From the NCBI GenBank assembly GCA_947169185.1, contig CAMVOS010000005.1, positions 31,046 to 95,045 of the forward strand: a stretch of DNA of 64,000 nucleotides, written 5' to 3'. Shown piece after piece: positions 1 through 64,000 of the stretch. Under the pieces are notes generated by a model. The model had not been told where the DNA came from. It worked only from the letters and a program-made list of their open reading frames with translations, and did no database searches. The translations under genes and the position numbers were made by a program. Each line of letters starts with the position of its first letter. Positions within the stretch are counted from its first letter, which is position 1. Source of the stretch: an uncultured Prevotella sp. (GTDB lineage Bacteria; Bacteroidota; Bacteroidia; Bacteroidales; Bacteroidaceae).

Positions 1-305
1 GCGGTACACCGTCTTGGACATTACCCCAATTACCTTCAGGCCTCTATTGGGATGCTTCTGACTTGGCAAAAACTGGTGTATTGCGCATTACTGATGACCC
101 CGCAGCCTCCATTAGTCTGATTGCTGGTGACACACAGATAAAGTGCGAGGTATTTACTATAGCAGGTGTATGTCTTGGTTCATTCCAAACACAGCGCAGC
201 CAGATGCGTGCCAACATTAAGAAGCTTGGCGTTGTGTCTGGAACCTATATTGTCCGGGTGACAACAGGCCGAACTACAAGTACCGAGACAGTGGTTATCC
301 GCTAA
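1..305 (+). CDS. 3' end of a secreted/surface protein with a C-terminal sorting-like domain (5' end outside window)
   Basis: Frame is open from the window edge (GTPSWTLPQLPSGLYWDASDLAKTGVLRI...); ends GTYIVRVTTGRTTSTETVVIR*, a beta-rich Bacteroidetes C-terminal tail; followed by a terminator. Confidence 0.6.
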   Translation, partial: GTPSWTLPQLPSGLYWDASDLAKTGVLRITDDPAASISLIAGDTQIKCEVFTIAGVCLGSFQTQRSQMRANIKKLGVVSGTYIVRVTTGRTTSTETVVIR

Positions 306-317
306 AAGTGTTAATTT

Positions 318-360
318 TACGGTGAATTGCATAAAAAAGGTGCAATTCACCGTATTTTTT
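318..360 (+). terminator. Rho-independent terminator
   Basis: Perfect 14-bp stem TACGGTGAATTGCA / TGCAATTCACCGTA followed by TTTTTT. Confidence 0.9.
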
Positions 361-393
361 CACCTTTTTCTTTTTCTTTTTGAAAAAAATCAT

Positions 394-401
394 TAACTTT
401 G
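394..401 (+). promoter_or_regulatory. Bacteroidetes -7 box (TAACTTTG)
   Basis: TAnnTTTG consensus upstream of the 462 ORF. Confidence 0.6.
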
Positions 402-461
402 CAGCGACTAATGAAGTATATTTGCAAATAACCATTTTTATAACTAAAACATTTTTATAGT

Positions 462-3440
462 ATGAAAAAAAGACTACTTATGCAATTGTTAGCTGTGGTC
501 TGTGTAGTAAGTGCTTACGCTTTAAACGTTGGTGACTTCATCTACTCTCCTACAGCAAAGTTTGCCGTTACTGGTGAAAACCTGGTAACAAACGGCTGCT
601 TCGATCAGGGCGATGGTTCTGAAGGATGGAGCAATCTGCAGGGCACAGCTTTGGCAGACAACTGGAAGATTTCCACCAAGCAGGGACCTAACGGTGAGAA
701 TGTCATTGAGAGCCTCTCGGCCTCTTCTGACTCTATTGCCTACCTGACTCGTTCATGGGAATTGCCTGCAGGAACTTACGCTGTATCATTCTGGATTCGT
801 GGTGCTAGCGCAGGTGAAACAACCGTGGGTGTAGTTAACAACAATGGTGACTACACAACTCCTGGTGACAATTACATCAATTTCTTCGTCGCTGTCGCAG
901 GTACAGCCTCTATTGAGACACCTATCCTGACTGGTCAGTCATTCAACACAGAATGGACACAGATTGTAGGTAATGTCACACTGGCTGAGGCTAAGTCTGT
1001 TTGCTTCGCAGCAAAGGCTGTTGCCACTGGTATTCAGATGACAGGTTTCGAGATTTACCCTGTTACTGAGGTTTACGATACCCGCATCATGCAGCGTACC
1101 ATCGACTTCATGAACACATTGATTGCTGACGAGAACCTCCCTGACAAGAGTGCATTGGAAGGCCCAATGGCAGCTCTGCTGAGCATGGTCAACGATCCTG
1201 CTGCTACTGCTGACAAGGAAGCCATGACGCAGATGATGGATTCTGAAATTGAACCTATGATTGTTCAGTTCTTTGATGACAATGCTGGTGACACCGAGTC
1301 TGGTGACTGGTCAAAACGTGCATCAATTAACTGGAATAACCTGAATAATGCTACTATTACTGGTAGCTGGAATACTTTAGGCGTTCGTTGGGGATTCTCT
1401 GCAAACGATGAGTCTTTGGAGCGTCCTGCTGGTGACGGTTATGTGCTGTCGGCAGGTATCCAGCGTAGCTACAACCTTGACCACGTAGGTACACAAGTAA
1501 CTCGTAGCGACTTACCTGCTGGCAAGTATCTTATCTATATTGAAGCTCAGGCAACAGCTGCCGCCAACAATGCTTCTCCTTATGGCACAAACGATTCTCG
1601 TCCTATTGTTGGTCCTACACTTTGGGTTGGTACAGACTCTGTGACATTGGAGAACGACACCATCAAGAGTAGCTACTGGAAGCGTTATTATCATATTGCT
1701 GAAGTGAAGGAGGGTGAGAGTGTTGAAGCTGGCTTCCTGTTCCCAACATATACTGACGGTAAGGGTGGTCGTTACAGCTTGCGTAACGCCATGTTCCGCA
1801 AGGTAGGAAGCACTACCACTCAGATTATTTATGGTCTACGTATCAATGACGTCAACAAACAGCAGGTTGAACTGAGAAACCGCATGGACAATTACCTGAA
1901 CGATGTGGCCGACAAGTACTGGGGTAAGGACTCTCTCCGTAACGCCATTGCTATTGCCACACCGCTCTATGAGAATTCTCTGACGATTGTTGCTTCTGAC
2001 GGAACAAGTACTGTTCCTGTTACTGAAGAGGGTGTTGAGCAGCTGACAGAGCTTCGCGACTCTGTACTGTTGGTACAGGTGAATCAGATGGGCCGTGCCA
2101 AGAACTGGGTCATCAACATCAATAAGATTCAGGATTCTCTGCGCGTAGCTATCAGCGATGCCAATGCTTCACTGGCCAGCGAGGGTTATGTTAAAGCTGA
2201 TGCTGGTTTGCGCACATCGCTGACAAGCGCTGTGGCTACAGGCCAAGGCCTGATTGACGGTCTTGCCGTTATCGATCCCGTTGCTGCAACCATCGAGATG
2301 AACCAGACTCATACAACAGCCAAGAACAATATCCGTCAGGCTCGTCAGGACTTTGAGATCTCTGCCGCAACACGTGCTTATCCCGCATCTATCCAGCTCA
2401 CCAATCCTGGCTTTGAGGCATGGACTACTAATACGAACTATTCTTCAGACCGTACCGTCAATGGTTGGAACTTCTTCTGCGGAACAGACATCAAGCAGTG
2501 GCAGCTCCGTCCGGGCAATGAATTTGTAAAGAGCGGTGTTATCGCCAATGCATGGCGTGGTACAACCGTAGCTCCTATGGGTAAGATGAACCAGAAGGTG
2601 ACACTGACACAGCCCGGTCTCTACGAGTATCGTGTGAAGGCTTACGCTGTTGACGACACATGGGCACAGTTTGTAGCTTGTCCTAAGAGTGGTATTGTTT
2701 ATGTTGAGGATGAAGACACTGGTGATGACGTAGGTGTTGATACTATCTACTGCCCACGCGTTTTGGTATTCTTCGGTCCTGACGGCGGTGCCGACTCTCT
2801 GGTAGTTTCTAAGAGTGTTGCCTTTGGTGGCTTCGACAATGGTGGTGGTCTGTGGAACGGCTATCGTCCTCTGAGCTACTCTGTCTTCTACAATAAGAAG
2901 ACTTCCGAGCCTGAGGTATTCGAGTTTGGCTTTGAGTCGAAGGAGAATCAGGCTGCCATTGGTGTCAACGGCTTTGGCTTTGGCGATAACGAAATCTTCT
3001 TCGTAGGTAATGAGGCTGACTATATTGCTGCTGCCGACAAGATGTTGACTGACGAGGCCGCTAAGGTTAAGGAGATGATGGCTGCACATGAAGGTGACGA
3101 CTGGATTAAGTGGAAGGTTAAGCGCTACCTCTTCGACCACTCTTATCCTGAGTATGTCACCACAAAGGCACTTTACGATTCTTCAGTACGTCCTACTACC
3201 GCCGCTGGTCTGCAGAATGCAATTCTGAGCCTGCGTGAGATGGCTTCTCTGCTCGATCCTAAGTACGAGCCCATTGAGAAGGATGCCATACCTACAGCTA
3301 TCAACATGATTGAGAACGCCAATGTACAGAGCGCATTTGCTAAGCAGGGTGTTTACAACCTGCAGGGTGTGAAGATGGATGGTAAGAACCTCTCTCGTGG
3401 TCTCTATATCATCAATGGTCGTAAGTTTGTGGTTAAGTGA
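462..3440 (+). CDS. Large secreted protein of unknown function, N-terminal carbohydrate-binding-like region, C-terminal sorting-like tail
   Basis: 992 aa; signal peptide MKKRLLMQLLAVVCVVSAYA; ends GVYNLQGVKMDGKNLSRGLYIINGRKFVVK. Confidence 0.75.
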   Translation: MKKRLLMQLLAVVCVVSAYALNVGDFIYSPTAKFAVTGENLVTNGCFDQGDGSEGWSNLQGTALADNWKISTKQGPNGENVIESLSASSDSIAYLTRSWELPAGTYAVSFWIRGASAGETTVGVVNNNGDYTTPGDNYINFFVAVAGTASIETPILTGQSFNTEWTQIVGNVTLAEAKSVCFAAKAVATGIQMTGFEIYPVTEVYDTRIMQRTIDFMNTLIADENLPDKSALEGPMAALLSMVNDPAATADKEAMTQMMDSEIEPMIVQFFDDNAGDTESGDWSKRASINWNNLNNATITGSWNTLGVRWGFSANDESLERPAGDGYVLSAGIQRSYNLDHVGTQVTRSDLPAGKYLIYIEAQATAAANNASPYGTNDSRPIVGPTLWVGTDSVTLENDTIKSSYWKRYYHIAEVKEGESVEAGFLFPTYTDGKGGRYSLRNAMFRKVGSTTTQIIYGLRINDVNKQQVELRNRMDNYLNDVADKYWGKDSLRNAIAIATPLYENSLTIVASDGTSTVPVTEEGVEQLTELRDSVLLVQVNQMGRAKNWVININKIQDSLRVAISDANASLASEGYVKADAGLRTSLTSAVATGQGLIDGLAVIDPVAATIEMNQTHTTAKNNIRQARQDFEISAATRAYPASIQLTNPGFEAWTTNTNYSSDRTVNGWNFFCGTDIKQWQLRPGNEFVKSGVIANAWRGTTVAPMGKMNQKVTLTQPGLYEYRVKAYAVDDTWAQFVACPKSGIVYVEDEDTGDDVGVDTIYCPRVLVFFGPDGGADSLVVSKSVAFGGFDNGGGLWNGYRPLSYSVFYNKKTSEPEVFEFGFESKENQAAIGVNGFGFGDNEIFFVGNEADYIAAADKMLTDEAAKVKEMMAAHEGDDWIKWKVKRYLFDHSYPEYVTTKALYDSSVRPTTAAGLQNAILSLREMASLLDPKYEPIEKDAIPTAINMIENANVQSAFAKQGVYNLQGVKMDGKNLSRGLYIINGRKFVVK

Positions 3441-3538
3441 GAATAAAGCAGAGCTCGCTCATGCTTTATCGAACGTGAACAAACTGAACAACGTTCAAGT
3501 TCGTGGTTAAGTAATTTACTACATCATCCATACTTATT

Positions 3539-3572
3539 AAGTCGGGAAGTACATGTTACTCCCCGACTTTTT
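3539..3572 (+). terminator. Rho-independent terminator
   Basis: AAGTCGGG ... CCCGACTT followed by TTT. Confidence 0.8.
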
Positions 3573-3583
3573 ATATAAAAGAT

Positions 3584-3614
3584 TTTGTGGGTTCAGAAAA
3601 AGTTCGTACCTTTG
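3584..3614 (+). promoter_or_regulatory. Promoter (TTTG, 19 bp, TACCTTTG)
   Basis: Bacteroidetes -33/-7 arrangement upstream of the ATG at 3659. Confidence 0.65.
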
Positions 3615-3658
3615 TACGCAGAAAACTAATAATTCTACTAAATAAATTATTAAAGCGT

Positions 3659-6364
3659 ATGAAAAAATTATTTACTTTAGCAATGTTGGCACTGCTAACT
3701 ACAGTGACAGCAAGCGCACAAAGCACTTTACGTAAGACATGGGACTTCCGCAATGGCTTTAGTGCAATGACTGTGAACGCCTTGAAAGGTGACCAGGAAG
3801 AGTTTGGCGACAACAAGTATTGGCGCAACTATGAAAGCGACGCCACGAAGGCTGACGAACAGCACTTCTGGTGTGCCAGCAAGGAGGCCAAGAATGCCGA
3901 TGGCTATGCCTGCACACATAATGGTGGACAGGAGAAAGTTATCAGTGAACTTGAAGGCCTGACTTTAGGATTCACAGCTGCCAAGAAATTTGTCATCACC
4001 TACAACGGCGCAACCTCTCCCAACGAGTTTGAGTCGGAAGACGGTCCTGCTATTGGCGAACCTATCCCTCACGGCAACAGCTACATTTGGCTAAATGGTA
4101 AGAAAGAAACTATCAAATTTAAGGCTGAAGTAGGACAGACCATTAAGATCGGTGTGGAGTCACATGCGGTCAACAAGTCTAAACTTGGCGAGGCTCGTGG
4201 TATTTCACTGACAGCCAATGGTGGTAGCCTTGAACTTGTAAAAGGCAAACCCGTACCAACCTACTATACAGAATGTGAATGGAATTTGACGGGAGATGCC
4301 GGTTCTGTTGCTGAGCTGACTATTCAGTCGACCAATGGTTGCCATATCTACTATATTATTGTAGGCGATGGTGACGATCCTAATGCCAATAAGACCAAAG
4401 TATCATATATTACCGCTGGCGATGCTACCGCAGAACCTGCTTATCAAGCTTTAACTGCCAACGAAAATCTTGCCGTATCAGCCATTGATGCCGCTTCGAT
4501 TACCGTAGACGCGCTGAAGGCAAACACCATCACAGTTATCAGTCCTTCCCTGCCAGCAGATAATCCAGCTGTCGCCATCTTGAAGGAAGCATTGTCATAT
4601 ACACCAATTCTGAATCTGAATGCAAATCTCTATTCTGCATGGGGATTCGGTGAAGCTTTTGATGGTGAACCTATTGCTGTTATCAAGAATCTGAAAAGTG
4701 AATTATTTAGCAGTTTTGTTGTTGATGAAGATTATATCTTGACGGACGATATTCCCTGTTTGACATTTAATGCAACAAAGGCTTCAGGTGTACAATTCTC
4801 CGAAAACAGCATCTTTGCTAAAGACGATACTTTGGCATGCAACTATGATGAAACCGCTATCATGATTCATACCCACAACCTCTATCATAATGCATATATC
4901 TATATTCCTCAGGAAGCTGTAGCAAATGCTAAGCTATTAGCTAATGTCATTGATGCTTTGAAGGGTTCAAAGAGTGAAATCACTCAGGCTCCTGCTCCAA
5001 AGATTAATCTTGAATATAAGGATCAAAAGACCAATATCTCTATGGCTATGGCTTCAAGCAGTCTGCCAATGCCACATATTTATTATACGCTGGATGGTTC
5101 TGATCCTACTATTGAGAGCACAGAATACACGGAACCTCTGACAGTTACCAGCGAGACCACTGTCAAGGCTGTGGCTATTGCTGAAGGCTACCTGCTGAGT
5201 GAGGTGAAAGAGGTCAAGGCTGAGATTTTCTCACAGCCTGCCACACCTAGCATTGCTGCTGAATACAATGATGGTGCTACCAGTGTTACTTTGAACTGCG
5301 CTACAGAAAACACGGCAATCTGGTATAACTTCTCTGAGAGTAATGATACCACTAAGTCAATGAAGTATACTGAGCCTATCCTCATTAAGGCTCCTGCTGA
5401 CTTGACAGCTTTCTCAGTTGTTAATGGCCAGGTATTCTCTGACCTGGCTACACAGCGTATTGTGGTGAAGAATGCTGTTGTTCGTCAAGATCAACTTGGC
5501 GTATTCGACGCTAATGCCGCTGACTGGCAGGAGGGTGGCAGTGCCGGCACCGTCTACTACTTCTCTTGGGGTAAGAATGGACGCAGCATCTATGATACGA
5601 CTGCTGAGCCTATCGGAACGAAGGAAGATCCAGAGACAGGAGATGTTACCAATATCTATCCTGAACATCCATACGAATACTATGTGCCTGCTACTGAAGG
5701 AAATATTTGGGAGGTCAAGTCTAAGGGGCAGGTCATGATTTGGCAGAGCATCTCTGTTGGTACTGATTTTGGTAATGGAGAAGGATACAATCCTGAGACT
5801 TCTGGTGATATCCTTACTTATGCAAAAGCAACTAATAATGACATTCAGTTTGGTGGTAAGACCAGCGGTGAACCTTGCACAGGTGCCATTCAGTCGACCA
5901 AGAAATTTACGGGTCCGTTCGATATCGTTTCCATCGTGGGTACTGCTGCCGGTGGCGACAACGTAGGACGCATGCAGCTTCAGGTGTCTACTGACAGCCT
6001 GACTTGGGAGAACCTCGGCGATGAGCTGACCACTTCAAAGGTGAAGCGTCTGTGGAAGACCTATACAACCAGCTACAATGGCACTGACGAGGTATATGTT
6101 CGTATGACTCAGGCTGGTGGTGGATCCAGCGTTCAGATCTACAATATATACATTCTGTGTGAAGGTGAGGCTTCTTTGACGCTGAAGCAGCAATACGATG
6201 CCGAATGGAAAGAATTCGTTGCTGGTATTGAGACTGTGAACCGTCAGGGCAACAAGACCATGAAGGCTGTTTACAACCTCAACGGTATGCGCCAGAATGG
6301 TTTGCAGCGTGGTCTGAACATTGTGATTATGGAAGATGGCTCCGTGAAAAAGGTTATCAAATAA
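3659..6364 (+). CDS. Secreted protein with chitobiase/beta-hexosaminidase C-terminal-like (CHB_HEX_C) repeats and C-terminal tail
   Basis: Signal peptide MKKLFTLAMLALLTTVTASAQ (start downstream of the 3587 ORF start, which overlaps the promoter); motif HIYYTLDGSDPTIESTEYTEPLTVTSETTVKAVAIAEGY. Confidence 0.75.
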   Translation: MKKLFTLAMLALLTTVTASAQSTLRKTWDFRNGFSAMTVNALKGDQEEFGDNKYWRNYESDATKADEQHFWCASKEAKNADGYACTHNGGQEKVISELEGLTLGFTAAKKFVITYNGATSPNEFESEDGPAIGEPIPHGNSYIWLNGKKETIKFKAEVGQTIKIGVESHAVNKSKLGEARGISLTANGGSLELVKGKPVPTYYTECEWNLTGDAGSVAELTIQSTNGCHIYYIIVGDGDDPNANKTKVSYITAGDATAEPAYQALTANENLAVSAIDAASITVDALKANTITVISPSLPADNPAVAILKEALSYTPILNLNANLYSAWGFGEAFDGEPIAVIKNLKSELFSSFVVDEDYILTDDIPCLTFNATKASGVQFSENSIFAKDDTLACNYDETAIMIHTHNLYHNAYIYIPQEAVANAKLLANVIDALKGSKSEITQAPAPKINLEYKDQKTNISMAMASSSLPMPHIYYTLDGSDPTIESTEYTEPLTVTSETTVKAVAIAEGYLLSEVKEVKAEIFSQPATPSIAAEYNDGATSVTLNCATENTAIWYNFSESNDTTKSMKYTEPILIKAPADLTAFSVVNGQVFSDLATQRIVVKNAVVRQDQLGVFDANAADWQEGGSAGTVYYFSWGKNGRSIYDTTAEPIGTKEDPETGDVTNIYPEHPYEYYVPATEGNIWEVKSKGQVMIWQSISVGTDFGNGEGYNPETSGDILTYAKATNNDIQFGGKTSGEPCTGAIQSTKKFTGPFDIVSIVGTAAGGDNVGRMQLQVSTDSLTWENLGDELTTSKVKRLWKTYTTSYNGTDEVYVRMTQAGGGSSVQIYNIYILCEGEASLTLKQQYDAEWKEFVAGIETVNRQGNKTMKAVYNLNGMRQNGLQRGLNIVIMEDGSVKKVIK

Positions 6365-6390
6365 GACCTATTAAAACGTTTGAGTTAACT

Positions 6391-6427
6391 AAATCGGCAC
6401 ATCACTTGGTGGTGTGCTGATTTTTTT
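6391..6427 (+). terminator. Rho-independent terminator
   Basis: AATCGGCACATCAC..GGTGTGCTGATT imperfect stem followed by a T-tract. Confidence 0.7.
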
Positions 6428-6428
6428 G

Positions 6429-6436
6429 TAATTTTG
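6429..6436 (+). promoter_or_regulatory. -7 box TAATTTTG
   Basis: Upstream of the first PL11 gene. Confidence 0.55.
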
Positions 6437-6471
6437 CCCCGTGAATATTGATATAAACAACAAGCTATAAT

Positions 6472-8796
6472 ATGAATAAACTTAGACTCTACATCCTAAC
6501 AGCATTGGCATCAGTAGCACTTTGCGGCCATGCTCAGGTTACCCCCGTGAGCCAGATGGAAAAGCTGGATCGAGGATTGGTGGCTGTTCCCACATCCACT
6601 ACAGCAAACTTCGTCAGTTGGCGACTGCTTGGTACAGACGACAAAGCCAACACGACTTTCGATCTGTTACGCAATGGAACGGTGATAGCATCGAATCTCA
6701 CCAAGACCAACTATCAGGACACTCAAGGTTCTGCCACCGCCCGATACCAAGTGGTGACCAAGGTTAATGGTACAGAAACCGAGACCTCTGCTGAGGTTAT
6801 GCCATGGGGAAAGAAATATCTGTCGCTGAAGCTCGACCGCCCAAAGGGTGGAACTATTTCCAAATGGACAAACAGCGACACTTCCGAAGGCCCTACAAGT
6901 GCCGCCTACGCCTACTACCCAAATGACATGAGTGTGGGAGATGTGGATGGCGACGGACAATATGAACTGTTCCTCAAATGGGAATCTACTCACGCTCAGG
7001 ATAACTCAAGGAGTTTAGGCTACACTGGTAACACGTTCATTGACTGTTACAAGTTGGACGGCACTCGTCTTTGGCGTCTCGACCTTGGTCCGAACATTCG
7101 CGATGGTGCTCACTACACCCAGTTCATGGTCTACGACTTCGATGGTGACGGCAAGGCTGAGATGATGTGCAAGACGGCTACCGGCTCGAAAGACGGTCAG
7201 GGCAACTATGTCAATCAGGCTGCCACCGACGCTACTATCAAAGGGCACGACAACACAAAAGATTACCGAAACTCTGGCGGTCATATTCTGCAAGGCCCAG
7301 AATACCTCACTGTATTCAACGGACTGACAGGTAAAGCCATTCATACCACCTGGTATCTGCCAGGAAGAGCAGGCTCCGGTGATACCAGCACTACGATCGA
7401 GCGTGGTGAGCAATTGGGTAAGGTGAGCACCTATCCCAACGGTTTCTGGGGTGACAACTATGGCGGACGCTCTGAGCGTTTCCTTGGTGCTGTAGCCTAT
7501 ATCAATGGTGCCGACAAGCCTGCTTGTGGCATCTTCTGCCGTGGTTATTATACCAAAGCATACGTTTGGGCTGTCAGCTTCGATGGTACCCGTCTGCATA
7601 CCGAATGGCTGCATTGTTCACCCAGTACCACACAGTGGCTGGTCTATGCATCCAAATGGGCCGAGGGACAAGCTGGTCTTACCTATACCGTTGATGGAGA
7701 CCAACTCAAGCGTATTCCTATCAAGACTGCGACTTCTAACACTGGCGGCGTTAAGAGCACTGACACCAGTGGCGGCATCGTAGGCAGCAACACGCTCTAT
7801 GGCAATGGCAACCACAACATGTCTATTGCTGATGTCGACGGTGACGGCTGCGACGAAATTCTATGGGGTGCAGGTGCCCTGAACAACGATGGCACCCTAC
7901 TCTACGCCACTGGTTACGGTCATGGCGATGCCATGCACGTAGGAAAGATGATTCCCGACCGTGAGGGCCTGCAAGTATTCGATGTACATGAGGAGAAACT
8001 GACTGCTACGCATGGTTCATGGGATTTACACGATGCACGCACTGGCGAGGTCTTGTATCATGGCGGCTCTGCTGGTGCTGACAACGGTCGTGGCATGGCT
8101 GGCGACCTGACAGGAAAAGATGGTTACGAGTTTTGGTCGAGCGATGTACGAACCCCGTATTCTGCACTGACAGGCAAGGCCACCAGCATCAAGAACTGCT
8201 CCGTCAATTTCCGCATCTACTGGGATGGCTCTTATCAAGACCAACTGCTTGATGGTTCCTATAAATACACTGATGGCAACTGGGCACAAACCTCTCATGC
8301 AGAACCAGCCATCACCAAGTGGAATGGTAGCAGTTTCTCAACGCTTCAGTCGTTCTACAGCACCACTTACAACAATGCACAGACAGCTAACTACACCAAG
8401 GCAACGCCTTGTTTGCAAGCCGACATCTTGGGTGACTGGCGCGAGGAACTCATCATGTGGAACAAGAAGGATTCTTCAGAAATTATGATCTTTACCACGT
8501 GGACGCCAACCAGCTATGCTGTTCCTACCTTGATGCATGACCATGTCTATCGTATGGGCGTAGCCTGGCAGAACACCGCTTATAACCAGCCACCTCACTT
8601 AGGATACTATCTGCCTGACTACATCAATGGTAAGATAGAGACTGGTATCAAAGAGGTAAGAAATAAGATGGAAGAAGGTATCGTTAACGTCTACGACTTG
8701 AATGGTCGCCCTGTCAACAGCAACCACAAAGGCCTTGTTATCATGCGAAGCATCATGCCTGACGGAAGCATTGTCACCCGCAAGGTCGCCAGGTAA
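6472..8796 (+). CDS. Rhamnogalacturonan lyase, PL11 family, with C-terminal sorting-like tail
   Basis: PL11 signature blocks (QMEKLDRGLVAVP, FVSWRLLGTD, DVDGDGQYELFLKWE, NIRDGAHYTQFMVYDFDGDGKAEMMCKTA, DWREELIMW, LMHDHVYRMGVAWQNTAYNQPPHLGYYLPDYI); tail VYDLNGRPV...GLVIMR. Confidence 0.93.
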   Translation: MNKLRLYILTALASVALCGHAQVTPVSQMEKLDRGLVAVPTSTTANFVSWRLLGTDDKANTTFDLLRNGTVIASNLTKTNYQDTQGSATARYQVVTKVNGTETETSAEVMPWGKKYLSLKLDRPKGGTISKWTNSDTSEGPTSAAYAYYPNDMSVGDVDGDGQYELFLKWESTHAQDNSRSLGYTGNTFIDCYKLDGTRLWRLDLGPNIRDGAHYTQFMVYDFDGDGKAEMMCKTATGSKDGQGNYVNQAATDATIKGHDNTKDYRNSGGHILQGPEYLTVFNGLTGKAIHTTWYLPGRAGSGDTSTTIERGEQLGKVSTYPNGFWGDNYGGRSERFLGAVAYINGADKPACGIFCRGYYTKAYVWAVSFDGTRLHTEWLHCSPSTTQWLVYASKWAEGQAGLTYTVDGDQLKRIPIKTATSNTGGVKSTDTSGGIVGSNTLYGNGNHNMSIADVDGDGCDEILWGAGALNNDGTLLYATGYGHGDAMHVGKMIPDREGLQVFDVHEEKLTATHGSWDLHDARTGEVLYHGGSAGADNGRGMAGDLTGKDGYEFWSSDVRTPYSALTGKATSIKNCSVNFRIYWDGSYQDQLLDGSYKYTDGNWAQTSHAEPAITKWNGSSFSTLQSFYSTTYNNAQTANYTKATPCLQADILGDWREELIMWNKKDSSEIMIFTTWTPTSYAVPTLMHDHVYRMGVAWQNTAYNQPPHLGYYLPDYINGKIETGIKEVRNKMEEGIVNVYDLNGRPVNSNHKGLVIMRSIMPDGSIVTRKVAR

Positions 8797-8867
8797 TTAT
8801 TTAGTGATTATCCTTCCTTTTTACAGAAAATAGTTGACAAACAAGCCGATTGTTGAAATATTTTATC

Positions 8868-8875
8868 TATCTTTG
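8868..8875 (+). promoter_or_regulatory. -7 box TATCTTTG
   Basis: Upstream of the 8992 ORF; immediately followed by a hairpin. Confidence 0.6.
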
Positions 8876-8991
8876 CACCGCAATTTGCCGCAGGAGTCGG
8901 CAGTTGCGGTGTATCTTTTGTAACCATAGCTATATTACTGCATCAGAGCACCGGCGCCATATTACTCCCAACTCTCAAAAAAATAAAACAG

Positions 8992-9321
8992 ATGAGAGTA
9001 ATATTGGAACCCGCCGATACGGCAGGACAGGAGAAACTGGCCGAAGCCTTGCAGGAATGTGGTATGGCTAAGTTAGAACATTGTGATGAACAGGCTGGAG
9101 AAGTCAGACAACCGTTTATTATCGGTAAGAGGCTGTGCTTCAATTTCAAACGCATCCATAAGAAGGACGTCTATCAGGCTTTTCTGGACATTTATGCACG
9201 TGGTGGCGTTGAAATGGAAAATCAGGAACTTATCATGTTCTTGGCTCGACACACCAACTTGGGCAGTGAGACCAGTATCAAGACGCTTTTCTACCGCTAC
9301 AAGCAGCATATTCACGTCTGA
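8992..9321 (+). CDS. Small conserved-type protein upstream of VapE, function unknown
   Basis: 109-aa ORF directly upstream of and co-directional with vapE. Confidence 0.6.
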   Translation: MRVILEPADTAGQEKLAEALQECGMAKLEHCDEQAGEVRQPFIIGKRLCFNFKRIHKKDVYQAFLDIYARGGVEMENQELIMFLARHTNLGSETSIKTLFYRYKQHIHV

Positions 9322-9377
9322 GTTTACAAGAGTTTACAAGTTACCGATACAACTATCAAGGTTTATCGGTAACTTTG
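9320..9377 (+). promoter_or_regulatory. vapE promoter with tandem 10-bp repeats and dyad overlapping the -7 box
   Basis: GAGTTTACAA x2 (9320-9339); inverted repeat GTTACCGATA (9340-9349) / TATCGGTAAC (9364-9373); TAACTTTG -7 box at 9370-9377. Confidence 0.65.
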
Positions 9378-9381
9378 CAGC

Positions 9382-10737
9382 ATGGCAAGTAAAACGAAGA
9401 CGAAAACGAAAAAAGAGGGCGGCGAGCACAAGAAGCCTTGGCAGGAGACATATGCCACGCCGGAGGAGATCAAGGCGATGCTGGATAGCCGCGTGTCGCT
9501 ACGGTATAACGAGGTCAGAGGGCGCACAGAGATTCATTGGCGGTCTGCAGGACCGGTGCTCAGAGAGGATGAGCAGGGCCTGTTGACCATCTTCGGGGGT
9601 GACGATGGGGTAACGGACGGCTATACGAATCTGGACGACCGCGACGTCAACACGCTGTGGACGGCATTGTGTCAGGAGAAGCCCGTCATCAAACAGCACC
9701 TCCTGAATGTCATCGAGTCGGACTATGTACCGTCGTACCACCCGTTCCGCTACTATCTGGAGCACCTGCCGCCGTGGACGCCGGAGCAGGGCGACCATAT
9801 CATGGGGCTGTCATTGACCGTGAACGTTAAGGGCGACTCGGACGAGCAGATCCTGTTCTACCAGTACCTGAAGAAGTGGCTGGTGGGCATGGTTGCGTCG
9901 TGGGTCAGTCCGAAGGTGGTGAACAACGTGATGCTCATCCTGATAGGCGAGCAGGGCACATACAAGACCACGTGGTTTGCCAACCTGCTGCCGCCACAGC
10001 TGCGCGACTACTTCTACACGAAGACCGATTCCACCATGCTGTCGAAGGACGACCGCATCGTGCTGGCGCAATACGGGCTGATGTGCTGGGAGGAGCTGGA
10101 CTCCATGTTGCCCAAGGAGCTGAACAAGATGAAGGGAACGATGACCATGCCCTCGATCAACGAACGTAAGGCCTATGCCCGCTACCACGAGAACCTGCCG
10201 CACCTGGCATCGTTCTGTGGTACGGGCAACAACGTGCAGTTCCTGTCGGATGTGACAGGGACACGTCGCTGGCTGCCTTTCGAGGTCGACAGCATCGAGT
10301 CACCCCTGTCGTCGCCCTTCGACTACGACGGCATCTACAGTCAGGCCTACGCACTCTACCAGCAGGGATTCCAATACTGGTTCGACAAGCCCGAGATAGA
10401 ACGCCTGCAGCGACATAACGAACAGTTTGAGACGGTACACTCTGAACTGGAGCTCATCGACCTGCACTTCCGCAAACCAGAGGGCGACGAGCCCAGACAA
10501 CTGATTTCGGCAACGATGGCGCTGCAGATGATTGGCGCCAACATCGCCCAGTCGCTAAGCAAGGAGAGGATAGGCCAGGCCTTCAAACAGCTGGGCTTCG
10601 AGTACCGCCGTAAGACGGCTCAACGTGGCTACATCGCCGTGCACCGCAACGACATGGAGCGGGAGCAGTATCGCCGCAGACTGGCAGAAGAAAACGCTAC
10701 TTCAGCTATGACAGATGACAGCATGACACCCGAATAA
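9382..10737 (+). CDS. VapE/VirE-family P-loop ATPase (virulence-associated E domain)
   Basis: Walker A-like LILIGEQGTYKTTWFANLLPP, acidic CWEELDSM, and GTGNNVQFLSDVTGTRRWLPFEV typical of VapE. Confidence 0.9.
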   Translation: MASKTKTKTKKEGGEHKKPWQETYATPEEIKAMLDSRVSLRYNEVRGRTEIHWRSAGPVLREDEQGLLTIFGGDDGVTDGYTNLDDRDVNTLWTALCQEKPVIKQHLLNVIESDYVPSYHPFRYYLEHLPPWTPEQGDHIMGLSLTVNVKGDSDEQILFYQYLKKWLVGMVASWVSPKVVNNVMLILIGEQGTYKTTWFANLLPPQLRDYFYTKTDSTMLSKDDRIVLAQYGLMCWEELDSMLPKELNKMKGTMTMPSINERKAYARYHENLPHLASFCGTGNNVQFLSDVTGTRRWLPFEVDSIESPLSSPFDYDGIYSQAYALYQQGFQYWFDKPEIERLQRHNEQFETVHSELELIDLHFRKPEGDEPRQLISATMALQMIGANIAQSLSKERIGQAFKQLGFEYRRKTAQRGYIAVHRNDMEREQYRRRLAEENATSAMTDDSMTPE

Positions 10738-10739
10738 CG

Positions 10740-10785
10740 AAAGTCCTCGCGTACCGCGCACGCCTATGCGGTACGCGAGGACTTT
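10740..10785 (+). terminator. Long perfect stem-loop, terminator-like
   Basis: 18-bp arms AAAGTCCTCGCGTACCGC / GCGGTACGCGAGGACTTT, 10-nt loop, 3 nt after the vapE stop; followed by ACAATTTTT. Confidence 0.85.
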
Positions 10786-10839
10786 ACAATTTTTACCGTC
10801 ATAGTGTCATGAAGAAGGGACTATATTTTTATCTTTTTT

Positions 10840-10871
10840 TTTGGAACTTTGGAAAATAGTTTGTACCTTTG
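10840..10871 (+). promoter_or_regulatory. Promoter (TTTG, 20 bp, TACCTTTG)
   Basis: -33/-7 spacing fits the Bacteroidetes consensus; only 4 nt before the ATG at 10876. Confidence 0.6.
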
Positions 10872-10875
10872 CGGC

Positions 10876-11094
10876 ATGGTGGAGCAAGAAATGAAACGAG
10901 AAATGGGAAAATGGCTAATGGACGTGGCTAAGTACATGTTCACGGCCTTGCTAATTTCTACTATCTTTGCAGATATGGAAGAGCCCATTGTTATATATAT
11001 TGCAGTCGTTGCAGCATTTATTCTTCTCTTTTGGGGATGGACATTGTACGGAAGTAGTTTTGGTAATACAAATAAAAGAAAGGACAAACGATGA
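10876..11094 (+). CDS. Small two-TM membrane protein, DUF6722-like
   Basis: MVEQEMKREMGKWLMDVAKYMFTALLISTIFADMEEPIVIYIAVVAAFILLFWGW; start may be 10876 or 10891. Confidence 0.65.
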   Translation: MVEQEMKREMGKWLMDVAKYMFTALLISTIFADMEEPIVIYIAVVAAFILLFWGWTLYGSSFGNTNKRKDKR

Positions 11095-11198
11095 ATACAA
11101 TTCTTATTTCAGGCTTGTTGGTTGTTTTTGCTACAGTAGTAGGTCTTTACTACATGTATCAAGATAAACACCAGAGTTATAAAGGGACTATCGAATAG
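11091..11198 (+). CDS. 35-aa single-TM micro-protein, translationally coupled (ATGA overlap)
   Basis: MNTILISGLLVVFATVVGLYYMYQDKHQSYKGTIE*; start overlaps the stop of the preceding ORF. Confidence 0.55.
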   Translation: MNTILISGLLVVFATVVGLYYMYQDKHQSYKGTIE

Positions 11199-11220
11199 AA
11201 AGCTAAATCAAAAATGTAAT

Positions 11221-11258
11221 AATAAACGCCGCTTATTTTGCGATAAGCGGCGTTTATT
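11221..11258. terminator. Bidirectional terminator
   Basis: Perfect 16-bp stem AATAAACGCCGCTTAT / ATAAGCGGCGTTTATT between convergent ORFs. Confidence 0.85.
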
Positions 11259-11276
11259 TGTCGACAGACCGTAGAG

Positions 11277-11480
11277 TCAGGCCGGACGGCCGATGGCATG
11301 GAAGATGCGGTCTACCTCGATGGGCAGGAAGGTGCGACGACCAGTAGTGAGTAGTGGGCTCAATGAGGGATCGTCGGCCATGTAGTCCTTCAGTTTACGC
11401 CAGGCGGCACGACCGCAGATGTTTGGGAAGTAGAGCTGTGCCAGCTCCATACGTCCATAGGTGGGTTTCAGTTCGTTCAT
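11277..11480 (-). CDS. DUF4248-family protein
   Basis: MNELKPTYGRMELAQLYFPNICGRAAWRKLKDYMADDPSLSPLLTTGRRTFLPIEVDRIFHAIG; typical neighbour of VapE/HU/amidase cassettes. Confidence 0.8.
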   Translation of the reverse strand: MNELKPTYGRMELAQLYFPNICGRAAWRKLKDYMADDPSLSPLLTTGRRTFLPIEVDRIFHAIGRPA

Positions 11481-11646
11481 TGTGATGATTTTTATTGCTT
11501 TTATATAGTCACAAAGGTACGAAAAAAACATGAGAAACACAAGCTTTTCTAGCGGAAAATGTGACCATAAGTGACATCATTTTTCCACAAGTTTTTGCAA
11601 GTGATATGGCTCACTGAAAAGGCTTGCAAAACGCCATCTTTTGTTG

Positions 11647-11676
11647 TACCTTTGCGATGCATTTGAGATGCATCGC
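11647..11676 (+). promoter_or_regulatory. -7 box TACCTTTG followed by 5'-end hairpin
   Basis: TACCTTTG at 11647-11654, then GCGATGCAT-TTGAG-ATGCATCGC (11654-11676, perfect 9-bp arms). Confidence 0.6.
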
Positions 11677-11756
11677 GAGTGAAGGCTGCGGCTCAGCATA
11701 GCTCGAGCGAGCTCGGCTCTGCGTTCGCCTTGCACTTCACTTGCATCACGCCGGAC

Positions 11757-11877
11757 GAGCGATAAGCAGACGACCCGCGAGCGATAAGCTCGATGGCCAC
11801 GAGCGATAAGCGGAAGCGGGGGAAGCGATAAGCACGCGGGGCAGAAGCGATAAGCACGTGAGGCGTGAGCGACAAGC
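11757..11877 (+). repeat. Six-copy short repeat array, exact 22-bp period
   Basis: Core RAGCGAYAAGC at 11757, 11779, 11801, 11823, 11845, 11867, separated by 11-bp variable halves. Confidence 0.95.
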
Positions 11878-11913
11878 AAACTTATTATCCACTATTCAAA
11901 ACATTTAAGAACT

Positions 11914-12549
11914 ATGGCAGTAAACAAAATTTCGATGGGTATCAACTACCGCAAGAAGACGAACAGTCGCATGACGGGTAGTGGCAACTACTTTGCCGAG
12001 GTAGACCGCCGTGAGACACTGACCACACGCGGTCTGGCCGAACACCTGAAGGACCACGGCTGTCTGGCCGGTCTCGACGCCATCCAGGCTGTGCTGGTGA
12101 AGATATCGCAGTGCGTACCCGAGCTGGTGGCTCAGGGCATCGGTGTCAAGCTGGACGGACTGGGCATCTTCTACCCAACCATCAAGAACAAGAAGGGCGG
12201 AGCCACCGAGGCACAGATGCTGGACAAGGAATTCAACCCGACATCGCTGATTGAGGGCGTACACGTGCGCTTCTCGCCTGAGTCGTCTGACCTGGACAAC
12301 ATCACCTCGAAACAGTTCCTGACGCGCAGTGTGACAGCCGCTTCAGAGAATATCGTAAAGGCCGTGGAGCGTATCATCAACGGCAAGACACGTAAGATCC
12401 GTACCGTGGTAAGCCTTGAGGATTTCCGCAATCCAAGTGGCAGTAGCAGCGGTAACGAAGGCGGGGGTACGAACGCCGGGGGTACGAACAGCGGAAGTGG
12501 CGACAATCAGGGCGGTAACACTGGTGGCGGCGAAGAAGGCGGAATGTAA
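11914..12549 (+). CDS. HU-like DNA-binding protein with glycine-rich C-terminal tail
   Basis: HU-type fold region (VQAVLVKISQCVPELVAQGIGVKLDGLGIFYPTI); tail SGSSSGNEGGGTNAGGTNSGSGDNQGGNTGGGEEGGM. Confidence 0.88.
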   Translation: MAVNKISMGINYRKKTNSRMTGSGNYFAEVDRRETLTTRGLAEHLKDHGCLAGLDAIQAVLVKISQCVPELVAQGIGVKLDGLGIFYPTIKNKKGGATEAQMLDKEFNPTSLIEGVHVRFSPESSDLDNITSKQFLTRSVTAASENIVKAVERIINGKTRKIRTVVSLEDFRNPSGSSSGNEGGGTNAGGTNSGSGDNQGGNTGGGEEGGM

Positions 12550-12569
12550 TCGATATTAAAAGATGAGCT

Positions 12570-12671
12570 ATGAGGAAAGAAACTTGGAAACAGATTGTGC
12601 AGATCATCATCACGATTCTGACAGCAATTAGTTCAACAGTATTGGTACAGTCATGCGGACTATTACATTAA
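12570..12671 (+). CDS. smalltalk-family micro-protein (33 aa)
   Basis: MRKETWKQIVQIIITILTAISSTVLVQSCGLLH*; position between HU and amidase matches the family; absent from the supplied ORF track. Confidence 0.85.
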   Translation: MRKETWKQIVQIIITILTAISSTVLVQSCGLLH

Positions 12672-13072
12672 TCATTGTTCATTGCAGTGCGGTATGGCCC
12701 AACCAGACGTCATCGGCCAAGCAGATAGATGAGTGGCATAAGGACCGAGGATTCAAATGCATCGGCTACCACTACGTCATCCGTCGTGACGGAACAATAG
12801 AGCTGGGACGTCCGGAATGGCAGGTCGGTGCCCACTGCGTGAACCACAACGCCCACTCGATAGGCATCTGCTATGAGGGTGGCTTGGACATCCGCGGTCA
12901 ACCCGCCGACACACGAACGGCTGAACAGCGGCAGACCATGCGACGGCTACTCGAAGAGCTGCATGAGCGTTACCCCCGCGCCATGATAGTCGGGCATCAC
13001 GACCTATATCCCCCCAAGCGGTGCCCCTGCTTCGATGCAACCCATGAATATAAAGACTTGCAGCCAAACTAG
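12653..13072 (+). CDS. N-acetylmuramoyl-L-alanine amidase (Amidase_2 / T7-lysozyme-like)
   Basis: IIVHCSAV, GYHYVIRRDGTIELGRPEWQVGAHCVNHNAHSIGICYEGG, VGHHDLYPPKRCPCFDA. Confidence 0.92.
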   Translation: MRTITLIIVHCSAVWPNQTSSAKQIDEWHKDRGFKCIGYHYVIRRDGTIELGRPEWQVGAHCVNHNAHSIGICYEGGLDIRGQPADTRTAEQRQTMRRLLEELHERYPRAMIVGHHDLYPPKRCPCFDATHEYKDLQPN

Positions 13073-13086
13073 CTGCAAGTCTTTAT
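13050..13086 (+). terminator. Rho-independent terminator overlapping the amidase 3' end
   Basis: Perfect 15-bp stem ATAAAGACTTGCAGC / GCTGCAAGTCTTTAT. Confidence 0.85.
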
Positions 13087-13115
13087 TTATAACCAAGAAA
13101 TCTGTGTTTAACTGT

Positions 13116-14987
13116 TTACTTAAACGGCAGATACCACTTCGACTCATCTTCTAAGCCACTGGCTTTGAAGGCCAGTTTCTTGGCCAGCCATTGGCTTCCG
13201 AAATTACCGCTATAAAGACCTGCACGGTTCTTACTGCGGGCCATACGGCAGAGGTCATAGAAGCGACTACCTTCAAAGGAGAGTTCCAAGGCATATTCGT
13301 CACAAAGGATGTCCTCTACGGCATTGATGGTGTCCTGCTTGGTTGTACCAACAGCTACATTAAAGTCTTTTTTAATCTCAGCCATCTTATTGCTGACGAC
13401 AACATCGAGCTGATAGGGCGATAGACCTGGGATATAAGTCGCACTATATTTTCCTTCGCTTAAAGGAGATAGGTCGATGTCACGAGTAATACCGGCACCA
13501 TGACCATGAATACCTATAAAAGCAGTGATATAACGCCATTTAGCGATATTAGCTTCCGACAACAAAGGATAGGTGGTCTGTAAGGCTGTCTGTGTTTCAG
13601 AAGTGATATAAGGAGCCACTAACAGTCCTTCGTTGACACCATCCTTCAGAATGGCAAAGGCTGCATCATACATGCCTAAGCGGTTGAAGGCCTCAGCCAA
13701 ATGGAGCCATACTGTAGACTTTCGATAGAGCACAACCCTAGGATAACGATATTTCGTAGTCCATGTCTTAACAGAGTCGCCCTGCGAACGGTCCGTCTGA
13801 ATACCTGACAGACGGGTATCACCAATCTTAGTAGCATGAACCACAGGATCGTTACCAGAAGTGATGGCATTATAATAGTAGTCTTGAGCATTGCTCAGTG
13901 CCACATAGCTATCACTAGGCTCTATCTGTACCTCTTCAATAAATGCTGGGCTATTGGCATAATAGTCATAGCCAAAGGCCTGAGGCAGGGTAGTAATAGC
14001 TCCCTGGCGACTGTTAGCATTAAGAGGGATATAAGTAATCAGGTCATAATTACCGTCACCAAAGATACTTGACCATGTACCCAAATTCCCCAGCTGGTTA
14101 TCATCTTTCCAATCACTGGGCAGTTCGTCACCAATAACGCGGAAGCCACCACGACGGCGTCCGGAATACGACTGAGTATAGGATGAGAAGGGATTGTCAG
14201 ACACCTCAGTAAAATAAGTAACATAATGCTTAGCTGCATTGCTATAGTCACCTGTCTCCAAATACATATCACCCAATATCACATCAACAGGAATAAAGAC
14301 ATATCCCGTATAGAATGCGCTGTTGTTTGGTGTGACATTACCGAAGTTGGGCAGTGTGTACTTATCAGTCTCACCATCAGGTTTGGTAAACTTTCCACCA
14401 GAATACTGCTCCAAATCGGGAGCCAGACGAGCCACTATACCGGCCATATCCAGTTCCTCATACTGACCATTGTCAATCTGTGATATCTGTGTCAAAGGCT
14501 CGGTATAGAACGGAACCTTCTGATAGACACGAGCCAATTGCATATATGCCCAGGCACGGATGGCTTTCACACCAACATATTCGCCCATAGCAACATATTG
14601 AGAACCATCACGCAATGTCGTATCACGGTGAGCAATATAGTAATTACAGTTATTAATCACGCGATAATATACGTAAGCAGAATCATAACGGTTTGCTGTC
14701 GTTGCCGTAAAGTTAGCCAACTGACGGAGGTTATTGTCTGTATAGTTGGTAACCTTGGTCAAGTCACCGCGCATCTCACCTTGATAGACATAGCAGTCAG
14801 CCAGTTCCTGCATACCCTGCAATATACCCAAGGAGAAGAATATAGAGTCTGTCTTACTGTTCAGGTCAGGATTGAAGACCTGACGGGAACTGTCACTCTC
14901 CAGCATATCGGAACACGACACCATTGATGTTAGCATGGAGCAGCCAACCAGACAACCGCAGAAAAATTTAAATATCTTAGTAATCAT
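13116..14987 (-). CDS. SusD/RagB-like nutrient-binding lipoprotein
   Basis: Lipobox MVSCSD; AYVYYRVINNCNYYIA; C-term CDEYALELSFEGSRFYDLCRMAR...WYLPFK. Confidence 0.9.
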   Translation of the reverse strand: MITKIFKFFCGCLVGCSMLTSMVSCSDMLESDSSRQVFNPDLNSKTDSIFFSLGILQGMQELADCYVYQGEMRGDLTKVTNYTDNNLRQLANFTATTANRYDSAYVYYRVINNCNYYIAHRDTTLRDGSQYVAMGEYVGVKAIRAWAYMQLARVYQKVPFYTEPLTQISQIDNGQYEELDMAGIVARLAPDLEQYSGGKFTKPDGETDKYTLPNFGNVTPNNSAFYTGYVFIPVDVILGDMYLETGDYSNAAKHYVTYFTEVSDNPFSSYTQSYSGRRRGGFRVIGDELPSDWKDDNQLGNLGTWSSIFGDGNYDLITYIPLNANSRQGAITTLPQAFGYDYYANSPAFIEEVQIEPSDSYVALSNAQDYYYNAITSGNDPVVHATKIGDTRLSGIQTDRSQGDSVKTWTTKYRYPRVVLYRKSTVWLHLAEAFNRLGMYDAAFAILKDGVNEGLLVAPYITSETQTALQTTYPLLSEANIAKWRYITAFIGIHGHGAGITRDIDLSPLSEGKYSATYIPGLSPYQLDVVVSNKMAEIKKDFNVAVGTTKQDTINAVEDILCDEYALELSFEGSRFYDLCRMARSKNRAGLYSGNFGSQWLAKKLAFKASGLEDESKWYLPFK

Positions 14988-15022
14988 AATTTCTAATTTC
15001 TAATTTCTAATTCCTAATTCCG
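14988..15022. repeat. Heptamer-like tandem repeat at operon junction
   Basis: AATTTCT-type units between the SusC stop and SusD start. Confidence 0.85.
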
Positions 15023-15023
15023 A

Positions 15024-18000
15024 TTACAGATTTATCTTCACACCAGCATAGAACGAACGTCCCTGTGCCAAGTTACCGCAATCGATGCCCTGCGTATAGA
15101 CACTGCTACCAATACTGAACTCAGGATCACTGCCTGTATACTTAGTAAAGGTGAGCAAATTCTGAGCCTCAGCCCAAACGGTAAGTCCCTGCAACCATGT
15201 CCAAGAGCCTGGTATGGGCACCTGATAGCTCAAGTTCACACTTCTCAGTCGCAGATAACTGCCGTCCTCAATCCATCGGTCAGAGAAACGATTGTTGCCC
15301 ATCGGATCACCAAAGGTGGCACGAGGTAATGTAGCCTGCTGACCTTCATAGCGCCAACGGCCTGTTTCAGCCACCTGCTGATTATAGAAGGTAGCACCGC
15401 TATTGAGCACACTACGCTGATAGTTGTAAACATCATTTCCTAACGAGTAGTTGAAGCCCAACGATAATGTCAGCTGCTTCCAGTTAACAGTCGCAAAGAT
15501 ATTACCATAGAGGTCGGGATTAGGATTACCGATGATGGTTTTATCCTGCTCATTGATGATACCATCCCCATTCTGATCAACGAAATGCATGTCACCGGCT
15601 ACGAAGTTATGACGAGTGCCAGCATTGTCCACCATATACAGATAGTCTGCGCCATCCTTTCCAGCCTTGGCTGCCTCAGCATCCGTCGAGAAGACACCTG
15701 CCGTCTGATAGCCATAGAACATAGCCACAGGATTACCGACACTAGTCAGGATGTTATTGTCACCATAGATTGATGATGTGTAGTTCCCTGTTGGCAGACT
15801 CTTCACTTCATTCTTATAGTGGCCCATCGTTGCGCCAATCTCTACTCGCCAGTCCTTAGTCACAACGGGTTTACCGCTCAACATAATCTCAAAACCAGTG
15901 TTCTTCAGTTCACCACCATTAGACCAATAGTTGTTGATACCACCTATGGGGTTCGAGAAAGTCTTCAACATCAGCAGATCGCTGGTCTTGTGAATAAAGT
16001 AGTCAAAGCTAAGGGCGACACGGTTGTTCAACAGATAGCTTTGTAAACCAATATTGAACTTCTTGGTAGTTTCCCACTTAATCATATCATTACCCACATT
16101 GGTGAGCTGAATACCCATGGCATTGTTGTAATACTTCAAGGCTGTAAAGCTTGTACGGGCAGCGTAGTTCGAAATATTGTCATTACCACTGACATCGAAA
16201 CCTGCATTCAGACGCAAGTAGTCAACCACCGACTGCTTCGGGAACCAACTCTCATTGGTCATTACCCAACCGACCTGAACACTGGGGAATACAGCCCACT
16301 TCACACCAAAGAGACTCAGACCGTCAGCGTTTTCTCCGAAGCGGCTGTTTGCCTCAGCAGAAAGAGTCAAAGTAGCGAAGTAGCGATTCATATAGTTGTA
16401 ATCTACATTGCCAAACCACTGGATGTTCTTCCAAATATCATTAGCACCGTTGATTTCAGGTATAGCTGACGAAGTATTGGAATTGAGCACAGGGTTCTTA
16501 TCGTCTGTCTTACCACGATTCTGGTTACTCAAATCACTGTTGTCAAACGAGAAGTAATTGTAACGGCCTCCTACAAACGCGTTAATAGTATGCTTGCCCA
16601 ACTGCTTAGCCCAGTCAAGTTGTATCTTACCCATGAAGTTCTGCTCCTTACTGAACATAGAACCAACTTTGCTCGTTACACGTCCCATCGAAGCAATCTC
16701 GAAAGGAGGAACGCCTTTATAGGGACGGAAATAGCGCTGTGCATTACGATTGAGCAGATAGCTCAAGTCAGCAGTCAGTGTAAAGTCATTTGCAAACTTG
16801 AACGAAGGCGCTACATGTACGGTAAAATAAGTATTCTCTGCCTTATTCTTGTTATCGCCATCACCATTGACAAGCAGAGATACAGGGTTTGCCAACGACT
16901 GACTGGTATAAGTCAACGAACGGTCTGCATCCGAGCTTATCAGTCCATTCGACGGATAAGTACTACTCTGTAGAATGTTGTCATACTGAGACTCCAAGTT
17001 GGTAAAGCCTCCTACGATAGAGTTATACTGATAAGGAGAAACCAGTGGCGACTTCAGCAAAGCCAACGCTGTAGGCGATGTAATAGTGCTGCCACTGAAG
17101 CTGCTGGGTATGCCATCGTCATAGACATAATTGTTTGTACGCGAAATCGCAATATCGAACTTCGTCTTCAAGTTATACATCAGATTGATGTCTGTATTGA
17201 AACGAACATTCATACGGTCGAAGCCAGAACGTTTTACCGTACTCTTGGCATCCACATAACCTACAGACAGGTTATACATACCAATGTCATCACCACCCTG
17301 CACATTAATACTGTAATTCTGGGTCATGGCATTGCGGTACACCTGATCAGACCAATCTGTGTCATTATGATAGGTGTTATAATAATAGCCCTTAGGATCA
17401 TCATTGAGGAAATAGAATCCCTCGTACTCATTGATATTAGGAACGCTTCCTAACAGTTCCGAAGCGTAAGCCCTATACTGTGAGGCATTCATCATGGTCG
17501 GCAGCTTTGGAATCAGCTGCACACCAGCAGAGATGTTAACATCAATACGGGTAGCCATCGAATGGCCACGTTTAGTCTCAATGAGGACAACGCCATTGGC
17601 ACCACGTGCACCATAGAGGGCAGTAGCATTCTTCAAGACTGTCACCTTTTCAATATCATCAGGTGAGATGTTTGCCAGAATGTTATTAAACTGACCATCG
17701 TGCAGTGAATGACGACTACGCTGCATGTCAACCTCCACACCATCAATGAGGATAAGAGGCTGCGCATCACTGGTAATACTATTCAAACCACGAATAAACA
17801 TCGAGGCACCGCCATCAACAGCTGCAGAGCGCTGAATACTACGCATATCACCACCCAACTCATTGGCTATTTCGTTATCGACAACAACACCAAAGCGATT
17901 AATTTGGGCTGTGCGCTTAGCAGTATAATCAGTTCCCGTGCCATACATCGACTGGAACTTGTCGCTCAGCATCTTAACAGCGATCTGCTGACCGTCATCC

Positions 18001-18377
18001 TCTGACTTGATAGCAACCTGCTGTGACAAGTACTCAGGAGCATGCACATACAAGGCTGTTGTAAAGGTTGGAACCTTGATGGTGAAAGCACCATTCTCAT
18101 CGGTCATGGCCGTATAACGGTTGTTAGCCAACGAGCGTAGCTGTACACCAGCCAAAGGTTTGCCCGTAGCCTGATCGGTGACAACACCCTTGACAGACAT
18201 CATGGGATAAACCTTTTGCTTTACTTCCGAACGCTTGGGCTTCTTGATGGTGGTAGTCTCCTCCATATCGTCATCCTCTGTCTGGGCATAGACACCCGTA
18301 GAGAGTCCGATGGCAAGCGCGCAGACTACGATTCTCGTACCGCAGTTCTGCCAAAGATGGAATATCATTCGCTTCAT
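15024..18377 (-). CDS. SusC/RagA TonB-linked outer membrane protein
   Basis: CarboxypepD_reg-like N-terminus, plug (SMFIRGLNSITSDAQPLILIDGVEV...YGARGANGVVLIETKRG), C-terminal barrel. Confidence 0.95.
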   Translation of the reverse strand: MKRMIFHLWQNCGTRIVVCALAIGLSTGVYAQTEDDDMEETTTIKKPKRSEVKQKVYPMMSVKGVVTDQATGKPLAGVQLRSLANNRYTAMTDENGAFTIKVPTFTTALYVHAPEYLSQQVAIKSEDDGQQIAVKMLSDKFQSMYGTGTDYTAKRTAQINRFGVVVDNEIANELGGDMRSIQRSAAVDGGASMFIRGLNSITSDAQPLILIDGVEVDMQRSRHSLHDGQFNNILANISPDDIEKVTVLKNATALYGARGANGVVLIETKRGHSMATRIDVNISAGVQLIPKLPTMMNASQYRAYASELLGSVPNINEYEGFYFLNDDPKGYYYNTYHNDTDWSDQVYRNAMTQNYSINVQGGDDIGMYNLSVGYVDAKSTVKRSGFDRMNVRFNTDINLMYNLKTKFDIAISRTNNYVYDDGIPSSFSGSTITSPTALALLKSPLVSPYQYNSIVGGFTNLESQYDNILQSSTYPSNGLISSDADRSLTYTSQSLANPVSLLVNGDGDNKNKAENTYFTVHVAPSFKFANDFTLTADLSYLLNRNAQRYFRPYKGVPPFEIASMGRVTSKVGSMFSKEQNFMGKIQLDWAKQLGKHTINAFVGGRYNYFSFDNSDLSNQNRGKTDDKNPVLNSNTSSAIPEINGANDIWKNIQWFGNVDYNYMNRYFATLTLSAEANSRFGENADGLSLFGVKWAVFPSVQVGWVMTNESWFPKQSVVDYLRLNAGFDVSGNDNISNYAARTSFTALKYYNNAMGIQLTNVGNDMIKWETTKKFNIGLQSYLLNNRVALSFDYFIHKTSDLLMLKTFSNPIGGINNYWSNGGELKNTGFEIMLSGKPVVTKDWRVEIGATMGHYKNEVKSLPTGNYTSSIYGDNNILTSVGNPVAMFYGYQTAGVFSTDAEAAKAGKDGADYLYMVDNAGTRHNFVAGDMHFVDQNGDGIINEQDKTIIGNPNPDLYGNIFATVNWKQLTLSLGFNYSLGNDVYNYQRSVLNSGATFYNQQVAETGRWRYEGQQATLPRATFGDPMGNNRFSDRWIEDGSYLRLRSVNLSYQVPIPGSWTWLQGLTVWAEAQNLLTFTKYTGSDPEFSIGSSVYTQGIDCGNLAQGRSFYAGVKINL

Positions 18378-18382
18378 ATTCT

Positions 18383-20185
18383 TTACTTCTTGTTTTGTTC
18401 TTCAAATTCTACGAGTTCTTTCGGCTTCAAGATGATGGAAGCAATGCGCAAGTCACGTGTATATGCTTGACGCAGTGCAGCAGTGAATACCGAATACGGC
18501 GTACTAATCTTGATATTAGGGCAATACTCATCACCCAATCCTAGATAGCAGACAGGGAAAGTAAACTCACCAATATAGAGGGTGTCAACCTTCGACGTAT
18601 CGTTCGAGAAAGCACGAATCGTCTGGTGGTTGGCATTAGTCTGGCTGGCATTATCCTTGACGGTTGGGAAACGTGCCTTGAACGCATCAATCTGTGCCTG
18701 GTCAGTATTGAGGAACAACTGATTCTTCAAAGCACCAGACGCATCACAATAATTCAATGTAAAGATAACGCGGTTGGGTGTTGTCACTGCATCCTTCTTC
18801 AGCAGGTCAACATTCTCAGGAACAAACACACAATAGATATCGTAGGTCGTACTCTGTACGTTACGCAAATAGAATGTCATCTCCGGTTTGATATACTCGT
18901 TACCACCAGTGGGTTCCACATGATAGTAGCTGAGTGTGGTAGCGCCGTCTTCCAGTTCTACCTTTTCCTTATTCACATCAATCACGTCGACACGACTACC
19001 CGTACCATTGGATATCAAGGCACGGTTGTCTGCCCTTGTAGCATTTATAACACGCTCTGGAGCATAGGTTTCCCACGAATACATGCCATAGTCGTTAACA
19101 ACACGTCCAGTACCATTACTGAATTTCACAGTCTTCACGGTCTTATCCAGAATTTCCTGAGGATTCGACAGTTTGGTGTATAGTGTCGTCCGCAAAGTAT
19201 CACTGCCTAAGGCTGATGGGGTTCCATTAAGCCAACGGTTATAGACATCATTGTTGCTATATGCCAAGACGCTGGTTAATGCTCTATTCGTCAAAGAATC
19301 CTGCCAATAAGCCGCATCGATCGACAACGGTGTCGTGGTAGTTGGCGTAGAACCACTAAACTGCTGAGCGATAGTCTTTGGAGCATACTTGAAGTTCTTT
19401 TTCACCTTGTCATATTGAGCCTTCCAAGCTTCATTGGTGGGCATCAGGAACGTGTATGAACTGTCTTCGCTTTCCATACGAGTATTAAGCATGGCCCATT
19501 GCGTATTCTCTGTAATCATCACTGAGTCTACATAGGTCTGCATACCATTGACAATTGGACCTAACACCGAATGTTCCTCATCAAGATAAGTAATCTCATA
19601 CTTCTTAAGAAATTTACGGAGAGAGTCCACACCTTCCTTGCCAGAGAGTTCTTCGGTCATCAAGTACTCATACAAACTGGGATGATAGGCAGCCATACCA
19701 CTCATGATGTGCATCACACCATTATTACTACCCAGATTGGGCTGTTCTATCTTAACGCCATCAAAGGTATAGTTGTTCTGCGAACCAACAAACTGATATG
19801 ACTTGTCATTCAGCATCAACACACGCTTGTCTATCTGGCCAGAGGCATTATAGCTGTAATCGGCAATATGATTCTCCACAAACTGGCTTAACAGCGACTT
19901 GTTGCTAAGCTGCAGAATGGCGTTAGCATCATAGGTGCCGTCCAAAGGAGCCCATACCGTATAGTAATGGGTTGTGTTCAGCTTCTCGTCGTAGCCAGCT
20001 TTCTTCAATATCGAAGCAAAATTCGACAGCTGCTGATTCTGCTGGATATTCTGCCACAAGGTCTGATTGCCTGCCGGTGTCAGATCAGCAATCTCCTTGT
20101 TATAATCATTGAAATCAGAACATGACGTGGCAGTCAGCATCGTGGCTGCCATCATCATGATTCCTATATATTTATACTTCTTCAT
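18383..20185 (-). CDS. Fasciclin (FAS1)-domain lipoprotein
   Basis: Lipobox LTATSCSD; FAS1-like SNFASILKKAGYDEKLN...YTVWAPLDGTYD...FVENHIADYSY...NGVMHIM. Confidence 0.82.
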   Translation of the reverse strand: MKKYKYIGIMMMAATMLTATSCSDFNDYNKEIADLTPAGNQTLWQNIQQNQQLSNFASILKKAGYDEKLNTTHYYTVWAPLDGTYDANAILQLSNKSLLSQFVENHIADYSYNASGQIDKRVLMLNDKSYQFVGSQNNYTFDGVKIEQPNLGSNNGVMHIMSGMAAYHPSLYEYLMTEELSGKEGVDSLRKFLKKYEITYLDEEHSVLGPIVNGMQTYVDSVMITENTQWAMLNTRMESEDSSYTFLMPTNEAWKAQYDKVKKNFKYAPKTIAQQFSGSTPTTTTPLSIDAAYWQDSLTNRALTSVLAYSNNDVYNRWLNGTPSALGSDTLRTTLYTKLSNPQEILDKTVKTVKFSNGTGRVVNDYGMYSWETYAPERVINATRADNRALISNGTGSRVDVIDVNKEKVELEDGATTLSYYHVEPTGGNEYIKPEMTFYLRNVQSTTYDIYCVFVPENVDLLKKDAVTTPNRVIFTLNYCDASGALKNQLFLNTDQAQIDAFKARFPTVKDNASQTNANHQTIRAFSNDTSKVDTLYIGEFTFPVCYLGLGDEYCPNIKISTPYSVFTAALRQAYTRDLRIASIILKPKELVEFEEQNKK

Positions 20186-20186
20186 A

Positions 20187-20215
20187 ATCTTTAATCTTTA
20201 ATCTTTAATCTTTCA
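20187..20215. repeat. Heptamer tandem repeat (CTTTAAT)n at operon junction
   Basis: ATCTTTAATCTTTAATCTTTAATCTTTC between the two FAS1 genes. Confidence 0.85.
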
Positions 20216-20222
20216 TCTCAGA

Positions 20223-22322
20223 TTAATACCAGTCCTCAGCATACTGCTGATTGTCAACCACGCTGGTAGGCACCAGTTCCACGAAGTCAAGTCCTACAGG
20301 GTTCGTACTCTTGTCAGAGTTCAACGTCTTGATACGCAACCAGTTCTCGTTGCCCTGATAGAGGTCTACACGACCCAGCACGTAGCGTACTGTCATACTA
20401 GTACCCCACTCGAAGCGACCATTGTTGGTCGTTGTCCAACCTGTTGATTCGGCATGTCCGCAATAGCTGTACGGACCACGCATAAATCCGCGGTTGTGCA
20501 TGGCAATATCACTGGCTATACCCATATCCTCTTCCTCATTGGCATTGGTCAGACCAACGCGAGGATCTTCCACAGGCACAGTAGCATCAAATGGCAAACC
20601 AATGGGCAGCATCGAAGAGACACTAGACGAGGTGCCGATATAATACTGCATGAAGGAGCCATAGCTCATCGGTGCGTATACCACACGAATCTCGTACGTA
20701 CCCGATGGGACAGGAGGCAACTTAAATGCCAGATCATAAGTACCCCAGAACTGCATCTGGTCAGACTCCCAACAGCGCCAAGCACCATGAACACAGTATG
20801 CCAGACATACATTATTATTATAATGAATCATGTTTTTGAAGTACTTGGCAGGAATTCCGTGACGTGAACCATCAAAACCAGAAGGAATACGTCCGTCAGA
20901 TGTTGCAATGCTGCGAATGTCGTTAGTAATCAGCTCTGGGAACAACGAAGTACAATTGACGCGCATACGTTCGTTAAGCACCTTCTTAGGAACATCCTTA
21001 TCATAAACCAGAATGCCATCGATATAGTGAATCCAACCATTGTCAGCTTCTAAAGACACATCCACACCATTCACCCTGCGAATAATGCCTATACCCTTCT
21101 TCTCAACCTGGTGGTTAGTACCCGGTGAAGCCAACGTATTAGTCAGCGTATTGAAGGTCTGATAGCGGTTGATAAAGAGCGACTTACCCGTTCCAACATC
21201 ATGAGGTTCCCAAATCTTCATCATGGTATGAGGCAGCATGGTCTCATAATAGTCATGGGGGTCTGCATCAGGAGCAAAGTTCCAATATGCATTGGATCCC
21301 TTTTCGTAGACCAGCCAGTCATCAGACATTTTGGCATTGACTATGTGATAGGCTACAAACATGTTGAGGGCGTTGTTACGCTCTTCATAATCATCTGCAG
21401 TACTCACGCTCATCTTTTTCTCGCGCAGGTAGTCATACCATTCCGGAGCATCAGCATATACCTTGTTGGCGTATGCTATCAAGTCGTTAATATTGTTGAT
21501 ACCATTTTTCTCAAACACCTCATCGCTCTCGGCAAAGATGGTAAAGCCTTCTTTGCATTCCATCTTACCTGTTGAGCCGACACCTGGAGCAGGATAAAGG
21601 TTGCCAGAATAGTTTTCACGAGCCATCTGTCTGAATTCCATCTCGCCTCGTGTCTCTACTAAAATGGAATCCATCAGTCCTGTCAACTCTAAGGCTTCAG
21701 CAAAGATGCTAAAGTCATCCTGATGGCGTTCGAACAAAGTGGGGAACGACACATCGGTACGCGGTACCACATGGTCGACAATATGTACCAGGCCATTGAC
21801 AGCCTCATTATCAGAGCTGATAATAGTGGACTTACCGCCTAAAACGACCTGCCCTGTCTCCGACGAGATTTTGATAACACGTCCCAGCATGGTATAAATA
21901 GGCGTTGTTGAACCTGTCATCGATACCAAGTTACGATAGGTTGTCGTAATATGGAACTTGGCAATGTTCAAACACAGACTGTCGGTGAGTCCCTCCAATG
22001 AATTGGCAGTCATGCCATTATGAGGAATGGCTGCTTCATTATCATTATAAAGGCTATCAATGTAAGCATAAACGCCACTGTTGACAGGTGCAAAGCAAGT
22101 ATAGGAGCCATAGGTTGCCATCGTCTTGTCAAAATCGACACGCGACAAAATATAGTTGAATGCTGTCAGCGATTCATCCTTGGCAATGAACGATTCGATG
22201 GTCTCACCTGTGAAGGTATAAAGATCCGACTCGTCAGGCTCGGGATTACAGGCCGCAAGGGTCACCAATCCTACGGTGCCCAAGACGACATGCTGCATGA
22301 TTTCTTTCAGATTCTTTTTCAT
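20223..22322 (-). CDS. Fasciclin (FAS1)-domain lipoprotein
   Basis: LAACNPE lipobox; SLTAFNYILSRVDFDKTMATYGSYTCFAPVNSGVYAYID...NGLVHIVDHVVPRT. Confidence 0.87.
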   Translation of the reverse strand: MKKNLKEIMQHVVLGTVGLVTLAACNPEPDESDLYTFTGETIESFIAKDESLTAFNYILSRVDFDKTMATYGSYTCFAPVNSGVYAYIDSLYNDNEAAIPHNGMTANSLEGLTDSLCLNIAKFHITTTYRNLVSMTGSTTPIYTMLGRVIKISSETGQVVLGGKSTIISSDNEAVNGLVHIVDHVVPRTDVSFPTLFERHQDDFSIFAEALELTGLMDSILVETRGEMEFRQMARENYSGNLYPAPGVGSTGKMECKEGFTIFAESDEVFEKNGINNINDLIAYANKVYADAPEWYDYLREKKMSVSTADDYEERNNALNMFVAYHIVNAKMSDDWLVYEKGSNAYWNFAPDADPHDYYETMLPHTMMKIWEPHDVGTGKSLFINRYQTFNTLTNTLASPGTNHQVEKKGIGIIRRVNGVDVSLEADNGWIHYIDGILVYDKDVPKKVLNERMRVNCTSLFPELITNDIRSIATSDGRIPSGFDGSRHGIPAKYFKNMIHYNNNVCLAYCVHGAWRCWESDQMQFWGTYDLAFKLPPVPSGTYEIRVVYAPMSYGSFMQYYIGTSSSVSSMLPIGLPFDATVPVEDPRVGLTNANEEEDMGIASDIAMHNRGFMRGPYSYCGHAESTGWTTTNNGRFEWGTSMTVRYVLGRVDLYQGNENWLRIKTLNSDKSTNPVGLDFVELVPTSVVDNQQYAEDWY

Positions 22323-22340
22323 ATCGTTAGTCCTCCTTCA

Positions 22341-24125
22341 TTAATAATTCTTACTATAATCATCAGAAGATTTGTATTCTGGATTCTGACGCAACAGCGG
22401 ACTAACCTTCAACTCTGTCAAAGAAATAGGCAGATAAAGACGTCCCTCGTTATTCATCTTGGCAGCCACAGCATTACCCTTGGCACCCAGCTTGCGTTTC
22501 ATCAAGTCAAGCATGGGCTGATAGGTAGCAACCAGTGTCTTACCATTGTCCTTCTGAACAGCCAGAATAGTGTTATAGTCCACACCTTCAATATGGCGAT
22601 AGTTATAACGCATCAGGTCATACCAGCGCTTGCCCTCGAAAGCCAACTCACGCAGACGCTCTTCCAGAATCAGGGCTTCCAATTTCTCTGCCGTATTATA
22701 GGTGTTCCACTTAATCGTTTCAATAGTGGTCTCACGCGAACGGGTATTCACCTTCTCAACCAATTCAAAAGCAGTCTGTAAGAGTTTGACATCTTCACCG
22801 TCGGGATCCTCATAACCGTCAACAGCCTGTTTTTGGGCCACAATAGCCGTCAATGCCTCTGCCTTCATCATCATGATATCGGGCAGGCGATAAACGATAT
22901 AGTTACTCTTAGCTGATGAGGCGTAGTCCGACAACGTTCCCTTGCTCTCTGCACTCATATTGGTAGAATTGGGCGAATAGTTCGCATTCTGACTGACATA
23001 CTTACGAACCATAAAACCTCCCAATTCTCCTACTGTCTGCGCCGTCTTGCCATTATCGTAAGTATTCATCAAAGCTCTCCAGTCACTGGTGTAGGTACCA
23101 GTCTTATAAACTGTACCGCCAAAGTTGAAGATGTCTGATGCATACAGATAAGGAGCAGAATTATTGCCACCATTATAGTGGTTCAAGTAATGACCATGTC
23201 CGGCATTAAGGTTCGTTGTTCCGTCGAACTGTAACTCAAGGATACTCTCCTCGGCATTCTTGGTAATAAAGAGCGAGCGGAAAGCAGTACGGCCTTCAGC
23301 CAAGGGATAGTCTGGCATCTCTGTCTCACCAAATCCCAACACATGCTGAGCCTTTTTCGAGGCAATGACCTTGTCACAATAAACTATGGCCTGTTCGTAG
23401 TCGGCAGCACTATGATTCACACTGGCACGCCACAAATAGATATCAGCCATCAAAGCCTGAATAGCATCACGGGTAAAATAGCCCACACGGCGCCAGTCAT
23501 TATAAGCACTTGCCAAAATTGCATTCTTCTCTGCAGACTCCAAGTCATTCAGACAGTTGGCCAGCACAACATCAGGAGCCGACTGTGGGATATTTCGGTT
23601 CTGACTACTATTCTTAAAGGCCTCTGTCACGTATGGCACATCACGGAAATTGCGAACCAGATAGAAGTAACACAATGAACGCAAAGCCAACATTTGTGAA
23701 CAATCTGCTAAATAGTCACCTGAAGTATAGGAAGGATCCTCTCCCATCACCTGCTCGGCACTGCTGAGCACCAGGTTACAGTAGTTAATCGTACTATACA
23801 AGTCACCCCAAGTAACAAACTGGTTATCCTCTTGGGTATTAGCCATATTAATCTCTGTCAGATCCTCTACCAAAGAACCAGTAACACTGGCAATTGGTAT
23901 CAATTCATCGGAACGCAGATCACCCCATATCACAAGGCGGGAAATCATATTCTCAGAGAGCATACTACGATAGGCCTGATTGACTATCAGTTGCACATCC
24001 GACTTCTGTTTCCAGAAATCCTCTTCCACCGTCTTATCATCGGGCAGGATGATGGTATCGATGCACGACACCATCAGCAAGGCCGCACATCCGACACACA
24101 TTATTTTATATAATTTGGTAATCAT
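22341..24125 (-). CDS. SusD/RagB-like lipoprotein
   Basis: DDKTVEEDFWKQKSDVQLIVNQAYRSM...LRSLCYFYLVRNFRDVPY...ILEERLRELAFEGKRWYDLMRY. Confidence 0.95.
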   Translation of the reverse strand: MITKLYKIMCVGCAALLMVSCIDTIILPDDKTVEEDFWKQKSDVQLIVNQAYRSMLSENMISRLVIWGDLRSDELIPIASVTGSLVEDLTEINMANTQEDNQFVTWGDLYSTINYCNLVLSSAEQVMGEDPSYTSGDYLADCSQMLALRSLCYFYLVRNFRDVPYVTEAFKNSSQNRNIPQSAPDVVLANCLNDLESAEKNAILASAYNDWRRVGYFTRDAIQALMADIYLWRASVNHSAADYEQAIVYCDKVIASKKAQHVLGFGETEMPDYPLAEGRTAFRSLFITKNAEESILELQFDGTTNLNAGHGHYLNHYNGGNNSAPYLYASDIFNFGGTVYKTGTYTSDWRALMNTYDNGKTAQTVGELGGFMVRKYVSQNANYSPNSTNMSAESKGTLSDYASSAKSNYIVYRLPDIMMMKAEALTAIVAQKQAVDGYEDPDGEDVKLLQTAFELVEKVNTRSRETTIETIKWNTYNTAEKLEALILEERLRELAFEGKRWYDLMRYNYRHIEGVDYNTILAVQKDNGKTLVATYQPMLDLMKRKLGAKGNAVAAKMNNEGRLYLPISLTELKVSPLLRQNPEYKSSDDYSKNY

Positions 24126-24162
24126 AATTTCTAATTACTAATTTCTAATTACTAATATATCA

Positions 24163-27100
24163 TCAGAATCCAATGTTCAGTGAGAGTGTGAACTGCTTTG
24201 AGCGTGGTGTCTGTGAAGCATCAGCAGCAACGCCATAGCCTTGCGGAGAAATCTCAGGATCAACACCACTATACTTCGTCCAAACATAGAGGTTATTTAG
24301 AGAAGCATAAGCCTGCAACTGATTCAGACCCCACTTCTTAATCATCTTCTTGGGGAAATTATAAGCAATCTGCAGGTTCTGGAAACGTACAAAACCACCA
24401 TCTTCTACGAAACGGTCAGAAGGCTGGAAATTGTAAGAGGCATTATGCATAGCACGAGGTATCACAGTGACATCACCATCCTTACGCCAACGGTAGTTGA
24501 CAGTAGCACACTGGTTATAGGTATCAAACATCTTCTCCAGATTCTGGCGTGCCAGGTTCACCACCTTGTTGCCAAAACGATACATGAAACGTGTCTTGAC
24601 ACTCCAGTTGCCATAACGGAACGTGAAGTTGAAACCACCGTTTACCTTAGGCAGTGAGTTACCCAAGTAGACGATATCGAGCTCGTTGATCTGACCGTCA
24701 TTGTTGATGTCCTCATAAATGGCATCACCACCCTGGTAAGTATAAGTTGACGAACCGCTACCATTATTGTTGACATAGTTGAACAACATACGGCGCGGAT
24801 GGCCGTCCTGCATCAGCACCTTGCCATTGCGCACAACAACAGGGAAGGTCTTGCCTTCAGCTAGCATACCATTGATGGCAGCCTCATACTGAGCCTCTGT
24901 CCAGTTGTTTTCTTTCTGCAAATTCTCTAAGTAGTCGTAACCATATTGGTATACACCCTGATAGCGGAAACCATAGATAGAACCCAACGAGTTGTTCAGC
25001 TGTACACGCAGGGGCCAGTCACCACGGTTGGTAATACCCCAAGGAGAGCTTGTCTTACCCGAGCTGTATACAGTTTTCCACGTGTTCAAGCTTTCCAATA
25101 CGCTCTCATCCATTTCCTTCAGCATGTTAGAGTTCTGAGCAATATTGAAGCTCATATCCATGGAGAACTTGCCTATCTTGACAATCTTCTTGGCAGAAAC
25201 ATTCAACTCCCAACCGTTGTTATTCATCTGACCAACATTCATATAGGCCAATGAACCATAACCTGATATCGACGAGATGGCAACATTACTCATCAACAAG
25301 TCTTTTGTCACCTTGCGATAGTAGTCGAAGTCAATCTCAACCTTGTCATTGAACAAACCAAGGTTGAAACCAAGGTTCATACTTGTGGTCTTTTCCCAAC
25401 GCAGATCATCGATTTTCAAACCATCCAGTGTTCCTGCTGGTTGCATATTACCAGTAGCACCATAGTAACCGGCAGAAGTCTTATAGGTGTTATAGAACAG
25501 ATAGTTGGAACTGGGAGCCTTACCATTGACACCCCAAGAGCCACGAAGACCTAACATCGAGAGCCAATTACCCTTAACCTTCTTCATGAATGGCTCATCG
25601 CTGAGATTCCAACGAAGAGACACACCTGGGAATATGGCCCATTTGTGTTTGGGACCGAATTTTGAGTCACCGTCGGCACGGATTGAGAAGCCTAAGCTAT
25701 AACGGCCATCTTTATAAGACACGTGACCGTTGTAGAGCAGGTTCTGCGAAGCCGAGCGTGAGTTGCCGCTTGACATATCTGTCAGCCATGCATAAACGGT
25801 AGGATCGTCAACACCTTGTGGCAGGTTATTCACGCGCGTGTACTGACTATTATATTTAGACGTACTCATCTCGTAGCGAGCCAACATGGTAGCAAACAAG
25901 TCCTCATTCTTAAAGTGCGGCGTAAATACCAATTCCACACGTCCACCGACCTTCATGCGGTTGGTCTCAGAATTAGTCTTGGCGTTATAAGTTGAGGTAT
26001 TCCATCTGGCACTCGACAGAGCTGCCGGATAATAGGTAGGACTGCTGCTGGCGTAGATATCAAAGTCTACACGACCATTCAGTGTCAGACGGCTCTTGTC
26101 TGGCTCAGTACCCAACAGTTCGTACTTGATGCTGAAGTCAGGCGTCAGACGGTAGGTCTGCTCCTTCGACGTTGCCAGATTAGCAATAGCCACGGGGTTA
26201 CCCAAGGCGCGGATAGGAGACAGATAATTCGAAGAATAGACATCGGTAGCACCGCCACCCGTCGTAGGATTCGACTCGTTCATGATATAGTATTCACCTG
26301 TATCATTACCATTGGCATCCTGACGGTAGATACTCATGTTCGGTGCAATGTTCTGTGCAATACCGAGCAGATTCGAATAGTTCTTGTCGTTATCGGTATA
26401 GGTCAGAGCGAAATTCGTCGAGAAACGAATACGGTCAGACACGTTATAGTCCAGCACCAGACGAGTGGTGAACTGCTGGAACTTCTGCTTGATGATAGAA
26501 CCTGTCTGATGTTTGTAGCCGGCAGAGATACGGAAAGTAGCCTTCTCACCACCACCCGATAGCGTCATGTTGTAGTCATGCATGGCACCAAACTGCTTCA
26601 CGGCCTTCACCCAATCGGTGTTGTTGTTCCAGTTCTGGTATTCAGGCCATGCTGTGTTGTAGTTCAGCTCCTGCATATCGGCGGTAGCATCTGAACGCTG
26701 ACCAGGGTTATAGAATTCCTCCTTCATCAGCATCGAATACTCATCACCATTCAGCAGGGTATAGCCATCAGGCTGCCATGTGCCTGTAAACTTGTAAGAA
26801 AAGTCCACGCGAGGCTTACCACGCATACCGTGTTTGGTCGTGATGACCAGCACACCATTAGAACCACGCGAACCCCAAACAGCAGTAGCAGCAGCATCCT
26901 TCAGGACGGTGATGCTGGCAATATCCTCCACATTCACCGACAACAGCGAAGCATACTGTTCCTCGTTAGCATTGGCAAAGTCGAAATTCTCATCGGGATT
27001 GTCAAAGATCTTGTCGTCTACCACAATCAGCGGGTTAGCGTCACCGGTAATAGAAGTCACACCACGAAGGCGCATCGAAGTACCGGCTCCCAGGTTACCA

Positions 27101-27591
27101 GAGTTGGCCACGATATCCAGACCGGCAATCTCACCCTGCAGGGCCTCGTCGGCCGAGGTGAATGCCATACCCTTCACGTTGTCAAGGTCGAAGGTCTGCT
27201 GTGACACTGAGATTTCCTTCTTCGAAATCATCAGACCACCCGAGTTGCCGCGCTTGGCCTTGACCACAACTTCCTGCAACTGCGTACCTTCCGGCTCCAG
27301 TTTGATATTAAATACGGTCTTATTACCGATGGTTACAATCTGAGTCTTGTCTCCCACATACGAGAACACCAGTTTGTTCTTAGTGCTCTTTACCTGCATG
27401 GAGAAATTACCATTGAAGTCGGTCTGTACGGCCGACACAATACGGTTGTTGGCATCACGCTCTACAACATTGGCCATCATGATAGGGCCGTCATTGTCGG
27501 TCAGCGTACCCGACACACGGATACCCTGCGCCATCAGCGTCTGGCAGACGATGCCCAACAAAGCTGTAAACAATATTTTCTTGATAGTCAT
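24163..27591 (-). CDS. SusC/RagA TonB-linked outer membrane protein
   Basis: RVSGTLTDNDGPIMMANVVERD; plug TSMRLRGVTSITGDANPLIVVDDKIFD...AVWGSRGSNGVLVITTKHG. Confidence 0.95.
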   Translation of the reverse strand: MTIKKILFTALLGIVCQTLMAQGIRVSGTLTDNDGPIMMANVVERDANNRIVSAVQTDFNGNFSMQVKSTKNKLVFSYVGDKTQIVTIGNKTVFNIKLEPEGTQLQEVVVKAKRGNSGGLMISKKEISVSQQTFDLDNVKGMAFTSADEALQGEIAGLDIVANSGNLGAGTSMRLRGVTSITGDANPLIVVDDKIFDNPDENFDFANANEEQYASLLSVNVEDIASITVLKDAAATAVWGSRGSNGVLVITTKHGMRGKPRVDFSYKFTGTWQPDGYTLLNGDEYSMLMKEEFYNPGQRSDATADMQELNYNTAWPEYQNWNNNTDWVKAVKQFGAMHDYNMTLSGGGEKATFRISAGYKHQTGSIIKQKFQQFTTRLVLDYNVSDRIRFSTNFALTYTDNDKNYSNLLGIAQNIAPNMSIYRQDANGNDTGEYYIMNESNPTTGGGATDVYSSNYLSPIRALGNPVAIANLATSKEQTYRLTPDFSIKYELLGTEPDKSRLTLNGRVDFDIYASSSPTYYPAALSSARWNTSTYNAKTNSETNRMKVGGRVELVFTPHFKNEDLFATMLARYEMSTSKYNSQYTRVNNLPQGVDDPTVYAWLTDMSSGNSRSASQNLLYNGHVSYKDGRYSLGFSIRADGDSKFGPKHKWAIFPGVSLRWNLSDEPFMKKVKGNWLSMLGLRGSWGVNGKAPSSNYLFYNTYKTSAGYYGATGNMQPAGTLDGLKIDDLRWEKTTSMNLGFNLGLFNDKVEIDFDYYRKVTKDLLMSNVAISSISGYGSLAYMNVGQMNNNGWELNVSAKKIVKIGKFSMDMSFNIAQNSNMLKEMDESVLESLNTWKTVYSSGKTSSPWGITNRGDWPLRVQLNNSLGSIYGFRYQGVYQYGYDYLENLQKENNWTEAQYEAAINGMLAEGKTFPVVVRNGKVLMQDGHPRRMLFNYVNNNGSGSSTYTYQGGDAIYEDINNDGQINELDIVYLGNSLPKVNGGFNFTFRYGNWSVKTRFMYRFGNKVVNLARQNLEKMFDTYNQCATVNYRWRKDGDVTVIPRAMHNASYNFQPSDRFVEDGGFVRFQNLQIAYNFPKKMIKKWGLNQLQAYASLNNLYVWTKYSGVDPEISPQGYGVAADASQTPRSKQFTLSLNIGF

Positions 27592-27616
27592 ATCTCTTAT
27601 TTTTAGCGTTTACATA

Positions 27617-30379
27617 TTATTTGGCATAGAGCGGTTCAGACAGTTCGTGAATCACACAGAACGATGACGTGTAGATGGATGAGGCCTGAGTACGGGTCTT
27701 ATCGAACCAATAGTCACGTGCCATCAGATTACACTTCTTCGAGCTGTCGTTAGCATCGATTACACGGGTATTACCAGCACCGTCCTGCACATAGAGCTTT
27801 CCGCTACCACTGTTACCCAGCACCTTCAATTCATAGGCAATACCCTGACTGGTCGTGCTCAGGCTATTGTAAGAACGAGCATCCACGTTGTTGTCAGCAT
27901 ATACCGAAACACTCTGGAAGTGATAGCGGGCAAAATCGCGCATCTGGTCAATCATAGCTTTAGCCTGAGCCTTATAAGGTGCAGCCACCTCTTCATCGGC
28001 ATCAGCATAAGCTTCATAGAGTTCCTGTACTTTATTCCAGTTAGGCAGGCCCGCAGCATACGCTTTTTTCATAGCATCGTTGTTGGGGGCATAAAGCGTA
28101 TAGTTATAGGTATTGAACATCTTCACGTTCTCATCCAGACAGCTGCTGCTCAACACATTGGTCTTCGATACACGACGGTCAGCCGTAAAAATAGTGTAAG
28201 CATCCTGCTCGCTGATACCAAACTCGTTGGCCTCATCACTAATACCTGCCCACGTCAGGATTTCCTTGACAGAAAAACCTGAGCAAAGCTGATAGAATTC
28301 ACTGAACTTCTCAGGATAGTTGCGCAGCGTACGACTGACGCTATTGCGAGGTGACTCAATCACATGATTGATACGGAAAGCGGTACCGTTCTTCTCCTTA
28401 TAGACATTCTCAATAGTTGAGGCAACTATGCCGTTGTCAATCTGCTGACCACTCAGCACTTTGCCACCTACAGACACGCCATCGACGCGGATGGCACCGC
28501 CATGTTTCGTTTTATAGTAGCGGTTGGCACCAAACACCTCTGTACTGTCAAGCACAACAGTATGGTAGTTCAAGATATCAACAAATAATGATTTCCATTG
28601 GCTCGTTGCAATAGGATTACCACTATTCAACACATTACCGATGGTATTGGTGTTGGGATTATATTCATAAGCTACACACTGTACGGCACCAGAAGAAGCA
28701 CTGGTTGCCTTATAGTTGAACTTCAAAGCGCGAGGCTGGCTATGACCGAGATAAATGGGATCGATGTAGTAGTTTTCGAAGGCCTCATCATCTGGAATAA
28801 AGAAAGCATAATTAGCTTTCATAGCCATCAGATAGTAGTGGAACGACACGCCCAACTGATCGTCATCGTTGATAGCCCAGCGCATGACCTGCATATCAGG
28901 ATAGACCGTAGCAGGTGCCATGACGCTCTGGTATTTATCAGGAGCAATCAATGTATTCATCTTATAGATGACGCCATTATTAGCCACCTTGATGTCATAT
29001 TTGCCATCGGCCTTCTGCTGTACCATATTCAGCGTGAGTCCCATAAACTCGTTGGCATCGTTGGTCACCTTCTCGAACTTGCTGGGTACGCTGTTGGTAA
29101 ACTCCTTACGCATCAGGTTGTTAATAAAGTCGGTCACAATGCCTGGCTGTTTCTTATACAAAGAATCTAAGTTCTCAGTCAGATTAGCCTCAGTGTTATT
29201 AGCACCCGTATGCTTACCATAAAGGTCAATCAGATAGGCACCATCGCCACGAACGAAGAAATCGGCCAAAGCCTTATTGGTGGGGGCAAATATAGCTGCC
29301 ACATCACCCATATTCAGTTCGACTCCATTTGCAGAAGCCAGAGGACTGTACTGGTTCCAACCTGGATCGAACTTCAGCAGGTTATCCACCATCTGGTTGT
29401 TGGCATCGCGGTTCTGACGATGATTGGCATCATTATTCAGATAACGAACTTCATAAATCTGACCAATGGTAGGAACATTTTTACCTGCCTTAGTCTGTTC
29501 CTCTGCCCAAGAGTTATATGCACGTGTTACTTCGACATTCTCAAAAGGTACACTGAAATAGTCGACAAGACGACTGAACAGACTTGTCTCACTATCACTA
29601 CGTAACAACTGAGCCATATTGCCTGGAGGAACGATGACGTCCTGCATCTGATGAACATAACCATTTTGACAGGTTACGTCGCTCTTGATAATCTGGTCAC
29701 CGAAGATGTAGGCCATACCATCCTTGTATTCTGAACCAGTCAGGATGGCAAAGTCGCTCTCAGCACCCAGTGTAGAAATGCCGTTGTTCAACATGTGCTC
29801 ACGGGTGAAGTGTACCATCATGGGGCGAGTAGCATCGCTTACCACGAACATATTCGAATTGGTACGGAACTCATCCCAGTTCACATTGTTCTGAGGCATC
29901 TCAAGGGGCAGAATGTGCTGAATGGTGTCAATCACATTCTGGCTGGTTTGATGCTTCATTGACATACCCTTCGATACGGCGTCCGTACCAGCACTGGCGT
30001 TGGACAACATGCCCACCAACAGGGCATTGTTCAGCATCGAATTCTTAAGTAATAGGTTACGCTGAGCAGACGTCAAGTCTTCATACCTTCTGGCTCCCCA
30101 GTCATTGGAAGCGAAGAACCGCTCAAAAGCCTCATCATTGGCGGGGAATACGGTCATCGAACCTGTGCGATTCAGAGTCTCAGCATAGCCGAGATCATCA
30201 ATCAGCCGCAGGTAAGTGTTAAACGTTCCCGTCAAGTTGGTCGGGTTCTTCAGTTCCTGATAGATGCTTTCTCCAAGCCACGAAGGCTTTGAGTCTGCAT
30301 CCACTGCCTCGTTCTTATCGATACAGGCAGTCATCAATCCCGTTAATACGAGAGAGATACAGAAAATGAATTGTTTCAT
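27617..30379 (-). CDS. Large multi-FAS1 (fasciclin) lipoprotein
   Basis: 920 aa; lipobox LMTACID; LRLIDDLGYAETLNRTGSMTVFPANDEAFERFF plus further FAS1-like blocks (FIPDDEAFENYY, YTLYAPNNDAMKKAY). Confidence 0.87.
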   Translation of the reverse strand: MKQFIFCISLVLTGLMTACIDKNEAVDADSKPSWLGESIYQELKNPTNLTGTFNTYLRLIDDLGYAETLNRTGSMTVFPANDEAFERFFASNDWGARRYEDLTSAQRNLLLKNSMLNNALLVGMLSNASAGTDAVSKGMSMKHQTSQNVIDTIQHILPLEMPQNNVNWDEFRTNSNMFVVSDATRPMMVHFTREHMLNNGISTLGAESDFAILTGSEYKDGMAYIFGDQIIKSDVTCQNGYVHQMQDVIVPPGNMAQLLRSDSETSLFSRLVDYFSVPFENVEVTRAYNSWAEEQTKAGKNVPTIGQIYEVRYLNNDANHRQNRDANNQMVDNLLKFDPGWNQYSPLASANGVELNMGDVAAIFAPTNKALADFFVRGDGAYLIDLYGKHTGANNTEANLTENLDSLYKKQPGIVTDFINNLMRKEFTNSVPSKFEKVTNDANEFMGLTLNMVQQKADGKYDIKVANNGVIYKMNTLIAPDKYQSVMAPATVYPDMQVMRWAINDDDQLGVSFHYYLMAMKANYAFFIPDDEAFENYYIDPIYLGHSQPRALKFNYKATSASSGAVQCVAYEYNPNTNTIGNVLNSGNPIATSQWKSLFVDILNYHTVVLDSTEVFGANRYYKTKHGGAIRVDGVSVGGKVLSGQQIDNGIVASTIENVYKEKNGTAFRINHVIESPRNSVSRTLRNYPEKFSEFYQLCSGFSVKEILTWAGISDEANEFGISEQDAYTIFTADRRVSKTNVLSSSCLDENVKMFNTYNYTLYAPNNDAMKKAYAAGLPNWNKVQELYEAYADADEEVAAPYKAQAKAMIDQMRDFARYHFQSVSVYADNNVDARSYNSLSTTSQGIAYELKVLGNSGSGKLYVQDGAGNTRVIDANDSSKKCNLMARDYWFDKTRTQASSIYTSSFCVIHELSEPLYAK

Positions 30380-30477
30380 AAATAGCTATTTATTAATAAT
30401 TAGATTTGTTTTCACTTTACAATGCTCTGACCAAGGCCAGAAAAGTTTTTTCTGTAGTTACGATAGTTTTCAAGGTG

Positions 30478-30485
30478 CAAAAGTA
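30478..30485 (-). promoter_or_regulatory. -7 box TACTTTTG on minus strand for the SusCD/FAS1 operon
   Basis: CAAAAGTA on plus strand ~100 nt upstream of the 30379 start. Confidence 0.55.
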
Positions 30486-30561
30486 AGCAAAAAAAAGTGA
30501 AATACAAAAAAAATTACCATATTTTTATAAATATGGGTAAAAATGCTATAACAAAAGAATT

Positions 30562-30592
30562 AAAAAGCCCTCCCGCGAATTGCGAGAGGGCC
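30562..30592 (-). terminator. Terminator of the 30618-32363 gene
   Basis: GCCCTCCCGCGAATTGCGAGAGGGC stem; minus-strand T-tract (plus TAAAAA). Confidence 0.8.
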
Positions 30593-30617
30593 GATATTTT
30601 AACACAATGTGTTTAGA

Positions 30618-32363
30618 TTACTCTGCTGCAGCTGGCTGCTTGCAGATAGAGATATGGTCGAGGTCAAGTTCACTGGCCTTGCCGTCATTCTTAATGACGA
30701 GCTTAGCGCCTGCAGGAATATTCACGTTCTCAAGAGTAATACCACCTGTTACAGCACCACCCCATGTCGGAACCTCAATCTCAATCTTAACCAGCTCACC
30801 CATAGCAGCACCAGCAGGTACATAATACAAGGTAACAGTCTGCTCCTCACTGCCGCCGTTACGACCATAGATGAAAATCTTGTAGTTACCAGCCTCAAAT
30901 GCATCATTGATAACGAAGTAGCTGTTTTCAGTCAGACGAGGACCTGCACCATTAGAGAAACGATCGAAACGATTACCTGCTGTTACAATATCAGTCCAGC
31001 CAATCCATGTAGTCACATCGCCAACAAGTGTCATAGCTGTCTGATCCTCAAATTCGCCAATCCATACCAACGAGTCAATCTTCTCATACTTCACGTCCAT
31101 CAGGTGGATTGTACCTGCAGCATTTGTAGACTCATTACCTGTGAAGGTATAGCTACGTCCCTCGTAAGAGCCAACCTTAGGAGCTACATACCACTTGCCA
31201 TCGGTTGGATGCTTGTAAGCCAGCTGATAGAATACGGTATAAGTATCGCCTACGAACTGCTCACCCTCAATCCACTCAGTACCGATACGTGTGCCATTAG
31301 CACCCTGACCATCGTTGAAGTACTGACGCAGACGCCATGCATACTTACCGCTATCCTTGAACTTAACGGTAATAACTGTGCCAGTCTCAGCAACAGGAGT
31401 CTCAGCAGCATTATCAGAATCATATACCCACTTCACAGTATTCTCTGCATTGTAGATAGGAGTCTTGTCGCTTTCCAACAGGCTTATAGTAGAACCTACA
31501 CGAACCTCCTTAACTTCACGAGCTTCCTTAATTTCATTGCCGTCAGGATCAACATAAATTACCTTGGCATCAGCGAACTTCACAGAGGGATCCGTTGCAT
31601 TTGTAATGCTCAGATTGTCAATGTAGTTATTCTGGCCATTGTTGATATAACCAAATACGTCAATCTGGGTACCCTCATTAGCATCAGCCTGCCAGAAGTC
31701 TTCCTTACCAGGAGTGAATACTGCCTCTTCACCTTCGGTGGCACCACTCTCAGCCAACACGGTTCCTTCCTGATCCTTAACAGACCATTGTACCTGACGA
31801 TCGAAGTTGTAAACTTTTACCTCAACCTTCAGCCATTTTCCAGTCCAATCAGCTACACCGCCCATTGTTGTGCCATTGATGAAGAAGTTGTTTTTGTCTG
31901 AACCAATGCGGAAGATAGCACCCTTAGCACCATAAGTAGTCTTGGCACAACCTGCGCCAACACCATTTGTACGGACCAAAGCATCACCAATTGTTACGAT
32001 AGCACGGCTATTGGCATTGTAGTAATCGAAAGAAACAATCGAGATAGCAGCCTTCTGAACTTTCTCAGTGAAATCATAGTGAGCAAAGCTGTAGCCGTTT
32101 TGAGCATTCTTTGCACCAACAAAGGTAGCAACCTTTGAACCCCAGTCAGCATTTTCTGCAACACCTACAGAAATACGGCTGTCGGCGACAAACGGAGTCT
32201 GATCATCCTCAAAATCAATAACAGTAGTCGTCTTATCGAACAACTCTTCCTTATCAAAAGGCAAATTAGGATTAGGATTAGGATTGTCCTCAAGAGAGCA
32301 ACCTGTCAGCGCGAGGCCACTAACGAAGAGAGCGGCCATAGTCCACAAAAAGTTCTTTTTCAT
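30618..32363 (-). CDS. Secreted lipoprotein of unknown function, beta-rich carbohydrate-binding-like
   Basis: Lipobox LALTGCSLEDNPNPNPN; 581 aa; no enzyme motif recognised. Confidence 0.65.
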   Translation of the reverse strand: MKKNFLWTMAALFVSGLALTGCSLEDNPNPNPNLPFDKEELFDKTTTVIDFEDDQTPFVADSRISVGVAENADWGSKVATFVGAKNAQNGYSFAHYDFTEKVQKAAISIVSFDYYNANSRAIVTIGDALVRTNGVGAGCAKTTYGAKGAIFRIGSDKNNFFINGTTMGGVADWTGKWLKVEVKVYNFDRQVQWSVKDQEGTVLAESGATEGEEAVFTPGKEDFWQADANEGTQIDVFGYINNGQNNYIDNLSITNATDPSVKFADAKVIYVDPDGNEIKEAREVKEVRVGSTISLLESDKTPIYNAENTVKWVYDSDNAAETPVAETGTVITVKFKDSGKYAWRLRQYFNDGQGANGTRIGTEWIEGEQFVGDTYTVFYQLAYKHPTDGKWYVAPKVGSYEGRSYTFTGNESTNAAGTIHLMDVKYEKIDSLVWIGEFEDQTAMTLVGDVTTWIGWTDIVTAGNRFDRFSNGAGPRLTENSYFVINDAFEAGNYKIFIYGRNGGSEEQTVTLYYVPAGAAMGELVKIEIEVPTWGGAVTGGITLENVNIPAGAKLVIKNDGKASELDLDHISICKQPAAAE

Positions 32364-32576
32364 AATTCGTTTTTAAATTAGTTATTAATTAAATGTTATG
32401 ATATCAGTCATTTACTATGGTTTTAGTAGTCCTCATCATGAGGGAATGAGCAACAGATGACACATCATATGCCCATAAAGCGTGACAAAGTTAGGTTAAT
32501 TTTTTCAAATCGCAATGATTTTTCGTAAATAATCCCGCGATTTTTAGATTTTTTAATCTTTTCGGCATATGCATCA

Positions 32577-33953
32577 TCACAAACCTCTGTCCTTACGAAT
32601 CAGCTCGAGCAGTCGGTCGACAGCCTCGGCCTCAGGGATATTCTTCTCAATACATTCCTTGGCCTTATATAGGCTGATTTTGCCACGACCCGCACCGACA
32701 TAACCGTAGTCGGCATCGGCCATCTCGCCAGGACCATTGACAATACAACCCATAATGCCAATTTTCAGGCCCACAAGATCTTTTGTTGCTGCTTTTATCT
32801 TAGCGATGGTTTCCTGGAGGTTATAGAGCGTGCGTCCACAGCCTGGGCAAGAAATATATTCAGTCTTGGTGAATTTGATACGAGCGGCCTGCAATATCGC
32901 GTCGGCAAGAGCCGACAAATTGGGAATTGAGAATTGAGAATTGAGAATTGAGAGTTTGGTGGCTTTGCGGTCGATAAGCAAGGCACCAACAGCCATTGAG
33001 GCCTTGAGTTGCAAGGTCTCCCAATCGGGGGCGTCAATGGCGATGGTAATCGTATCGTCTTTGATGGATGCCTCTGCCTCAGCACGCAGTTTCATGCATT
33101 CGGGAATAAGGTCAACAAGTTTGCGGGCTACTGGGATTTCACATTCGGGCTCCTCGCTGAGCGACACACGAATGGTATCGCCAATACCCTCGGTAAGCAA
33201 GGCACCAATACCAACAGCCGACTTAATACGTCCGTCTTTTCCCTCACCAGCCTCAGTGACACCTAAGTGCAGGGGGTAGTGCATATCCTCGGCATCCATG
33301 GTCTTGACGAGCAAGCGCACAGTGGTGACCATCACCACCGTATTCGAGGCTTTGATACTGATGACAACATCGTTGAACTGTTCGCGACGGAAGATGCGCA
33401 AAAACTCCATACAGCTCTCAACGATACCCTCAGGGGTGTCACCATAGCGCGACATGATACGATCAGACAGCGAGCCGTGGTTGACACCAATGCGTACAGC
33501 CGTATGGTGTTCCTTACATATATTAATAAAAGGTACGAGCTTGGCTTCAATTTTCTTCAGCTCCTCCAGATATTCTTCGTCAGTATATTCCAAATGCTTA
33601 AAGGTACGTCCCGGATCGACATAGTTACCCGGATTGATACGCACCTTTTCGCAGTATTGGGCTGCCACATCGGCTGTATGGGCCGTAAAATGCACATCAG
33701 CCACAAGGGGAGTCTGGTAGCCATCAGCTTTCAGACGTGCCGAGATATGCTTCATATTCTCAGCCTCACGTGTGCCCTGCGTGGTAAAACGTACCAGTTC
33801 ACCTCCGGCATCAATAATACGCTTGGCCTGCGCCACACTGGCCTCGGTATCGTTGGTATCGGTAGTCGCCATCGACTGAATACGAATGGGATTGTCACCA
33901 CCGATAGCGATATGCCCCACATGGGCCACACTACTAATTCGTCTTGTAGTCAT
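32577..33953 (-). CDS. ispG: (E)-4-hydroxy-3-methylbut-2-enyl-diphosphate synthase
   Basis: IRIQSMATTDTNDTEASVAQAKRI, KVRINPGNY, C-term YISCPGCGRT...GIMGCIVNGPGEMADADYGYVGAG (Fe-S Cys motifs). Confidence 0.95.
   Translation of the reverse strand: MTTRRISSVAHVGHIAIGGDNPIRIQSMATTDTNDTEASVAQAKRIIDAGGELVRFTTQGTREAENMKHISARLKADGYQTPLVADVHFTAHTADVAAQYCEKVRINPGNYVDPGRTFKHLEYTDEEYLEELKKIEAKLVPFINICKEHHTAVRIGVNHGSLSDRIMSRYGDTPEGIVESCMEFLRIFRREQFNDVVISIKASNTVVMVTTVRLLVKTMDAEDMHYPLHLGVTEAGEGKDGRIKSAVGIGALLTEGIGDTIRVSLSEEPECEIPVARKLVDLIPECMKLRAEAEASIKDDTITIAIDAPDWETLQLKASMAVGALLIDRKATKLSILNSQFSIPNLSALADAILQAARIKFTKTEYISCPGCGRTLYNLQETIAKIKAATKDLVGLKIGIMGCIVNGPGEMADADYGYVGAGRGKISLYKAKECIEKNIPEAEAVDRLLELIRKDRGL
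32918..32952. repeat. Heptamer tandem repeat (AATTGRG)x5 inside ispG
   Basis: AATTGGG + 4x AATTGAG; encodes ILNSQFSIPN on the minus strand. Confidence 0.95.
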
Positions 33954-34446
33954 ACTTCAACTCTGCTAAGTCCTTGTTTGCCTTCTCAATCTTTGCCTTC
34001 AAACTACCCTTATAGACAGCCAGACGCTGGGCAATAGCTTCATCGCTGAGTGCCAACATCTCGACAGCCAGGATGGCTGCATTCTGGGCAGCATTCACAC
34101 CTACCGTAGCTACAGGGATACCCGGCGGCATCTGAATGATGCTCAACATGGCATCAAGACCATCAAGCATACCCTTGATAGGCACACCAATAACAGGAAG
34201 AGTCGTTGAGGCTGCTATGACACCTGGCAATGCGGCTGCCATACCTGCTGCAGCAATGATGACTTTCAGTCCACGTTCTTTTGCGCCACAAGCAAATTCC
34301 TCAACAGCCTCTGGTGTACGATGGGCAGAAAGGGCATTCACCTCAAACGGCACCTGAAGCTCGTTCAACAACTGACAAGCTTTCTCCATAACGGGTAGAT
34401 CACTTGTGCTACCCATGATAATACTTACTAATGGTTTCATAATCAT
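33934..34446 (-). CDS. purE: N5-carboxyaminoimidazole ribonucleotide mutase
   Basis: SIIMGSTSDLPVMEKA, ALSAHRTPEAVEEFA, AAAGMAAALPGVIAASTTLPVIGVPI. Confidence 0.95.
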   Translation of the reverse strand: MIMKPLVSIIMGSTSDLPVMEKACQLLNELQVPFEVNALSAHRTPEAVEEFACGAKERGLKVIIAAAGMAAALPGVIAASTTLPVIGVPIKGMLDGLDAMLSIIQMPPGIPVATVGVNAAQNAAILAVEMLALSDEAIAQRLAVYKGSLKAKIEKANKDLAELKYDYKTN

Positions 34447-34452
34447 TTATTT

Positions 34453-34508
34453 CGTTATTTCGATGTTTCGATGTTTCGATATTTCGAGGTTTCGAGGTTT
34501 CGAGGCTT
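34453..34508. repeat. Octamer tandem repeat (CGWKRTTT)x7 at operon junction
   Basis: CGTTATTT, CGATGTTT x2, CGATATTT, CGAGGTTT x2, CGAGGCTT between PAP2 stop and purE start. Confidence 0.95.
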
Positions 34509-34513
34509 CGACA

Positions 34514-35134
34514 TTATAAGAACAATATGGCAACGGCGGCACAGACAAAACCTATCCAGAAACCGCCTACCACCTGGCCCAGCGTATGCTGACGCAGAAT
34601 CATACGACTGGTGCCTACCAAGCCTGCTGCTAAAAACACCAAGCAGAACCACCAGACAGGATTAAACATCAAATAAGCTGAAAAGGCAAATAAGGCACCA
34701 CCCACCCCACCAATGGCGGCAGAATGCGTAGACACCTTCCATACGACATTGATGATGGCGCATACAATCTGTACCAATAAGCCAGCCACCACAATGTTCG
34801 ACATAAAATGGGGCATGTGGAGACGCTGCATCACGTAAACACACGTGAAGTAGCAGATAATTGAAATAGCGTATGGCACCATACGGCGCTCACGATGTCC
34901 CAACTCAATGAGGTTCCAACCCTGATAACGGCGGTAGAGGTGAATCATCAGCGTAGGTAGCAGGATGGTAAAGAGATATACCATCGTCAGCACCTGTAGC
35001 TTATACACCCACGGAAACATGCTTAGGTAGCTGAAGACAAAGAGGATTACCATACCTATAAAGGGCAGGTAGAACGGTGTGAAAATCATGCTCACAACAC
35101 GTGCAGCTAATATAACTTGCTTCTCTCGTTTCAT
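34514..35134 (-). CDS. PAP2-like membrane protein
   Basis: Multi-TM; STHSAAIGGVGG ... SRMILRQHTLGQVVGG. Confidence 0.75.
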   Translation of the reverse strand: MKREKQVILAARVVSMIFTPFYLPFIGMVILFVFSYLSMFPWVYKLQVLTMVYLFTILLPTLMIHLYRRYQGWNLIELGHRERRMVPYAISIICYFTCVYVMQRLHMPHFMSNIVVAGLLVQIVCAIINVVWKVSTHSAAIGGVGGALFAFSAYLMFNPVWWFCLVFLAAGLVGTSRMILRQHTLGQVVGGFWIGFVCAAVAILFL

Positions 35135-35160
35135 TTTTCTTACTTCTAACTTCTCACCTC

Positions 35161-36669
35161 TCAGCGACGCAGTCGCGCAATAGGAATACCCATTTGTTCA
35201 CGATACTTGCTCACCGTTCGTCGTGCTATAGGGAAACCACGTTCGCCAAGTATCTTCTGTATAATCTCATCGCTCAGAGGTTTCTGCTTGTCTTCATGAT
35301 GGATGATGTCACGTATCACTTCTTTGATTTCACGTATTGACAGTTCCTCACCTTCGGCCGTCTTCAAGCTGTCGCTAAAGAAAAAACGAAGGGGAAAAGT
35401 GCCCCAACGGGTCTGAGCATATTTCGAATTACTAACACGCGATATCGTGCTCAAGTCGAGTCCCGTGCGCTCAGCAATATCTTTTAATATCATAGGACGC
35501 AGCAAAGCCTCATCACCTTCTTCAAAGAACCGATGCTGCCACTGGATAATAGCCTGCATGGTGATGGTCAGCGTATGTTGACGCTGACGGATAGCTGCTA
35601 TAAAGTTTTGGGCTGCATCCACCTTGCTCTTGGTATAGAGCAATGCTTCCTTCATTTGACGACTCATGTGTTCCTTGTCTGCCTGATACTCACGAAGTGT
35701 ATCGACAAACGACTGAGAAACTGTCAGCTCTGGGATTTCACCATGGTTGAGTACAAAGGTTACGCTACCGTCATCGTGCGTGTCGATAATGAAATCGGGC
35801 GTTATTTGCTGCATAGAGCGTCCCACAGTTTCCCCCATGGATGTTCCTGGCTTTGGATTGAGTTTACGCAACTCCCGAATCAACACCTCGGCCTGCAGCT
35901 CAGTAATGCGAAGAGCCGAGCGAAGCTGTTTCCAATGTTTTTTCGTAAAGAGATCGAAATATTGTTCGATCGCTTTCTGCATCAGTTCTTTCAGTCGTGA
36001 CGGTTCCCGACGGGCAATTTGTAGCAGCAAACACTCCTGCAACGAACGGGCTCCAATACCAGCAGGGTCAAACTGTTGTAACTGCAATAGTACATGTTCT
36101 ATTTCTGGTGTAGAGACGTCAAGGTTGTGATAGATTGCTAACTCGTCACTCAGTTGAGAAAGGGACTTACGCAACAAACCATCATCATCAAGCGACCCTA
36201 TCAGATACTCCATGATATAACGTTCACGCTCCGTCATACGCGCCATTGCCATTTGCTCGAGAAGTTGGTCATAGAACGACTCGGTCTGAGCCATCATGCC
36301 CTGATCACCACCACCTTCTTCTTGTTGACGCGCGCCACCATAATAGACAGGCAACTCTTCATCATCACGTCCTATTGACTCCAGGGCCTCATCAAAGGCA
36401 GACTGACGCTCTTCCTTTTCGTATTCAGAAGTCTCAGTATTCTCTAAGCCATCAGAATCCTCTGAACCTTCAGAGAAATCTGCATAATCGTCTCCAGGAC
36501 TAGCCACCTCAATAGCGGGATTATCGTCCATCTCAGCATTCACGCGCTCAACAAACTGGGCAATAGGCAATTCCACCAATTGCGCATGTAGCAACTGTTG
36601 CTGCGTAATGCTTTGTGTCAACCGTTGCTCTTGGGTAAGACGCTGTTCCTGGACCTGACTCTGTGCCAT
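35161..36669 (-). CDS. rpoN: RNA polymerase sigma-54 factor
   Basis: Q-rich N-terminus; LKDIAERTGLDLSTISRVSNSKY; RpoN box ARRTVSKYREQMGIPIARLRR. Confidence 0.96.
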   Translation of the reverse strand: MAQSQVQEQRLTQEQRLTQSITQQQLLHAQLVELPIAQFVERVNAEMDDNPAIEVASPGDDYADFSEGSEDSDGLENTETSEYEKEERQSAFDEALESIGRDDEELPVYYGGARQQEEGGGDQGMMAQTESFYDQLLEQMAMARMTERERYIMEYLIGSLDDDGLLRKSLSQLSDELAIYHNLDVSTPEIEHVLLQLQQFDPAGIGARSLQECLLLQIARREPSRLKELMQKAIEQYFDLFTKKHWKQLRSALRITELQAEVLIRELRKLNPKPGTSMGETVGRSMQQITPDFIIDTHDDGSVTFVLNHGEIPELTVSQSFVDTLREYQADKEHMSRQMKEALLYTKSKVDAAQNFIAAIRQRQHTLTITMQAIIQWQHRFFEEGDEALLRPMILKDIAERTGLDLSTISRVSNSKYAQTRWGTFPLRFFFSDSLKTAEGEELSIREIKEVIRDIIHHEDKQKPLSDEIIQKILGERGFPIARRTVSKYREQMGIPIARLRR

Positions 36670-36671
36670 TG

Positions 36672-37319
36672 CTATTTAAAATATTCGCTTAATTGTTCAG
36701 CATAGTCTGCCAACTGCTCGGTATCCATATTGGCATAACACTCCCAAATCTGTTGACAAGACTGCAGCAATACACTGACAGGCTTTTCCTGACGACGCAG
36801 ATAGGGATCACAATACTGGTAGTTCTGTAACACCTCGACCGTCAGACGTGCAGGAATGCGCATCAGACGTGACAAATCCTGAACCTCTGGAGTCTCTGCT
36901 ACCATCGTAATCGGTGTCAGACGGAAATAAAGATCGAGTATCATAACCAGCATGAAAGGCATCAACCGACCGTCTTCTTCCAGTGGGCGGAAGTCGCGTT
37001 CGAATGTTTCTTCGACAGCAACACCCTCAAAAAAGTCACCTGCCGAATTGAAGCCTTTCATTTCACGCAACAGGCGAACAGCACGGGTCAGACGCTGGGG
37101 ATTTTGACTATACTCTTTCCAGAAACGCTCAATACGAGGTGTCTCCAAATTGGCAATCTCATTCAGACGCTGGAAAAGCTGCTGAGGGGGAATATGCAGC
37201 TCCAGGCTCAACTTGACCATCTCACGGTTATACATAGGCTTAACACCCACTGGCTTACGCAGATAAAGCTGCATCAGCAACAACCAATAGTCATCATTCC
37301 ATAATTGATTCTTTGCCAT
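36672..37319 (-). CDS. Conserved hypothetical protein upstream of rpoN
   Basis: 215-aa ORF 2 nt upstream of rpoN in the same operon. Confidence 0.7.
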   Translation of the reverse strand: MAKNQLWNDDYWLLLMQLYLRKPVGVKPMYNREMVKLSLELHIPPQQLFQRLNEIANLETPRIERFWKEYSQNPQRLTRAVRLLREMKGFNSAGDFFEGVAVEETFERDFRPLEEDGRLMPFMLVMILDLYFRLTPITMVAETPEVQDLSRLMRIPARLTVEVLQNYQYCDPYLRRQEKPVSVLLQSCQQIWECYANMDTEQLADYAEQLSEYFK

Positions 37320-37365
37320 ATCTTAACTTCTCTAACTCCTTTAGCTTCTCTAACTCCGTTACTTC

Positions 37366-38010
37366 TCAAAGTTCAATCGGCTGTTCTTCGAACATCCCAT
37401 CTTTACTGATGGTGTAACAACGCGCTTCCTCCAACTCTGGTTTCAAGGCCTCACGTCCCTTGAAATAGCGCATGATAGTAATTTCGTACTGACTGGTAAT
37501 AAAATACTCTTGATAAGTCAGTCCGCTGTCTGTAGCACGGTTTACCTTCTCTTGATGATAGATGCAGAGCATATCAACAGGATGATGTTTCTTGTCCATA
37601 GTATAAAGATAGAGTGCCGGCGTGATGGAGTCCTGCATCTCACACAACAAGATAACCCGACTAGAATATCTGGAGGGCAGTGCCATCGCTTTGAGATGAG
37701 CTGTGGAAGGATAGCCAAAATTCTCATTGACAGAAAGAGGGACAGACACGAAATCTCCAAGTTTCTCAATATCTCCTCCTGCCGTCTGAATAGGCAACGT
37801 ATGAAGGTGTAACGTATCAAACCATGCCTCAATAGGATTGTTGTAAATGCCGGATTTTTTCTGGATATCCCGAACCTGCTCAGCACGTCGAATACTGTCT
37901 ACCATCTGTTCATAGTAGGCAACATCATGCTTCTTGTTGCCACACGACAACGTCAGAAGCACCATCAGAAACAGCATAAATCCTGCTATTTTTCTCATAT
38001 CTCGTTGCAA
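37366..38010 (-). CDS. Hypothetical lipoprotein
   Basis: Lipobox MVLLTLSCGNKK; 214 aa. Confidence 0.7.
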   Translation of the reverse strand: MQRDMRKIAGFMLFLMVLLTLSCGNKKHDVAYYEQMVDSIRRAEQVRDIQKKSGIYNNPIEAWFDTLHLHTLPIQTAGGDIEKLGDFVSVPLSVNENFGYPSTAHLKAMALPSRYSSRVILLCEMQDSITPALYLYTMDKKHHPVDMLCIYHQEKVNRATDSGLTYQEYFITSQYEITIMRYFKGREALKPELEEARCYTISKDGMFEEQPIEL

Positions 38011-38125
38011 AGATAGTTATTTTTGTGAAGATATTCATAATATTTGCAATATTTTTTGTACTTTAAACTTGTTTGTTTGATAAAAATGTATTATTTTTGC
38101 AAGCGATATGCATGTGGATGTTCTT

Positions 38126-39409
38126 ATGAAGTACATAGCAGCTTATGTCCTTACATTGTTAACCTGCACCGCCTATGCACAACACCCAAAGGACATTATT
38201 AAGCAGAATATACGATATTCGGCCGGTAGTCTTATGGCATATCCTGGTCCACAGCATAAGCTTACCCCTTCCCCACAAGGTAAACACCCTTGTTATATCT
38301 CCCACTACGGACGATATGGTTCACATCACCTGCTACAGAAAGATGAATACGATACGCCTTTAAAGGTTTTGACTGAAGCCGACAAGGCAGGCAAACTGAC
38401 GATTAAAGGCCAAGACGTCAAGCAGCGTATAGAAAAGCTACGCAACGATGCGTATGAACAGTTGGGAGAGTTGACACCAACAGGAGTCCGACAACAGCAA
38501 ATGATAGCAGAACGCATGATAAAGCGTTTTCCAGAAGTCTTTAACGGCAAAAGCGCCATCGATACGCGCAGCACCACCGTTACCCGTTGCATTCTCTCGA
38601 TGGAACACTTCCTGTTACAGCTGACTCGCATTAATCCCCAGCTTATCATCCATCACAACGCCACTCATCGCGACATGATCTTTCTAAACCAACAGGACAG
38701 GCAACTCATGGCGAGCAGAATGGACGCTGTCACGACCAATCAATACGAGGCGTTTTGCAGCCATTATAACAATTACGACCACTTGATGCGCATGCTCTTC
38801 AACGACCAGGCGTATGTCAAACAGCATGTCGACGCCAAGAATCTGAACGATGACCTCTTCAAGCTGGCCAGTAACATGCAGAACATAGAATTGCGCCATA
38901 CTATCACGCTCTACGACATCTTCAGCGACAAGGACTTATACAACAACTGGATGAAAGACAACGCCTGGTGGTATATCAACTATGGAGGCTATACACTTAA
39001 CGGTGGCAAGCAACCTTATTCACAGCGCAACCTGCTCAGAAAACTTATCAATGACGCAGACAGCTGCCTAAAACTGAAAAATCCTGGTATTCAGCTACGC
39101 TTTGGTCACGACATCAACATTCTGTCATTGGCCTGTCTGATGGACATCAATCATTGGGGATTGGCCACCAATCGGTTAGGCACATTAGGCAAAAACGGAT
39201 GGAACAGCTATCGCATCGTCCCTATGGCTGCTAACATTCAACTGATATTCTACCGCAGTGACCCTGAGGATCAAGACGTCTGGCTCAAGGTACTCTACAA
39301 TGAAGACGAAGCCACCCTACCCCTTCCTGGTGACCATGCACCCTACTATCGCTGGTCTGACTTCCAATCCTATTATCTTAAAAAGTTAGATGACTATGAG
39401 ACGCATTAG
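38126..39409 (+). CDS. Histidine-acid-phosphatase-like secreted protein with degenerate RHG motif
   Basis: HAP-like architecture; ISHYGRYGSHHL in place of RHGxR; RFGHDINILSL. Confidence 0.8.
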   Translation: MKYIAAYVLTLLTCTAYAQHPKDIIKQNIRYSAGSLMAYPGPQHKLTPSPQGKHPCYISHYGRYGSHHLLQKDEYDTPLKVLTEADKAGKLTIKGQDVKQRIEKLRNDAYEQLGELTPTGVRQQQMIAERMIKRFPEVFNGKSAIDTRSTTVTRCILSMEHFLLQLTRINPQLIIHHNATHRDMIFLNQQDRQLMASRMDAVTTNQYEAFCSHYNNYDHLMRMLFNDQAYVKQHVDAKNLNDDLFKLASNMQNIELRHTITLYDIFSDKDLYNNWMKDNAWWYINYGGYTLNGGKQPYSQRNLLRKLINDADSCLKLKNPGIQLRFGHDINILSLACLMDINHWGLATNRLGTLGKNGWNSYRIVPMAANIQLIFYRSDPEDQDVWLKVLYNEDEATLPLPGDHAPYYRWSDFQSYYLKKLDDYETH

Positions 39410-40691
39410 GATATGGATGACGGTGCTGTTGCTGCTGACTACCAGCGGACTATGGGCACAAAGTGCCTACGACTTTATAATACGCAACCGCAATTTTTCG
39501 GCCAGCAACTATTGCGTCTATCCTGACAGCGTTCAATACCATCAGACACCGCCCCCCGCTGGCATGCACCCCTTTTATTTGTCACACTACGGTCGTCATG
39601 GTTCACGCTACCTCAGCAATCGCGTTGGTTATGACACACCTTACCGCATGTTGTGCAAGGCCGATTCTTTGGGACAGCTCACAGCATTAGGAAAGACAGT
39701 AAAACAAGAGTTAGAACGTATTATCAACGACTCTGAAGGACGATGGGGCGACCTCTCGGGTATCGGCAAGCAGCAGTTACGACATATTGCCAGCCGCATG
39801 ATAATGAACTATCCAAAGATTTTCGAAGGGGAAGCCAACATACAGGCACGCAGCACTACCATTAATCGCTGTGTCATGTCGATGGGTACAACCCTGCAAC
39901 AGTTGGTAGCCATCAATCCTCAATTACACATTGACATGAATGCCTCAAAACGTGACTTATGGTATCTGAATCATCAGGACCTTCAGCTTCGCGATAGCAT
40001 GAAATCGAAAAGGGCAACCCAAGCCTACAACGCATTCTCTGATCCACGAATGAAGAACCCACGACTCATGCAGTTGCTTTTTACCCAGACAGACTCGTTG
40101 GATAAGAGCATCAGCGAACGATGGCTTAACTACTATCTGTTGAAGACAGCACTCATCCAACAGAACACACACATGGTGGACAGCACGAAACTGATTGACC
40201 TCTTTACCAATGAAGACATCCATCTGTTTTGGCAGGTAGAGAATGTGTGGTGGTATATCCAGCATGGCGCCTCATTGCTAAACGGAGGCCATCAACCCTA
40301 CTCCCAGCGCTACCTGTTGCGTAAAATGATTGTCGAGGCCGACAGCTGTATCCGCATGAAAAATCCTGGGGCTCAGCTGCGCTTTGGTCATGAGACGGTA
40401 GTATTACCGCTGGTGTGCCTATTGGGCATCAACGGTTTCGACTTTAAGACGATGAAACTGGAAGAATTAGAGCCGAAGGGCTGGTGGGCATGCTTAGTGT
40501 TCCCCATGGCTTCAAACATCCAGTTTGTGTTCTACCGCAAAAACAACTACGACAGGGATGTCATCTTCAAGGTGTTACTCAACGAACAAGAGGCCACGCT
40601 GCCTATTGAGACAGACATAGCCCCTTATTATCATTGGCGCGACTTCCGCAAACACTATTTGAAGATGCTCGACGACTATGACAAGCTATAA
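39390..40691 (+). CDS. Histidine acid phosphatase-like secreted protein
   Basis: LSHYGRHGSRYL (RHGxR) and RFGHETVVLPL; paralogue of the upstream gene. Confidence 0.87.
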   Translation: MTMRRIRIWMTVLLLLTTSGLWAQSAYDFIIRNRNFSASNYCVYPDSVQYHQTPPPAGMHPFYLSHYGRHGSRYLSNRVGYDTPYRMLCKADSLGQLTALGKTVKQELERIINDSEGRWGDLSGIGKQQLRHIASRMIMNYPKIFEGEANIQARSTTINRCVMSMGTTLQQLVAINPQLHIDMNASKRDLWYLNHQDLQLRDSMKSKRATQAYNAFSDPRMKNPRLMQLLFTQTDSLDKSISERWLNYYLLKTALIQQNTHMVDSTKLIDLFTNEDIHLFWQVENVWWYIQHGASLLNGGHQPYSQRYLLRKMIVEADSCIRMKNPGAQLRFGHETVVLPLVCLLGINGFDFKTMKLEELEPKGWWACLVFPMASNIQFVFYRKNNYDRDVIFKVLLNEQEATLPIETDIAPYYHWRDFRKHYLKMLDDYDKL

Positions 40692-41092
40692 GCCAACGCA
40701 TAAGAGCGGATCTGCTTTATCATAGCCAGCAGACCGTTGCTACGTGTTGGCGACAGATGTTCTTTCAGCCCTATCTCATCGATAAAATAGAGTTCGGCAT
40801 CTAAAATCTCCTTCGGTGTATGATCGCTCAGCACACGAATCAGCAGCGACACGATACCCTTAACAATCAGGGCATCACTCTCTGCGGAAAAGTGAATAAT
40901 GCCGTCTTCATAGTCGGCCTGTAACCACACACGACTCTGGCAACCGTCAATCAGGTTGCTCTCAGTCTTATACTGTTCGTCTAAAGGTTCCTGTTCGTTT
41001 CCCAGGTCTATCAGCAACTGGTATCTGTCCATCCAGTCGTCCAAACCAGAAAACTCCTCAATAATCTCGTCTTGTATTTCGTTGATGCTCAT
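40676..41092 (-). CDS. sufE: SufE family protein
   Basis: YQLLIDLGNEQEPLD...NLIDGCQSRVWL...GIVSLLIRVLS. Confidence 0.9.
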   Translation of the reverse strand: MSINEIQDEIIEEFSGLDDWMDRYQLLIDLGNEQEPLDEQYKTESNLIDGCQSRVWLQADYEDGIIHFSAESDALIVKGIVSLLIRVLSDHTPKEILDAELYFIDEIGLKEHLSPTRSNGLLAMIKQIRSYALAYSLS

Positions 41093-41107
41093 TGTTATTT
41101 ATTTTTT

Positions 41108-41139
41108 CGTTATAACGTTATGACGTTATTTCGTTATCA
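41108..41139. repeat. Octamer repeat at operon junction
   Basis: CGTTATAA CGTTATGA CGTTATTT CGTTATCA between U32 stop and sufE start. Confidence 0.9.
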
Positions 41140-42381
41140 CGACTTAATAATCTTAAATAATTTATCGCTGGGTCTTACTTTCTCCGGCACCTTAATGCTG
41201 ACGCGTGTGCCCTGCTGGGCAGTCTCAATGGATTGGATGTCGTCATGGATCTCGTCGACTGTGACATATAGCGCACCTGTCGTCGGACCTGTAATGAGCA
41301 TTTTGTCGCCCACGCTGAAGGTATCGGCCTCCACCGTAAACTCTGCCACACCCAGTTTCGAGAAGTATTTCACGCCCTTACCAATATACTGCTTCTTCTC
41401 GGTGGCATTCGACCCGTAGTTTGAGTTCCATTCACCCAACAGCTGACCTTGATAATAGCCATCCCAGAAGCCACGGTTGAAAACGGTAGCCAGACGCTCG
41501 TCCCACAAGTCCTTCTTCTCCTCAGTAAAGGTGCCGTCCAGCACACTCTGGATAGCTTCCTTATAACATTGTACTACGGTCAGCACATATTCTGGGCCTC
41601 GCGCGCGACCTTCTATCTTAAAGACACGCACGCCGGCTTTCATCATCTTGTCGATGAAGCGGATAGTCTTCAGGTCTTTGGGCGACATAATGTATTTGTT
41701 GTCTATCTCCAGTTCTGTGCCCGTCTCGCGATCGGTGACGATATAGCTTCTGCGACAAATCTGCATGCAGGCACCACGATTAGCTGAGCGTCCTGTGTTG
41801 TCCAGACTCATATAGCACTTACCACTGACAGCCATGCACAAGGCTCCATGACAGAACATCTCGATGCGTACCAGCTGACCACTGGGTCCTGTGATGTGCT
41901 GTTCTTCTATTTGGCGGTAGATGTCTGCCACCTGTTCCATCTTCAGCTCACGGGCCAGCACCACCACGTCAGCAAACTGTGCGTAGAACTTCAGTGCCTC
42001 GACATTCGAGATGTTCAGCTGTGTGGAGAGATGTACCTCCATACCCTGCTGTCGACAATAGGTCATCACGGCGATGTCGCAAGCTATGACAGCCGATATC
42101 CTGGCCTCGACAGCTGCATCCACTATCTGGTGCATCGTCTCGATATCCTCGCCATAGATAATCGTGTTTACCGTAAGGTATGTTTTTACGCCAGCCTCGT
42201 TACATGTAGCGGCAATCTCGCGCAGGTCGTCGATGGTGAAGTGGTTGGCAGAGTGTGATCGCATATTCAGCTGCTCGACACCAAAATACACTGAGTCGGC
42301 ACCAGCTTTCAGTGCTGCAGCCAGTGCATCACGGCTACCCACGGGTGCCATAATCTCGAAATCCTTTATCGTTTCCTTCAT
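41137..42381 (-). CDS. Peptidase U32 family protein
   Basis: MAPVGSRDALAAALKAGADSVYFG; FCHGALCMAVSGKCYMS; VFKIEGRARGPEYV. Confidence 0.93.
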   Translation of the reverse strand: MKETIKDFEIMAPVGSRDALAAALKAGADSVYFGVEQLNMRSHSANHFTIDDLREIAATCNEAGVKTYLTVNTIIYGEDIETMHQIVDAAVEARISAVIACDIAVMTYCRQQGMEVHLSTQLNISNVEALKFYAQFADVVVLARELKMEQVADIYRQIEEQHITGPSGQLVRIEMFCHGALCMAVSGKCYMSLDNTGRSANRGACMQICRRSYIVTDRETGTELEIDNKYIMSPKDLKTIRFIDKMMKAGVRVFKIEGRARGPEYVLTVVQCYKEAIQSVLDGTFTEEKKDLWDERLATVFNRGFWDGYYQGQLLGEWNSNYGSNATEKKQYIGKGVKYFSKLGVAEFTVEADTFSVGDKMLITGPTTGALYVTVDEIHDDIQSIETAQQGTRVSIKVPEKVRPSDKLFKIIKS

Positions 42382-42425
42382 TGCGGGTGCAAAGGTACGA
42401 ATAAGTGAGAGAAAATGCAAATAAA

Positions 42426-42457
42426 TTTGGTTATTTGTTCAGTTTGTAGTATCTTTG
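42426..42457 (+). promoter_or_regulatory. Promoter (TTTG, 20 bp, TATCTTTG)
   Basis: -33/-7 pair upstream of the second PL11 gene. Confidence 0.65.
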
Positions 42458-42485
42458 CAGCGTAAAAAACAAATTTACTAAAATA

Positions 42486-44621
42486 ATGAAACTAAGATTC
42501 TTTTTTACAGTCTTTTGGATAACAATGGGCATGAGTATGCTTGCACAAATCACACCATTAAGCCAGATGGAAAAGCTGGATCGCGGTGTAGTAGCGTTAC
42601 CCATGACATTAGATGATGGCAACTTTGTCAGTTGGCGATTCCTCGGTACAGATAGTGAAGATTGTCGTTTCGACGTACTTCGTAATGGCGTAACCATAGC
42701 TACCGACCTCAATGTCACTAATTACAGTGACATCGATGCGCCTGTGGGTGCCGAATATCAAGTTATCGTAAAGGTTAATGGCGAAGTCGTAGAAACATCA
42801 AAGGCGGTGAAAGCGTGGACGACGTTATATAAGCAACTGAAACTGGACCGTCCGGCAACAGGTGCACAAGGCGGCACATACTCACCAAACGATTGTTCCG
42901 TAGGAGATGTCGATGGTGACGGCGAATACGAAATCTTCGTCAAGTGGGACCCCAGCAATTCACAAGACAACTCGAAAGGCGGTATCACAGACAATGTGTA
43001 TATAGACTGCTACAAGTTAAATGGTACCAAGATATGGCGCATTGACTTGGGAGTTAACATACGCGCTGGTGCACACTATACGCAATTTCAAGTATATGAC
43101 TACGACGGTGACGGTAAAGCCGAGCTGATGTGTAAGACAGCTCCTGGTTCGAAAGATGGTTTAGGCAATTACGTTAATCAGGTGGCGACAGATGTGAAGA
43201 TCAAAGCTGCCAGCAACACGAAGAGCTGGCGAACCAGCGATGGTCGTATCAACGGCGGACAGGAATATCTTACAGTGTTTAAAGGTGAGACTGGTGAGGC
43301 CATCCATACCATTGCCTACTGGCCCAACCGTAATGCCAAGGCTGAGCTGAGCGAAGCAGAGGGCACATTCAACTGGGATGACCGCACGAATAAGAGCGAT
43401 AAAGGAAGCTATGGCAACCGTGGCGAGCGTTATCTGGCAGCCACAGCCTATCTGGCTGGTCCTGACCAGCGTCCCAGCGGCATCTTCTGTCGTGGATACT
43501 ATACCTACGCCTATATCTGGGCTGTTGACTTTGATGGACAGGAACTGAAGACGCGCTGGTTGCACCTCTCAGACACTAAGACCACCTACAAGGTTAGAGA
43601 TGCCAACGGAACGACAACGACGTATAAAGGCAATACCTGTTACTCAGGTTTAGGCCGATACACGATGTATGCCAATGGTAATCACAATATGTCGATTGGC
43701 GATGTGGATGGTGACGGCAAGGATGAAATCATTTGGGGTTCGGCAGCACTCGACGATGATGGAAAGATGCTCTATGCGGTAGGCTTTGGTCATGGCGATG
43801 CCATCCATTTGGCAGACCTCGACCCCGACCGTCCAGGTTTGGAACTATTTGACGTTCATGAAGAGAAGGGCACATACGCTTGGGACCTGCACGATGCCGC
43901 TACGGGTGAGATTATCTGGAAAGGAGGCCCTTCTGGTGCCGACAACGGACGCGGACTGGCTGCCGACATTGTGGCAAGTAGCCGCGGCTACGAGTTCTGG
44001 TCGGCATACGGTGGGGAAGAAGGTACTGCCGACAGAAACCAGAATCCGTTCAGTGCACAGACTGGCAAGCAAGTGGCATCGACTAAGCCTTCCATGAACT
44101 TCCGCATCTATTGGGATGGTGATCTGCAGGACGAATTGCTCGACGGTACGACCATCTCAAAATATGGTGGCAGTACATTAGGCGTGGGTAGCACACTTAT
44201 CGCCAACTTAGGCAGTCCTTCGTCATGTAATGGCACCAAGGCAACGCCCTGCCTCTCTGCCGACCTCTTTGGCGACTGGCGTGAGGAGCTCATCCTATGG
44301 AGTACCAAGGATAATGCCACACTCAACATTTATACGACTATCACACCGACTAATTATCGCGTGCCAACGCTGATGCACGATCACACCTATCGCATGGGCA
44401 TCTGCTGGCAGAATACGGCTTACAACCAGCCTCCGCATCTGGGCTACTATCTACCAGACTATATCGATGGCAAGTTACCTTCTGGTATTTCTGCTATCGT
44501 TGGTTCGTCCAACGATATGCCGGAAACCATCTTTGACCTTAGCGGACGTCGACTACCAGCTCTCCAAAAAGGTCTGAACGTTGTACGAAAGAATGGAAAA
44601 ACGTTTAAGATATTGAAGTGA
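42486..44621 (+). CDS. Rhamnogalacturonan lyase, PL11, with C-terminal sorting-like tail
   Basis: Same PL11 blocks as 6472-8796; tail IFDLSGRRLPALQKGLNVVRKNGKTFKILK. Confidence 0.93.
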   Translation: MKLRFFFTVFWITMGMSMLAQITPLSQMEKLDRGVVALPMTLDDGNFVSWRFLGTDSEDCRFDVLRNGVTIATDLNVTNYSDIDAPVGAEYQVIVKVNGEVVETSKAVKAWTTLYKQLKLDRPATGAQGGTYSPNDCSVGDVDGDGEYEIFVKWDPSNSQDNSKGGITDNVYIDCYKLNGTKIWRIDLGVNIRAGAHYTQFQVYDYDGDGKAELMCKTAPGSKDGLGNYVNQVATDVKIKAASNTKSWRTSDGRINGGQEYLTVFKGETGEAIHTIAYWPNRNAKAELSEAEGTFNWDDRTNKSDKGSYGNRGERYLAATAYLAGPDQRPSGIFCRGYYTYAYIWAVDFDGQELKTRWLHLSDTKTTYKVRDANGTTTTYKGNTCYSGLGRYTMYANGNHNMSIGDVDGDGKDEIIWGSAALDDDGKMLYAVGFGHGDAIHLADLDPDRPGLELFDVHEEKGTYAWDLHDAATGEIIWKGGPSGADNGRGLAADIVASSRGYEFWSAYGGEEGTADRNQNPFSAQTGKQVASTKPSMNFRIYWDGDLQDELLDGTTISKYGGSTLGVGSTLIANLGSPSSCNGTKATPCLSADLFGDWREELILWSTKDNATLNIYTTITPTNYRVPTLMHDHTYRMGICWQNTAYNQPPHLGYYLPDYIDGKLPSGISAIVGSSNDMPETIFDLSGRRLPALQKGLNVVRKNGKTFKILK

Positions 44622-44622
44622 C

Positions 44623-45249
44623 ATGAAAAAGTTCGCATTATGGCTATTGTTGACATGTGGGGCACTGACGACAACCGCTCAGACCACGACAACAGTTCTG
44701 ACGGTCTATAAGGAATTCCAACCTGCCACCATTCATCTGACTGACGGCAGACTACTGAAGGTGGGCTTTGCCAATATCTACCTGAAGAACAGCAGTCTGC
44801 TTTACAAAAGCGGACAGGACACAAAAGAGGCCAACCTGAAGACATTGACCAAAGTCGACTTCAAGGACCGCACCTACTATCGCATCGATTCAGTGCTGGC
44901 CTATCAGGTGGATACTGTTGGCAACCAACAGCTATATTGCGCCCAACGTATAGATTTTATGGCATGGAACCAGTTGAGAGTCAACAATTCGAATATTACC
45001 AGCCTCGATTTCGGCGACTTGATGAGTTATACGACGGTCGACTTAGCCGACGAACAAGACATCCACTTCCCACTCATCAATGTCTATTATCTCCAGATTG
45101 ACGGAAAGTATGTGCTAGCACACGAACGCAACCTGAAGCGCGTACTTAACAAAGAAAAGCGCCGTCTAATGACATCGGTGATGAGTGAGCCGGGGTTCAG
45201 TTGGACTAATGAAAAGAGTCTGCTTAAACTACTAAAATACATACAATAA
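44623..45249 (+). CDS. Secreted hypothetical protein in pectin operon
   Basis: Signal peptide MKKFALWLLLTCGALTTTAQ; 1-nt intergenic upstream and 1-nt overlap downstream. Confidence 0.75.
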   Translation: MKKFALWLLLTCGALTTTAQTTTTVLTVYKEFQPATIHLTDGRLLKVGFANIYLKNSSLLYKSGQDTKEANLKTLTKVDFKDRTYYRIDSVLAYQVDTVGNQQLYCAQRIDFMAWNQLRVNNSNITSLDFGDLMSYTTVDLADEQDIHFPLINVYYLQIDGKYVLAHERNLKRVLNKEKRRLMTSVMSEPGFSWTNEKSLLKLLKYIQ

Positions 45250-46937
45250 TGAGAACTGCATTTCTTTTTATTTTTTCTTTGATATTTAGCCATGCTGTGG
45301 CGCAAGTGACAGACCGCAGCGGTGTAAAGGATGTGAACCAGGTGGTGGACAACACCCCTGATAGTATTGCTAAGGCTATGACGGCACGCCCCATACCAGG
45401 ATCGAGCCGTAAAGGAAATAATCCTGTACTATTCCTGGTTGGTAACTCTACTATGCGTACGGGTACGATGGGCAATGGCAGCAATGGCCAGTGGGGCTGG
45501 GGCTACTATGCCCACGAATATTTCGACCCCACCAAGATTACCGTTGAGAATCAGGCCTTAGGTGGTATGAGTAGCCGCACGTTCTATAATAAGTTATGGG
45601 AGCCCATCCGTCAGGCAATACGCCCTGGCGACTGGGTCATCATCTCCATTGGTCATAACGACAATGGTCCATACGACTCCGGCCGTGCCCGTGCCAGCAT
45701 CCCAGGTGTTAGCGACGACACACTGAACGTGACCATCAAAGAAACTGGCGAGCAGGAGACAGTATATACCTATGGTGGCTATATGCGCAAATATATCAAT
45801 GATGTTCGCGCGCAAGGTGGTCATCCCATCCTCATGTCGCTGACCCCACGCAATGCCTACGACGATAAGGGCAAGATAGTCCGCAAGCCACACACGCAGT
45901 GGCTCATGCAGGTGGCTGCTGAGGAGGGTGTGCCCTTCATCGATCTGAACGAGATATCGGGCCAGAAGTTAGACACGTACGGCAAATGGAAAACTGATTA
46001 TCATTTCTTCCTCGACAAGATTCACACCAGCCGCTTTGGCGCCATGATGAATGCCCGTTCGGCAGCCGAAGGCTTGATGGCCAGCCATAATCCCGCTCTC
46101 AACCCACTGAAAGCCATGATGCGCAACGTGCAGTTGCCCGTTTACGACCTTCAGCGCACAGAGGGCAAACCTGTGGTCTTCATTACGGGCGATAGCACGG
46201 TCAAGAATAGCGATAAGGATCCCGACGGCATGTGGGGCTGGGGAGCTGTGGCTAACACTATCTTCGACGAGGCGAAGATCGACATCGTCAATGCCGCCAT
46301 GGCAGGACGCAGCTGTCGTACCTACCTGAACGAAGGACGCTGGGAAAAGGTGTACAACTCCTTGCATCCGGGCGATTTCGTGCTGATTCAGTTCGGTCAC
46401 AACGACATTGGAGCCATCGACAAGCCCAAATACCGCGCTGCCATTCCTTCGGGTAAGGACACCTGCCACGTCTACCGCATGCAGGCTGCCAAGGAGGACA
46501 AGTCGAAGCAAAACATCATTGACCAGAAGCTGAAGAACGGTGCCGCCGTGGGCAGCTACGAGGTAGTCTACTCGTTTGGCTGGTACCTGAAGAAGTTCAT
46601 CCAGGACGTTCGCGAGAAGGGTGCCACACCTATCCTCGTCTCGCTGACGCCACGTAACGAATGGACAGACGGTAAGATTGAGCGGCGCAACGACACCTAC
46701 GGCAAGTGGTATCGTGAAGTGGCCGAGGAAACGGGTTGTGAGTTCGTCGACCTCCACAACATCACCGCCGACTTCCTCGATAAGAAGTGTGGCAAGAAAG
46801 AGAAGGCTATGAAGTACTTCAACCACGACCACACTCACACGTCACTCTTAGGTGCCAAGACCAATGCGCAAAGCATTGCCAAGGGACTTCGCGAAAACAA
46901 GAGTCCGCTAACGAAATATCTCAAAGGCAAAAAATAA
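45249..46937 (+). CDS. Double-domain SGNH/GDSL rhamnogalacturonan acetylesterase (CE12-like x2)
   Basis: Domain 1: VGNSTMRTG, GHNDNGP, DKIHTSRFGA; domain 2: TGDSTVKNS, GHNDIGA, DHTHTSLLGA. Confidence 0.92.
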   Translation: MRTAFLFIFSLIFSHAVAQVTDRSGVKDVNQVVDNTPDSIAKAMTARPIPGSSRKGNNPVLFLVGNSTMRTGTMGNGSNGQWGWGYYAHEYFDPTKITVENQALGGMSSRTFYNKLWEPIRQAIRPGDWVIISIGHNDNGPYDSGRARASIPGVSDDTLNVTIKETGEQETVYTYGGYMRKYINDVRAQGGHPILMSLTPRNAYDDKGKIVRKPHTQWLMQVAAEEGVPFIDLNEISGQKLDTYGKWKTDYHFFLDKIHTSRFGAMMNARSAAEGLMASHNPALNPLKAMMRNVQLPVYDLQRTEGKPVVFITGDSTVKNSDKDPDGMWGWGAVANTIFDEAKIDIVNAAMAGRSCRTYLNEGRWEKVYNSLHPGDFVLIQFGHNDIGAIDKPKYRAAIPSGKDTCHVYRMQAAKEDKSKQNIIDQKLKNGAAVGSYEVVYSFGWYLKKFIQDVREKGATPILVSLTPRNEWTDGKIERRNDTYGKWYREVAEETGCEFVDLHNITADFLDKKCGKKEKAMKYFNHDHTHTSLLGAKTNAQSIAKGLRENKSPLTKYLKGKK

Positions 46938-46943
46938 TTAGGT

Positions 46944-48929
46944 ATGAAGAAGGTTTTGGCTATACTTTTCACTTTTCACTGTTCACTGTTCACCACCCCT
47001 GCAGTGGCGCAGTACCAGACGTTTCCCGAACAGATGGAACGTCTCGATCGTGGCATTGTGGTCCTGCCGGCTCAAGAGCAGGGCATCTTCATCAGCTGGC
47101 GCCTGCTGGGCAGTGATCCTAAAGACATCACCTTCGACCTGCAGCGTGACGGCAAGACCATTGCCAAGGGCCTGAAGGTCACCAACTATACCGACAAAAA
47201 GGGAACGGCTAATTCACGTTATAACGTGATAACGTCATCACGTCATAACAACACTTCAACATTTCAAAATAACGAGATATCGTCATCAGGGGTAACCCCC
47301 TGGTCCGACATCTACCGCTCTATTCCCATCGACCGTCCTCAGGACGGCACAACCCCCGATGGCCGCTCCTATCGTTACACCCCTAACGACTGTTCGGTGG
47401 GTGATGTGGATGGCGACGGACAATACGAAATCTTCCTAAAATGGGACCCGTCCAATGCCCACGACAACTCACACGACGGCTATACTGGTGACGTTATCAT
47501 CGACTGCATCCGTCTCGACGGCACCAAGCTATGGAGACTGAACTTGGGTAAAAACATCCGTGCTGGTGCCCACTACACCCAATTCATGGTCTATGACTTC
47601 GACCGCGACGGACATGCCGAGCTGATATGCAAAACGGCACCAGGCTCGCAGGACGGCACAGGTCGCTACGTCACCGAGGCTGCTGACGATGCTGACATCT
47701 TGAACGCTGACAACAATGCAGACTATCGCACCCAACAAGGACGCATCCTCAGTGGTCCCGAATACCTCACCGTCTTCGATGGACGCACCGGTCGTGCCGT
47801 ACATACCATCTACTACCGTCCCAATCGCGCCTTTGGCGTTGGCGGATCGGCCGACTACGACAAACAGGGCTGGGGCGATCGGGCCATGATGGGCAACCGT
47901 GGCGAGCGTTTTCTGGCTGGTGTAGCATGGCTCGACGGACCCAAGAGCCGTCCTTCTGCCGTCATGTGCCGCGGCTACTACACACCATCTCACCTCTGGG
48001 CTGTCGACTTCGATGGCAGAAAACTCACCACCAAGTGGTTCCACGCCTCCACGACGCCCCATGACTACTATGTCGGCGACCGACAAGGCAAACAAACATG
48101 GTATCACAATCTCGCAGCCACTGCCTACGGACAAGGTGCCCATAGCCTCAGCGTGGGTGATGTCGATGGCGACGGCTGTGACGAAATCACCTATGGCTCA
48201 GCAGCCATCAACAACGACGGCACTCTGCTCTACTCCACCGGTTTGGGACATGGTGACGCCTTGCATCTGAGTGACCTCGATCCCGACCATCCCGGTTTGG
48301 AGGTTTTTATGGTACATGAGTCGTACCCCTATGGTGCTGACTTGCGCGATGCCCGTACTGGCGAACGACTGTGGTACGAGACGGCACGCGATGACACAGG
48401 GCGTGGCGTAGCTGCCGACATCGATGGCAACCATCGTGGCTTCGAATTCTGGCATATATTCAACCGTGCCGTACATGACATCAAGGGCAACGTTATCTCC
48501 AACCGCCTGCCCAGCAGTAACTTCCGCATCTACTGGGATGGCGACCTGCAGGACGAGCTGTTGGCCAACCGCGGCCAGCGCCCCCACTTCCCCTCATTCA
48601 TTGAGAAGTGGGACGGCGAAAAGGCCGTACCGTTACCCCTCAGCAACGGCAAACACCTCTACGACATGGGCAATTCGGCTTCCTGCAACTGGACCAAGGC
48701 CACACCCTGTCTGCAAGCCGACCTCTTTGGCGATTGGCGTGAAGAAATCATCCTTTGGGACTCGAGCGATGCTGCACATCTGAACATCTTTACGACCAAT
48801 ATCCCCACGCCCTACACTGTACCTACGCTGATGCACGACAACATCTACCGTCTCTCCATCTGCTGGCAGAACACGGCATACAACCAGCCGCCACACTTGG
48901 GCTACTATCTGCCCGACACACAAAAATAA
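46944..48929 (+). CDS. Rhamnogalacturonan lyase, PL11, lacking C-terminal tail
   Basis: PL11 blocks conserved; ends HLGYYLPDTQK. Confidence 0.93.
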   Translation: MKKVLAILFTFHCSLFTTPAVAQYQTFPEQMERLDRGIVVLPAQEQGIFISWRLLGSDPKDITFDLQRDGKTIAKGLKVTNYTDKKGTANSRYNVITSSRHNNTSTFQNNEISSSGVTPWSDIYRSIPIDRPQDGTTPDGRSYRYTPNDCSVGDVDGDGQYEIFLKWDPSNAHDNSHDGYTGDVIIDCIRLDGTKLWRLNLGKNIRAGAHYTQFMVYDFDRDGHAELICKTAPGSQDGTGRYVTEAADDADILNADNNADYRTQQGRILSGPEYLTVFDGRTGRAVHTIYYRPNRAFGVGGSADYDKQGWGDRAMMGNRGERFLAGVAWLDGPKSRPSAVMCRGYYTPSHLWAVDFDGRKLTTKWFHASTTPHDYYVGDRQGKQTWYHNLAATAYGQGAHSLSVGDVDGDGCDEITYGSAAINNDGTLLYSTGLGHGDALHLSDLDPDHPGLEVFMVHESYPYGADLRDARTGERLWYETARDDTGRGVAADIDGNHRGFEFWHIFNRAVHDIKGNVISNRLPSSNFRIYWDGDLQDELLANRGQRPHFPSFIEKWDGEKAVPLPLSNGKHLYDMGNSASCNWTKATPCLQADLFGDWREEIILWDSSDAAHLNIFTTNIPTPYTVPTLMHDNIYRLSICWQNTAYNQPPHLGYYLPDTQK

Positions 48930-48979
48930 GAGCATGAAAAAGGTGGCCGAATAACTCGACCACCTTCCTTTTGCTCTTG

Positions 48980-49052
48980 TCGGGATGAGGCGACTCGAAC
49001 GCCCGACCCCTACGTCCCGAACGTAGTGCGCTACCAACTGCGCTACATCCCG
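48980..49052 (-). tRNA. tRNA-Pro (anticodon CGG)
   Basis: Reverse complement CGGGATGTAGCGCAGTTGGTAGCGCACTACGTTCGGGACGTAGGGGTCGGGCGTTCGAGTCGCCTCATCCCGA folds as a cloverleaf; loop TTCGGGA. Confidence 0.95.
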
Positions 49053-49146
49053 AATCTCTGACCTAAAAGTGCAGAGTTTGGCGCTACGAATTCTCGTAAG
49101 CGGGTGCAAAATTACAAAATTATTTTGATATCTCAAAATTTTTTTT

Positions 49147-49154
49147 TAATTTTG
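49147..49154 (+). promoter_or_regulatory. -7 box TAATTTTG
   Basis: Upstream of the CE8 pair. Confidence 0.55.
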
Positions 49155-49171
49155 CAGGCAAAACTAACCGA

Positions 49172-50236
49172 ATGAAACAAATCATACTGTTTGTTGCATG
49201 CTTGATGATATCGCTGAGCACCTTGGGTCAGCGGGTTATAGTCGTGGAGAAAGACAATGTGCAAAGTCTGCTCGACGCCATCAGCACAGCTAACGAACAG
49301 AATGCTGACACGACTGCCGAACGTCTGTTTATCCTCATTCCCAATGGTTTCTATGATTTAGGCGAGACGATGCTGACACGCATATCCGGCCATAATGTAG
49401 CGTTGATTGGCGAAAGTATGAAAGGTGTCATCATTCGGAATAAGCCCGACATCAAAATAGAAAGTATCAGTAAGACTGCCGTATTTCAGAATCGTGGCAG
49501 GAACAACTACTATCAGGACCTGACACTGAAGAACGACTTAGATTACTACGCATCAGAGCCTGACGGACGAGCCGTGACGCTGCAAGATAAAGGCACACGA
49601 ACTATCTGTAATCGCGTGCGCATGCTCTCGTATCAGGACACCTACTATAGCGACAACGAGAAATGTCAGAACTATATGAGGGATACGGAGATTCACGGTA
49701 CCATCGACTTCATCTGTGGGGCTGGCGACGTCTGGTTTGAAGGCTGTAAAATAGTGACAGAGAAACGCACACGGGACGGCAGTGGCACAAATATCATTAC
49801 AGCGACACGCACGTCGGAAACGCCTTGGGGATACATCTTCAACCACTGCACCATCGAGAATGACGTCTCGATGTTCAACTACGGCCGTTCATGGCACACC
49901 AACCCACACTGTGTATGGCTGCACACCACACTACTGACGCCAAGAAAACTGGAGACAACACGTTTCGACGACGAGGGCATGAAGATCTCCAGCAACTATT
50001 TTAAGGAATACGCTACGATGGACGCACAAGGACACGACATCACGCCTAAGACGAATGTGGTGACCTTTACGCTACGCGACCATACACAGCCTTTCGTAGC
50101 AGAAACCATCATGACGAAAGAGGAGTCTAAGCAGTACACACTGAAACGTGTTTTTGGTGACTGGAGACCTGACAAGATATTGAAGAAATTGGAGAAACAA
50201 AGCAAGAAAATAAAAAAACAACACAATCTAAACTAA
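49172..50236 (+). CDS. Pectinesterase-like protein (CE8)
   Basis: AVTLQDKGTRTICNRVRMLSYQDTYYS; EIHGTIDFICGAGDVWFEGC; FNYGRSWH. Confidence 0.9.
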   Translation: MKQIILFVACLMISLSTLGQRVIVVEKDNVQSLLDAISTANEQNADTTAERLFILIPNGFYDLGETMLTRISGHNVALIGESMKGVIIRNKPDIKIESISKTAVFQNRGRNNYYQDLTLKNDLDYYASEPDGRAVTLQDKGTRTICNRVRMLSYQDTYYSDNEKCQNYMRDTEIHGTIDFICGAGDVWFEGCKIVTEKRTRDGSGTNIITATRTSETPWGYIFNHCTIENDVSMFNYGRSWHTNPHCVWLHTTLLTPRKLETTRFDDEGMKISSNYFKEYATMDAQGHDITPKTNVVTFTLRDHTQPFVAETIMTKEESKQYTLKRVFGDWRPDKILKKLEKQSKKIKKQHNLN

Positions 50237-51324
50237 TGATGAAAAGACTATTTCTACTGGCTATTAGCTATGGACTAATGGCTGTTGGCTATGCCCAACA
50301 AGTGATTACCGTGAAGAAAGGTGACACAAAAAGTCTATTGGAGGCTATAGGCCAAGCCAACAAGCAGAATGCAGAGAAGAATGCCAAACAGACGATTATC
50401 CTAATTCCCGATGGTTTTTACGACCTCGGCGAGACCGTGCTGACACAGATTACGGGTCATAACATCGCCCTTATAGGTCAGAGCATGGAGGGTACTATCA
50501 TCCAGAATAAGCCAGACGTGAAGAAGGAAGGCATCAGCAAAACAGCAGTCTTTCAGAATCGTGGCACCAACAATTATTTTCAGGACATGACACTGAGAAA
50601 TGCGCTGGACTACTATGCTGCGGGAGCTGCCGGACGTGCTGTCACCCTGCATGACAAGGGTACACGGACCATCTGCAATCGCGTCAAGCTGCTGTCGTAT
50701 CAGGACACTTACTATAGCGACAACGACTTGGCCCAGTTATACTTCCAGGATTCTGAGATTCACGGTACGGTAGACTTTATCTGCGGTGATGGTGACGTCT
50801 GGTTCGAACGTTGCAAGATTGTGACTGAAAAGCGTACTCTCGACGGCAGTGGACGCAATGTGATTGCTGCCCCTAAGACATCGAAGACGCCATGGGGCTA
50901 TATCTTCAACCGTTGTACGGTAGAGAATATCGTGTCAAACTTCGAATATGCCCGTGGCTGGCACAGCACACCACACTGCATCTGGCTGCACACCACCCTG
51001 CTATCGCCCGAGAAGCTGAACAAGAAACGTTTCGACTATCGGGGCATGAACACCGTTCAGAATGACTTCAAGGAATACGGTACCATGGATGCTCAAGGCC
51101 GTGACATCACGCCCAAGACCAATATCGTCACCTTCACCATGACAAAAAAGAAACAGGAGGGTGACAAAGAAATAATGACTGAACAAAATTGTGCCGTTGA
51201 AACCATCCTTACCGAACAGGAAACCGCCAAATACACCATTGAGAATGTCTTTGGTCGTTGGGAACCGGACAAGATTATCAGAAAGATGGAGAAGAAGACC
51301 CCAAAAATATTGAAGCGCCTATAA
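50236..51324 (+). CDS. Pectinesterase-like protein (CE8), tandem paralogue
   Basis: Same motifs (LLSYQDTYYS, EIHGTVDFICGDGDVWFERC); start overlaps the preceding stop by 1 nt. Confidence 0.9.
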   Translation: MMKRLFLLAISYGLMAVGYAQQVITVKKGDTKSLLEAIGQANKQNAEKNAKQTIILIPDGFYDLGETVLTQITGHNIALIGQSMEGTIIQNKPDVKKEGISKTAVFQNRGTNNYFQDMTLRNALDYYAAGAAGRAVTLHDKGTRTICNRVKLLSYQDTYYSDNDLAQLYFQDSEIHGTVDFICGDGDVWFERCKIVTEKRTLDGSGRNVIAAPKTSKTPWGYIFNRCTVENIVSNFEYARGWHSTPHCIWLHTTLLSPEKLNKKRFDYRGMNTVQNDFKEYGTMDAQGRDITPKTNIVTFTMTKKKQEGDKEIMTEQNCAVETILTEQETAKYTIENVFGRWEPDKIIRKMEKKTPKILKRL

Positions 51325-52344
51325 CAGGCGCTTCAATTCGTTTAACTCATCGGTTGTCGTGGCCCAAGAAGTCACAAAACGACAAATGGTACGATGACCT
51401 TCAGTTTGTCCCCAATGGGTGAACTCCATACGTTTGGCCAGTTCGTCAACCTTTACATTTGGCAAGATGACAAACTGCTGGTTAGTGGGCGAGTCAAGCC
51501 AGAACTCATAGCCTTTCTCCTTAAAGATCTGCTTCATCTGCATCGCCATCTCGATGGCATGTCGTGCAAGTTTGAAATAGAGGTCATCAGTAAATAGTGC
51601 CTCAAACTGCAGACCTATCAGGGCACCCTTGGCAATGACAGCGCCATGCTGTTTCTGGATACTGAAAAAGTGCTTGTGGGCCTGTCGGTTAGTAAAGACC
51701 ACAGCCTCACCACAAAGCGCACCAATCTTCGTACCGCCGATGTAGAAGACATCGCAATGGCGTGCCAGATAAGGCAGTGTAACGTCACATCCGTCAGCCA
51801 TCAATCCGTAACCCAAGCGAGCACCATCAATATATAAGGGTATGTTGTAATGCTGGCAGACCTGATAGAGTTCGTCCAGTTCGCGTGCCGTATAAAGTGT
51901 ACCGAGTTCGGTGGGAAAGGTAATATATACCAAACCAGGATGAACGGCATGGTCACGGTTACCATCATGATAGAAGTCGTCGAGATACTTGTTGAGCGAC
52001 TTGGCCTCCATCTTACCCAAGCTATCGGGGATGGTGATAATCTTATGCTCGGTAAACTCTACAGCACCTGCCTCATGGACGTTGATATGACCAGAGCCCA
52101 CACAGATGACACCCTCGTACTGATAGAGCATCGAGTCGATGGTGGTGGCATTTGTCTGTGTGCCGCCTGTCAAGAAGAATATCTGGGCATCAGGCATACC
52201 GATAGCTTCACGGATACGATCTTTAGCCCGCTCTGAGAACTCATCAAAACCATAAGGTGTTGGCTTGGCGTCATTATAGCGCACCAAATTTTCCAGCACC
52301 TTGGGATGGGCGCCATTATTATAGTCGCACTCAAAAGAAATCAT
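51319..52344 (-). CDS. Low-specificity L-threonine aldolase-like PLP enzyme
   Basis: FLTGGTQTNATTIDSML; LYIDGARLGYGL; DVFYIGGTKIGALCGEAVVF (PLP Lys). Confidence 0.88.
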   Translation of the reverse strand: MISFECDYNNGAHPKVLENLVRYNDAKPTPYGFDEFSERAKDRIREAIGMPDAQIFFLTGGTQTNATTIDSMLYQYEGVICVGSGHINVHEAGAVEFTEHKIITIPDSLGKMEAKSLNKYLDDFYHDGNRDHAVHPGLVYITFPTELGTLYTARELDELYQVCQHYNIPLYIDGARLGYGLMADGCDVTLPYLARHCDVFYIGGTKIGALCGEAVVFTNRQAHKHFFSIQKQHGAVIAKGALIGLQFEALFTDDLYFKLARHAIEMAMQMKQIFKEKGYEFWLDSPTNQQFVILPNVKVDELAKRMEFTHWGQTEGHRTICRFVTSWATTTDELNELKRLL

Positions 52345-53303
52345 AGTGCTTCCAGCATGCGTTTGATAACTACCGAACAGCTAATTTCGCGATTGGCAGC
52401 CTCGGGTATGACGATGGAATTCTTTGACTCGATGACGTCGTCAGTAACGATCAGGCCGCGGCGAACTGGCAGACAGTGCATGAACTTACCGTTATTGGTC
52501 CATGACATGTGTTCGGTATCCACCGTCCACGACATATCCTTTGACGTAATCTTACCATAGTCGGCAAGGTTGGTGACACCAGGATTCGACCAGTTCTTGG
52601 CGTAGATGAAGTCTGCGCCCTCAAAAGCCTTCTTCTGGTCATACTCAACACGGGCATTGCCCACAAACTTCGGGTCGAGCTCGTAGCCTTCAGGATGAGT
52701 GATGACGAAGTCCACATCAGCAGCATTCATCCACTGCGCAAACGAGTTGGGCACAGCCTGAGGCAAAGCACGACAATGGGGAGCCCATGTCAGCACGACC
52801 TTCGGACGTTCTACCGTCTTATACTCTTCGATAGTAATCAGATCGGCAAAAGCCTGCAAGGGATGCACGGTAGCTGTCTCCATAGCAAAGACGGGCTTGC
52901 CACTATACTTGATGAACTGGTTGAGCACCGTCTCAGCATAGTCATACTCGCGGTCGGTCAGTCCGGCAAACGAGCGCACACCAATCATGTCGCAGTAGCA
53001 CCCCATCACGGGGATAGCCTCCAGCAGGTGCTCCGACTTGTCGCCATCCATGATGACGCCACGCTCCGTTTCCAACTTCCAGGCACCAGCATTGACGTCA
53101 AGCACGATGACATTCATGCCCAGATTCATAGCTGCCTTCTGGGTAGAAAGGCGCGTACGCAATGAGTTATTGAAGAAGATCATCATCAAGGTCTTGTTCT
53201 TACCCAGATGCTGATACTTAAAACGATCGTTCTTAATCTCAAATGCTTCGGCCATCGCCTTTTCCAACGGGCCGATATCGTTCACATTAATAAAACTCTT
53301 CAT
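52341..53303 (-). CDS. argF': N-succinyl/N-acetylornithine carbamoyltransferase
   Basis: NNSLRTRLSTQKAAMNLGMNV (carbamoyl-P loop); ETATVHPLQAFADL; FMHCLPVRRGLIVTDDV. Confidence 0.9.
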   Translation of the reverse strand: MKSFINVNDIGPLEKAMAEAFEIKNDRFKYQHLGKNKTLMMIFFNNSLRTRLSTQKAAMNLGMNVIVLDVNAGAWKLETERGVIMDGDKSEHLLEAIPVMGCYCDMIGVRSFAGLTDREYDYAETVLNQFIKYSGKPVFAMETATVHPLQAFADLITIEEYKTVERPKVVLTWAPHCRALPQAVPNSFAQWMNAADVDFVITHPEGYELDPKFVGNARVEYDQKKAFEGADFIYAKNWSNPGVTNLADYGKITSKDMSWTVDTEHMSWTNNGKFMHCLPVRRGLIVTDDVIESKNSIVIPEAANREISCSVVIKRMLEAL

Positions 53304-53313
53304 ATAATTTTTT

Positions 53314-53353
53314 CGTTATTTCGTTATTACGTTATTTCGATGTTTCGAGGCTA
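53314..53353. repeat. Octamer repeat at operon junction
   Basis: CGTTATTT CGTTATTA CGTTATTT CGATGTTT CGAGGCTA between proA stop and argF' start. Confidence 0.9.
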
Positions 53354-54598
53354 TGGACGTGTCTGTCCATCACCCTCGATAATCCATTTATAGGTTGTAA
53401 TCTCCTCTAATGCCATGGGGCCACGCGGTCCCAGTTTCTGGGTACTGATACCTATTTCGGCACCAAGACCGAATTGAGCACCATCGGTAAAGGAGGTAGG
53501 CGCATTCCAGTAGACACAAGCAGCATCGACATGAGCCTGGAAACGACGGGCAGTCTGTTCATTCTCAGTAATGATGGACTCGCTATGTCCACTGCCGAAC
53601 TGGTCGATATGTGCCAGTGCCTCATCGAGTGAGGTAACAGTATGAATAGCCATCTTGTAGTCCATAAACTCAGTACCAAACGACTCCTCTGTGGCTGGCT
53701 GCAACAGGATATCGGGATACTGGCCTCTCAGCAACTGATAGGCCGGCCCATCCACATAGAGTGTCACTTTATGGTCGTGTAAGGGCTTCACCAACTCTTG
53801 CAGGTCGCCCAAGCGTTGCTCGTGGATAATCAGGCAGTCAAGGGCATTGCATACACTGACACGACGCGTCTTGGCATTACAAATGATGGCCTTGCCTTTC
53901 TCCAAATCACCATCCACATCGAAGTAGGTATTTACCACACCTGCACCAGTCTCGATGACAGGGATGCGTGCTGTGTTGCGTACGAAATCTATGAGGCGAC
54001 GACCACCACGGGGTATGCACAAATCTATATAGCCTACGGCATTCAACATTTCGCCAGTAGCCTCATGGGTGGCAGGCAGTAGTGTTACGACATCAGGGTT
54101 GACACCATAGCGTTCTAACACTTCATGGATCAGTTCTACCGAGGCTTGGTTTGACAGGTCGGCATCAGAGCCACCCTTCAGCACACAGGCATTGCCACTC
54201 TTAAAACAGAGTGAAAACACATCGAATGTTACGTTAGGACGAGCCTCGTAAATCATACCGATAACACCAAAGGGTACAGATACACGATGCAGACGCAGAC
54301 CATTAGGCAGCGTCTTCTCCTTTGTAATATGTCCCAAGGGTGAAGGCAACTCAGCCACATGACGCATGTCGGATGCAATATCATCAAGGCGCTTGGCTGT
54401 CAATTGCAGACGGTCGTACAGCGGATTTTGGGGATCCATCTTCGCCAAATCCCGCTCGTTGGCCACAAGAATACGCTCTTGGTAGTCAATAATAGCATCG
54501 GCAACAGCCCGCAGAATCTGGTTGCGCAGGTTCTCTGAAATCAGCGCTAAAGAGCGACTGGCAGCCTTAGCCTTCTTAAATGTTTCAATCAATTCCAT
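53351..54598 (-). CDS. proA: Gamma-glutamyl phosphate reductase
   Basis: [69 protein letters not shown]. Confidence 0.97.
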
Positions 54599-55364
54599 AA
54601 GGTATGAATTCTGTATGTGGTACGTTTTCTTTGTTTTCTATCAGGTTCACTAAGATGTTGTCACGCTCGCCATTGGCAATAATAACACGAATGCCAGCCT
54701 GCTGGACTTTCGAGGCTGTAGTATATTTTGAGTGCATGCCACCACGGCCAAAGGCACTCTTCTCAGCTTTGATATACTGTGAGAGATCGGTGCCCGATGC
54801 CACTACTGGGATGATGTGCGACGATGGGGCATCAGGGTGACCGTCATAGATGCCATCGATGTTCGAGAGCAGAATCAGCGTGTCGGCCTCCATCATCTGG
54901 GCTATCAGACCTGACAGCTCGTCGTTATCGGTAAACATCAACTCGGTGACGCTGACGGTATCGTTCTCGTTGACAATAGGCAACACGTCATTCTCAAGCA
55001 TCACTGTCATACAGGCGCGTTGGTTACGGTATTGCTCGCCAGGTTCGAAGTTCTCCTTCATGGTCAACACCTGACCTACATGGATATTGAACTCACGGAA
55101 CAGGTCATAGTACAAACCAACAAGTTTCACCTGACCAACGGCAGAAAACAACTGGCGCTGCTCCACTGAGTCCAGGTCATGGTTCACTTTCAGCTCACCA
55201 CGACCAGAGGCCATGGCACCACTGGACACCAAGATGACTTCAATATCCTGATGACGAAGCCAGGCTATCTGGTCTACAAGTGCCGACATACGTGTCACGT
55301 CAAGTTTTCCGTCACTACGGGTCAGTACATTTGAACCTACTTTTACTACAATTCTTCTTCTCAT
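54585..55364 (-). CDS. proB: Glutamate 5-kinase
   Basis: [45 protein letters not shown]. Confidence 0.96.
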
Positions 55365-55376
55365 TGTCAGTCTAGT

Positions 55377-55739
55377 CTAATATAGTGGGATATCCTTCAG
55401 ATGTTCTATCTCCGGCTGGACATCGTCCATGGTACCTACCACGGTGATTATATCGAAACGGATATCATGATTCACACGATAATATTTCACATAATGATTA
55501 ATGGCGCCCTGAAGGTTACGGAGCTTACGATAGTCGACAGCTGTCTCAGGCTCAATATAAGCACGGTTTCGGCGCGTCTTGACTTCGACAAAAACCATCG
55601 TCTCTTCATCCATGGCAATGATATCAATGTCACGATGACCCGATTTCCAGTCACGTGCCACAATGGTATAGCCCAAGTGCTGAAGGTAGTCAGCCGCACA
55701 GTCTTCACCCCATTTACCTAATTCATTATGAGCCGCCAT
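55377..55739 (-). CDS. YraN family (UPF0102) protein
   Basis: NELGKWGEDCAADYLQHLGYTIVARDWKSGHRDIDIIAMDEETMVFVEVKTRR. Confidence 0.95.
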   Translation of the reverse strand: MAAHNELGKWGEDCAADYLQHLGYTIVARDWKSGHRDIDIIAMDEETMVFVEVKTRRNRAYIEPETAVDYRKLRNLQGAINHYVKYYRVNHDIRFDIITVVGTMDDVQPEIEHLKDIPLY

Positions 55740-55813
55740 AAATCAAAAACATACTATTGGGCTACAAAATTACGAATAAGTGAGCAAAAAGCAAAAGATT
55801 TTTATGTTTTTTA

Positions 55814-58138
55814 TCACCATTTGTCGCGGGTTTGGATATCGTCAGTCCACCGATGGTCTTTGGGGAAGGACTGTCCATTCCATGCCTTGACCTGAGTCCA
55901 GGGCTGCGGTGCATCTGTCCAGAAAGGATGAGAGGTTGGCAGACCTAAGGGCATAAAGGCCAGGCTGGTCATATAGAGCGAGCCATTGTTGGTGTACCAG
56001 TCGGCTGTCTCAGGCTGTGAACCACAGAAGCCAATCGTCAGATACCCGCCCTCGTTGAAGTTGTTCTGGACATCAAACATCCGATGCATCACCTGGGTCA
56101 GAGCGGCACGAACCTGTCCGTTACTGAGGTCGGAAGGCAGTTTCTGATACCATGCCATCAAGGCTAGTGGTTGCATGGCTGCCAGACGGTAAGGTGTAGA
56201 TCTTCCAATCACGGGGAACGTACCTTCAGGCGAGATGAAACGCTCGAGAATGATGGAAAACTTCTGGGCTCGTTTCAGAGCACGCTCATAGTATTTCTTG
56301 TAGTCCAAACGCGAGTTGTACTTCGAATCGACCATGGCCTGCAGAGTTTCCAAATACATCGCATGAAAAACGTAGCTGGAATAGTAGTCGAAGGCAAACA
56401 CGGGGCCATCGGCATACCAGCCGTCACCCACATACCATTCTTCCACTTTACGGCAGGCTGTATTGACGCGGAACTCATCGAATGGAGCTTTGGCTTTTGC
56501 CAGCAGACTCTCGATAGTTGACGAGAACAGGAACCAGTTGGTGTAGGGTGGGTCGATATGACGCATCTTTTGGAATTCCTTGATATAACGCTGTTTGGTC
56601 ACATCGTCAAGTGGTATCCACAACACATCCCAGGCACGAAGGAACGACTCAGCGATATAGGCTGCATCAACGAGGTTCTGCCCAGCCTTGCCCCAACAGA
56701 GATAATCGGGTGAGTCGGGATCAACGGAATTTTTATAAGCCGCCAATGCCCAGTCGCGGAGTTGTCTGCGCTGTTGTCCCTCAGCAGTGTCGTCATCAGG
56801 CAGCGTCAGCCACGGAGCTATACCTGCCATCAGACGTCCGAAGGTTTCCATATAGACCACACTACGGTCGCGATTGTCAAATGAGGGTGAGAACTCCGTC
56901 TTCATATTCTTCTGCAACTCACCCTTGGCCATGTTCTCCAGCACGGGTTGTGCCATCTTCCAGGCCAGCGAGCACCAATACTCACGATCGGTCTGGGGTG
57001 TAATCTGCAGATAGCGATAGAATTCGCAGGCTGCCAGCAGGAATGCGCCCACACCAAAGTTGGCTTGACTGTTAGTATCGACCGTCTGCCCAGGTATGGC
57101 GCGCTCGCCGATAGGCTGAACATAACCAACCTTTCCGTCCGACTGCAATGCAATGGTAGACAGGTAGTTCCATGCTTTCTCAACGACAGGTTCAAACTCC
57201 TTTCGGGGCAGATAGCCGTTGTTGATACCCCAAAGCAGACCGTAGCAGAAGAAGGCCGTGCCTGAGGTCTCGTAGCCAGGTGCCTGATCAGGATCCATCA
57301 TTGAGCGCGTCCAGTGGCCTTCAGGTTGTTGCAGGCATTTGACACCATGTGCCAGATTGACGAATTTTTCGGCAAAGAATGGTTGGTGCTTATAGGTCTT
57401 TGGCATATCCTGCAACACCTTGGCCAAACCTGCCAGGACCCACCCGTCGCCACGCGCCCAGAAGTCTTTCTTGCCACTAGCCGTCTTGTGTTTTGGATAG
57501 ACGTATTTTCCGTCGCGGAAGTAGAGACCCGTCTCTTGGTCGAGCATGATACTGTCGCTGTAGCAGATGTTCTCATACAATTTGTCCAGATACTTCTCCT
57601 CACCCGTCAGCTTATACATCTTCGTCATCACAGGCATCACCATATATAGTGCATCGGCCCACCACCAATAGTCGTTGGCCTTCGAGTCGGCCTCGTAGCC
57701 CATCACCTCCTTGGCGCGAGCCACCTTTTTCTTTTGAGGAGCGAGGTTATAGAGATCAATGTATGTCTGGAAACAGATCTGCCAGTCGCCGAAGAGCACA
57801 TAGTCCTGTCCTTCGCCATATCGTTTGTATTTCCATTTACCGGGATCGGGTTCTGTGGCGCCCTTCCATTGGTTGTGCTGGGCCCAACGGAGTGAGTAAT
57901 CGAGAAAACTCTTCACTGTTATCTCTTCACTCTTCACTTCCGACAAAAGTCGGATAGCCTCCATATTACCCGTATGATAGGCGGCATGATCCCAAAAGGC
58001 CCGAACTTCAGCAGGATTGTTGGTCTGCCAATAAGTGTTCACCTTTTTGATGATTTCCTTCACTTCCTCGCTCGACCATTGCTTGGCCTGCAAGGTCACA
58101 ACTGCAAAGACACAAATGACGGTAAGTAGTTTTCTCAT
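55814..58138 (-). CDS. GH105 unsaturated rhamnogalacturonyl hydrolase-like domain fused to DUF2264
   Basis: N-term YEADSKANDYWWWADALYMVMPVMTKMYKLTGEEKYLD...WARGDGWVLAGLAKVL; C-term DUF2264 (VYMETFGRLMAGIAPWL...WNGQSFPKDH). ORF opens at 58159 inside the promoter, so start is 58147 or 58138. Confidence 0.88.
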   Translation of the reverse strand: MRKLLTVICVFAVVTLQAKQWSSEEVKEIIKKVNTYWQTNNPAEVRAFWDHAAYHTGNMEAIRLLSEVKSEEITVKSFLDYSLRWAQHNQWKGATEPDPGKWKYKRYGEGQDYVLFGDWQICFQTYIDLYNLAPQKKKVARAKEVMGYEADSKANDYWWWADALYMVMPVMTKMYKLTGEEKYLDKLYENICYSDSIMLDQETGLYFRDGKYVYPKHKTASGKKDFWARGDGWVLAGLAKVLQDMPKTYKHQPFFAEKFVNLAHGVKCLQQPEGHWTRSMMDPDQAPGYETSGTAFFCYGLLWGINNGYLPRKEFEPVVEKAWNYLSTIALQSDGKVGYVQPIGERAIPGQTVDTNSQANFGVGAFLLAACEFYRYLQITPQTDREYWCSLAWKMAQPVLENMAKGELQKNMKTEFSPSFDNRDRSVVYMETFGRLMAGIAPWLTLPDDDTAEGQQRRQLRDWALAAYKNSVDPDSPDYLCWGKAGQNLVDAAYIAESFLRAWDVLWIPLDDVTKQRYIKEFQKMRHIDPPYTNWFLFSSTIESLLAKAKAPFDEFRVNTACRKVEEWYVGDGWYADGPVFAFDYYSSYVFHAMYLETLQAMVDSKYNSRLDYKKYYERALKRAQKFSIILERFISPEGTFPVIGRSTPYRLAAMQPLALMAWYQKLPSDLSNGQVRAALTQVMHRMFDVQNNFNEGGYLTIGFCGSQPETADWYTNNGSLYMTSLAFMPLGLPTSHPFWTDAPQPWTQVKAWNGQSFPKDHRWTDDIQTRDKW

Positions 58139-58156
58139 TATTCTCATATTTTCCTG

Positions 58157-58164
58157 CAAAGGTA
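58157..58164 (-). promoter_or_regulatory. -7 box TACCTTTG (minus strand)
   Basis: CAAAGGTA on plus strand; divergent promoter for the GH105-DUF2264 gene. Confidence 0.6.
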
Positions 58165-58207
58165 CGATTTTATAACTGAATAATTCGTATTTCTACAAAA
58201 AAACAGC

Positions 58208-58215
58208 TATCTTTG
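58208..58215 (+). promoter_or_regulatory. -7 box TATCTTTG
   Basis: Upstream of the regulator start at 58237. Confidence 0.6.
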
Positions 58216-58236
58216 CCTGCAAATTTACAAAATAAC

Positions 58237-59973
58237 ATGAAACAAATCGCACATATAATTGTATTTATATCGCTGTTGGTCATTTCAGGTTGTGGGAACA
58301 ATCACTCATTAAGGCAGTTGCCGCACTTGGGTCATACGCCTTATCAGCAGGATTCTATTCTGGTGGCATATGCCGTCAACCCTGAGCGGGCGCTCGTGCT
58401 GCTCGACTCGGCGTTGGTCATAGGTAACATCAGCGACTATCGCGGACAGTTTATCCGTGCCAAGATTTACTGTAAGTCGCTCACGGAACAGCGGATTGAT
58501 TCAGCCATTACCATTTGCACGGCGTTGCTCAACCACGACTCCGTGCGCAACGAGCCCACCGAACAGGCAAACATCCTCGACATGCTCATCGCCACGGCTC
58601 GTGCCAAGACCGACTACGAGGCTTACCTGCGCTGGGCCACCCAGAAGGCCGAGCTCTGTCAACAGCAAGGTGAGGAGACCGAACGCTGGCGCACCGAGGC
58701 CGACATTGGTCTAATAATGACGACTCTGGGGCAGGAGGATGAAGGACTTGCCAAGCTCGACGAGGCCATCAGCCACCTGGACGCTCCTGGCAGCATCGAC
58801 CGCATGGATGCCTTTGTCGTTGCCTGCAAGCGTAAGATCAATGCCCTCAGCAGCCTGAAGCGTTACAACGAGGTGATCCCATTGGGACAACGCATCCTCG
58901 ATCGTCTCGACCACTACGAACAGCATGCCAAGGACTATGCCGAGGACAGCTACCGTCTCTCGTGGAGCGATAATCCCAGTGACCGAGACCGCTATCTGGA
59001 CTTCAGCCGCGCACAGGCCTGGGGTTTTATGGCTACAGCATATAGTCACAGCCTCACCCCCGACCCCTCTCCAAGAGGAGAGGGGAGTAACTACCAGAAA
59101 GCACGCGAGTATCTTGCGCTTTTTGACCAGAGCGGCTACGGTAAGACCTTTGCGGCCAGACGCTTTATTGCCCCTACGCAGATGGCACTGGGCATGTACG
59201 ACGAAGCTCTGGCCACCTACGACGAAGTAGAGCGTCGCATGGCTGCCGACACACTCAATGAGGACTATGCCATCATCCTCCGTTCCCGTGCCATCGCAGC
59301 CCGTGAGAAGAAACACTACGCGGAAGCTTACTACTACCAGACTCGCAACGCTGAGCTCTCGAAAGTACTCAGCGACAGCCTCATGAAAGGCAAGGCCCAC
59401 GACTATGCCGCGCGCTACCATGCCCAGGAGCAGCAACTCCAGATTCAGGAAAAAGAGTCTGAGGCCCAGCGCTCGCATATCATCAGTGTAGCCATTGCCG
59501 TCATTGCCCTGCTGGCCATAGCCTTTGCCGTCTATTTCTTCCATCAGAAACGCATCGTCACAGAGAAGAACCGTGCTTTGGTACGTATGATCAATGAACA
59601 GGCGGAAGAACCATTGACTCCCCTCGCTCATAGGGAGGAACCGCAGGAGGGTCTCTTCTACACCATCGACACCGCCATCCGTACTGAGCGCCTCTATGCC
59701 AACGTCAGTCTGCAGCGTCAGGACATCTGCGACCGTTTTGGCATCAGCCGTCATGCACTCAACGACCTGCTCACTGAGTATGCCGGTGGCCTCTCTTTCC
59801 CACAGTATGTCAACAATATTCGTCTGGAGGAGGCCCTCCGCATGTTACGCTACGAATCCTCAAAAACCTTGACGACGATAGCCAACGAGGTAGGTTTTAC
59901 GCCTGCCAACCTGCGCGAGCAATTTAAACGGAAATATGGCATGACGCCTGCAGATTATCGTCAAAATCAGTGA
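58237..59973 (+). CDS. TPR-TM-AraC-type transcriptional regulator
   Basis: Lipobox-like VISGCGNN; helical TPR-like region; TM (SVAIAVIALLAIAFAVYFF); AraC HTH (TLTTIANEVGFTPANLREQFKRKYGMTPADYR). Confidence 0.88.
   Translation: MKQIAHIIVFISLLVISGCGNNHSLRQLPHLGHTPYQQDSILVAYAVNPERALVLLDSALVIGNISDYRGQFIRAKIYCKSLTEQRIDSAITICTALLNHDSVRNEPTEQANILDMLIATARAKTDYEAYLRWATQKAELCQQQGEETERWRTEADIGLIMTTLGQEDEGLAKLDEAISHLDAPGSIDRMDAFVVACKRKINALSSLKRYNEVIPLGQRILDRLDHYEQHAKDYAEDSYRLSWSDNPSDRDRYLDFSRAQAWGFMATAYSHSLTPDPSPRGEGSNYQKAREYLALFDQSGYGKTFAARRFIAPTQMALGMYDEALATYDEVERRMAADTLNEDYAIILRSRAIAAREKKHYAEAYYYQTRNAELSKVLSDSLMKGKAHDYAARYHAQEQQLQIQEKESEAQRSHIISVAIAVIALLAIAFAVYFFHQKRIVTEKNRALVRMINEQAEEPLTPLAHREEPQEGLFYTIDTAIRTERLYANVSLQRQDICDRFGISRHALNDLLTEYAGGLSFPQYVNNIRLEEALRMLRYESSKTLTTIANEVGFTPANLREQFKRKYGMTPADYRQNQ
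59051..59089 (+). repeat. Dispersed-type palindromic repeat inside CDS
   Basis: CCTCACCCCCGACCCCTCTCCAAGAGGAGAGGGGAGTAA; stem CCCCTCTCC-AAGA-GGAGAGGGG; encodes LTPDPSPRGEGS. Confidence 0.8.
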
Positions 59974-60043
59974 AGAAAAGAATGCCTGACTACTATCAGA
60001 ATTAACAAAACACTTTCAATATTTACAAAAAATAAAACCTTCG

Positions 60044-60079
60044 ATGCACGCATTTGGGTCATGTACCAAATGCGTGCAT
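60044..60079. promoter_or_regulatory. Perfect 14-bp dyad (operator or terminator)
   Basis: ATGCACGCATTTGG - GTCATGTA - CCAAATGCGTGCAT, ~30 bp upstream of the -7 box TAATTTTG (60111-60118). Confidence 0.75.
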
Positions 60080-60110
60080 ATATTCTTTTCCGAATCCAAT
60101 CCTTTTTATT

Positions 60111-60118
60111 TAATTTTG
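60111..60118 (+). promoter_or_regulatory. -7 box TAATTTTG
   Basis: Upstream of the 60138 AraC gene. Confidence 0.55.
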
Positions 60119-60137
60119 CGGACAAATACACACCCCA

Positions 60138-60488
60138 ATGGACAAAGAACTCTTTAAAATCATCGACACAATTATCCGTAATGAACGCCTTTACTCACAA
60201 GTTAATTTAATGCGTGAGGACATTATGAAGCGTTTCAACATTGGTCGCCATCATCTGAACGACCAGCTCAACACCTTTGCCGATGGCATGAGTTTCCCCC
60301 AGTATATCAACTCCATCCGCATGGAGGTAGCCTACGATCTGCTGACAAACCATCCCGAGATGACTATTACCGATGTGGCCCGCGAGGTAGGCTTCACCGC
60401 ACCTAACTTGCGTGAACAGTTCAAGCGCTGTTACGGCATCACCCCTGCAGAATACCGTGCAACCCTTGTTCCCGATGAAGAAGAATAA
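60138..60488 (+). CDS. Stand-alone AraC-type DNA-binding domain (116 aa)
   Basis: MTITDVAREVGFTAPNLREQFKRCYGITPAEYR; aligns with the C-terminal domain of the 58237 regulator. Confidence 0.9.
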   Translation: MDKELFKIIDTIIRNERLYSQVNLMREDIMKRFNIGRHHLNDQLNTFADGMSFPQYINSIRMEVAYDLLTNHPEMTITDVAREVGFTAPNLREQFKRCYGITPAEYRATLVPDEEE

Positions 60489-60497
60489 GAATAATAT

Positions 60498-61637
60498 ATG
60501 TACGCACAGCAGAGTCTTCAAGATACTTTATTCCTAATGCTTTATGGCGCTGTTGCCATATTGGCACTGGTATCAGGACTCTATCTGTGGCTCAGGCGCA
60601 GCAATGGCTTTTTGCCTGACGTCACGCCACCGAGGGCACTGCGCCGATGGACGGCAGCGTTCTTCATCATGGCAGCACTGAGTCACGTCTGGTGGTATGT
60701 GCTGGGCATCTATTGGCTGACAGACGACCGCTTGGTGCGCAACATCACGGCTGTTACCCTAGACCATATTCTGCTTGTTCCGATGGTGATGGCTATACTG
60801 CTGCGCATCTTACAGGACCGCCAGCGCCGTCTTTGGCCGTGGGGCTTGGCTCAAGTGCCTATCCTCGTATTCGCGGCCATAGGAATTACCACGCACAGCG
60901 CATTCTACGGCTTTGACATGACGACCTACTGGCAGATGGCTGTCATGTCCATATTTATTTTGTATTACATCTATGCGCTGATACAGTACGGCCGCTGGCT
61001 TCGCGAGAACTATGCCGACCTTGAGCACAAGGAGGTCTGGCAGAGTCTGCTGTTTGCAGTTGTCCTTTTCGTCATCTATGAGGTCTATTTTACCAATCCG
61101 GGAGAGATGGCCAGAGAGTTTCTGTCACAGCTGGAAACGCTCGCCATAATCGCCTTCCTGCTCTGGCGCGTCGAGACTCTGGAGACACTCGATGCCAAAG
61201 AAACGGTCTTGCCGGAAGACATTTCTGATGACACTCAGACTGGGGAGTCTTCTACCAACTCCTTGTCAGTATCCATTCTCAACAAAATTCAGGACTTGCT
61301 TGACATACATTGTGAAGCTGGGCAACTCTATCTACAACACGACCTGACGCTGCAACAGCTTGCTATGGGTATCGGCACGAACCGCACCTATCTGAGTACC
61401 TATTTTGCCCAAAAGGGCATCACCTATAATGCGTATATTAATCGCCTACGTGTCGACCATTTTATGCGACTCTACTGCGAAAGCGTTAATTCCGATCGGC
61501 CTATTGCCGCCACACAACTCGCCCTGAAAAGCGGCTTCCGTAGTTACAGCACCTTCAGTAATGCCTTTAAGAACTTTCGTGGCCTTACTGTAGCAGCATG
61601 GATGGCAAATATTCAAGCTAAAAAAGAACTTACATAA
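60498..61637 (+). CDS. Membrane-embedded AraC-family regulator (multi-TM N-terminus, AraC HTH C-terminus)
   Basis: About six hydrophobic segments in the N-terminal ~220 aa; C-term LTLQQLAMGIGTNRTYLSTYFAQKGITYNAYINRLRV...GFRSYSTFSNAFKNFRGLT. Confidence 0.88.
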   Translation: MYAQQSLQDTLFLMLYGAVAILALVSGLYLWLRRSNGFLPDVTPPRALRRWTAAFFIMAALSHVWWYVLGIYWLTDDRLVRNITAVTLDHILLVPMVMAILLRILQDRQRRLWPWGLAQVPILVFAAIGITTHSAFYGFDMTTYWQMAVMSIFILYYIYALIQYGRWLRENYADLEHKEVWQSLLFAVVLFVIYEVYFTNPGEMAREFLSQLETLAIIAFLLWRVETLETLDAKETVLPEDISDDTQTGESSTNSLSVSILNKIQDLLDIHCEAGQLYLQHDLTLQQLAMGIGTNRTYLSTYFAQKGITYNAYINRLRVDHFMRLYCESVNSDRPIAATQLALKSGFRSYSTFSNAFKNFRGLTVAAWMANIQAKKELT

Positions 61638-61640
61638 AAC

Positions 61641-62828
61641 ATGGACGAAAGAGTAATCAAGATAGTGAACGATGCGCGGTGGGCTGACGGCCAGACTGTA
61701 AGGAACAGGCTGGACGACATCACGTACAACCCCATGCGCAGTCAGGAGGATTTCGTCATGCGTCTGGTCCGCGAGAATGCCAGCACGGAATATGGCAAGA
61801 AGAATGGTTTTAAGGCTATCCATAACATGGACGACTACCGCCGCTTGGTGCCGCTGACCACCTATTCCGACTATAGCGAGTATATCGAACATATAGCCAA
61901 CGGCAAGCGCAACGTCCTGACAGCCTATCTGACAGAGCATATTTCGATATGGGACTGTTTCAAGGGACTGCCACAGTCCCGTTGGAGCGTACAGGCCTGC
62001 TACGACTATTGTTGCTGTGCCGCATTCTATGTGGTGGGCCATCACGGCTATCTGACGGATGGTATGACGCTAAACCTGGTGGACAATGGCTTGGAACGCT
62101 TGTCGTCGGGCGTCACCATAGGTAGCCTGTTGGGGCGTCTGCTGGCGAAACGCGATGTCGATAACAAGCAGGTCTACGTGATACCTGTCGACACTGCTAT
62201 CACGGAAGATACAGACCTGCCATACCTTGAGGCACTCTATGCCTTGAAGGAGCGGGACATCATGCAGGCCATCTGCGACCGCTACGACAAGATGGTCGAG
62301 ATGTTGCGCTATATCGAGAAACACTGGCCCCAGCTGGCCGACGACATCGAGCAAGGCAATGCGTATGTCAAGCCTGATGCAGAACGGGCCAACGCCATTC
62401 GTGAAATCATGGAGACGCATAATATCGGCACGCAAATCGTAGAACAGCTGTGGCCCGGACTACGCTGCATCCTGGTACACGACGTCGACAACCTCAGCGC
62501 CAGCTTCGAACTGCTGCGCACCTATTGCGGCAACAACGTGCATTTTGTGTTTACAGGCATCAGCGCCCCCGAGGGCACCTTCACCACCACACTGAACCTT
62601 GACGACCCACAGACGGTGCTGATACCCGACAGCGTATTCTACGAATTCAAACCTAAGGACGCTGCGAGCTATAACACGCTGCTGACACTCGACCAGTTGG
62701 AAATAGGTCGCAGCTACGAATTAGTCGTATCGACGCTCTCCGGTCTCTACCGTTACAAGACCGGCAAGACCTTCCTCGTCGTTGGTCGCTATCACGACAC
62801 CCCCACCGTCATTATTGATAAAGGATAA
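61641..62828 (+). CDS. GH3-like (acyl-adenylate/amido-synthetase superfamily) protein, truncated and lacking the nucleotide-binding loop
   Basis: NASTEYGKKNGFKAIHNMDDYRRLVPLTTYSDYSEYIEHIANGKRNVLT; SVFYEFKPKD; YELVVSTLSGLYRYKTGKTFLVVGRY; no TSGTT-like motif and no C-terminal lid. Confidence 0.75.
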   Translation: MDERVIKIVNDARWADGQTVRNRLDDITYNPMRSQEDFVMRLVRENASTEYGKKNGFKAIHNMDDYRRLVPLTTYSDYSEYIEHIANGKRNVLTAYLTEHISIWDCFKGLPQSRWSVQACYDYCCCAAFYVVGHHGYLTDGMTLNLVDNGLERLSSGVTIGSLLGRLLAKRDVDNKQVYVIPVDTAITEDTDLPYLEALYALKERDIMQAICDRYDKMVEMLRYIEKHWPQLADDIEQGNAYVKPDAERANAIREIMETHNIGTQIVEQLWPGLRCILVHDVDNLSASFELLRTYCGNNVHFVFTGISAPEGTFTTTLNLDDPQTVLIPDSVFYEFKPKDAASYNTLLTLDQLEIGRSYELVVSTLSGLYRYKTGKTFLVVGRYHDTPTVIIDKG

Positions 62829-62848
62829 ATATAAATAATAGGTTAAAC

Positions 62849-63829
62849 ATGTATCAAGGTAAAAAGATTATTCAGCCACCCTATTTGAAGGCAGGTGACA
62901 AGGTTGCCCTTGTTTCTCCTGCTTATTGGGTGCCACAAGAAGCCATACATCAGGCTGCAGAAACCATCAAAAGCTGGGGACTGCAGCCTGTTGTTGGTCC
63001 ACACACCAACAGTTTGAATGTCGATGCCTATGCAGGCACAGCCGACGAGCGCGCCGCCGACCTGCTGTGGGCTCTGGAAGACGACAGCATTAAGGCCATC
63101 GTTTGTTCACGAGGCGGCTATGGTTCCATCCACCTGCTGAACCGCATCCCCATCGAAAGCTATCAGCAACACCCCAAATGGCTCATTGGTCATGGCGACA
63201 TCACCATGCTGCTCTATGCCATTGCATACGCGGGCGTCATGTGTATCCACGGTCCCATGGCCTACCAGATAGCCAGCAATCAGGAGCCAGCCACCAGCAT
63301 CACACGTAACATTCTGTTTGGTATGCTGCCACAATATAAGATACCTGGCCATTCCTATAACCGGAGTGGTCATGCGGAGGGAATACTCGTTGGTGGCAAC
63401 CTCTCCAGCTATTCCGCTGTGGCAGGCACAAAGATTCATCTCGCCTCCAAACACGACATCATCCTCTTTATAGAAGAGGTGGAGGAGTCGCTGCACGACA
63501 TCGACCGCCTGTTCTATATGCTGCGCCTGCAGTACGACTTCGAAAGAGTCAAAGGCATCATCTTCGGTACCTTCAGTTCTATCAAGTACGACCTGCAGTA
63601 TGGTAGCGTCGAGCAGATGCTCATCGCCCACCTGCACGACTACGACATCCCCGTCTGCTGTGGCTTCCCCGTAGGTAGCAACAGTTGCATCCCCCTCATC
63701 GAGGGCGCCCCCTGTTCCCTCGATGTCACCACCGACCACGCTACGCTGTCTTTCAATATCAACGGCGGTGTGGAATCCTATGACGTCAACATCGCCAATT
63801 CGAAACTGATTAAGGAGAAACAATTTTGA
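62849..63829 (+). CDS. S66 LD-carboxypeptidase (LdcA/MccF-like) homologue with substituted catalytic residues
   Basis: YLKAGDKVALVSPA, IVCSRGGYGSIHLLNRI, LVGGNLSSYSAVAGT, LFIEEVEESLHDIDRLFYMLRL; IGHGDIT in place of GxSDIT; GFPVGS in place of GFPxGH. Confidence 0.88.
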   Translation: MYQGKKIIQPPYLKAGDKVALVSPAYWVPQEAIHQAAETIKSWGLQPVVGPHTNSLNVDAYAGTADERAADLLWALEDDSIKAIVCSRGGYGSIHLLNRIPIESYQQHPKWLIGHGDITMLLYAIAYAGVMCIHGPMAYQIASNQEPATSITRNILFGMLPQYKIPGHSYNRSGHAEGILVGGNLSSYSAVAGTKIHLASKHDIILFIEEVEESLHDIDRLFYMLRLQYDFERVKGIIFGTFSSIKYDLQYGSVEQMLIAHLHDYDIPVCCGFPVGSNSCIPLIEGAPCSLDVTTDHATLSFNINGGVESYDVNIANSKLIKEKQF

Positions 63830-63833
63830 AAAA

Positions 63834-63857
63834 GTGCACAGTAGGGTCGCTGTGCAC
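63834..63857 (+). terminator. Hairpin, probable terminator
   Basis: GTGCACAG - TAGGGTCG - CTGTGCAC, perfect 8-bp arms, 4 nt after the stop. Confidence 0.6.
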
Positions 63858-63871
63858 CTATTTCGTCCGTC

Positions 63872-63930
63872 CCTACGGACTGCGAGTCCGAAGCCTACGG
63901 ACCGATAGTCCGAAGCCGTCGGACTAGGAG
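63872..63930. repeat. 22-nt-period palindromic repeat cluster
   Basis: CTACGGACTGCGAGTCCGAAGC / CTACGGACCGATAGTCCGAAGC / CGTCGGACTAGGAG; stems CGGACT..AGTCCG and CGGAC..GTCCG. Confidence 0.85.
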
Positions 63931-64000
63931 TTTAGTGCCTTTAAACGGGTCACCTGCATAACCACGTGGATTAGCCAAAGATCTTGACCAGTCTGAAGAT

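Follow-up and report, generated by a model that had tools for sequence, protein, structure and literature searches.

Upstream of an HU-like gene in an uncultured Prevotella sp., a short sequence core recurs at an interval that never varies. What kind of element is this, what might read it, and is it peculiar to one locus? The window considered here is the whole stretch of DNA analyzed, 64,000 nt of contig CAMVOS010000005.1 (positions 31,046 to 95,045, forward strand), and positions given below without a locus handle are counted from its first letter. Its array is one member of a class of arrays with a 22-base step that is widespread in Prevotella.

The Repeat Array and Its Leader

Cores matching RAGCGAYAAGC start at 11757, 11779, 11801, 11823, 11845 and 11867, exactly 22 nt apart, and in the sixth copy C replaces T (GCGACAAGC). 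The six cores and strict step of the original prediction are confirmed by this direct reading and by Tandem Repeats Finder (TRF), which returns a period of 22. The core 10-mer, with at most one mismatch allowed, occurs 21 times in the window compared with 6.6 ± 2.5 in shuffled sequence, and no shuffle reached 21. The halves between the cores had been described as variable, and so they are, but they are not random; a weight matrix built from 41 units of 12 arrays yields a weak consensus, W.R.RRGSCRY, carrying ~6.9 bits over 11 positions as opposed to ~16 bits in the core. Minus-strand ORFs crossing the array match none of the families tested and differ in the orthologue, and the array is therefore taken as noncoding.

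The −7 box that had been proposed is present as TACCTTTG, so the array, which sits between this box and the start of the HU-HIG gene, falls in the 5′ leader (Table 1). The closest orthologue and several paralogues likewise have an array in the leader, and orthologous HU leaders contain 6, 5 and 4 copies, whole 22-nt units having been gained or lost. The ~90-nt palindrome between promoter and array is missing from the orthologue in G198 and from the leader of the MAG RGIG4794; a second, partial copy with 78% identity is found elsewhere in the genome, at L301 (G000:C2:104923-104991). In RGIG4794 (L051 160-340) the HU gene is almost wholly deleted, and a four-unit array and the Gly-rich tail remain.

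Table 1. Features of the window around the array, with the second 22-nt array.
Feature	Position	Strand	Basis
VapE-like gene, upstream	9382..10737	+	PF05272 E=4e-34
DUF4248 gene, divergent neighbor	11277..11504	-	PF14053 E=7e-11
TAnnTTTG (-7) promoter box	11647..11654	+	Sequence; HU leaders of other species have this box in the matching position
Imperfect palindrome of ~90 nt, an insertion that separates promoter from array	11657..11748	+	Fold; orthologue comparison
Array of six units with core RAGCGAYAAGC at an exact 22-nt period	11757..11877	+	Sequence, TRF, pattern scan
The 11-nt spacers, five in all, with weak conservation across core family	11768..11866	+	41-unit weight matrix
HU-HIG gene encoding a candidate array-binding protein (HU/IHF fold, Gly-rich tail)	11914..12549	+	PF18291 E=2e-11
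Smalltalk protein gene	12570..12671	+	NF033879 E=6e-10
Amidase_2 (N-acetylmuramoyl-L-alanine amidase) gene	12653..13072	+	PF01510 E=1e-18
Second 22-nt array, sequence-unrelated, palindromic unit CCTACGGACTGAGAGTCCGAAG	63866..63931	.	TRF, lag scan

The gene behind the array belongs to the HU-HIG clade (PF18291) of the HU/IHF family. Its product scores 44.4 bits against PF18291, above the cut-off of 26.2, and the AlphaFold model has an HU/IHF fold (pLDDT 81.6) for which Foldseek places 4fmr (Bacteroides vulgatus BVU_2165) first among PDB folds, followed by HU and IHF chains. Searches of the open-access literature returned neither a function for HU-HIG proteins nor a description of 22-bp arrays in their leaders.

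Other repeats were seen in the window. A terminator-like hairpin upstream (11230-11262) contains GCGATAAGCGGC, which is near the array core, possibly by chance. Tandem heptamers lie at 14987-15019, 20185-20218, 24125-24156, 32918-32953 and 46964-46993, two of them directly upstream of start codons in a SusC/SusD-like gene set. The second 22-nt array is akin to arrays elsewhere in its own genome and in G198 (L213:12543; L240:16203).

Dispersal of the Core on a 22-nt Grid

The original prediction could be checked by a search for the 11-bp core at 22-bp spacing in Bacteroidetes genomes, and this arrangement recurs at many intergenic loci of related Prevotella. A core pair at 22-nt spacing is present at three loci in the window's own genome, in G083 and G198, in other Prevotella MAGs and in Mediterranea sp. 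An20, and a search with a single core reveals more loci still. With a free spacing (N9-15 between 9-mers), the gap was still exactly 13 nt in each of the 27 adjacent core pairs of G000, G083 and G198, and the spacers of the family share just 48% identity. The core occurs in both orientations, inverted cores (GCTTATCGC) occupying the same 22-nt grid, and both the neighboring genes and the orientation to them vary from locus to locus. In An20 (L173-L202) the core pair lies in a dispersed element of ~205 nt whose interior consists of 22-nt modules; about seven copies have both of its terminal inverted repeats (AAGTGATTTAAACTTT) in recognizable form. Matches in a Vibrio, a cyanobacterium, an acidobacterium and a planctomycete were set aside as resembling unrelated tandem repeats, and GCGACAAGC arrays in G053 and G065, made of 7-8-nt subunits, were left out of the core family.

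A Common Step with Unrelated Units

The general feature is the 22-nt step rather than the 11-bp core, which goes beyond what had been predicted. Samples from six Prevotella genomes (1.16 Mb) were scanned for self-matches, a hit needing 28 or more matches in a window of 44 nt once low-complexity sequence had been removed, with coding and noncoding DNA assigned from simple ORFs in what are mostly MAGs. Noncoding hits numbered 29 at lag 22, 20 at lag 44 and 5 at lag 66. Lags 21, 42 and 23 gave 5, 4 and 1 hits, respectively, and the mean at other lags was 0.55; non-harmonic lags had a maximum of 2 hits each, lag 21 (5) excepted. Lags in coding DNA were mainly multiples of 3 in the same scan. The units of the lag-22 arrays are unrelated in sequence from locus to locus, and dyad-symmetric units occur in about half of the arrays. 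Five true 21-nt arrays and one 23-nt array are also present, and the mean step is therefore ~21.9. Among short noncoding tandem repeats in Prevotella, 46 have a period of 7 nt and 15 of 8 nt, and the remaining lags between 4 and 21 have few.

Arrays with this step were also found in other genera of the family and once in another family of Bacteroidia; there were none in 50 kb of E. coli or in the remaining samples of distant Bacteroidota. Like REP/BIME and other palindromic repeats, these are dispersed intergenic units, often palindromic; REPs, however, form one or a few sequence families per genome, whereas the Prevotella units are unrelated and have the step alone in common. Two structural accounts were tried and rejected: outside arrays, the spacing of palindromes has merely a small excess at multiples of 22, which does not amount to a structural grid, and the array units have no 11-nt A+T harmonic of the kind that DNA curvature at 11 bp would give. 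In G083 (L137 980-1240, minus strand) a further 22-nt family (AAGTCATCTACAAGGTCTTCCG) supplies the arms of a long inverted repeat; it is also seen upstream of an HU-HIG gene in G591 (L348).

Association with HU-HIG Genes

The link between the array and HU-family genes suggested for the window holds across genomes. HU-HIG genes were gathered by DNA search (leader plus HU start) and then by protein search, and comprise 47 distinct genes from several genomes, each with at least 150 nt upstream and some at related paralogous loci; 259 ORFs preceded by 150 nt or more of intergenic DNA served as controls. With an array taken as a lag-22 score of 26/44 or higher in the 300 nt upstream, arrays precede 19 of the 47 HU-HIG genes compared with 9 of the 259 controls (OR 18.8, p = 2.5e-11, phylogeny ignored). 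The proportion is 17/45 without the two ascertained loci and 13/41 without the entire window clade (p = 2e-7, phylogeny likewise ignored), and about a dozen unrelated unit sequences are represented. The array is not absent from HU/smalltalk/amidase cassettes other than that of the window.

Particular units recur at HU-HIG leaders and beyond them. One unit in G003 has 7 matches in that genome, one of them at an HU-HIG leader, and in another G003 unit family three of four matches lie 83-86 nt upstream of HU-HIG paralogues. In G000 the unit GCGATAAGC is found at an HU-HIG leader and elsewhere in the same genome, and the leader unit of G198 C17 resembles the array at L240:14528. Some Bacteroidales have dozens of HU-HIG genes, 23-40 per genome in four of the genomes used and 65 in another; matches reach 65, 40 and 30 per genome in the expansions of G290, G083 and G003. 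From genome to genome, array density goes up with the number of HU-HIG genes, a trend that is weak inside the family.

Within the window clade, the HU leader unit can be written as GC-N5-GC and a further 13 nt. The five inner bases of the core are homogeneous inside the arrays of the window, G198 and G000 C18 (0.93-1.00), and less so in the more divergent leaders G007 C19 and G182 (0.60 and 0.52). Between the window and G000 C18, a paralogue leader of the same genome, inner core identity is 0.20, while spacers give a best match of 0.62 compared with 0.40 when shuffled. A paralogue of the window HU has a leader array of its own, GCTCGGAGC. In related HU leaders the inner five bases thereby change jointly in all units of an array, with the spacers staying recognizable. 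HU proteins with the same core are at least 85% identical and those with different cores less so, the exception being G000 C22, a near-identical paralogue that has no array. Co-inheritance of gene and leader is also expected to place the same array type beside near-identical HU proteins.

Competing Explanations

Part of the original interpretation is supported, namely an iteron-like array with its sites on one face of the helix at two-turn spacing, its place in the HU leader and its link to HU-family genes; the two other roles then offered, a repeated RNA motif and a relic of an origin or partition site, are not. Action at the RNA level, by which the HU mRNA leader would govern stability or translation through a long hairpin or a recurring motif, is improbable. 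The array does lie within the leader, 22 nt spans two turns of A-form RNA, and a single hairpin with facing cores is predicted for the window, the G198 orthologue and RGIG4794, with folding z-scores of −2.3 (276-nt fold) or −1.5 (leader only) for the window and −3.2 for G198. Pairing among the spacers of one array, however, is no better than when the spacers come from other arrays (combined z −0.3), and palindromic arrays have no strand bias of G-U over A-C (p = 0.23), and because of these two results the RNA motif is not supported; on the same tests, an RNA hairpin with facing internal loops was rejected as a conserved feature. The covarying or co-adapted pairing that marks a structured RNA leader was not found, and core-family members lie in any orientation relative to genes. 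Taken together, the failed pairing and G-U/A-C tests, a G182 leader array that does not fold (z +1.2) and an Rfam search in which no family matched point to DNA. As a DNA element, the array resembles plasmid iterons: six direct repeats run head to tail about two helical turns apart, the core of each is conserved and the remainder variable, and the adjoining DNA-binding gene may be autoregulated. Iterons of 22 bp exist on plasmids, and a VapE-like gene, which could be a remnant replication gene, lies 1 kb upstream. That the locus is what remains of the origin or partition site of a plasmid, phage or satellite is nonetheless very improbable, since the array belongs to a family dispersed over many chromosomal loci with varied neighbors and the leader and HU gene have no phage or plasmid match. 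Viral contigs searched for the core pair held none, which together with the absent phage and plasmid matches speaks against a mobile replicon, and, unlike plasmid iterons, the family has both orientations on one grid and is found without origin features or a Rep initiator, the window neighbors being VapE-like, DUF4248, HU-HIG, smalltalk and amidase genes.

The main rival is a minisatellite like BrickBuilt that has no function at the HU gene, lying in or derived from a small MITE-like mobile element and expanded by slippage, its step inherited from ancestral elements or set by the manner of copying; this is doubtful, yet a serious possibility. BrickBuilt of P. gingivalis consists of 23-nt tandem repeats in 19 intergenic copies with long stem-loops (PMC4596501), and the likeness is considerable: both occur in Bacteroidales, have short tandem units with conserved and variable halves, are intergenic and multi-copy and are predicted to form long stem-loops (in the window family, not beyond what its composition gives), and one listed BrickBuilt copy adjoins an HU-family (PF00216) gene (PMC4596501). 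The dispersed An20 element with its terminal inverted repeats and 22-nt modules, the gain and loss of whole units between orthologues and the dyad symmetry of about half the arrays all fit such an origin. BrickBuilt differs in being a single sequence family with a 23-nt unit and a leader and tail that end in inverted repeats, and neither a sequence-independent step nor a general HU link is described for it (PMC4596501); the Prevotella unit, set apart by its length and not by alignment, is 22 nt in 27/27 intervals. Terminal inverted repeats are present in part of the An20 copies, but none were noticed on reading the window array or its orthologue, and flanks differ between loci. Spacing that stays unchanged over those 27 intervals as spacers fall to 48% identity is unlikely without constraint, and a neutral repeat does not predict enrichment in HU-HIG leaders. 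A mutational ruler, that is, a copying or repair activity whose duplications come in set lengths of 22 nt (and 7-8 nt) and could turn any sequence into such an array, would account for unrelated units with one common step and for short repeats quantized at 7 and 8 nt. It predicts neither the enrichment upstream of HU-HIG genes nor cores that stay identical while spacers drift, and the true 21- and 23-nt arrays are easier to reconcile with some tolerance around two turns than with a fixed ruler; it is unlikely.

A Possible Role for HU-HIG Proteins

The explanation favored here, tentatively, is an iteron-like DNA array that an HU/IHF-like protein would read at two-turn pitch, with autoregulation at the HU-HIG leader. 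The array would be a series of DNA sites 22 bp apart, the pitch conserved throughout the class and the unit sequence varying by family. An HU/IHF-like protein, most simply the product of the adjoining HU-HIG gene, would bind side by side on one face of the DNA, and at the leader this may regulate its own gene by roadblock or looping; dispersed arrays with the same core could be further sites of the same protein. The enrichment before HU-HIG genes suggests that these proteins bind the arrays and through them regulate themselves and other sites, and it is from such evidence that we infer binding, cognate specificity and autoregulation. Besides that enrichment, the fixed spacing, inverted cores on the grid, the pitch of the class, recurring unit families, core switching and the HU/IHF fold speak for reading by HU-HIG proteins. 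Against it count the 27 of 29 bulk lag-22 arrays that are not near an HU-HIG gene (2/29 are), the more than half of HU-HIG genes that have no such array upstream and the weak correlation, within the family, of array density with HU-HIG gene number (Spearman 0.46, p = 0.03; genome permutation p = 0.08). G083, G591 and An20, which carry GCGATAAGC arrays and include incomplete MAGs, also count against it, as no close orthologue of the window HU was found in them.

If different HU-HIG paralogues read different inner core bases, there would be many unit families with one pitch. Extended to Prevotella and its relatives, this would amount to paralogue-specific DNA addressing, each HU-HIG protein reading its own 22-bp-pitch arrays, at its own gene and dispersed, with cores that switch in concert while the two-turn geometry is kept; as a whole this is speculative and somewhat unlikely. 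Should binding by HU-HIG proteins fail, the fixed step remains an unexplained genome-wide regularity. A 22-bp regularity that is independent of sequence and tied to HU-HIG genes leads to the hypothesis that paralogue-specific, two-turn-phased arrays may organize or regulate the chromosome in these bacteria.

Follow-up and report, generated by a model that had tools for sequence, protein, structure and literature searches.

Within the window, by which we mean the whole stretch of 64,000 nucleotides analysed here, ORF calling found four plus-strand open reading frames at 60138–63829 with gaps of 9, 3, and 20 nt, reproducing the tight co-directional run claimed in the original prediction. From the small AraC gene onward, these genes apparently constitute one operon. 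The unit is larger than those four genes, as a fifth gene, encoding a TPR-AraC protein, and two operators upstream of 60138 also belong to it. Its parts are the following:

58240–59973, + strand: TPR-AraC, with a C-terminal AraC helix-turn-helix (HTH) domain (HTH_18, Pfam E 5e-17)
59998–60029, + strand: direct-repeat operator AGAATTAACAAA-N8-AATATTTACAAA, period 20 bp, located 81 nt upstream of the -7 box; candidate binding site for the membrane AraC
60044–60079, no strand assigned: palindromic operator ATGCACGCATTTGG-N8-CCAAATGCGTGCAT; candidate site of the small AraC or TPR-AraC
60111–60118, + strand: -7 box TAATTTTG of the operon promoter, identified by sequence against the Bacteroidetes -7 consensus TAnnTTTG (PMC7366714)
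60138–60488, + strand: small AraC, 116 aa, consisting of the AraC HTH only (HTH_18, Pfam)
60498–61637, + strand: membrane AraC, 379 aa, with a C-terminal HTH (HTH_18, Pfam)
61641–62828, + strand: GH3-like pseudoenzyme, 395 aa, with the GH3 and GH3_M domains and without GH3_C (Pfam)
62849–63829, + strand: S66-like pseudo-peptidase, 326 aa, with the Peptidase_S66 and S66C domains (Pfam)

Divergent from the TPR-AraC gene, the minus strand at 55814–58159 encodes a 781-aa exported protein, by eye a GH105/GH88-type hydrolase with a second domain.

All three AraC proteins pass the Pfam cut-off for the HTH_18/HTH_AraC domain, and the HTH domains of the small AraC and TPR-AraC share 59% identity. TPR-AraC begins with a lipobox (LVISGC) and has a long region, judged TPR-like by eye, as well as a single membrane segment at residues 415–433. 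Hydropathy places about 6–7 membrane segments within residues 10–198 of the membrane AraC, whose N-terminal membrane domain matches no Pfam family.

We scanned 85,488 species genomes and kept the best 80 S66-like loci. Among these, the loci above 57% identity are titled Prevotella, Xylanibacter, Prevotellaceae, or Bacteroidales, and they come mostly from metagenome genomes of the rumen or other ruminant gut. The isolates among the loci are tf2-5, MA2016, khp7, X. ruminicola Ga6B6, and X. ruminicola D31d; at L147, L151, L152, and L153, which are from isolate genomes, the pseudo-S66 gene is present and cassette regulators are absent beside it. The cultured Prevotella sp. tf2-5 has cassettes of both types, mAraC-S66-GH3 at L142 and sAraC-c4-TPR-AraC-S66 at L161. 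Near the best 80 S66-like genes, the window included, we counted the membrane AraC 45 times, the small AraC 36 times, TPR-AraC 32 times, the GH3-like protein 31 times, and a 114-aa protein, c4, 18 times. The cassette is sharply bordered within variable surroundings, because no other protein cluster occurred in more than four of these loci; low gene-order conservation in Prevotella could be a partial cause. The c4 protein (L161:7847–8188 and relatives) has invariant H67, G69, D82, and D85. By eye it resembles a degenerate GHKL/RsbW-type ATPase, but Pfam and PDB profile searches gave no match.

The gene set of the four-gene run is retained in many genomes, as had been predicted, but its exact order is not. 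The S66-like gene is directly followed by the GH3-like gene at 27 junctions (median gap 6 nt), whereas the GH3-S66 order of the window occurs at only three, one of them with an active paralogue, making the arrangement that was expected to be conserved an exception. The expected company of regulators was found at 52 of the 65 loci whose upstream sequence covers 3 kb or more, but the other 13, including X. ruminicola Ga6B6 and D31d, have no cassette regulator near the S66-like gene; the S66-like protein can therefore apparently work alone or under other control. The GH3-like gene co-occurs with the membrane AraC (23/26, p=8e-5), and in 200 genomes of the genus its close relatives were found only beside pseudo-S66 genes. 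Pairwise identities of the two proteins are correlated over 21 loci (Mantel r 0.67, p 0.0005).

Comparison of upstream sequences across loci gave the palindrome as GCACGCATTTGG-N8-CCAAATGCGTGC and the direct repeat as AGAATTTACAAA with a period of 20–21 bp. Each tracks one regulator type. The palindrome was present at 27 of 28 loci with a small AraC or TPR-AraC vs 3 of 37 without (Fisher, p=7e-14), and the direct repeat at 30 of 38 loci with a membrane AraC vs 5 of 27 without (p=2.6e-6), both p values being too strong since the loci are kin. The crossed pairs, palindrome with membrane AraC and direct repeat with small AraC or TPR-AraC, showed no significant association. We infer that the palindrome is a candidate binding site of the small AraC and/or TPR-AraC, and that the direct repeat is likewise a candidate site of the membrane AraC.

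Both operators keep a defined distance to the promoter. The palindrome core in the window (60046–60077) stops 33 nt short of the -7 box, and a distance of 32 or 33 nt recurs in 66 of 71 unique sites. The direct repeat lies 48/49, 58–60, 69–70, or 80–81 nt from the -7 box. These distances differ by roughly one turn of the helix each, and a test of this helical phase gave p 1e-6 even when the main class was left out. A -7 box of this kind has a background of 3% in a 90-nt stretch. The palindrome does score as a terminator-like stem of 14 pairs with a T-rich tail, and it might thus be merely the terminator of the upstream gene, the neighbourhood reflecting hitch-hiking without common regulation. 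We regard this account as hardly credible, for besides the constant spacing, the sequence of the arms is conserved in unrelated surroundings, and the neighbouring gene upstream is divergent at seven or more of the sites that have a phased -7 box. The last observation argues against a palindrome that is only a terminator.

In the draft genome of the window, which is 75% complete so that undercounting is possible, each operator was seen once, at this locus (up to three mismatches). Among the 200 genus genomes, 12 contain the palindrome and nine of these the pseudo-S66 gene. A small AraC or TPR-AraC lies beside the palindrome in 11 of the 12; the exception, G136, has a single palindrome near a lipoprotein gene.

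The S66-like protein belongs to the S66 fold family by its N- and C-terminal domains (Pfam E 3e-30 and 5e-24) and can be aligned to Pseudomonas LdcA. Its AF2 model (pLDDT 86) has LdcA and MccF as the nearest folds (Foldseek E 2e-23). An active S66 peptidase has a Ser-Glu-His triad, of which only the Glu is retained here: the nucleophile Ser is replaced by Gly116 (IGHGDIT vs IGFSDIT) and the catalytic His by Ser277 (PVGSNS vs PVGH), and Glu209 remains. Over 76 full-length orthologues of 58–100% identity, the nucleophile position holds Gly in 75 and Asp in one, the catalytic His is absent from all, and Glu209 is present in all. Active S66 paralogues of the same group, including one in the window's own genome, retain both Ser and His. 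In the tree, the 76 proteins group as a single clade that contains no active S66 protein, its support being only 0.51.

Two residues are new in this clade: His115, adjoining the lost nucleophile, in all 76 proteins, and Cys280, three residues past the lost His, in 75. Together with the invariant Glu209, they might form a remodelled active site, in which case the S66-like protein would still be an enzyme and the AraC proteins would simply activate a small pathway of metabolism or modification. Migration of catalytic residues has precedent among pseudoenzymes (PMC10211241). We consider this unlikely, as Cys280 is replaced by Ser in one orthologue, the GH3 partner is without its nucleotide motifs, and C86, C271, and H216 also occur in active paralogues, leaving only H115, C270, and C280 as specific to the clade.

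The GH3-like protein shows recurrent losses too. All 28 aligned sequences are missing nucleotide motif I (TSGTxGxPK) through a deletion and also end without the C-terminal domain; the motif III Asp is gone in all six rows shown in full in the alignment, with Lys in the window protein, which does retain the motif II Glu. GH3 amido synthetases are defined by nucleotide motifs I–III and the C-terminal domain, and the GH3-like protein lacks this full set and stops after GH3_M. The loss of catalytic residues claimed for both proteins in the original prediction is borne out and is conserved, in 28/28 GH3-like and 76/76 S66-like sequences. Bacterial GH3 proteins have been proposed to make N-acyl amino lipids (PMC12493201). 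The structure model of the GH3-like protein is unreliable (pLDDT 58). Proteins of about 690 aa at L038, L039, L041, and L042 (genomes G082, G157, G037, and G167) combine a GT2 glycosyltransferase with a degenerate GH3 domain, in which motif I and the C-terminal domain are likewise missing; at L039, an adenylation-type enzyme is encoded 3' of the fusion.

The purifying selection on both genes, with median dN/dS of 0.11 for the S66-like gene (140 pairs) and 0.15 for the GH3-like gene (40 pairs), disfavours decay. Judged by their sequences, both proteins are conserved pseudoenzymes or enzymes with another chemistry rather than products of decaying genes.

Conserved inactive proteins could also act as decoys or inactive subunits restraining the active S66 peptidase and the active GH3 ligase of the cell. 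We kept this explanation because an active GH3 of about 510 aa with intact motifs is found in almost every genome of the genus (96/100 above the cut-off in a PF03321 search); the window's genome also contains the active S66 paralogue. It nevertheless appears improbable: the genes of the active S66 and active GH3 are both outside the cassette, the draft genome of the window (75% complete) yielded no active GH3, and the GH3-like protein is nearer to the plant-like subfamily (E 4e-48 to L163, from another genus) than to the GH3 of its own genus (E 1e-11). L163 and L164, the closest relatives of the GH3-like protein that we found, are full-length plant-like GH3 proteins with intact motifs from another genus of the family.

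Outside the cassette, relatives carry further palindromes with genes for exported proteins downstream; the crude rule used to call export gives a background of 20% among the flanking genes. The candidate targets following a palindrome are:

L083, L088: BspA-type LRR proteins
L094: M23 peptidase lipoprotein
L094, L113, and likely L196 by sequence likeness: M13 peptidase lipoproteins
L120: metallophosphatase lipoprotein and a 554-aa lipoprotein
L085, L086: lipoproteins with no assigned family
L205, L210: secreted proteins

The palindromes at L083:18178 and L194 have no phased -7 box and were left out of this list. Two proteins related to each other, by eye resembling periplasmic binding proteins, are encoded beside palindromes in two genomes, at L120:15670–17332 (-) and L194:2–1471 (+). 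The draft genome of the window, 75% complete, shows no extra palindrome, and we therefore limit the surface regulon to the relatives, as a feature that the window strain might share.

The same surroundings bear on another possible function, immunity by sequestration, in which a peptidyl- or aminoacyl-nucleotide antibiotic would be bound uncut in MccF-like and acyl-adenylate pockets. MccF bound to AMP or aminoacyl-sulfamoyl ligands is among the S66 structures near the model, and GH3 enzymes as a family form acyl-adenylates. The nucleotide motifs are, however, gone from the GH3-like protein, genes for making or exporting an antibiotic do not recur around the cassette (no other family in more than four loci), and the palindrome regulon consists of surface proteins, with no transporters or resistance genes, making this function very improbable. 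We place a remodelled active site first among these alternatives, decoy action second, and sequestration third.

At many loci, the S66-GH3 pair stands under its own promoter, with an operator matching the regulator type, and would therefore serve primarily as something the AraC proteins regulate. The original prediction had regarded the genes as a sensing module; the residue losses, co-occurrence, and selection agree with it, but the pair is now placed primarily downstream of the regulators. In addition, the pair might respond to a ligand and pass the signal to the membrane AraC.

The reading we favour, with confidence slightly short of even, is a dedicated AraC cassette working through two operators, with the S66-like/GH3-like pair as the chief target and the pseudoenzymes as likely non-catalytic modulators of the AraC proteins. 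The palindrome would be the site of the small AraC and/or of the TPR-AraC HTH, and the 20/21-bp direct repeat that of the membrane AraC. Each site precedes a Bacteroidetes -7 box, with a spacing that is either fixed or helically phased and would suit activation rather than repression. The regulators would act chiefly on the tightly coupled pair. In the window, where the small AraC and membrane AraC appear to be encoded inside the operon, the regulators would act on their own expression as well, and in several relatives the palindrome regulon would extend to exported surface proteins. The pseudoenzymes most probably do no catalysis and instead bind a ligand in the cytoplasm, be it an acyl-amino-acid, a peptide, or a nucleotide-like compound; in this way they would tune the AraC regulators by feedback or ligand sensing, presumably through contact with them. 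We prefer ligand binding without catalysis because the parent families handle peptides or acyl-amino acids and the genes are tightly coupled. A bolder version, which we think somewhat unlikely, is that the two unrelated dead enzymes jointly form an intracellular ligand receptor gating the membrane and lipoprotein AraC proteins and, in some lineages, a surface-protein regulon.

Such a joint receptor made of dead enzymes, if real, would be a new kind of bacterial signalling module. The cassette would also be a clear example, among bacteria, of selection retaining two unrelated pseudoenzyme families together. Prevotella and Xylanibacter are abundant in the rumen, and the control of their cell-surface make-up is largely obscure. 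With named regulators, candidate targets, and two precise operators at phased promoters, the cassette makes this regulation directly testable in an isolate. We found no earlier description of it in the open-access literature that we searched, which is not proof of absence.

Several known systems share parts with this cassette. The GH3-like protein has the N-terminal and middle domains in common with the GH3 acyl acid amido synthetases of plants and with bacterial OlsH (PMC12493201). It is unlike them in the deleted motif I, the lost motif III Asp, and the absent C-terminal domain. The S66-like protein resembles LdcA and MccF in carrying both Pfam domains and in its fold (4e5s and 1zrs, TM about 0.77), and it retains the GGN and RGGYG loops besides the conserved Glu. 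The loss of Ser and His in 76/76 sequences, the new H115 and C280, and the separate clade without active paralogues (support only 0.51) set it apart. E. coli AraC at I1-I2 is an example of an AraC/XylS regulator with a direct-repeat operator. AraC HTH domains are found in both systems, and, as in other AraC/XylS direct-repeat systems, the cassette has tandem sites with half-sites about two helical turns apart upstream of the promoter. Unlike the E. coli type, the cassette has up to three AraC proteins, two of them membrane-linked, a second, palindromic operator, a Bacteroidetes promoter, and pseudoenzymes as its probable main targets.
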